Positions 1-21,103 of a stretch of 21,103 bases of DNA are shown in pieces. The notes beneath the pieces were generated by a model. It saw nothing but the letters and a program-made list of their open reading frames with translations, ran no database searches and had not been told where the DNA came from. Position 1 is the first letter of the stretch, and the number at the start of each line of letters is the position of its first letter. Source of the stretch: a virus; the IMG/VR virus record IMGVR_UViG_3300032331_000854, positions 1 through 21,103 of that record; one strand, written 5' to 3'. A program made the position numbers and the translations under genes.

Positions 1-471
1 CATTGTAAGTATTTTATTGCTTCTCAGTGTGACCCTACTATATTTGATGGGCTTCCAAAAGACAGAACTTATATATGGCATACAAGCGCGGAATTGCTAA
101 ATGACATATTAGCTAAACATTATAAAACATGGTATCCAGTTCCAGGGGGATCAACAGTCCTTTTAAGAACAATACCATTATTTAGAATGTTAGGATTTAA
201 ACAGTTTCATCTCTTTGGATGTGATTCTTGTTTAGATGAAAAAGAAGTTCACCATGCATATGAGCAACAAGAAAATGATGGACAGCCAGTCATACCCGTA
301 AACGTGGGCGGGAAAATATTCAGCTGCAATCCGTGGATGATCTCTCAAGCACAAGAATTTATTGATTTGATTCGTATGCTAGGGGATGAAATAGAATTAA
401 ACATCTATGGTGGGTTACTCCATCATATTTTAGAAACAGGCGCCTCATACGCCGACTTAAAGGAGATTTAA
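1..471 (+). CDS. DUF115 / MptE-like Rossmann-fold protein, 5' truncated
   Basis: The frame is open from the first base, so the gene begins upstream of the window; the TTG at 94 is only an internal codon. 156 residues are visible. The segment GGSTVLLRTIPLFRMLGF followed by HLFGCDSC matches the signature of DUF115/6-hydroxymethylpterin pyrophosphokinase MptE-like proteins: a glycine-rich turn, then L-R, then a G-x-D motif after a beta strand. Phage members of this family are common, but their substrate is not known to me. The C-terminal part (VGGKIFSCNPWMISQAQEF) also looks family-like. The gene ends two bases before the next start, and the next gene's AAGGAG ribosome site lies inside its last codons. 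Family call moderately sure; function unknown. A role in modifying glycans or nucleotides is only a guess. Confidence 0.6.
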   Translation, partial: HCKYFIASQCDPTIFDGLPKDRTYIWHTSAELLNDILAKHYKTWYPVPGGSTVLLRTIPLFRMLGFKQFHLFGCDSCLDEKEVHHAYEQQENDGQPVIPVNVGGKIFSCNPWMISQAQEFIDLIRMLGDEIELNIYGGLLHHILETGASYADLKEI

Positions 472-472
472 T

Positions 473-931
473 ATGGCTGCAACAGCATGGCAATTATATA
501 ATAGTGCCAAAAAATATATAGGTAACGGAACGATCACTCTCGGAGCTGGCGTATTCAAAATGTTATTAGCGACAAGCGCAAGTAATGCATCAACATTTAC
601 TTTAACTGCTTACTCACAAATAACAAATGAAATTGCTGCAACAGGTGGTTATACAACAGGCGGTAAAAACTTAGTACCAGCAACAGCATACTGGACAGTA
701 GGTGCTTCAGCAAAACAAATGAAGTTCACAATGTCTACAGTAGGTTTAGCATTTACAGCTTCTGGTGCTTCATTGACTAACATTAAATATGCGGTTTTAC
801 GTAACTCAACTGGCGCTACTGCTGGTAGATTATTATGTTTCTGCCAATTATCATCTAGTCAATTTACTGTTACATCACCAAATACATTGACAGTTTTACC
901 TGCTGCTACCGGCATCTTTACTCTAACTTAA
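473..931 (+). CDS. Small virion structural protein, beta-rich
   Basis: 152 residues, beginning MAATAWQLYNSAKKYIGNG and rich in Thr, Ser, Ala and Gly with alternating hydrophobics, which suggests a beta-sandwich. The opening pattern (A-W-Q-x-Y-N-x-A-K-K-Y-I-G-N-G) resembles small phage structural proteins found near tail or decoration genes; I know no enzyme with this start. The start is well supported: AAGGAG at 460-465, seven bases before the ATG. No signal peptide or membrane segment is visible. The gene opens the tail gene cluster, with the repeat protein 10 bases downstream. It could be a head decoration protein or a tail-tip component; the sequence alone does not decide. Confidence 0.6.
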   Translation: MAATAWQLYNSAKKYIGNGTITLGAGVFKMLLATSASNASTFTLTAYSQITNEIAATGGYTTGGKNLVPATAYWTVGASAKQMKFTMSTVGLAFTASGASLTNIKYAVLRNSTGATAGRLLCFCQLSSSQFTVTSPNTLTVLPAATGIFTLT

Positions 932-941
932 GAGTTTAGTC

Positions 942-2027
942 ATGGCTGTAACAACTGGCTGGGGACGAGGAACCTGGAGCTCTGCCGGGTTCGGTGAAGG
1001 TACTGTTATTGACCCTAGTGTAGGGGTATTAACTTTATCAGGATCAGTTCCGTCAGTAGAACGAACTTTTAACGTTGTTACAGGCGTTGGAACATTAGCG
1101 TTAACAGGTACTGCACCAACTGTATTACGAGGGGCCATAATAACTCCTGATGTTGGTACGGTATCAGTACAAGGAATAGCGCCTACATTATTTAGAGAGT
1201 TTTTTATACAACCCTCTGTAGGTAATATAAGTGTTGCAGGATATGCGCCTACTATACCAGCAGGCAGTGTAATTACTCCGGGAACCGGCGCCATATATAG
1301 TGCGTTTGGTTGGGGTTATGGAGAATGGGGTGGCACTGCGTGGGGAGGTAACCTTGCACCTTCACTAGTTAATGGACAAGTTGTTACGCCTTCAGTAGGG
1401 GCTGTCTCTATAGTAGGACAAGAACCTAACTTAGTTAACGGTAAAATATTTGCTCCAACAGGCGCGTCTGTATTAATAGGATCTGAACCAAGTGTTGTAG
1501 TAAGTGGAAATATAATTACGCCTAGCGTAGGAGCTTTATTACTAGCGGGTGTAGCGCCTTTTGCAGTAAGTGGTAAAGTAATAACACCTAGTGTAGGTAG
1601 TGCAACTGTTCAAGGAATAGCGCCTACATTAGTACGAGGCACAGTAATACCGCTTGTTACAGGTGCACTAAACGCACAAGGGTATGCACCAGCTCTAACA
1701 TTTGCTTTTTATAGTGAACCCGCAACAGGCACTGTTTCAATAACAGGATATGCTCCTAATACTGTAGGCGGCCAAGTAGTTACTCCTACTGGTCAGTCAG
1801 TTATAATAGGCTCAGCACCAAGTATTGTAGTAACAGGTAATGTAGTTACACCAAGTGTAGGCACTGTAACATTAACAGGTATAGCGCCTTCAACCGTAGT
1901 AAGCAGAGTAATAACACCGCCAAGAGGCACTTTAACCTTAGTTGGTGGTACGGCTACACTAAGTAACCCGAATTGGAACGTGATAGATACGACACAAACA
2001 CCTGGATGGGTGCAAATAGCAGCATAA
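942..2027 (+). CDS. Tandem-repeat virion protein (about 14 x 22 residues), probable tail fibre or tip
   Basis: 361 residues. After a Trp/Gly-rich N-terminus (GWGRGTW, residues 6-12), nearly the whole protein, residues 21-342, consists of about 14 copies of a 22-residue unit of the form VITPSVGTVTLTGIAPS: a proline turn, S/T-V-G, a short hydrophobic strand, then G-x-A-P. Unit five carries an insert rich in Trp and Gly (GWGYGEWGGTAWGG, residues 123-136). The tail end (NPNWNVIDTTQTPGWVQIA) is not repetitive. Such regular beta repeats are typical of phage fibres or spikes, and the gene sits directly before a tail fibre gene. The ribosome site is weak (AAGAG). No catalytic residues were recognised. 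The structural assignment is inferred from repeats and neighbours. Confidence 0.65.
   Translation: MAVTTGWGRGTWSSAGFGEGTVIDPSVGVLTLSGSVPSVERTFNVVTGVGTLALTGTAPTVLRGAIITPDVGTVSVQGIAPTLFREFFIQPSVGNISVAGYAPTIPAGSVITPGTGAIYSAFGWGYGEWGGTAWGGNLAPSLVNGQVVTPSVGAVSIVGQEPNLVNGKIFAPTGASVLIGSEPSVVVSGNIITPSVGALLLAGVAPFAVSGKVITPSVGSATVQGIAPTLVRGTVIPLVTGALNAQGYAPALTFAFYSEPATGTVSITGYAPNTVGGQVVTPTGQSVIIGSAPSIVVTGNVVTPSVGTVTLTGIAPSTVVSRVITPPRGTLTLVGGTATLSNPNWNVIDTTQTPGWVQIAA
1002..1967 (+). repeat. Tandem coding repeats, about 66-base unit
   Basis: About 14 in-frame units of roughly 66 bases encode the 22-residue repeats of the surrounding gene. Copies are diverged, but some stretches are identical: the 21 bases at 1170-1190 recur exactly at 1611-1631. 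One unit is enlarged by a Trp/Gly-rich insert (about 1308-1349). Similar units (22 residues beginning with V-V-T-P-S-V-G or I-T-P-S-V-G) suggest growth by unequal exchange. Confidence 0.8.
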
Positions 2028-2074
2028 AAAGAACAATTTGTAGTAAAATATAGCAAACTAAAAAGGAATTTATT

Positions 2075-3229
2075 ATGGCAAGCACCTATTCAGCACTGAA
2101 AATAGAACTCATAGCTACAGGCGAACAGTCTGGTACGTGGGGTACAACAACTAATACTAACTTAGGCGATGCGGCTCTTGGCGAAGCTATTACAGGTTCT
2201 GCTGATGTGGCCTTCTCTAGTGCAGACGTTACGGTAACTCTTACGGATACAAACGCTACTCAAGCTGCTAGAAACTTACGACTTAATTTAACAGGTACTT
2301 CAGGTGGAGTTCGTAACCTTGTTTTAGGATCTGGCTGTCAAATTGAAAAATTTTATATAATTAATAATGGTTTAGCAGACGCAGTTACAGTTAAAAATAC
2401 AACAGGCACAGGCGTTACAGTACCAGCAGGCAAAACTATGCCGGTATTTAATAATGGTACTAACGTTGTTGATGTAACTACAGCACTATCCTCTGTTTAT
2501 GTAACAAGCAATATAACTAACGCGGCTTTAACGGCAAGTAAACCTGTATTTACAGACGCATCTAAAAACTTAACGTCTTCAGGTACATTAGCCGTAGATC
2601 AAGGCGGTACAGGTAATACAACTAACGTAGCATATTCAGTAATAGTAGGCGGTACAACAACAGGCGGTGCATATCAATCAGTTGCTTCAGTAGGCACATC
2701 TGGCCAAGTATTAACATCAGGTGGCGCAGGTGCATTACCTACATGGACTACAGTATCATCTAAAGCATTCCCAACAGGTACTCGTATGTCCTTCCAACAA
2801 ACAGCAGCGCCAACAGGTTGGACTAAAGATACAACAGCAGCCATTAATAATAGTGCTTTACGTTTTGTTACAGGCTCAGTAGTTAACGGTGGTACAGTAG
2901 ACTTTACAACAGCTTTTGCATCACAAACCCCAGCGGGTTCAGTATCTATTACAGCTGTGTCAGGTAGTGCAGGTGCAACAACACTTACTACACCACAAAT
3001 ACCAAGTCATACCCACGTTCTTGGTCTTGGCAACTTTCAACCTTATGCATCAGCTCCTGGTCTAGGGGCAAACTCAAATACAAGCTATTCTGCAACTTCA
3101 CAAGCAACAGGTGGTGACGGTTCACACACCCACCCATTTTCATTTAGTTCAGGTTCGGGTACATTTACGGGTACTGCTATTAACTTAGCTGTAAAATATT
3201 ATGACTTTATTATTGCAAGTATTGACTAA
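2075..3229 (+). CDS. Tail fibre protein with collar-type SHTH C-terminus
   Basis: 384 residues. The N-terminus (MASTYSALKIELIATGEQSGT, then WGTTTNTNLG) is the usual start of a class of phage tail fibre proteins that attach to the tail. The middle contains DQGGTGNT (175-182) and a VGTSGQVLTSGGAGALPTW stretch, a pattern widespread in fibre shafts. The C-terminus has FPTGTRMSFQQTAAPTGWTKD and the paired His motifs SHTH (311-314) and HTH (351-353), ending in YYDFIIASID. This resembles phage tail collar/short-tail-fibre receptor-binding tips, where His pairs bind a metal in the trimer. A 47-base gap precedes it, with AAGGA at 2063-2067 seven bases before the ATG. It probably binds the host surface; the receptor cannot be read. 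Confidence 0.8.
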   Translation: MASTYSALKIELIATGEQSGTWGTTTNTNLGDAALGEAITGSADVAFSSADVTVTLTDTNATQAARNLRLNLTGTSGGVRNLVLGSGCQIEKFYIINNGLADAVTVKNTTGTGVTVPAGKTMPVFNNGTNVVDVTTALSSVYVTSNITNAALTASKPVFTDASKNLTSSGTLAVDQGGTGNTTNVAYSVIVGGTTTGGAYQSVASVGTSGQVLTSGGAGALPTWTTVSSKAFPTGTRMSFQQTAAPTGWTKDTTAAINNSALRFVTGSVVNGGTVDFTTAFASQTPAGSVSITAVSGSAGATTLTTPQIPSHTHVLGLGNFQPYASAPGLGANSNTSYSATSQATGGDGSHTHPFSFSSGSGTFTGTAINLAVKYYDFIIASID

Positions 3230-3240
3230 TAGGGGATGTA

Positions 3241-3774
3241 GTGCAATTAACAAATGATTTGCCTATATATAGTTTTATAGTAGATATTAATTATAATAAA
3301 GATAAACTATATGATGAAATTATTAAAGATTCTAAAACTGAAATACCGCAAGTTTATTTAACTATAGGAAACAATTTTAAGTTAGATAAAAAGTATGATT
3401 TTATAAATACTATATATGAAAAGTTTTTGCAAGAAAGTACAAAGTTATTTGGTGAACTAGTTTTAGATCCAACTAATATAAAAGATGGTTGGGCATATAT
3501 AAATAATAAAGACTTTTATAAAAATGGAATACATAATCATTTAAGAACTTCAACGATTAATTCTGTTTATTATTTAAATGTGCCAGATGAAACATCAGGA
3601 AGTATAAATTTTTTTAATGATGACCGCGACATAATATACACACATCATCCAAAAGAAAAAGAGTTAATAATATTTCCTAATTATATGTTGCATGAACCCT
3701 GTCAAAGCATGACGGATGAATATAGAATAGCAGTTAATTTAGAAATAAAGTGTCAAAACATTTGGAGTTTATAA
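3241..3774 (+). CDS. 2OG-Fe(II) oxygenase superfamily protein (variant HxH motif)
   Basis: 177 residues from a GTG start preceded by AGGGGA at 3231-3236. The arrangement W84, GIHNHLRTSTINSVYYL (97-112), GSINFF, LIIFPNYMLHEP (143-153) and R162 in YRIAVNLEI follows putative 2OG-Fe(II) oxygenases of the type HxH...SGVYY...LFPSWLxH...R: first ligand near H98/H100, distal His 151, and an Arg about 11 residues later for 2-oxoglutarate. Such enzymes hydroxylate substrates using O2 and 2-oxoglutarate in the cytoplasm; the target here is unknown. The usual HxD aspartate is absent and His stands there, so activity needs caution. The gene is extremely AT-rich (11 G/C in bases 3241-3300), unlike the fibre gene before it. 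It is the first of four such genes in this region. Confidence 0.72.
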   Translation: MQLTNDLPIYSFIVDINYNKDKLYDEIIKDSKTEIPQVYLTIGNNFKLDKKYDFINTIYEKFLQESTKLFGELVLDPTNIKDGWAYINNKDFYKNGIHNHLRTSTINSVYYLNVPDETSGSINFFNDDRDIIYTHHPKEKELIIFPNYMLHEPCQSMTDEYRIAVNLEIKCQNIWSL

Positions 3775-4107
3775 ATGCAACTAAAAAACGGAACATATTG
3801 CCCATTAATAAAAAAAGACTGTATAGGTTTACAATGTGCTTGGTTTACTAGAGTACAAGGATATGATACTAATACAGGAAATCAAGTAGATGAATATCAA
3901 TGTGCAATAGCTTGGATGCCTATGTTATTAATTGAAAATTCAGGGCAACAAAGATCAACAGGTGCTGCAGTAGAATCTTTTAGAAATGAAATGGTTAAAG
4001 CAAACCAAACTAGCCAACAAATTCTATTACACACGGCTGGAGTGGCTACAGGATTAATAGATGTAAAAGATGACGATCAACCAATATTACCAAAGAACAA
4101 GGAGTAA
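3775..4107 (+). CDS. Conserved four-cysteine phage protein of unknown function
   Basis: 110 residues. Four cysteines lie in the first half: C9, C16, C21 and C43, in the context YCPLIKKDC, then LQCAW, then DEYQCAIAWMP. I recognise this as a small protein frequently found beside tail and oxygenase genes in aquatic phages, with no assigned function that I know. The Cys spacing could bind zinc or an iron-sulfur cluster, or form disulfides; none is proven. The C-terminal half is polar and likely helical (ESFRNEMVKANQTSQQILLH). GGAG at 3764-3767, inside the previous gene's end, gives good spacing, and the start directly abuts the previous stop. Confidence 0.6.
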   Translation: MQLKNGTYCPLIKKDCIGLQCAWFTRVQGYDTNTGNQVDEYQCAIAWMPMLLIENSGQQRSTGAAVESFRNEMVKANQTSQQILLHTAGVATGLIDVKDDDQPILPKNKE

Positions 4108-4110
4108 AAA

Positions 4111-4575
4111 ATGTTATTAACAATTATACCTATAGATGGAAATGTAAAAAAAGATGGGGTAGGATATCTAGGTCTTGACTTATCTTCTTGCGGAATTCCT
4201 TCAAATATAAGGGTTTTACAATGGCAAGAAACATCAGGCTGGATAGAGTTTTGGGACCAAGATAATCAAGATATTACTGTGCTTCCGTCATGGACTGATT
4301 GTTGTTTAACAGCGTGGGATGCAGCAAATCAACCGCCAGCGCCACCAGGCCCTCCAACAGCAGAAGAAAATAAAACTACGGCAGTAAATATACTACAACA
4401 AACTGATTGGACGCAAATTCCAAGCGTTAGTGATCCTGCTTTAAGTAATCCTTATCTTGCAAATAAAAATGCATTTGATCTTTATAGAAACTCTGTTAGA
4501 CAATATGCATTAAATCCAGTAGCTGGAGATATTAACTGGCCTACAGTACCTACAGAAGTTTGGACTAGTGTCTAA
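4111..4575 (+). CDS. Phage tail assembly chaperone-like protein
   Basis: 154 residues. The C-terminal part, from about residue 84 (AEENKTTAVNILQQTDWTQ, then YRNSVRQYALNP, then INWPTVPTEVW), matches the pattern of Phage_tail_APC-type domains: a helix with L-x-x-T/S-D-W, then YR-x-x-(L/V)R, then W-P-x-x-P. The N-terminal part has several Trp and a Cys pair (WTDCCLTAW) and may be a small beta domain. Between them lies a proline run PPAPPGPP (75-82). A strong AAGGAG sits at 4099-4104. Such proteins assist tail or tail-fibre assembly, which fits the fibre gene upstream. The last eight bases overlap the methyltransferase start. Confidence 0.65.
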   Translation: MLLTIIPIDGNVKKDGVGYLGLDLSSCGIPSNIRVLQWQETSGWIEFWDQDNQDITVLPSWTDCCLTAWDAANQPPAPPGPPTAEENKTTAVNILQQTDWTQIPSVSDPALSNPYLANKNAFDLYRNSVRQYALNPVAGDINWPTVPTEVWTSV

Positions 4576-5281
4576 TTTAGATATACTCTATGAATCAGAC
4601 CCTACATTTGGTGGATTATTTAATGAGTGGAGAGTTAAACGAGTAGCAAAGTTAGAACAAGTCTTAGGTAAAGATTGGTTTAAAGACAAAAAAATACTAG
4701 AACTTGGATGTGCCTATGGAAATGTAGGTTTTTATTTTAAAGCATTAGGTGCAGATGTTACGTTTAGCGATGGTAGACAAGAAGTCTTAGATGAAGTTTT
4801 AAGAAAAGACCCTTCAGCAAAAGTTATATTAATTGATGAAGATACCAACTGGAAATTAGATGATAAGTTTGATTTAATAATTCATTTTGGCATTTCATAT
4901 AATATAAATAATTGGAAACAAGATTTAATAAACACAATAAGACACGCTAAATATATTGCTTATGAAACAGCCGTAAATAGATTTAATAACAATATAGAAT
5001 TTAAAATAAAAAACTATAAGTATAGTCATGAGTATCATGGACCGATAAATAATATTGGTAGTTTAATGTCTATTTCAATGATAGAAGATATATTTAATGA
5101 TGAAAAAGTAGAGTATAAAAGATACGACGATGAAGATTTAAATAATCAAGGAATGATATATACTTTTTCTGATAATATAGCCTACACAAAAACTTCAGAT
5201 GAGGACATATACATAGAAGCTTGGCATAATCCTTTTGTATGTGGTGGCAGAAAATATTGGATAATTAAAAATAACTCATGA
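4568..5281 (+). CDS. Class I SAM-dependent methyltransferase
   Basis: 237 residues. Motif I is clear: KILELGCAYGNVGFYF (42-57), with acidic D68 at the end of strand 2 (VTFSDGRQ), and FDLIIHFGISYNI (101-113) as the motif IV region. The fold assignment is therefore firm, but the acceptor is unknown; the family includes small-molecule, glycan and protein methylases. The GTG start overlaps the previous stop by eight bases without a strong Shine-Dalgarno, so translation is probably coupled. The C-terminal 100 residues are unassigned, with many Asn, Asp, Lys and Tyr in keeping with the AT-rich DNA. The next gene overlaps by ATGA. Placement among oxygenases suggests an accessory modification pathway (inference). 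Confidence 0.75.
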   Translation: MSNLDILYESDPTFGGLFNEWRVKRVAKLEQVLGKDWFKDKKILELGCAYGNVGFYFKALGADVTFSDGRQEVLDEVLRKDPSAKVILIDEDTNWKLDDKFDLIIHFGISYNINNWKQDLINTIRHAKYIAYETAVNRFNNNIEFKIKNYKYSHEYHGPINNIGSLMSISMIEDIFNDEKVEYKRYDDEDLNNQGMIYTFSDNIAYTKTSDEDIYIEAWHNPFVCGGRKYWIIKNNS

Positions 5282-5835
5282 GTTTAAAACAAAAACTATT
5301 AGATAATAATTATGTAGTAATAGAAGATTTTATTACCTCTGATAAAGCAGCAGAATTATATAATTATTTTAAAGAGGAAGCATCTAAAAATCCTCAAGCT
5401 TTTGCTTATGATACTCAATGCCCTAAATCTTTAGCTATGTATGACTTTAGATGGTTTTTAGAATTGCTTATAAATAAAATACCATTTATGTCCGAAGTTT
5501 TAGAAGAACCAATGTTTCCTACATATAGTTATGCAAGAATATATGCAAATGGCGAGGTTTTAAAAAAGCATACAGATAGACATGCTTGTGAAATAAGTGT
5601 AACTCTGCACTTAGGAAATGATGGAACTGACTGGCCTATTTATTTTACGAAACCTAATCGCGAAGAAGTTTCTTACAACCTTAAACCAGGGCAAGCTGTA
5701 ATATATTTAGGCATGATTTCTCCACACTGGAGATATGAGTTTAAAGGTCAAGAATATGGACAAGTGTTTTTACATTATGTAAGAGGTCGAGGTGAGAATT
5801 GGGTTTGTTACTTTGATAAGTATAAAAAAGAATAG
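5278..5835 (+). CDS. 2OG-Fe(II) oxygenase (prolyl hydroxylase-like)
   Basis: 185 residues. The metal-binding H98-T-D100 appears in YANGEVLKKHTDRHACEIS, followed by the strand VTLHLG and WPIYF, and distal H150 in LGMISPHWRYEF after PGQAVIY. This is the HxD...H facial triad of 2OG-Fe(II) dioxygenases on a double-stranded beta helix. The 2-oxoglutarate-binding basic residue is less obvious: R152 and K156 lie nearby, and QVFLHYV forms the last strand. The N-terminus (YVVIEDFITSDKAAELYNYF) is the typical opening helix region of prolyl-hydroxylase-like proteins. The start is ATGA-coupled to the methyltransferase. Substrate unknown; protein hydroxylation is possible. Very AT-rich (11 G/C in 5281-5340). 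Confidence 0.78.
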   Translation: MSLKQKLLDNNYVVIEDFITSDKAAELYNYFKEEASKNPQAFAYDTQCPKSLAMYDFRWFLELLINKIPFMSEVLEEPMFPTYSYARIYANGEVLKKHTDRHACEISVTLHLGNDGTDWPIYFTKPNREEVSYNLKPGQAVIYLGMISPHWRYEFKGQEYGQVFLHYVRGRGENWVCYFDKYKKE

Positions 5836-5838
5836 TAT

Positions 5839-6378
5839 ATGATTATAGAGTTACCCAATTATATAGATTTAAACTTAATTGAAGAAATAAAAAAATCAGT
5901 TAAACCTTTTATAAATACTAATGTTCCTACTGAGTATTATAGAGATGGATATACTGTAAATATTACAAATAATGAAAGTCTTAAAGAACTTGATAGTAAA
6001 CTTCATAATTTTTTTAGTTTACTTCATAAAAATATTATAATTCAAAGATACTCTCCTCAAAAACAATCTGCGGATAGCGGATATAAATATCATATTTATA
6101 ATCCAGGAGATATAGCACATCCACATGGTGATGGAGAACTAGACGGTGTTTTTCTTAGATATGCTTCTATTGTATTATGTTTAAATACTCCAAAAGATGG
6201 TGGAGAATTAATATTTCCTAATCAAAATAGAATAATTAAAACTGAAGCAGGGAAAGTAATTATATTTCCTCCGTATGGAATGTATACTCATTATACAACT
6301 CCTTCTACTGATCCAAGAGAAGTTCTTGTATCTTGGTTTATTTACAAAAATATAAGAATACAAGAAAATGAAGACTAA
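5839..6378 (+). CDS. 2OG-Fe(II) oxygenase
   Basis: 179 residues. The triad reads H96-G-D98 within IAHPHGDGE, and H151 in MYTHYTT, with R160 nine residues further on as the likely 2-oxoglutarate carboxylate binder. Between them are IVLCLNTPKDGGELIFP and AGKVIIFPP, the standard GGEL/LFP signature of prolyl 4-hydroxylase-type domains. The N-terminus has a short beta/helix segment (IELPNYIDLNLIEEIKKSV). No signal peptide is present, so the enzyme is cytoplasmic. The ribosome site is weak and the start is four bases after the previous stop, so coupling is likely. It differs clearly in sequence from the other oxygenases here, so it is not a recent tandem copy. Substrate unknown. Confidence 0.8.
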   Translation: MIIELPNYIDLNLIEEIKKSVKPFINTNVPTEYYRDGYTVNITNNESLKELDSKLHNFFSLLHKNIIIQRYSPQKQSADSGYKYHIYNPGDIAHPHGDGELDGVFLRYASIVLCLNTPKDGGELIFPNQNRIIKTEAGKVIIFPPYGMYTHYTTPSTDPREVLVSWFIYKNIRIQENED

Positions 6379-6934
6379 TTTAAGTGATTACATTTACATA
6401 GTTAAAAATGCTTTAAACGCTAAAATATGTGACGATATTCTTAATGAATTTGTAAATAGTAATGAGTGGATAGATACTGTAATTGGCGGCAAAGGCGCCG
6501 TAGAAAAAACTATAAGAAATTGTCAGACTATTGTTATTTCTTATCCGCACGTTATAGAGAAGAATAAAGATACTAGACATAAACTAGATAATGCAATATT
6601 TGACGGTGCCAGTAAATGCATAAAAGAATATAACACTAAATTTCCTCATTGTAACATTGAAGAAGATAGTGGTTATGAATTACTAAAATATTCTGAAGGG
6701 TGCTTTTATATAGAACATACAGATTCTTTTAAGGCAAGACCGCGAGCAGTATCCTGTTCGTTTATATTAAATGATGACTTTGAAGGTGGAGAGTTTGCTT
6801 TCTTTAATAAAGAACTAAAATATAAATTAGAAAAAGGAGATGCTTTATTATTCCCTTCTAATTTTATGTACCCCCATGAAGTAATGCCTGTAACAAAAGG
6901 AACGCGGTATTCAATAATTACTTGGTTTATATAG
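6368..6934 (+). CDS. 2OG-Fe(II) oxygenase, prolyl 4-hydroxylase-like
   Basis: 188 residues. This is the most canonical of the four: YSEGCFYIEHTDSF gives H117-T-D119, EGGEFAFF (139-146) is the GGE/F strand, KGDALLFPSNFMYPHEV gives distal H170, and R180 in GTRYSIITWF lies ten residues later for 2-oxoglutarate. The N-terminal part (YIYIVKNALNAKICDDIL) has the usual opening helix. All residues needed for Fe(II) and 2-oxoglutarate binding are present, so activity is likely, with prolyl or other side-chain hydroxylation as the family's usual chemistry. It overlaps the previous gene by 11 bases in another frame, so the two are probably translated together. The target is not visible. Confidence 0.85.
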   Translation: MKTNLSDYIYIVKNALNAKICDDILNEFVNSNEWIDTVIGGKGAVEKTIRNCQTIVISYPHVIEKNKDTRHKLDNAIFDGASKCIKEYNTKFPHCNIEEDSGYELLKYSEGCFYIEHTDSFKARPRAVSCSFILNDDFEGGEFAFFNKELKYKLEKGDALLFPSNFMYPHEVMPVTKGTRYSIITWFI

Positions 6935-6943
6935 GAGTTTTAA

Positions 6944-7216
6944 ATGAACATGGAAAAAATAACCTCAATGTTGTTCCCAGTCATAGTCTCGGCTATTGCT
7001 TGGTTACTTACTTCAATGACTACTATTCAGGCAGACTTAATTACTATTAAATCTAAAATGCCTAATCTTATTACAGAACAAGGTGTACCTACTGATAGCC
7101 CTATATCAGTTGAAGCTAGAGCAAGACTTAAAGAAGAACTCAAAGGTCAAATAGCAGAACTATCTATTCGTATTAGGTTATTAGAAGAACATGAAAAATC
7201 AAGAGGGTTTAAATAA
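6944..7216 (+). CDS. Small membrane-anchored coiled-coil protein of the lysis cassette
   Basis: 90 residues. One hydrophobic segment near the N-terminus (about 8-24, LFPVIVSAIAWLLTSM) is followed by a polar linker with Pro and Gly, then a charged amphipathic helix (about 55-88, ARARLKEELKGQIAELSI and on) with coiled-coil spacing. AGGAG at 6933-6937 gives an ideal ribosome site for the first ATG; a second ATG is two codons downstream. It is followed by the holin (overlap at TAATG) and endolysin, so it likely belongs to lysis, for example as an inner-membrane spanin-like partner or holin regulator. No outer-membrane lipoprotein partner was found nearby, so the spanin reading is tentative. Confidence 0.6.
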   Translation: MNMEKITSMLFPVIVSAIAWLLTSMTTIQADLITIKSKMPNLITEQGVPTDSPISVEARARLKEELKGQIAELSIRIRLLEEHEKSRGFK

Positions 7217-7701
7217 TGTTTAGCATCCTCTCATCCATACTAGGCTTTGCAACCGCAGGGCTCCCATCTATACTAGGTTTCTTTCAACAAAAGGGAGATC
7301 AAGCGCATGAGCGTGAGATGGCTAGACTACAAAACGAGCAAGCTATGGCTATGGCTCAACAAGGTTTTCAATCTCAAGAAAAAGTAGCAGCAATTAATTT
7401 GGAGGGCACTTATGCAGAAACATTTACACAAGAACGCCAAGCACTTTATGAACACGATGCAAAACTTGTACACGATGCAGCACCCTGGGTTAGAACTCTT
7501 AATGCAAGTGTCCGTCCTATTGTTGCTTTTACTTTTGTAGCACTACTTTTATTTGTAGATATTGGTGGTTTTATTTGGGCAGTTAAAACTGCAGGGTTTA
7601 GCCGCGAGTCTATGGATGTTATATTTTCATCTGATGAAATGGCTATTGTAGGTTCTATTATTGGATTCTACTTTGGTGCTAGGACTTGGGAGAAAAAATA
7701 A
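7216..7701 (+). CDS. Holin, GTA_holin_3TM type
   Basis: 161 residues. Three hydrophobic segments: about 3-22, 100-122 (RPIVAFTFVALLLFVDIG), and 143-156 (AIVGSIIGFYFG). A long charged Gln/Glu/Ala helix (about 28-85) lies between the first and second. The RP-x-x-A-x-x-x-x-x-L-L motif, the closing IIGFYFGAR and the terminal WEKK are characteristic of the three-segment holin family described from gene transfer agents (PF11351). It would make holes in the inner membrane and let the adjacent endolysin reach peptidoglycan; the endolysin lacks a signal, which fits this need. The start overlaps the previous stop (TAATG), with AGAGGG upstream. Confidence 0.8.
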   Translation: MFSILSSILGFATAGLPSILGFFQQKGDQAHEREMARLQNEQAMAMAQQGFQSQEKVAAINLEGTYAETFTQERQALYEHDAKLVHDAAPWVRTLNASVRPIVAFTFVALLLFVDIGGFIWAVKTAGFSRESMDVIFSSDEMAIVGSIIGFYFGARTWEKK

Positions 7702-8151
7702 GTGAATGTATCAAAAGCTGCTATCGCTCTTATCAAACATCACGAGGGTGTGCGTAGTCGTCCCTATCGTTGTCCTGCAAACTTGTGGACTGTTGGTGTG
7801 GGTCACCTTATCGGCGATGGCAAATTGTTGCCTGATTCTTATAACAGAACTTTTACAACGGAAGAAATAGATGCGCTCCTTATACGGGATCTCAATAGAT
7901 TTGAACGTGGAATATCTAAGATGTTACCTAACGTGCCTCTTAGACAATGTGAATTTGATTGCTTGGTATCTTTTGCCTTTAATCTTGGTCTGGGTACATT
8001 TCAAAGATCAACACTCCGTCAAGCGCTGCTTCGCGGAAATAAGACGCAAGCTATGGAATCATTAGTGAAATATTGTCGCGCAGGTGGTAAAATACTCAGA
8101 GGTCTACAAACTCGTAGATTAGACGAAAAAGCACTTTTTGAAGGTAAATAA
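7702..8151 (+). CDS. Endolysin, glycoside hydrolase family 24 lysozyme
   Basis: 149 residues from a GTG start with GGGAG at 7688-7692. The active-site region HHEGVRSRPYRCPANLWTVG has E15, then eight residues, C24, then five residues, T30: the E-8-C/D-5-T triad of phage GH24 lysozymes with cysteine at the second position. Later motifs also fit: CEFDCLVSFAFNLGLGTF and the terminal GLQTRRLDEKALF (Arg-rich helix before the end). It cleaves the MurNAc-GlcNAc bond of peptidoglycan. No N-terminal membrane or SAR segment is present, so export depends on the holin just upstream. The DNA here is much richer in G/C (33 of 60 in 7741-7800) than the oxygenase block, suggesting a different origin. Confidence 0.9.
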   Translation: MNVSKAAIALIKHHEGVRSRPYRCPANLWTVGVGHLIGDGKLLPDSYNRTFTTEEIDALLIRDLNRFERGISKMLPNVPLRQCEFDCLVSFAFNLGLGTFQRSTLRQALLRGNKTQAMESLVKYCRAGGKILRGLQTRRLDEKALFEGK

Positions 8152-10091
8152 TGCCGTTAAGTAAGCTCATATTTAAACCGGGCGTCAATCGAGATCAAAC
8201 TAATTACGCTTCAGAAGGCGGCTGGTATGATACTCAGTGGGTACGATTCCGTTCGGGTTTTCCAGAAAAAATGGGTGGTTGGCAACCTAAAAATTTTACG
8301 GCTTATAACGGTGCTGCTCGAAGTCTTTTTTCTTGGAGTACGACAGATAACAATATCGTATTAGGTATTGGCACAGACACTAAAATGTATGTAAGTGCTG
8401 GTACTAATATATATGATATTACCCCTATACGAGCTACTTTTACTTCCCCTACTACTAATAACTGTATAAGTACGACTAGTGGATCTAAAGTTATCACAGT
8501 AACTATTTCAGGTTATGGAGGCATTACAGGCGACTTTGTAACTTTTAGCGGTATAGTGGGCCCTATTGCAGGTATACCTGCTTCACAATTTAATGCCGAA
8601 CAACAAATAACTTATCTAACCTCAAGTACTTTTACATTTACAGTTGCAACTGCGGCTACAAGTACTACATCAGCACAAGGTGGTACAGCTATCACAGCGG
8701 CGTTTCAAATTAGCGTAGGATATACAACCTCTACGGCGGGTTATGGTTGGGGTACATCTACGTGGAGTCGGGGTACATGGGGTTCTAGTTCTACTAGTGC
8801 TGTGTTCTTCCCTGCCCGATTAATATTCCAAGACAAATTTAATAACGACTTAATCTTTAATATACAAGGTAGTTACATTTATTACTGGGTCTATACAAGT
8901 GCCTTTAGTACCCGTGCTGTATTACTTTCTTCAATCTCAGGCGCTGTCGCTGTACCTCAACAAGTAGGTAAAGTACTATTTGCGCCAAGTGGACATCTAT
9001 TAGCTTTTAGTTGTACTAATTATGATGCTTCTCAACCTGGTCCTGACTACCTAGGAACTTTTGATCCATTACTTATTCGTTGGGCAAACGTAAGTGCTGA
9101 TATAGGACCTGATCCACTTAACTGGCAACCCACTTTAACTAACACCGCAGGCTATTTAAGACTTTCTGTCGGATCTAGAATTGTAACTGCAATAAGAACT
9201 AAACAAGAAATTCTTGTATGGACCGATGTGTCTTTATCATCACTACAATTTTTAGGCACGTCAGAAGTATTTGGTTTACAAGAAGTTTCTTCAGCTACGA
9301 CTATTTTTGGTGCTAACACTGTGATTGGCGCTAATAACGTAGTTTACTGGATGGGCAATGATAAATTTTATACCTACTCAGGTCGCGTAGACACCTTACC
9401 TTGTACACTTCGTCAATACGTATTTAATAATATTAATAGAACACAACAAGGTTTATTCTTTGCAGGCCAAAATGCTGAGTTTAATGAAGTCATCTGGTTC
9501 TACTGCACTCAAAATGCTACTGAAATAGATCGTTACGTTATTTATAACTACGCTGAAAATATTTGGTATTTTGGTGATTTAGAAAGAACTGCGTGGATTG
9601 ATACAGGCGTGATTGATTACCCGGTAGCAGCTAAAGATGGATATGTTTATTATCATGAATATGGTGTTAATGATGGCCAACCCAATAACGCAGCACCATT
9701 ACCTATTCCAGCCTATATACAATCAGCAGACATAGATATTGAAGACGGCGATAAATATTTGCTTATACGTCGTATTATTCCTGACGTTAACTTTAATAAA
9801 TCAGAAACAACTAATCCTGTGACGGGGGCTACGATTGTTCCTCAAGTTACTATGACTGTAGGAGTTAGAAATTTCCCAGGTGCCGCATCGTCGACTACAA
9901 ATGCTGAAGGTCAAACTACAGCAAAAGACATTGTGACATCAACAGCCACCATAGATCAATATACAAACCAAGTATTTATTAGAGCACGTGGTCGTCAGAT
10001 GAATTTTAAAATTAGTTCTAACGATGTAGGTACCCAATGGCAACTTGGTATGCCTCGTGTTGATGCAAGGCCTGATGGACTAAGAAGCTAA
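8151..10091 (+). CDS. Virion structural protein, probable neck/tail hub (P22 gp10-like class)
   Basis: 646 residues. The N-terminus, with LIFKPGVNRDQTNYASEGGW and VRFRSGFPEKMGGWQ, is a familiar beginning of large podovirus structural proteins placed near tail and internal proteins. The body is rich in beta strands, with blade-like segments such as NVVYWMGNDKFYTYSGR and NIWYFGDLERTAWIDTG, suggesting a propeller-type hub like packaged-DNA stabilisation protein gp10 of P22. Residues 98-189 look like an inserted Ig-like domain (NNCISTTSGSKVITVT, then GDFVTFSG). A Trp/Gly segment (GYGWGTSTWSRGTWG, 197-211) follows. The start overlaps the endolysin stop by one base. Virion component is likely; the exact position is inferred. 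Confidence 0.65.
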   Translation: MPLSKLIFKPGVNRDQTNYASEGGWYDTQWVRFRSGFPEKMGGWQPKNFTAYNGAARSLFSWSTTDNNIVLGIGTDTKMYVSAGTNIYDITPIRATFTSPTTNNCISTTSGSKVITVTISGYGGITGDFVTFSGIVGPIAGIPASQFNAEQQITYLTSSTFTFTVATAATSTTSAQGGTAITAAFQISVGYTTSTAGYGWGTSTWSRGTWGSSSTSAVFFPARLIFQDKFNNDLIFNIQGSYIYYWVYTSAFSTRAVLLSSISGAVAVPQQVGKVLFAPSGHLLAFSCTNYDASQPGPDYLGTFDPLLIRWANVSADIGPDPLNWQPTLTNTAGYLRLSVGSRIVTAIRTKQEILVWTDVSLSSLQFLGTSEVFGLQEVSSATTIFGANTVIGANNVVYWMGNDKFYTYSGRVDTLPCTLRQYVFNNINRTQQGLFFAGQNAEFNEVIWFYCTQNATEIDRYVIYNYAENIWYFGDLERTAWIDTGVIDYPVAAKDGYVYYHEYGVNDGQPNNAAPLPIPAYIQSADIDIEDGDKYLLIRRIIPDVNFNKSETTNPVTGATIVPQVTMTVGVRNFPGAASSTTNAEGQTTAKDIVTSTATIDQYTNQVFIRARGRQMNFKISSNDVGTQWQLGMPRVDARPDGLRS

Positions 10092-10093
10092 AA

Positions 10094-10453
10094 ATGGCGT
10101 TACTATTATTTGCCCCGCCGGTACTGCCACTAGCACCAACTGAATATAATGCTGAATATGTTAATCAGTTAATACGGGCACTTAATAATTATTTAAAACA
10201 AGCAGGATCTACAACGCCTATTGTAATAGATCAGTTAACATTATTAGCATTGCCTACAAGCCCAGTAGGTTTAAAACCAGGAACGGTGTGGAATGATGGT
10301 GGGTTTTTAAAGATTGTATTAAGTAACACGATTTTAGTACCAACAGCAACAGGGTTAACATTTACAGGCTACGCTCCTTCGTTAGATATGATAGCACCAC
10401 CTGTGAAAAACCTTGGTTTAATAGGCATAGCGCCTACAATTACAATAACTTAA
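10094..10453 (+). CDS. Small virion-associated protein with C-terminal repeat motif
   Basis: 119 residues. The first half has a helix (EYNAEYVNQLIRALNNYLKQ, 17-36). Then comes LPTSPVGLKPGTVWNDGGFLKI (53-74), a pattern I recognise from small phage virion proteins (S-P-x-G-L-x-P-G-x-x-W-N-D-G-G-x-L-K). The last 40 residues contain two units of the same repeat as the 942-2027 protein (VPTATGLTFTGYAPS and APPVKNLGLIGIAPT). No strong ribosome site is seen; the start lies two bases after the previous stop, so coupling is likely. It might bridge the hub and the repeat protein, which is inference. Confidence 0.55.
   Translation: MALLLFAPPVLPLAPTEYNAEYVNQLIRALNNYLKQAGSTTPIVIDQLTLLALPTSPVGLKPGTVWNDGGFLKIVLSNTILVPTATGLTFTGYAPSLDMIAPPVKNLGLIGIAPTITIT
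10331..10450 (+). repeat. Two further copies of the 22-residue repeat, at the end of a second gene
   Basis: Residues 80-119 of the surrounding gene repeat the P-x-x-G-x-L-x-x-x-G-x-A-P pattern of the 942-2027 protein. At base level, 10427-10438 is identical to 1176-1187 (12 bases). This shows a shared repeat module in two genes 8 kb apart. Confidence 0.6.
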
Positions 10454-10464
10454 AAGTTTAAAAT

Positions 10465-10500
10465 ATGATATTATTAGATAAATTCAGGGACTTCGTATGA
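10465..10500 (+). other. Possible 11-codon leader frame coupled to the next gene
   Basis: An ATG at 10465 opens an 11-residue frame (MILLDKFRDFV) whose TGA overlaps the ATG at 10497 as ATGA. It lies in the only notable gap of this area (10454-10496) and ends beside the AGGGA site at 10486-10490. It may be chance; the peptide itself is not recognisable. Confidence 0.15.
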
Positions 10501-12014
10501 TGGCACATTCCACAGCTCAAGGTATAGCTTCTTTAGGTAGGTATGGTGACGATTTAATCGTCCATATGAACCAAGAAGAGGTACAAGGTTTGCAAGCATT
10601 AGCTAAGCAACATGGTACCTCCTTGACTATTAATCCTAAAACTGGCATGCCAGAAGCATTTAAACTTGGTGGTGTATTTAAAGCTTTAATTCCTATTGCT
10701 GCGGGTGTAATGTTTCCTGGGTTTGGCGCATCCCTATTTGGTGGCATGGAAGGTATTGGTGCAGGTATTTTAGCAGGAGCTGCAACAGCAGCTATAACTG
10801 GTGGTAATCCAATTATGGGTGGTATTACTGGTGCTCTAGGCGGATACAGTGGCGCCGGACTTGGTAATTCTATAGCTAATTTAGGCGCATCAACTCCTGG
10901 CGGAGTAACACCAACTATGGTTGCTAATACTACTCAGGCCGCAACTGCGACTCCTTTAGTAGGTGCATCAAGCCAGTTTATAAGTCCTTTTACTCCTAAT
11001 GGTATTGCAGGCGGAGCAGGATTAGGTGTTGGAACTGTCGGGAACGCTGCAATAACTGCTGGAGGCACTGCCGGAAACGCCCTAACTAATCAAGCTATGA
11101 ATGCCTCTTTAACAGGGGCAAATACTGCGGCGAATTTAGCTAGTATACCTAAGGTAGTTAATCCTAGTTATTTAGACAATTTAAAATCAGGAGCTTCTAA
11201 ACTATTTTCAAAAGACGGATTTAGTGCATATAAAGCATCTCTTCCAGGTTCAGGCGGAGAACTTACTGGAGTTACAAAAGATGCTGCGGGTAATGTAATT
11301 AGTTCTACTTATAATCCTGTAAAAGCAGCTACTAACATGGACGTGTTTAAGAAAATAGGACTTCCAATTGGTGGCGCATTAATAGGAGGCGTTGAACCTT
11401 CTGATCTTAACCCACAAGTTAATTTATCTGACCAAGAACAAAAAGTATACGAGCAAACCGGTGTAGACTCAGCAGGTAAACCTACTTTCGGATACATTGC
11501 AAAATCTGCTTTCAACCCATATAGAACATTAAACTTAAGTGGCCCTTCACCATTAAACTTAGGCCAAGCATTAAAACTTCCTGCAACTACAGGTTATGCC
11601 GATGGTGGTGCAATTGCAGCGGGCGGTATAAGAGATTTATATGGTTCAACAGATAATCCAGAAATATCACCTCCACCTACTAACGGATACGGTCTTGGTC
11701 GATTAAATAATTTAGCAGGCGCACAAGAAATGAACACCGCTAAAACATATGGTTATGCGCATGGTGGTTACTTAAATGGTCAAGGTGATGGTATGTCTGA
11801 CTCGATACCTGCTACAATAGAAGGTAAACAACCCGCTCGTTTAGCTGATGGAGAATTCGTAGTACCCGCTGATGTCGTAAGTCATTTAGGTAATGGGTCT
11901 TCTAAAGCAGGATCAAAAAGATTATATGCAATGTTAGACAAAGTAAGACAGGCTCGAACAGGAAATAAAAAGCAAGGGAAGCAAATTAACCCTGCTAGAT
12001 ACATGCCTGCATGA
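10497..12014 (+). CDS. Internal virion / ejection-type protein
   Basis: 505 residues. After a polar N-terminus comes a long glycine- and alanine-rich hydrophobic stretch (about 58-130: FKALIPIAAGVMFPGFGASL onward) that could insert in membranes, as ejected podovirus proteins do. The middle is low-complexity Ala/Thr/Asn/Gly. The C-terminal 86 residues (YAHGGYLNGQGDGMSDSIPA, then ADGEFVVPADVVSHLGNG, then KRLYAMLDKVRQAR) form a widely shared phage motif that I know from head-internal and related virion proteins; its role is not established. YADGG (367-371) and YAHGG (420-424) repeat a short signature. Two adjacent ATGs (10497, 10500) are served by AGGGA at 10486-10490. It overlaps the next gene by ATGA. 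Role inferred from motif and position. Confidence 0.65.
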   Translation: MMAHSTAQGIASLGRYGDDLIVHMNQEEVQGLQALAKQHGTSLTINPKTGMPEAFKLGGVFKALIPIAAGVMFPGFGASLFGGMEGIGAGILAGAATAAITGGNPIMGGITGALGGYSGAGLGNSIANLGASTPGGVTPTMVANTTQAATATPLVGASSQFISPFTPNGIAGGAGLGVGTVGNAAITAGGTAGNALTNQAMNASLTGANTAANLASIPKVVNPSYLDNLKSGASKLFSKDGFSAYKASLPGSGGELTGVTKDAAGNVISSTYNPVKAATNMDVFKKIGLPIGGALIGGVEPSDLNPQVNLSDQEQKVYEQTGVDSAGKPTFGYIAKSAFNPYRTLNLSGPSPLNLGQALKLPATTGYADGGAIAAGGIRDLYGSTDNPEISPPPTNGYGLGRLNNLAGAQEMNTAKTYGYAHGGYLNGQGDGMSDSIPATIEGKQPARLADGEFVVPADVVSHLGNGSSKAGSKRLYAMLDKVRQARTGNKKQGKQINPARYMPA

Positions 12015-12424
12015 AATCTGTACAACTAGTTGCACCCGGTCATATACTTGGTTTATGGGAAACTGTATGGCCAATGTTAAATGCAGCTTTTATTAATTAC
12101 GAACATGGTGATTACGATATAGAACAACTTAAAGTTCTATTAATAAAAGAGTTTCAATTATTGTTTGTAGTGGTAGAAGATAGTGAAATCATTGGTTGTT
12201 TTACAGTAGAAGTTATTAATCAGATAAATCACAAAGTTGCATTTACAACATGCATGGGCGGTAAAGGATTATTTGATGAGCACACAGTTAAGCAATATGA
12301 AGATTGGTGTAAGAGTAATGGCATTACAAAGATTAGAGCATATGCTCAAGATGCACAAGCAAGATTGTTTAAAATAAAATTAGGACTTAATGTGGTATCA
12401 CACGTAGTGGAGAAAACTTTATGA
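12011..12424 (+). CDS. GNAT-fold-like small virion-region protein
   Basis: 137 residues. The order of elements (APGHILGLWETVWPMLNAAF, LLFVVVEDSEIIGCFTVEVI, then the C-terminal helix/strand WCKSNGITKIRAYAQDAQAR) is that of GNAT N-acetyltransferase domains, close to small proteins beside podovirus ejection proteins such as the P22 gp14/DUF2824 type. The usual R/Q-x-x-G-x-G/A acetyl-CoA loop is not evident: the corresponding region reads CMGGKGLFDEHT. It may therefore be a structural derivative rather than an active enzyme. It overlaps both neighbours by ATGA, so the three genes are tightly coupled. Fold call moderate; role as virion or assembly protein inferred. Confidence 0.55.
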   Translation: MKSVQLVAPGHILGLWETVWPMLNAAFINYEHGDYDIEQLKVLLIKEFQLLFVVVEDSEIIGCFTVEVINQINHKVAFTTCMGGKGLFDEHTVKQYEDWCKSNGITKIRAYAQDAQARLFKIKLGLNVVSHVVEKTL

Positions 12425-13545
12425 AATTATTAAATCTGTTTAATTGGGTAGAAAACTTAATAAGTTTCTTTACGCTTAATATAGGCGGTGGTGGTTCGTC
12501 TGGTGGTGGCGGAGGAGGTTCTCAGACTTCTACTTCATATTCTACTAACTTACCTGAATACGCAAAGCCATACTATGAACAGTTAATGAAGTCGACTGCT
12601 CAACAAGTATATTCTACAGATTCATCAGGTAATGTAACAGGCGTTCAACCTTATAGCCCATATACAGGCTCACAACAAGCAGCATTTACTCCAGAACAAA
12701 TAGCAACACAAAAAGCAACCCTTGGTATGACTACGCCAGGTCAATTCGCCCCAGCATCAGCTGGTTTAGGTGCAGGGTCTACATTAGGATTAGGTGCAGG
12801 ACTTACAGGGTTATCAGGAGCCATGGGTTATACGCCTCTGAGCGTAGGTACTGGTACATTTGGTGCTCCGGCAGCTGCTGCTTATATGTCACCTTATACT
12901 TCTAATGTAACTGACATCGGTGTACGAGAAGCTGAAAAGCAAAGAGACTTAGCAAAGACTGCAGGTATGACAGGTGCTATTAGTCGCGGTACATTTGGTG
13001 GTGCTAGAAATACTTTACTACAAGCTGAGCAAGAAAGAGGGGCTAATCAAAATATAGCTGACTTAAGAGCTAAAGGCCAACAAGATGCTTACATGAATGC
13101 GCAACAACAATTTAATCAAGATCAAGCTAGGTCATTACAAGCTCAACAACTTAATCAAGCAGCCTACGGCCAACAAGCAGGACTTCTTGGTCAACTTGGT
13201 ACAGCAGGTTTACAAGCTGGCTTACAAGGTTCACAAGCACTTGGTCAATTGGGTGCTCAACAACAAACAACTGATTTGGCTAGATTGCAAGCTCAAGAAG
13301 CTACAGGCGCTCAAACACAAGCACAAAATCAAAAAGCACTTGATATTGCTTATCAAAACTTCTTGACTCAACAAAACTATCCTAAGACCCAACTTGAATA
13401 CCTCAGCAATATTCTACGTGGTAACGCAGGTGCACTTGGTTCTACACAAGTTCAATATACGCCAGCGCCTAGTACCGCTTCGCAGATTGCTGGTTTAGGT
13501 CTAGCAGGACTTGGTTTATACAACGTATTAGGTAAGACAGCTTAG
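12421..13545 (+). CDS. Internal virion protein with Gly-rich N-terminus and Gln-rich helical body
   Basis: 374 residues. An amphipathic start (KLLNLFNWVENLISFF) is followed by a pure Gly/Ser run (about 22-33), then STSYSTNLPEYAKPYYEQLM and GNVTGVQPYSPYTGSQQAAF, a pattern I know from phage internal virion proteins. Residues 113-135 are Gly/Leu-rich and possibly membrane-active. From about 165 to 325 the sequence is a long Ala/Gln-rich helix (VREAEKQRDLAKTAG, ARLQAQEATGAQTQAQNQK), consistent with coiled-coil packing in a core or ejection channel. It sits between the GNAT-like gene and two larger internal proteins, like the T7 gp14-gp16 block. Direct homology to gp14 or gp15 cannot be claimed. 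Confidence 0.6.
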   Translation: MKLLNLFNWVENLISFFTLNIGGGGSSGGGGGGSQTSTSYSTNLPEYAKPYYEQLMKSTAQQVYSTDSSGNVTGVQPYSPYTGSQQAAFTPEQIATQKATLGMTTPGQFAPASAGLGAGSTLGLGAGLTGLSGAMGYTPLSVGTGTFGAPAAAAYMSPYTSNVTDIGVREAEKQRDLAKTAGMTGAISRGTFGGARNTLLQAEQERGANQNIADLRAKGQQDAYMNAQQQFNQDQARSLQAQQLNQAAYGQQAGLLGQLGTAGLQAGLQGSQALGQLGAQQQTTDLARLQAQEATGAQTQAQNQKALDIAYQNFLTQQNYPKTQLEYLSNILRGNAGALGSTQVQYTPAPSTASQIAGLGLAGLGLYNVLGKTA

Positions 13546-13553
13546 GGGAAAAT

Positions 13554-15554
13554 ATGTTTAACTTAGATCAAATTCAATCTCACTTAAAAAGCCCAGCTGT
13601 TACTCAAGAACAGCTTATTAAATATGTTCAGAACCCTAACGGCCAAGTGCCCTCAGTGTTGGCATTAGCAGAGTTAAAACGACGTGAAGAACTTAAGACT
13701 TCAGCCATGCCTCCACAAGGTGCTCGACCAACTGTAGCTGACCAAGTTGTAGCTAGTGCAGCGCCACAACAAGCTCCACAAGGCATATCAGGTTTAGAAC
13801 TTCCTGAAACAATGTATAACGAAAAGAACTATGCAGGTGGCGGCATCGTAGCGTTTGATAATGGTGGCGATGTTGACCTTACAACACGCAGTCGTTTTGA
13901 TACACTTACTAACGAAGAAAAACAAATTATTGCAGCTCAATATGGCTTAGGTGCTGACTTAGGTAATCGACGTGGTTCTGTAGGTGCTGAATATGCTGGT
14001 ATCGTTAATCAACAAGGTGCCACTGTGCCAAGACTTAGTGAACTTCGTGGTCGTTACATGACTGATGAAGGTAATGAATATAATGCTAGATATATGCCTG
14101 ATGCTAGAGCTTTAAGTGTAGATAGAAATGCAGGTAGAACTTCTCTAGGTGCTGATGTAGCTCCTGGTCCAGATAATCGCATGGGCTTAAGAAGTATTCG
14201 TGGTAGTTACATTACCGATGATGGCACGCGTTATGGTGCAGGCTACAATGTAGATTCCCGTCAAGCATTATTAGAACGAATTAACCAAGAAGGTAATAGC
14301 TTAGGATTAACAGCTTCACCTGATAGCGTAGGTATACGTGGCGCTTACAACTTTGCACATGGCGGCGAAGTTAAACATTATGTAGGCGGAGACTTAGTAC
14401 AATCTAGTGCACCAGCAGAAGACTTAGGTAGTTTATCACTTAGTGATTTAACTCCAGAACAATATAGTCGTTTATCTACAGAACAACTTGCTAACTTACA
14501 ACAGATTGAACGTGACCGTCAAAGACTTGGTAGATTAGGTAAAGGTGCATTGGGCGTTCTTACAGCACCGTATCAAATGGGCGCATACGGATATGAAAAA
14601 TTATTAAATGCTGCAGGGCTTCCTAGAGTAGGTAAAGCATTAGGTATTTATGATCCAGATGTTACAAGTGTTAGAGTGCCTCGTATCGGTATTTCTGATG
14701 TTACTAAACCTATTGATGTGTCTAAAGAAGCTTTAGCTAAAGAAGTAGCACAAAATGCAAAAGATAAAAAACTAACTCCTAAACCAGAAGCACAGCCGGA
14801 AGCACCTAAGTCTAAAAACTTACCCGCTGATGTAGGCTTTACTGGTATTCAGTCTGAAAAGATTAAAGGTATTGGCGAGTACGCTAAAGAATTAGAAGAC
14901 TATGTAGGCCCAGATAAATCTAGAGAAAGTCGTGATGCACGTCTTGTTAAAATGGAAGCACGTGCTAAAGACATGGAAGACAAGAATGCGGGTATGTCTA
15001 TGCTTACAGCAGGTCTTGATATCGCTGGTGGTACTTCTCCATATGCTTTAGTTAACTTAGCACGTGGTAAATCAGGAGTTGAACAATATCAAAAAACACA
15101 AGACAAATTGGCTGACCTTGAAGAGAAACGTTATGCACTTATTACTGAGGCTGAAAAAGCAGATAGACAAGAGAAACTTGCCTTTGCTAAATATGGTGCT
15201 GATACTAAACAAACTAAAGAAGCTCAAGCTCATACAGAAAAAATGCAAAACAATCTTCTTAAGAATCAATGGGCTATTGCCAAATACAATAATGATATTG
15301 AATTAATTAAAGCTAGTGCTAAAGGCAATTTAGATGCAAATCAAACCTTTACGGCTAAACAAAAACTTTTAGATTCAGATGATTATACTAAATGGGAAGC
15401 AGCGCTGGTAGATAAATATGGGGAATCAGTTTTAAATACTCCTGAATTTGCAAATGCAAGGGAAAAATGGTTAAATGATACAGTTGCTATTAGAGCTACG
15501 ACTAGAACTCCGGCGGCTAATACAAGTGGATACACAATAACCCCACGCTCATAA
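13554..15554 (+). CDS. Large internal virion protein
   Basis: 666 residues. The N-terminal domain (FNLDQIQSHLKSP, then PSVLALAELKRREELK, about residues 33-50) is a conserved opening of phage internal proteins. YAGGGIVAFDNGG (93-105) and FAHGGEVKHYVGG (267-279) are two copies of a recurring Gly signature. Residues 165-180 and 216-231 are related repeats of the form RG-x-Y-x-TD-x-G-x-x-Y. The C-terminal third has GLDIAGGTSPYALVNLARG (487-505), another conserved segment, then a long charged helix (510-590) likely forming coiled coil. AGGGGAA at 13544-13550 is a strong ribosome site. Possibly the gp15-like partner of the giant protein that follows; inferred from order. Confidence 0.62.
   Translation: MFNLDQIQSHLKSPAVTQEQLIKYVQNPNGQVPSVLALAELKRREELKTSAMPPQGARPTVADQVVASAAPQQAPQGISGLELPETMYNEKNYAGGGIVAFDNGGDVDLTTRSRFDTLTNEEKQIIAAQYGLGADLGNRRGSVGAEYAGIVNQQGATVPRLSELRGRYMTDEGNEYNARYMPDARALSVDRNAGRTSLGADVAPGPDNRMGLRSIRGSYITDDGTRYGAGYNVDSRQALLERINQEGNSLGLTASPDSVGIRGAYNFAHGGEVKHYVGGDLVQSSAPAEDLGSLSLSDLTPEQYSRLSTEQLANLQQIERDRQRLGRLGKGALGVLTAPYQMGAYGYEKLLNAAGLPRVGKALGIYDPDVTSVRVPRIGISDVTKPIDVSKEALAKEVAQNAKDKKLTPKPEAQPEAPKSKNLPADVGFTGIQSEKIKGIGEYAKELEDYVGPDKSRESRDARLVKMEARAKDMEDKNAGMSMLTAGLDIAGGTSPYALVNLARGKSGVEQYQKTQDKLADLEEKRYALITEAEKADRQEKLAFAKYGADTKQTKEAQAHTEKMQNNLLKNQWAIAKYNNDIELIKASAKGNLDANQTFTAKQKLLDSDDYTKWEAALVDKYGESVLNTPEFANAREKWLNDTVAIRATTRTPAANTSGYTITPRS
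14046..14246 (+). repeat. Internal duplication, 51-residue period
   Basis: Residues 165-180 (RGRYMTDEGNEYNARY) and 216-231 (RGSYITDDGTRYGAGY) of the 13554-15554 protein share 9 of 16 positions and lie 51 residues apart. This suggests a duplicated beta-hairpin unit with an Arg-Gly start and a T-D-(E/D)-G turn. Confidence 0.5.
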
Positions 15555-15555
15555 C

Positions 15556-18500
15556 ATGGCAAAATTTACAGTCTCTACGCCTGACGGGTCAAAGTATGAC
15601 ATTGAAGCCCCTGAAGGCGCAACGCAACAAGATGTTATCCAACAAGTAGCCCAATATCACGAGGCTAATAAAGAATTACCCCGCAACTATACTTTAGGTG
15701 AAACTGTATCTAAAGGCATTACTCGTGGTGCTAAACAAATTGGGTCTGCTTTATTTGATGTTCTTCCTGCTATGGCCGCTAGTGCTGTTGGTGCTAAAGA
15801 CTATGCTGCACGTCAAATGGAAGAAGCACGACAAACTCAAGAAGAAATTAATCAAAAATACGCTCCTGAATTTAAATCATATAAAGATGTACATGGCGTA
15901 GGCCAAGGTCTTAAATTTGGTTTAGAGACTGTATCAGAACAAATTCCTAACATAGCTACTATGTTAATCCCTGGGGGTGTAGGCGGCGCATTAGCTAGAC
16001 GTGGTGTTGTAGCTGGTGCTGAAAAAGCTGCTGCTGCGGCAGGTGCTAGTGAAGCTGAAACATTACTTGCAAGACAAGCTGCGTTACAAACGGCGGCTGC
16101 TAGACAACAAGTAGGTCAAAACGTAGGTATTTATCTTGGCTCCTTTTCTCAAAACGCTCCTGAAGTATTCCAAAACATTTACGACGAAACAGGTAAATTA
16201 GAGCCTGGTGCTGCATTGTTATTTGGATCAGTTAGCGCCGCGTTAGATTCTGCGTTACCTGCGTCTATCATGCGTAAACTTACTGGGCCTGCTAAAATAG
16301 GCTTAGTTGAAAAGGTACTAGAGAAGTCTGGTATGCAACCTGGTTTGCTTCGTAAGATAGCTGCAGCTGCCCCTGAGTCCGTAGCTATGGAAGGTTTAAC
16401 TGAGGGCGCTCAAGAAGCAATTAGCTTAGCCGCTGAGAAATTTGTAGATAAGAACAAACAAATATTTGATTCAAAAGGTTGGAACCGCATAGTAGAATCT
16501 AGTATACGTGGGGCGATTGCTGGTGGCGTATTTGGTACAGCAACTGGTGCAGTCGAAGGACTAACAAAGAAACCTGTTCCCTCTCCTCAATTAGAACAAC
16601 AAGAATTATCAGGTAGAGACCAAGCGCTACAAGGTGCTGCCGTGATTGACCAAGATTTTACTAGCGCACTTGGTGTAGCACCGAACGCTGGGTTCTTAGC
16701 AGGTGTTAAAGGATTAGAAATAAACCAAGAGAATGCTCCTAAGATTAGAGCTGCGTTGATGCAGTATCAAGGTGATGACGCGGTTAAACAAAATATTTTA
16801 AAGGTCTTAGAACGACCTGAACTTAAACTAGGTGCTGATGTCACGGATATTAAGAAAGAGGCAGAAGATGGATCAACTGACACAACAAGAGATAGAGGCG
16901 CTATTCAGGTATCTGGAAAACCCGATGAGTCACGACTTCCCGGAGGAGCTGAAAAAAGTGTCGGAGCTGGAACTATTAGGGATACAACTAATGCTGCAGA
17001 ATCTACTGGAGGAAAAGCGACACAGCCAGATACACTAACGCAAAATATAATTAATGCGTGGCATGGTTTAAGTAGAACTAGCTGGAATGATTTAACTCCA
17101 CAAGACCAAGCCCTTGTTACAGATGCGTACAATAATAAAGCACTTGACGAAGACATCGTTGATGAAATAGATCAAGGTTATAGCGAATACGCTAAACAAG
17201 AAGCTCCTCTTAAAACAGAACATACTACCGAGTCAGTAACAAAAGGGCTCTATAATAAAATAGGTAATAGCATCATCAAAGCTATTAATCGGGGCGAAGT
17301 TAAAATATTAAACGATGTTAAAGAAGCTCCAGAAGGCGTTACTATTCCAGAAGATTCTCCTGCGTTTTATCATAAAGGTATTGCATATCTTGTTGCCAAT
17401 CGTATGGATCCTGATACGGCACACTCATACTTACTACATGAAACTGGATTCCATTATGGGTTAGAAGGCATGCTAGGTAAAAATGCATTCCGTGATATTT
17501 TACGTGGTGTCAACCGTCTTAATAAAATAGATCCATTAGTTACACAGTCTCATGACTTTGTTCAACGTAAATATAAAAATTTAAAAGTAGGTAGTGACCA
17601 ATACTTAAAAGAAGTTGCAGCTAAGTTAGGTGAACTTTCTCCTAATCATAATCTATGGCGCAAGATGGTAGCTGCGGTTAAATCCTTCTTGATTAAAAAA
17701 GGTTTATACAATCCTAATACAATTACTGCACAAGACATACAAGATGTAATCAATCGTTCACTACGTCAATCATTGGCAGGCAAGGTTAAACCAGCTCAAG
17801 TCTCTACTAAAACAGAATTTGCTAAGGCATCACTTGGTGCTGTAGATGAACCTGGTGCTAGAAAGTTAATAGACTCTGTAGGCAAAGTTTATAAATCATT
17901 ACCTGTATATAATTCTCAAATTGGAAAAGAAGTCCAAAATATTTATTCCAAAATGCCAGATCAATTAAGAGCTATTGGTTTATCATTTTTATCCTTACCT
18001 CAAAAGATTGATTTGTATGCAGATAAATTACCGGCGCTTAAGTCATTACTTCAAGCTTTAGAATTACGCGCAAGTGACTCAGATAAGTATCGTCAACAAG
18101 TTGACTTAATAGTTCATGATGGTATTGACCTTCTTAAAAAATATCCTCAAGCAACTATTGAGAAATTTAATAGAGTAGGTACCGCTCTCTCTGCAAGATT
18201 AATTGATCCTAGATTAACTGAAAAACAACAGCAAAATTGGGATCCACAACTTATGGCTGAGTGGAATAGTTTGCCTGCAGAATTAACAAGTAAAGAAATT
18301 ATTGGCAATAAAACTGTAAAAAGATTTATCAATGGCGTAGACACAGATGTAAAAGTGCCTATCTATAGAGGCCTAGCATATAACATAGCTACTCAGTACG
18401 AACAGTATCGCCTAGATATGATTGCCCGTATTGAACAACTATCCCCTGATTTTGCAAAAAAATTAAGAGATCGTTTTGAAAAAGAAAGAATTTCATTCTA

Positions 18501-20637
18501 CTTGCCATTAAGACGTAAAGGTATTTATCGTTTGTCTTATAACGACGGATCAGAACGAGTTGTTAGACATTTTGAATCCCCTGCAGAATTAGAAAGAGCT
18601 AAACAACAAATTGAATCTAAAGGTGCTACTGACGTATCTAGCAGCATACTTACTAGGGAAATTAATTATAAAGACACACCTCCATTAGGTTTCGTTAAAG
18701 AGATTATTGATGTTCTTGATAAACAAATTATAGTAGCTGAAAATGATGTAGAAGCTAAAGCTCATAAAGAATCACTAATTAACGAAGTTTATAGAACATA
18801 TTTAGATTTATTTCCAGACGAATCCATACGCCAACAAATGAGAGAACGTACTGGTGTGGCTGGATATATAGAAGATATTGTAGGCGGCTTCGCTGATACT
18901 GGAGCTAAATTAGCTAATCAATTATCTAATCTTGAACATCGTCCTAAAATTGATGCTGCATTCAAAGATTTAAAAGACCAAGAAAAAGAATACATTAATG
19001 GTAACCCTTTAAAAAATATAGCCCCTCATACTGATTTAGGTGAGAACGCTGCAATCACTCAAGTGGTGCAAGACTTAATTAATCAAAAGAAATTCTTAGA
19101 CAACCCTGTAGCTAATAGCTTATCTGCTCGATTAAGCTGGGTAAGTTATATTTGGAATATTGCAGGTAATATATCTTCGGCACTTGTTAACTTAACTCAA
19201 GTTCCTATGGTTGTATTCCCTATGTTAAGCGGTGAATATAGTTGGAGTGAAGCTTATAGTGCCATGCAAAATGCTTATAGCATGTATTTTAAAGGCGGAT
19301 TATTCAACGATAATAATAGAAGATTCTTACCTGACCATACGTTTGGGGCTAATTTAAAAAAGGGCGATAAATACTACGACTTATATCAAGCGGCTATTAA
19401 TCGTACGGCTATACGTCGTGGTGTTGGATATGAATTAACTGAATTAAGAAATAGATCTGCTGAAGACTTTACTGGGGTTAGATCTAAAATCGAAACAGGT
19501 TTAGGATGGATGTTCCAAAACTCTGAACGCATGAATAGAGAAGTTACTCTTATTGCTGCATATGATCTTGCTATAAAACGAGGATTAAGTTCTGAAGCTG
19601 CAATTAACAAAGCTATTGACCTTACTGTACGAGCTCACTCTCATGCATTATCTGAAGCTGGTCCTAAAATGTTCCAAGATGGATTCGGTAAAGTAGCGTT
19701 CACATTTAAACGTTTTGCCCAAACACAGATTTATAATACGGCACGTTTATTTCACTTAGCATTTAAAGATGCTGACTTAGAAACTAGACAAGTAGCACGT
19801 AAACAATTACTTGGTATTATGGGTATGACTTACATGTTCTCTGGTTTACAAGGCCTTCCACTTTACGGCGCATTAAATATGTTATCGACTGCAATAGCAG
19901 CTATGTTTGGGGATGACGAACCTTACGACTTTGATGAAGAAGTACGAGAAATATTTGGAGACCTTGGATACAAAGGTGTTCTTAATAAAGCATTAAATGT
20001 AGACATCGCCTCAAGAACTGGCTTTAATGGTATGGTATGGAGAGACGATCCTAGACGATTATCTGAAGTTGGTTTCTCATCATACTTTGCTGAACACTTC
20101 TTTGGCCCTGCTTATCAAGCGCTACTTGTTAATCCTGAACGTGCAGGTAAACTATTTAGTGAGGGTCAAACAGAAAGAGCTATTGAAGCAATTATGCCGT
20201 CATTTATTAGGAACGGGATGAAAGGTATTAGATATGCTACTGAAGGTGCCATGACTACTAATGGCGTCAAAGTAATTGATGACCCTAATGTTTATAATAA
20301 CTTTATGCAAATTTGGGGATTCACTAACGCGGACTTAGCAGAAGCTTATGCTCGTGCGGGTGCTATGAAAAAAGGTGAGAAGAAATTACATGATATGAAA
20401 GCTGGTTTATTAGATACTTACTATTTAGCTAAATCTAGTGGGGACACAAGTGGCGCTCAAGACATTAAAAAGAAAATAAATGACTTTAACAAAATTGTAC
20501 CTGCTGGTTTTAGAATTACTGGAGACAGTCTAGCTAGATCTGCAAGAGGCCATGAGTCACGCAATAGAAAAACTATTGATGGTGTTTACATAGATAAGAA
20601 ACTAAAGAACTATATACAAAAAGAATTAGGGGCTTAG
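15556..20637 (+). CDS. Giant internal virion / ejection protein with zincin-like and LPD38-like segments
   Basis: 1693 residues, the largest and last gene of the late operon. Residues 1-40 (FTVSTPDGSKYDIEAPEGAT) form a small N-terminal domain shared by many phage virion proteins. A hydrophobic segment follows at 130-146. Residues 437-500 are a polar disordered linker. At 626-635 LLHETGFHYG carries the HExxxH motif seen in zincin-like domains of large polyvalent phage proteins (H628, E629, H633). Around 1190-1230 LSWVSYIWNIAGNISSALVN and NLTQVPMVVFPML resemble large polyvalent domain 38. A second hydrophobic stretch covers about 1424-1453. It likely travels with the DNA into the cell envelope, like T7 gp16, but no transglycosylase motif was seen. 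The start (TAACATG) lacks a Shine-Dalgarno, so coupling is probable. Confidence 0.7.
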   Translation: MAKFTVSTPDGSKYDIEAPEGATQQDVIQQVAQYHEANKELPRNYTLGETVSKGITRGAKQIGSALFDVLPAMAASAVGAKDYAARQMEEARQTQEEINQKYAPEFKSYKDVHGVGQGLKFGLETVSEQIPNIATMLIPGGVGGALARRGVVAGAEKAAAAAGASEAETLLARQAALQTAAARQQVGQNVGIYLGSFSQNAPEVFQNIYDETGKLEPGAALLFGSVSAALDSALPASIMRKLTGPAKIGLVEKVLEKSGMQPGLLRKIAAAAPESVAMEGLTEGAQEAISLAAEKFVDKNKQIFDSKGWNRIVESSIRGAIAGGVFGTATGAVEGLTKKPVPSPQLEQQELSGRDQALQGAAVIDQDFTSALGVAPNAGFLAGVKGLEINQENAPKIRAALMQYQGDDAVKQNILKVLERPELKLGADVTDIKKEAEDGSTDTTRDRGAIQVSGKPDESRLPGGAEKSVGAGTIRDTTNAAESTGGKATQPDTLTQNIINAWHGLSRTSWNDLTPQDQALVTDAYNNKALDEDIVDEIDQGYSEYAKQEAPLKTEHTTESVTKGLYNKIGNSIIKAINRGEVKILNDVKEAPEGVTIPEDSPAFYHKGIAYLVANRMDPDTAHSYLLHETGFHYGLEGMLGKNAFRDILRGVNRLNKIDPLVTQSHDFVQRKYKNLKVGSDQYLKEVAAKLGELSPNHNLWRKMVAAVKSFLIKKGLYNPNTITAQDIQDVINRSLRQSLAGKVKPAQVSTKTEFAKASLGAVDEPGARKLIDSVGKVYKSLPVYNSQIGKEVQNIYSKMPDQLRAIGLSFLSLPQKIDLYADKLPALKSLLQALELRASDSDKYRQQVDLIVHDGIDLLKKYPQATIEKFNRVGTALSARLIDPRLTEKQQQNWDPQLMAEWNSLPAELTSKEIIGNKTVKRFINGVDTDVKVPIYRGLAYNIATQYEQYRLDMIARIEQLSPDFAKKLRDRFEKERISFYLPLRRKGIYRLSYNDGSERVVRHFESPAELERAKQQIESKGATDVSSSILTREINYKDTPPLGFVKEIIDVLDKQIIVAENDVEAKAHKESLINEVYRTYLDLFPDESIRQQMRERTGVAGYIEDIVGGFADTGAKLANQLSNLEHRPKIDAAFKDLKDQEKEYINGNPLKNIAPHTDLGENAAITQVVQDLINQKKFLDNPVANSLSARLSWVSYIWNIAGNISSALVNLTQVPMVVFPMLSGEYSWSEAYSAMQNAYSMYFKGGLFNDNNRRFLPDHTFGANLKKGDKYYDLYQAAINRTAIRRGVGYELTELRNRSAEDFTGVRSKIETGLGWMFQNSERMNREVTLIAAYDLAIKRGLSSEAAINKAIDLTVRAHSHALSEAGPKMFQDGFGKVAFTFKRFAQTQIYNTARLFHLAFKDADLETRQVARKQLLGIMGMTYMFSGLQGLPLYGALNMLSTAIAAMFGDDEPYDFDEEVREIFGDLGYKGVLNKALNVDIASRTGFNGMVWRDDPRRLSEVGFSSYFAEHFFGPAYQALLVNPERAGKLFSEGQTERAIEAIMPSFIRNGMKGIRYATEGAMTTNGVKVIDDPNVYNNFMQIWGFTNADLAEAYARAGAMKKGEKKLHDMKAGLLDTYYLAKSSGDTSGAQDIKKKINDFNKIVPAGFRITGDSLARSARGHESRNRKTIDGVYIDKKLKNYIQKELGA
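16868..17038 (+). CDS. Candidate overprinted small gene inside the giant ejection protein
   Basis: A 56-codon frame, +1 relative to the host gene, starts at ATG 16868 with GAGG at 16858-16861 six bases upstream and ends with TAA at 17036. The product (MDQLTQQEIEALFRYLENP, then ELKKVSELELLGIQLMLQNL, then LEEKRHSQIH) is charged and amphipathic, like a compact two- or three-helix protein. The host frame here encodes only a low-complexity polar linker. The DNA is locally G/C-rich (32 of 60 in 16921-16980, against 23 of 60 in 19501-19560). GTG 16832 and ATG 16838 are alternative longer starts. No family is recognised. It could instead be a relic of a frameshifted ancestral segment, or chance. Confidence 0.33.
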   Translation: MDQLTQQEIEALFRYLENPMSHDFPEELKKVSELELLGIQLMLQNLLEEKRHSQIH

Positions 20638-20660
20638 TTACTTAATTCGCCAAGCCCTAA
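20626..20660. terminator. Inverted repeat across the convergent stops, possible two-way terminator
   Basis: Arms at 20626-20635 and 20652-20660 pair over nine base pairs with one bulged G, with a 16-base loop (20636-20651). The hairpin spans both stop codons of the converging genes, the right place for a shared terminator. No T-run follows on either strand, so an intrinsic terminator is not proven. Confidence 0.3.
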
Positions 20661-20793
20661 CTCCTAGGCATCCGTCTTTCTCAGTTACAAAAGCTTTAGC
20701 CACACATCCTGCACGCTTAGCGCCAGTCTCGATTGCATAAATAATAGGCGAAGGCTTTAAGGTGGGGACAAAGAAACTATCCCCAACACTCAT
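20638..20793 (-). CDS. Small conserved phage protein (MSVGDSFFVP type)
   Basis: 51 residues from the ATG at 20793: MSVGDSFFVPTLKPSPI, then AKRAGCVAKAFVTEKDG, ending GVRAWRIK. The pattern V-G-D-S-F-F-V-P ... G-V-R-x-W-R-I is a small phage protein family frequently encoded in early or replication regions; I know no proven function. The frame stays open upstream to 20841 and reads SKLNEPEWIFPFEAMSVGDS. In relatives an aromatic-P-F/W-E segment precedes the Met, so the true start is probably further upstream, at CTG 20838 or ATT 20841. GGAG sits 4-7 bases before these, whereas the ATG has only a weak site. The stop touches the late operon's stop with no gap. Confidence 0.6.
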   Translation of the reverse strand: MSVGDSFFVPTLKPSPIIYAIETGAKRAGCVAKAFVTEKDGCLGVRAWRIK

Positions 20794-20830
20794 TGCTTCA
20801 AATGGAAATATCCATTCCGGCTCGTTAAGC

Positions 20831-21103
20831 TTACTCAGAATCTATCTCCGGTAATACGTCTTTAGGTAATGTATTTAAGTCAATCTTATATACACGAGTC
20901 GCAGTTTTAGTAATGTCTTTCCATCCTGCATTCATACGTTTAACAACTCCTCTACCAGCTTCAACTTTAATACCTAGTCCATTTACTTGGAACAAGAATT
21001 CTTTTGTACTAATAAGCATTTCACTTAAGTACTTATCAAATTCTGTTTTAGAAATCCACATAGTATGTTCATCGTTTTCTACTCGGATAACAAATGCAGT
21101 ACG
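20831..21103 (-). CDS. Unknown small phage protein, 5' truncated by the window edge
   Basis: 90 residues are visible and the frame is open to the last base, so the beginning lies outside the window; the ATG at 21061 has no ribosome site and is probably internal. The sequence alternates charged helices and strands (WISKTEFDKYLSEMLISTK, FLFQVNGLGIKVEAGRG, YKIDLNTLPKDVLPEIDSE) and contains no motif I can name. It ends at 20831, overlapping the upstream in-frame extension of the next gene by up to 11 bases, so the two are probably in one - strand operon. It presumably belongs to the early or regulatory half of the phage genome. Confidence 0.5.
   Translation of the reverse strand, partial: RTAFVIRVENDEHTMWISKTEFDKYLSEMLISTKEFLFQVNGLGIKVEAGRGVVKRMNAGWKDITKTATRVYKIDLNTLPKDVLPEIDSE

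Follow-up and report, generated by a model that had tools for sequence, protein, structure and literature searches.

The locus raises the question of why a water-borne virus that infects bacteria should carry, directly downstream of its tail-fibre gene, four proteins of the 2OG-Fe(II)-oxygenase type (OX1–OX4) and one class I methyltransferase (MT). The genes are tightly packed between positions 3241 and 6934 of the window, the 21,103-nucleotide stretch of IMG/VR record IMGVR_UViG_3300032331_000854 that was analysed. The first-pass annotation had described the five genes, considered their density unusual and suggested a single pathway acting on a virion protein, a host envelope component or a nucleoside. 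All five open reading frames are verified at the starts given here:

2075–3229, + strand: tail fibre, 384 aa (PHROG 31104; nucleotide comparison with contig L021)
3241–3774, + strand: OX1, accessory PF13759-type 2OG-Fe(II) oxygenase, in the fibre–h3775 slot
3775–4107, + strand: h3775, conserved 110-aa protein, the best linkage marker of the module
4111–4575, + strand: tfa, tail-fibre-assembly/chaperone-like (PHROG 4912, a weak match at E 0.004; locus order)
4568–5281, + strand: MT, accessory, class I SAM methyltransferase (PF13489 at cut-off; motif I)
5278–5835, + strand: OX2, core of the pair, modelled as a double-stranded beta-helix (DSBH) protein with a prolyl-4-hydroxylase-like fold (AlphaFold2 model, residues)
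5839–6378, + strand: OX3, accessory PF13640 2OG oxygenase, distant paralogue of OX4 (Pfam, residues)
6368–6934, + strand: OX4, core of the pair, PF13640 2OG oxygenase (Pfam, residues)

Promoters and terminators within the run are no more numerous than in shuffled sequence, an Rfam search gives no match, PADLOC returns generic 2OG and methyltransferase matches and nothing else, and megablast finds no closely similar phage isolate.

Three of the oxygenases pass the Pfam cut-off of 27 bits: OX1 with PF13759 (33.4 bits) and OX3 and OX4 with PF13640 (28.6 and 63.9 bits). The DSBH fold of these three is assigned by their Pfam profiles and that of OX2 by a structure model; catalytic activity of all four, with dependence on 2-oxoglutarate, Fe(II) and O2, is predicted. 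The H-x-D/H...H...R layout first ascribed to all four is present in OX1, OX3 and OX4. The catalytic residues of OX1 (H98-x-H100, H151 and R162, the facial triad having H-x-H in place of H-x-D) are kept in 3 of 3 relatives and those of OX3 (H96, D98, H151 and R160) in 10 of 10; among OX4 relatives, H117 and D119 are found in 57 of 57, H170 in 56 and R180 in 55. R162, R160 and R180 occupy the place of the 2-oxoglutarate-binding Arg/Lys, about ten residues past the distal His. MT, which scores exactly the PF13489 cut-off (27 bits) and has the SAM-binding motif I ILELGCAYG, is classed on profile and motif as a class I SAM methyltransferase. The four oxygenases had been thought to share little sequence, and this holds for OX1 and OX2, which have no detectable relation to the other oxygenases of the window, but not for OX3 and OX4, which are detectable homologues (29% identity, profile E about 1e-14). 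OX2 and OX4 are small and have no obvious export signals. Median dN/dS lies between 0.14 and 0.28 across the genes (OX1 and MT from two usable comparisons each); the module genes are under purifying selection.

OX2 has no meaningful match in Pfam and belongs to no family there, and a search by sequence for solved relatives gave chance ferritin matches only. Its AlphaFold2 model (pLDDT 88.4, pTM 0.86) has a double-stranded beta-helix fold resembling that of prolyl-4-hydroxylases. Foldseek matches the model to the Pseudomonas putida prolyl-4-hydroxylase (E 1.8e-10, TM 0.73; about 0.73–0.75 over PDB 4j25 and 4iw3; about 14% identity) and also to PHD2 and EctD, the top matches having only 8–16% identity. 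H98 and D100 are present in 59 of 59 relatives and H150 in 57. Unlike the P. putida enzyme, OX2 lacks the canonical Arg/Lys past the distal His; position 160, ten residues on, is Tyr, and R152, Q162 and H166 are conserved instead, so the 2-oxoglutarate-binding residue is non-canonical. PHROGs and RefSeq label this family 'ferrochelatase'. We reject that label, since the ferrochelatase profile PF00762 matches neither OX2 nor the homologues that carry the label in S-PM2, S-SM1, ACG-2014f, HTVC033P and HTVC008M, and the modelled fold is that of a DSBH protein. The label needs correcting and has already fed a published reading: in pelagiphages, a 'ferrochelatase' and a 2OG-Fe(II) oxygenase, always adjacent, are interpreted as partner genes of haem/iron metabolism (Wittmers et al. 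2022, PMC9599517). The 'ferrochelatases' of HTVC033P and HTVC008M are OX2 homologues in an adjacent pair like OX2–OX4, but the partner gene there is not a clear OX4.

Relatives were sampled through h3775, blind to the oxygenases, giving 80 contigs (part of more than 561 h3775 loci), of which 74 have enough downstream sequence to be informative. The order fibre – h3775 – tfa – OX2 – OX4 recurs across them; tfa directly follows h3775 in 80 of 80, and both OX2 and OX4 are present in 66 of the 74. Four or five oxygenases occur in 15 of these 66, so that four are not exceptional within the phage group. The density of the window is not unusual in a wider setting either, dense phage 2OG clusters comparable to it being known from isolated cyanophages and pelagiphages (PMC9602691). 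S-SCSM1 has 24 2OG-Fe(II) oxygenase genes (PMC9602691), and T4-like cyanophages (S-SCSM1, S-PM2, S-SM1) carry the same families in dense runs. Their clusters are not always at fibres and their OX2 and OX4 are fused, whereas the genes are separate in the window, whose genome is smaller and podovirus-like. These cyanophage clusters have been published as host-metabolism genes (PMC9602691; Sullivan et al. 2010, PMC3037559).

Around the pair, content varies. OX1, OX3 and MT are found in few relatives and are replaced in the same fixed slots by other families, about eight further oxygenase families and a cupin among them. Of the 80 loci, 3 have MT, placed after tfa and before OX2 or OX4; contig L027 has a carbamoyltransferase between OX2 and OX4, which with MT makes two chemistries of the hydroxyl-capping type in the slot. 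The cupin's presence agrees with the OX2 tree, needing 7 changes where shuffles need about 19; near-copies inflate such agreement and we claim no partnership. The distance matrices of almost all genes correlate, which shared descent would predict; OX2 is the most independent.

Such turnover is what would be seen if the position after tfa were simply a cargo slot for small, independently useful genes with no common pathway. Accessory families replace one another with no relation to the fibre tip, and unrelated genes (DUF6817, GDSL and DUF6445, for example) are found there. This explanation is unlikely: most slot genes are of oxygenase or cupin families, dN/dS is low, and the OX2–OX4 pair is near-invariant and fused in several phages, including contig L096 from a metagenome-assembled genome (MAG), where the fusion lies downstream of h3775. 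The pairing, the fusions and the tight same-strand run with modification enzymes fit joint action of OX2 and OX4. One fixed pathway for all five enzymes, as first proposed, is not supported, OX1, OX3 and MT being replaceable; in the survey of related genomes the genes are variably present yet keep to fixed positions, which counts only half against it.

The reading that we favour, tentatively and at a little under an even chance, is a tail-fibre-linked protein-hydroxylation cassette in which the OX2/OX4 core is encoded together with h3775 and tfa, a fibre-assembly unit, and its target is probably the fibre. Fibre or adhesin chains would be hydroxylated on side chains by OX2 and OX4 acting as a pair, with the use of O2, Fe(II) and 2-oxoglutarate, during synthesis of the chains and their folding with tfa; the variable rim would add oxygenases, a cupin or enzymes acting on the new hydroxyl, as MT may do here by methylating it. 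Hydroxylation would alter the surface or stability of the fibre and hence receptor binding. The pair's place beside fibre – h3775 – tfa, the fusions and the capping chemistries support this. So does the cultured T4-like cyanophage S-SCSM1, which is colinear (fibre, h3775, a tfa-like gene, fused OX2/OX4 and OXA; genes of the OX1/OXC/OXH type immediately precede the fibre). An oxygenase accompanies 6 of 6 fibre copies with h3775 and 3 of 38 without it, the OX4 profile behind the latter count including a 397-aa fusion and matching single OX2, a bias that runs only upward in that group. The tfa homologue of CRP-361 is annotated 'tail assembly chaperone'; h3775 has four invariant cysteines (C9, C16, C21 and C43) and a poor AlphaFold2 model (pLDDT 61, pTM 0.30) that was not used.

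The tail fibre has an N-terminal domain common to many phages and a variable C-terminal tip. Against L021 its N part is 95–99% identical in nucleotides and its last ~200 nt 77%; the backbone on both sides is 90–100% identical, and the fibre tip, tfa and MT diverge, in support of the cassette. The same contig also weakens it, its fibre being 91% identical, yet OX1–OX3 missing. Accessory content is uncorrelated with the similarity of fibre tips (rho about 0), and coupling of the accessory enzymes to the tip is rejected. Further weakening comes from h3775–tfa without the pair (L030, L032, L041, L075 and CRP-361) and from OX2, with or without OX4, at sites distant from fibres: in the terminase–portal interval (L014, L016 and L017), beside NAD synthetase (ACG-2014f) and by DNA-replication genes (Syn30). 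The non-canonical 2-oxoglutarate residue of OX2 weighs against it too, as does the lack of any modified phage fibre residue in the literature searched. No run of six or more G-X-Y repeats occurs in 109 fibres, which removes the substrate of a collagen-type hydroxylation system. The algal virus PBCV-1 likewise encodes a prolyl 4-hydroxylase, which has been suggested to modify proteins of the virus (Eriksson et al. 1999, cited in PMC9301287). The discussion there is of collagen-like substrates, and the fibres here have no collagen repeats.

The nearest fold to OX2, the P. putida enzyme, is a protein hydroxylase crystallised with EF-Tu, which supports a fibre substrate and would also suit a host take-over, with the oxygenases acting on EF-Tu or another host protein or altering 2-oxoglutarate levels, in line with the 2OG/nitrogen effects proposed for cyanophages (Sullivan et al. 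2010, PMC3037559). We think such a take-over quite improbable: the Foldseek identities are low, linkage to h3775–tfa is left unexplained and several distinct families are a poor means of merely consuming 2-oxoglutarate.

Another reading is that the enzymes alter envelope components of the host (lipid A or polysaccharide, or the precursors of these), to exclude competitors or stop progeny from adhering to debris; genes and fibre would then be neighbours through their common concern with the receptor. In the slot, MAG contigs L092 and L093 carry a fatty-acid desaturase together with a protein that weakly resembles aspartyl/asparaginyl hydroxylases, the family of the lipid A hydroxylase LpxO; in S-SCSM2R the OX2–OX4 fusion directly after h3775–tfa is followed by annotated glycosyltransferases, one of family 25, and the rim turns over quickly within a near-identical backbone. 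The core pair has no linkage to lipid or sugar genes in podovirus-like contigs, however, and the placing of the genes points to late expression, at a stage when altering the envelope would bring less benefit; we hold an envelope target to be unlikely.

Phage TET plus carbamoyltransferase systems modify DNA, and a similar DNA or nucleoside modification might be read from the single carbamoyltransferase in the slot, the PHROG label 'DNA endonuclease' on related oxygenases and the DNA methyltransferase that adjoins OX2 in Syn30. But OX1–OX4 have no match to Tet_JBP (PF12851), a fusion homologue giving one weak sub-threshold match, and none to AlkB-type PF13532 above cut-off, and the neighbouring genes have virion and lysis functions. 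Of the substrates first suggested, a nucleoside has the least support, and the chance of it is very small.

We found in the literature no earlier statement of the 'ferrochelatase' correction, the conserved pair or its linkage. Of the unexplained 'auxiliary metabolic genes' that aquatic phages carry, those for 2OG oxygenases are some of the commonest, and the usual account of them is host metabolism. A pair tied to one fibre-assembly unit in podovirus-like phages and some T4-like cyanophages is a specific, testable alternative for which cultured phages exist. It is possible, if doubtful, that a widespread phage system hydroxylates receptor-binding fibres and in some phages also methylates, carbamoylates or glycosylates them. 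If so, the OX2–OX4 pair with its exchangeable tailoring enzymes would be a chemical layer of host-range variation.

The first-pass annotation had placed four 2OG-Fe(II) oxygenases and a methyltransferase between tail and lysis genes, and this packing is borne out; the five ORFs are real, lie on one strand and belong to a run spanning the tail fibre to the lysis genes:

2075-3229, tail fibre
3241-3774, OX1, 2OG-Fe(II)-oxygenase type
3775-4107, h3775, conserved 110-aa protein
4111-4575, tfa, tail-fibre-assembly/chaperone-like
4568-5281, MT, class I methyltransferase
5278-5835, OX2, 2OG-Fe(II)-oxygenase type
5839-6378, OX3, same type
6368-6934, OX4, same type
7216-8151, lysis genes

Spacing is 11 nt (fibre/OX1), 0 nt (OX1/h3775) and 3 nt (h3775/tfa and OX2/OX3), with overlaps of 8 nt (tfa/MT), 4 nt (MT/OX2) and 11 nt (OX3/OX4). 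In profile searches the proposed identities stood for OX1, OX3 and OX4 (over the Pfam cut-off) and MT (exactly at cut-off), whereas OX2 had no match; the genes are under purifying selection. Four cysteines of h3775 are invariant, and its central and C-terminal stretch is strongly conserved, in podovirus-like phages as well as in cyanomyoviruses and a Roseobacter phage; no known family was found for it. Elsewhere, 1-471 is only the C-terminal end of a gene (complete in L001:264-1691) fusing a methyltransferase domain to an MptE-like (PF01973) domain, and the C-terminal part of a 1693-aa protein (15556-20637) matches PHROG 10089, ‘DarB-like antirestriction’.

The AF2 model of OX2 (pLDDT 88.4) has the predicted oxygenase fold: in the PDB it comes closest to chains of P. 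putida prolyl-4-hydroxylase (E about 2e-10, TM 0.73-0.75). Hits with E <= 0.001 number 762, and all 50 of those listed are 2OG-type enzymes. Among 59 relatives H98 and D100 are invariant and H150 is kept in 57. Since the 2-oxoglutarate-binding residue is missing from its usual position, it is the fold and the metal triad that assign OX2 to its enzymatic class. OX2 matches PHROG 2954 and the N half of PHROG 3531, both labelled ‘ferrochelatase’, and OX4 matches the C half of 3531, which is therefore a family of fused OX2-OX4 proteins. H-x-D-R, HWR and FLHY-type positions are common to OX2 and ‘ferrochelatase’-annotated homologues in S-PM2 (T4-GC 615), S-SM1, Syn30, HTVC033P and HTVC008M, and the homologues scanned from S-PM2, S-SM1, ACG-2014f, HTVC033P and HTVC008M lack any ferrochelatase Pfam match. 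Judged by modelled fold, triad and this absence, OX2 is not a ferrochelatase. The label that OX2-family proteins and OX2-OX4 fusions carry in cyanophages and pelagiphages (RefSeq YP_195269.1 and others; L103:8001-8609) clashes with fold and Pfam; in pelagiphages the ‘ferrochelatase’ always lies beside a 2OG oxygenase (Wittmers et al., PMC9599517). Genes annotated DNA endonuclease V/denV (PHROG 274; L106:2619-3107, L103:3807-4316) match two further oxygenase profiles, OXD and OXG, and the S-SM1 copy has zero Pfam matches; by sequence, this is probably a second mislabel.

An oxygenase-blind census of IMG/VR with h3775 gave at least 561 confirmed stretches, of which the best 80, a selection biased toward close relatives, were retained (about 50 distinct h3775 sequences after near-duplicates). 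tfa directly follows h3775 in 80/80, and OX2 and OX4 both lie downstream in 66 of 74 informative loci; six contigs stop too early to judge and eight lack OX2 and/or OX4. Four or five 2OG-type genes occur in 15/66 pair-holding loci, so the density earlier thought unusual is not: the cluster is real and its density ordinary for its phage group. Accessory enzymes per 80 loci are cupin-like (35; a weak call, PF07883 under cut-off plus conserved His residues), OXH (12), OX3 (11), OXA (11), OXG (6), OX1-like (5), MT (3), OXB (3) and OXC (3). OXH has no Pfam match, yet shows H-x-D...H...R in 9/9. Two MAG contigs, L092 and L093 (named Polynucleobacter and Bacteroidetes), lack OX2-OX4 in the slot after tfa; a PF13759 oxygenase, a fatty-acid desaturase and two hydroxylase-like genes occupy it instead.

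As a control, the search was repeated with the fibre N-terminal domain, and 44 of the fibre copies retrieved could be followed for 2.5 kb or more downstream. Any OX match occurred in 3/38 copies without h3775 (some being second fibres of phages with the module elsewhere) versus 6/6 with it; the oxygenases therefore go with h3775-tfa, not with fibres generally. A Fisher test is descriptive only, as census and control were sampled differently and by differing criteria (pair versus any OX). The order recurs in S-SCSM1 (Kyanoviridae), where four oxygenases (OXC/OX1-like, OXH-like, one unassigned, OX1-like) precede two fibre genes, followed by h3775, a tfa-like gene, an OX2-OX4 fusion and OXA. S-SCSM2R has OXA-like, h3775, tfa-like, the fusion and then annotated glycosyltransferases; P-SSM2 has fibre, h3775, tfa and a PF13640 oxygenase. 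S-PM2 has a short tail fibre, OXA-like, tfa-like chaperone and more oxygenases, with OX2 about 6 kb further. Against linkage, Roseobacter phage CRP-361 has no oxygenase at fibre-h3775-tfa, and OX2 lies apart from fibres in Syn30, ACG-2014f and three IMG/VR contigs (L014, L016, L017).

Gene content turns over between close relatives. L021 shares 90-100% nucleotide identity with the window over 1-1000 and 6750-10250, falling to 77% at the fibre end, 71-81% in tfa and 60-76% in MT, which is kept; OX1, OX2 and OX3 are missing. Its fibre protein is 91% identical, and those three genes are therefore dispensable for such a fibre. Accessory set and identity of the variable C-terminal fibre tip are uncorrelated over 43 loci. 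Near the fibre, a 361-aa gene (942-2027) diverges strongly among near-identical phages (76% versus L021, 44% versus L002).

Cyanophage 2OG genes have been explained through 2-oxoglutarate/nitrogen effects and DNA repair (PMC3037559) or, alternatively, host reprogramming (PMC9602691); the main text of the latter names three non-structural proteins in the S-SCSM1 virion proteome, a 2OG oxygenase not among them. Searches of open-access literature turned up nothing directly relevant on phage fibre hydroxylation, an absence that is not proof. We propose that the OX proteins would be active enzymes, OX2 and OX4 acting as a pair, with the fibre as putative substrate of hydroxylation and MT possibly working on the hydroxylated product. 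The chemistry of MT, the L027 carbamoyltransferase and the S-SCSM2R glycosyltransferases, each confined to few genomes, is consistent with capping of new hydroxyls. The conserved pair and its linkage are worth a direct test.
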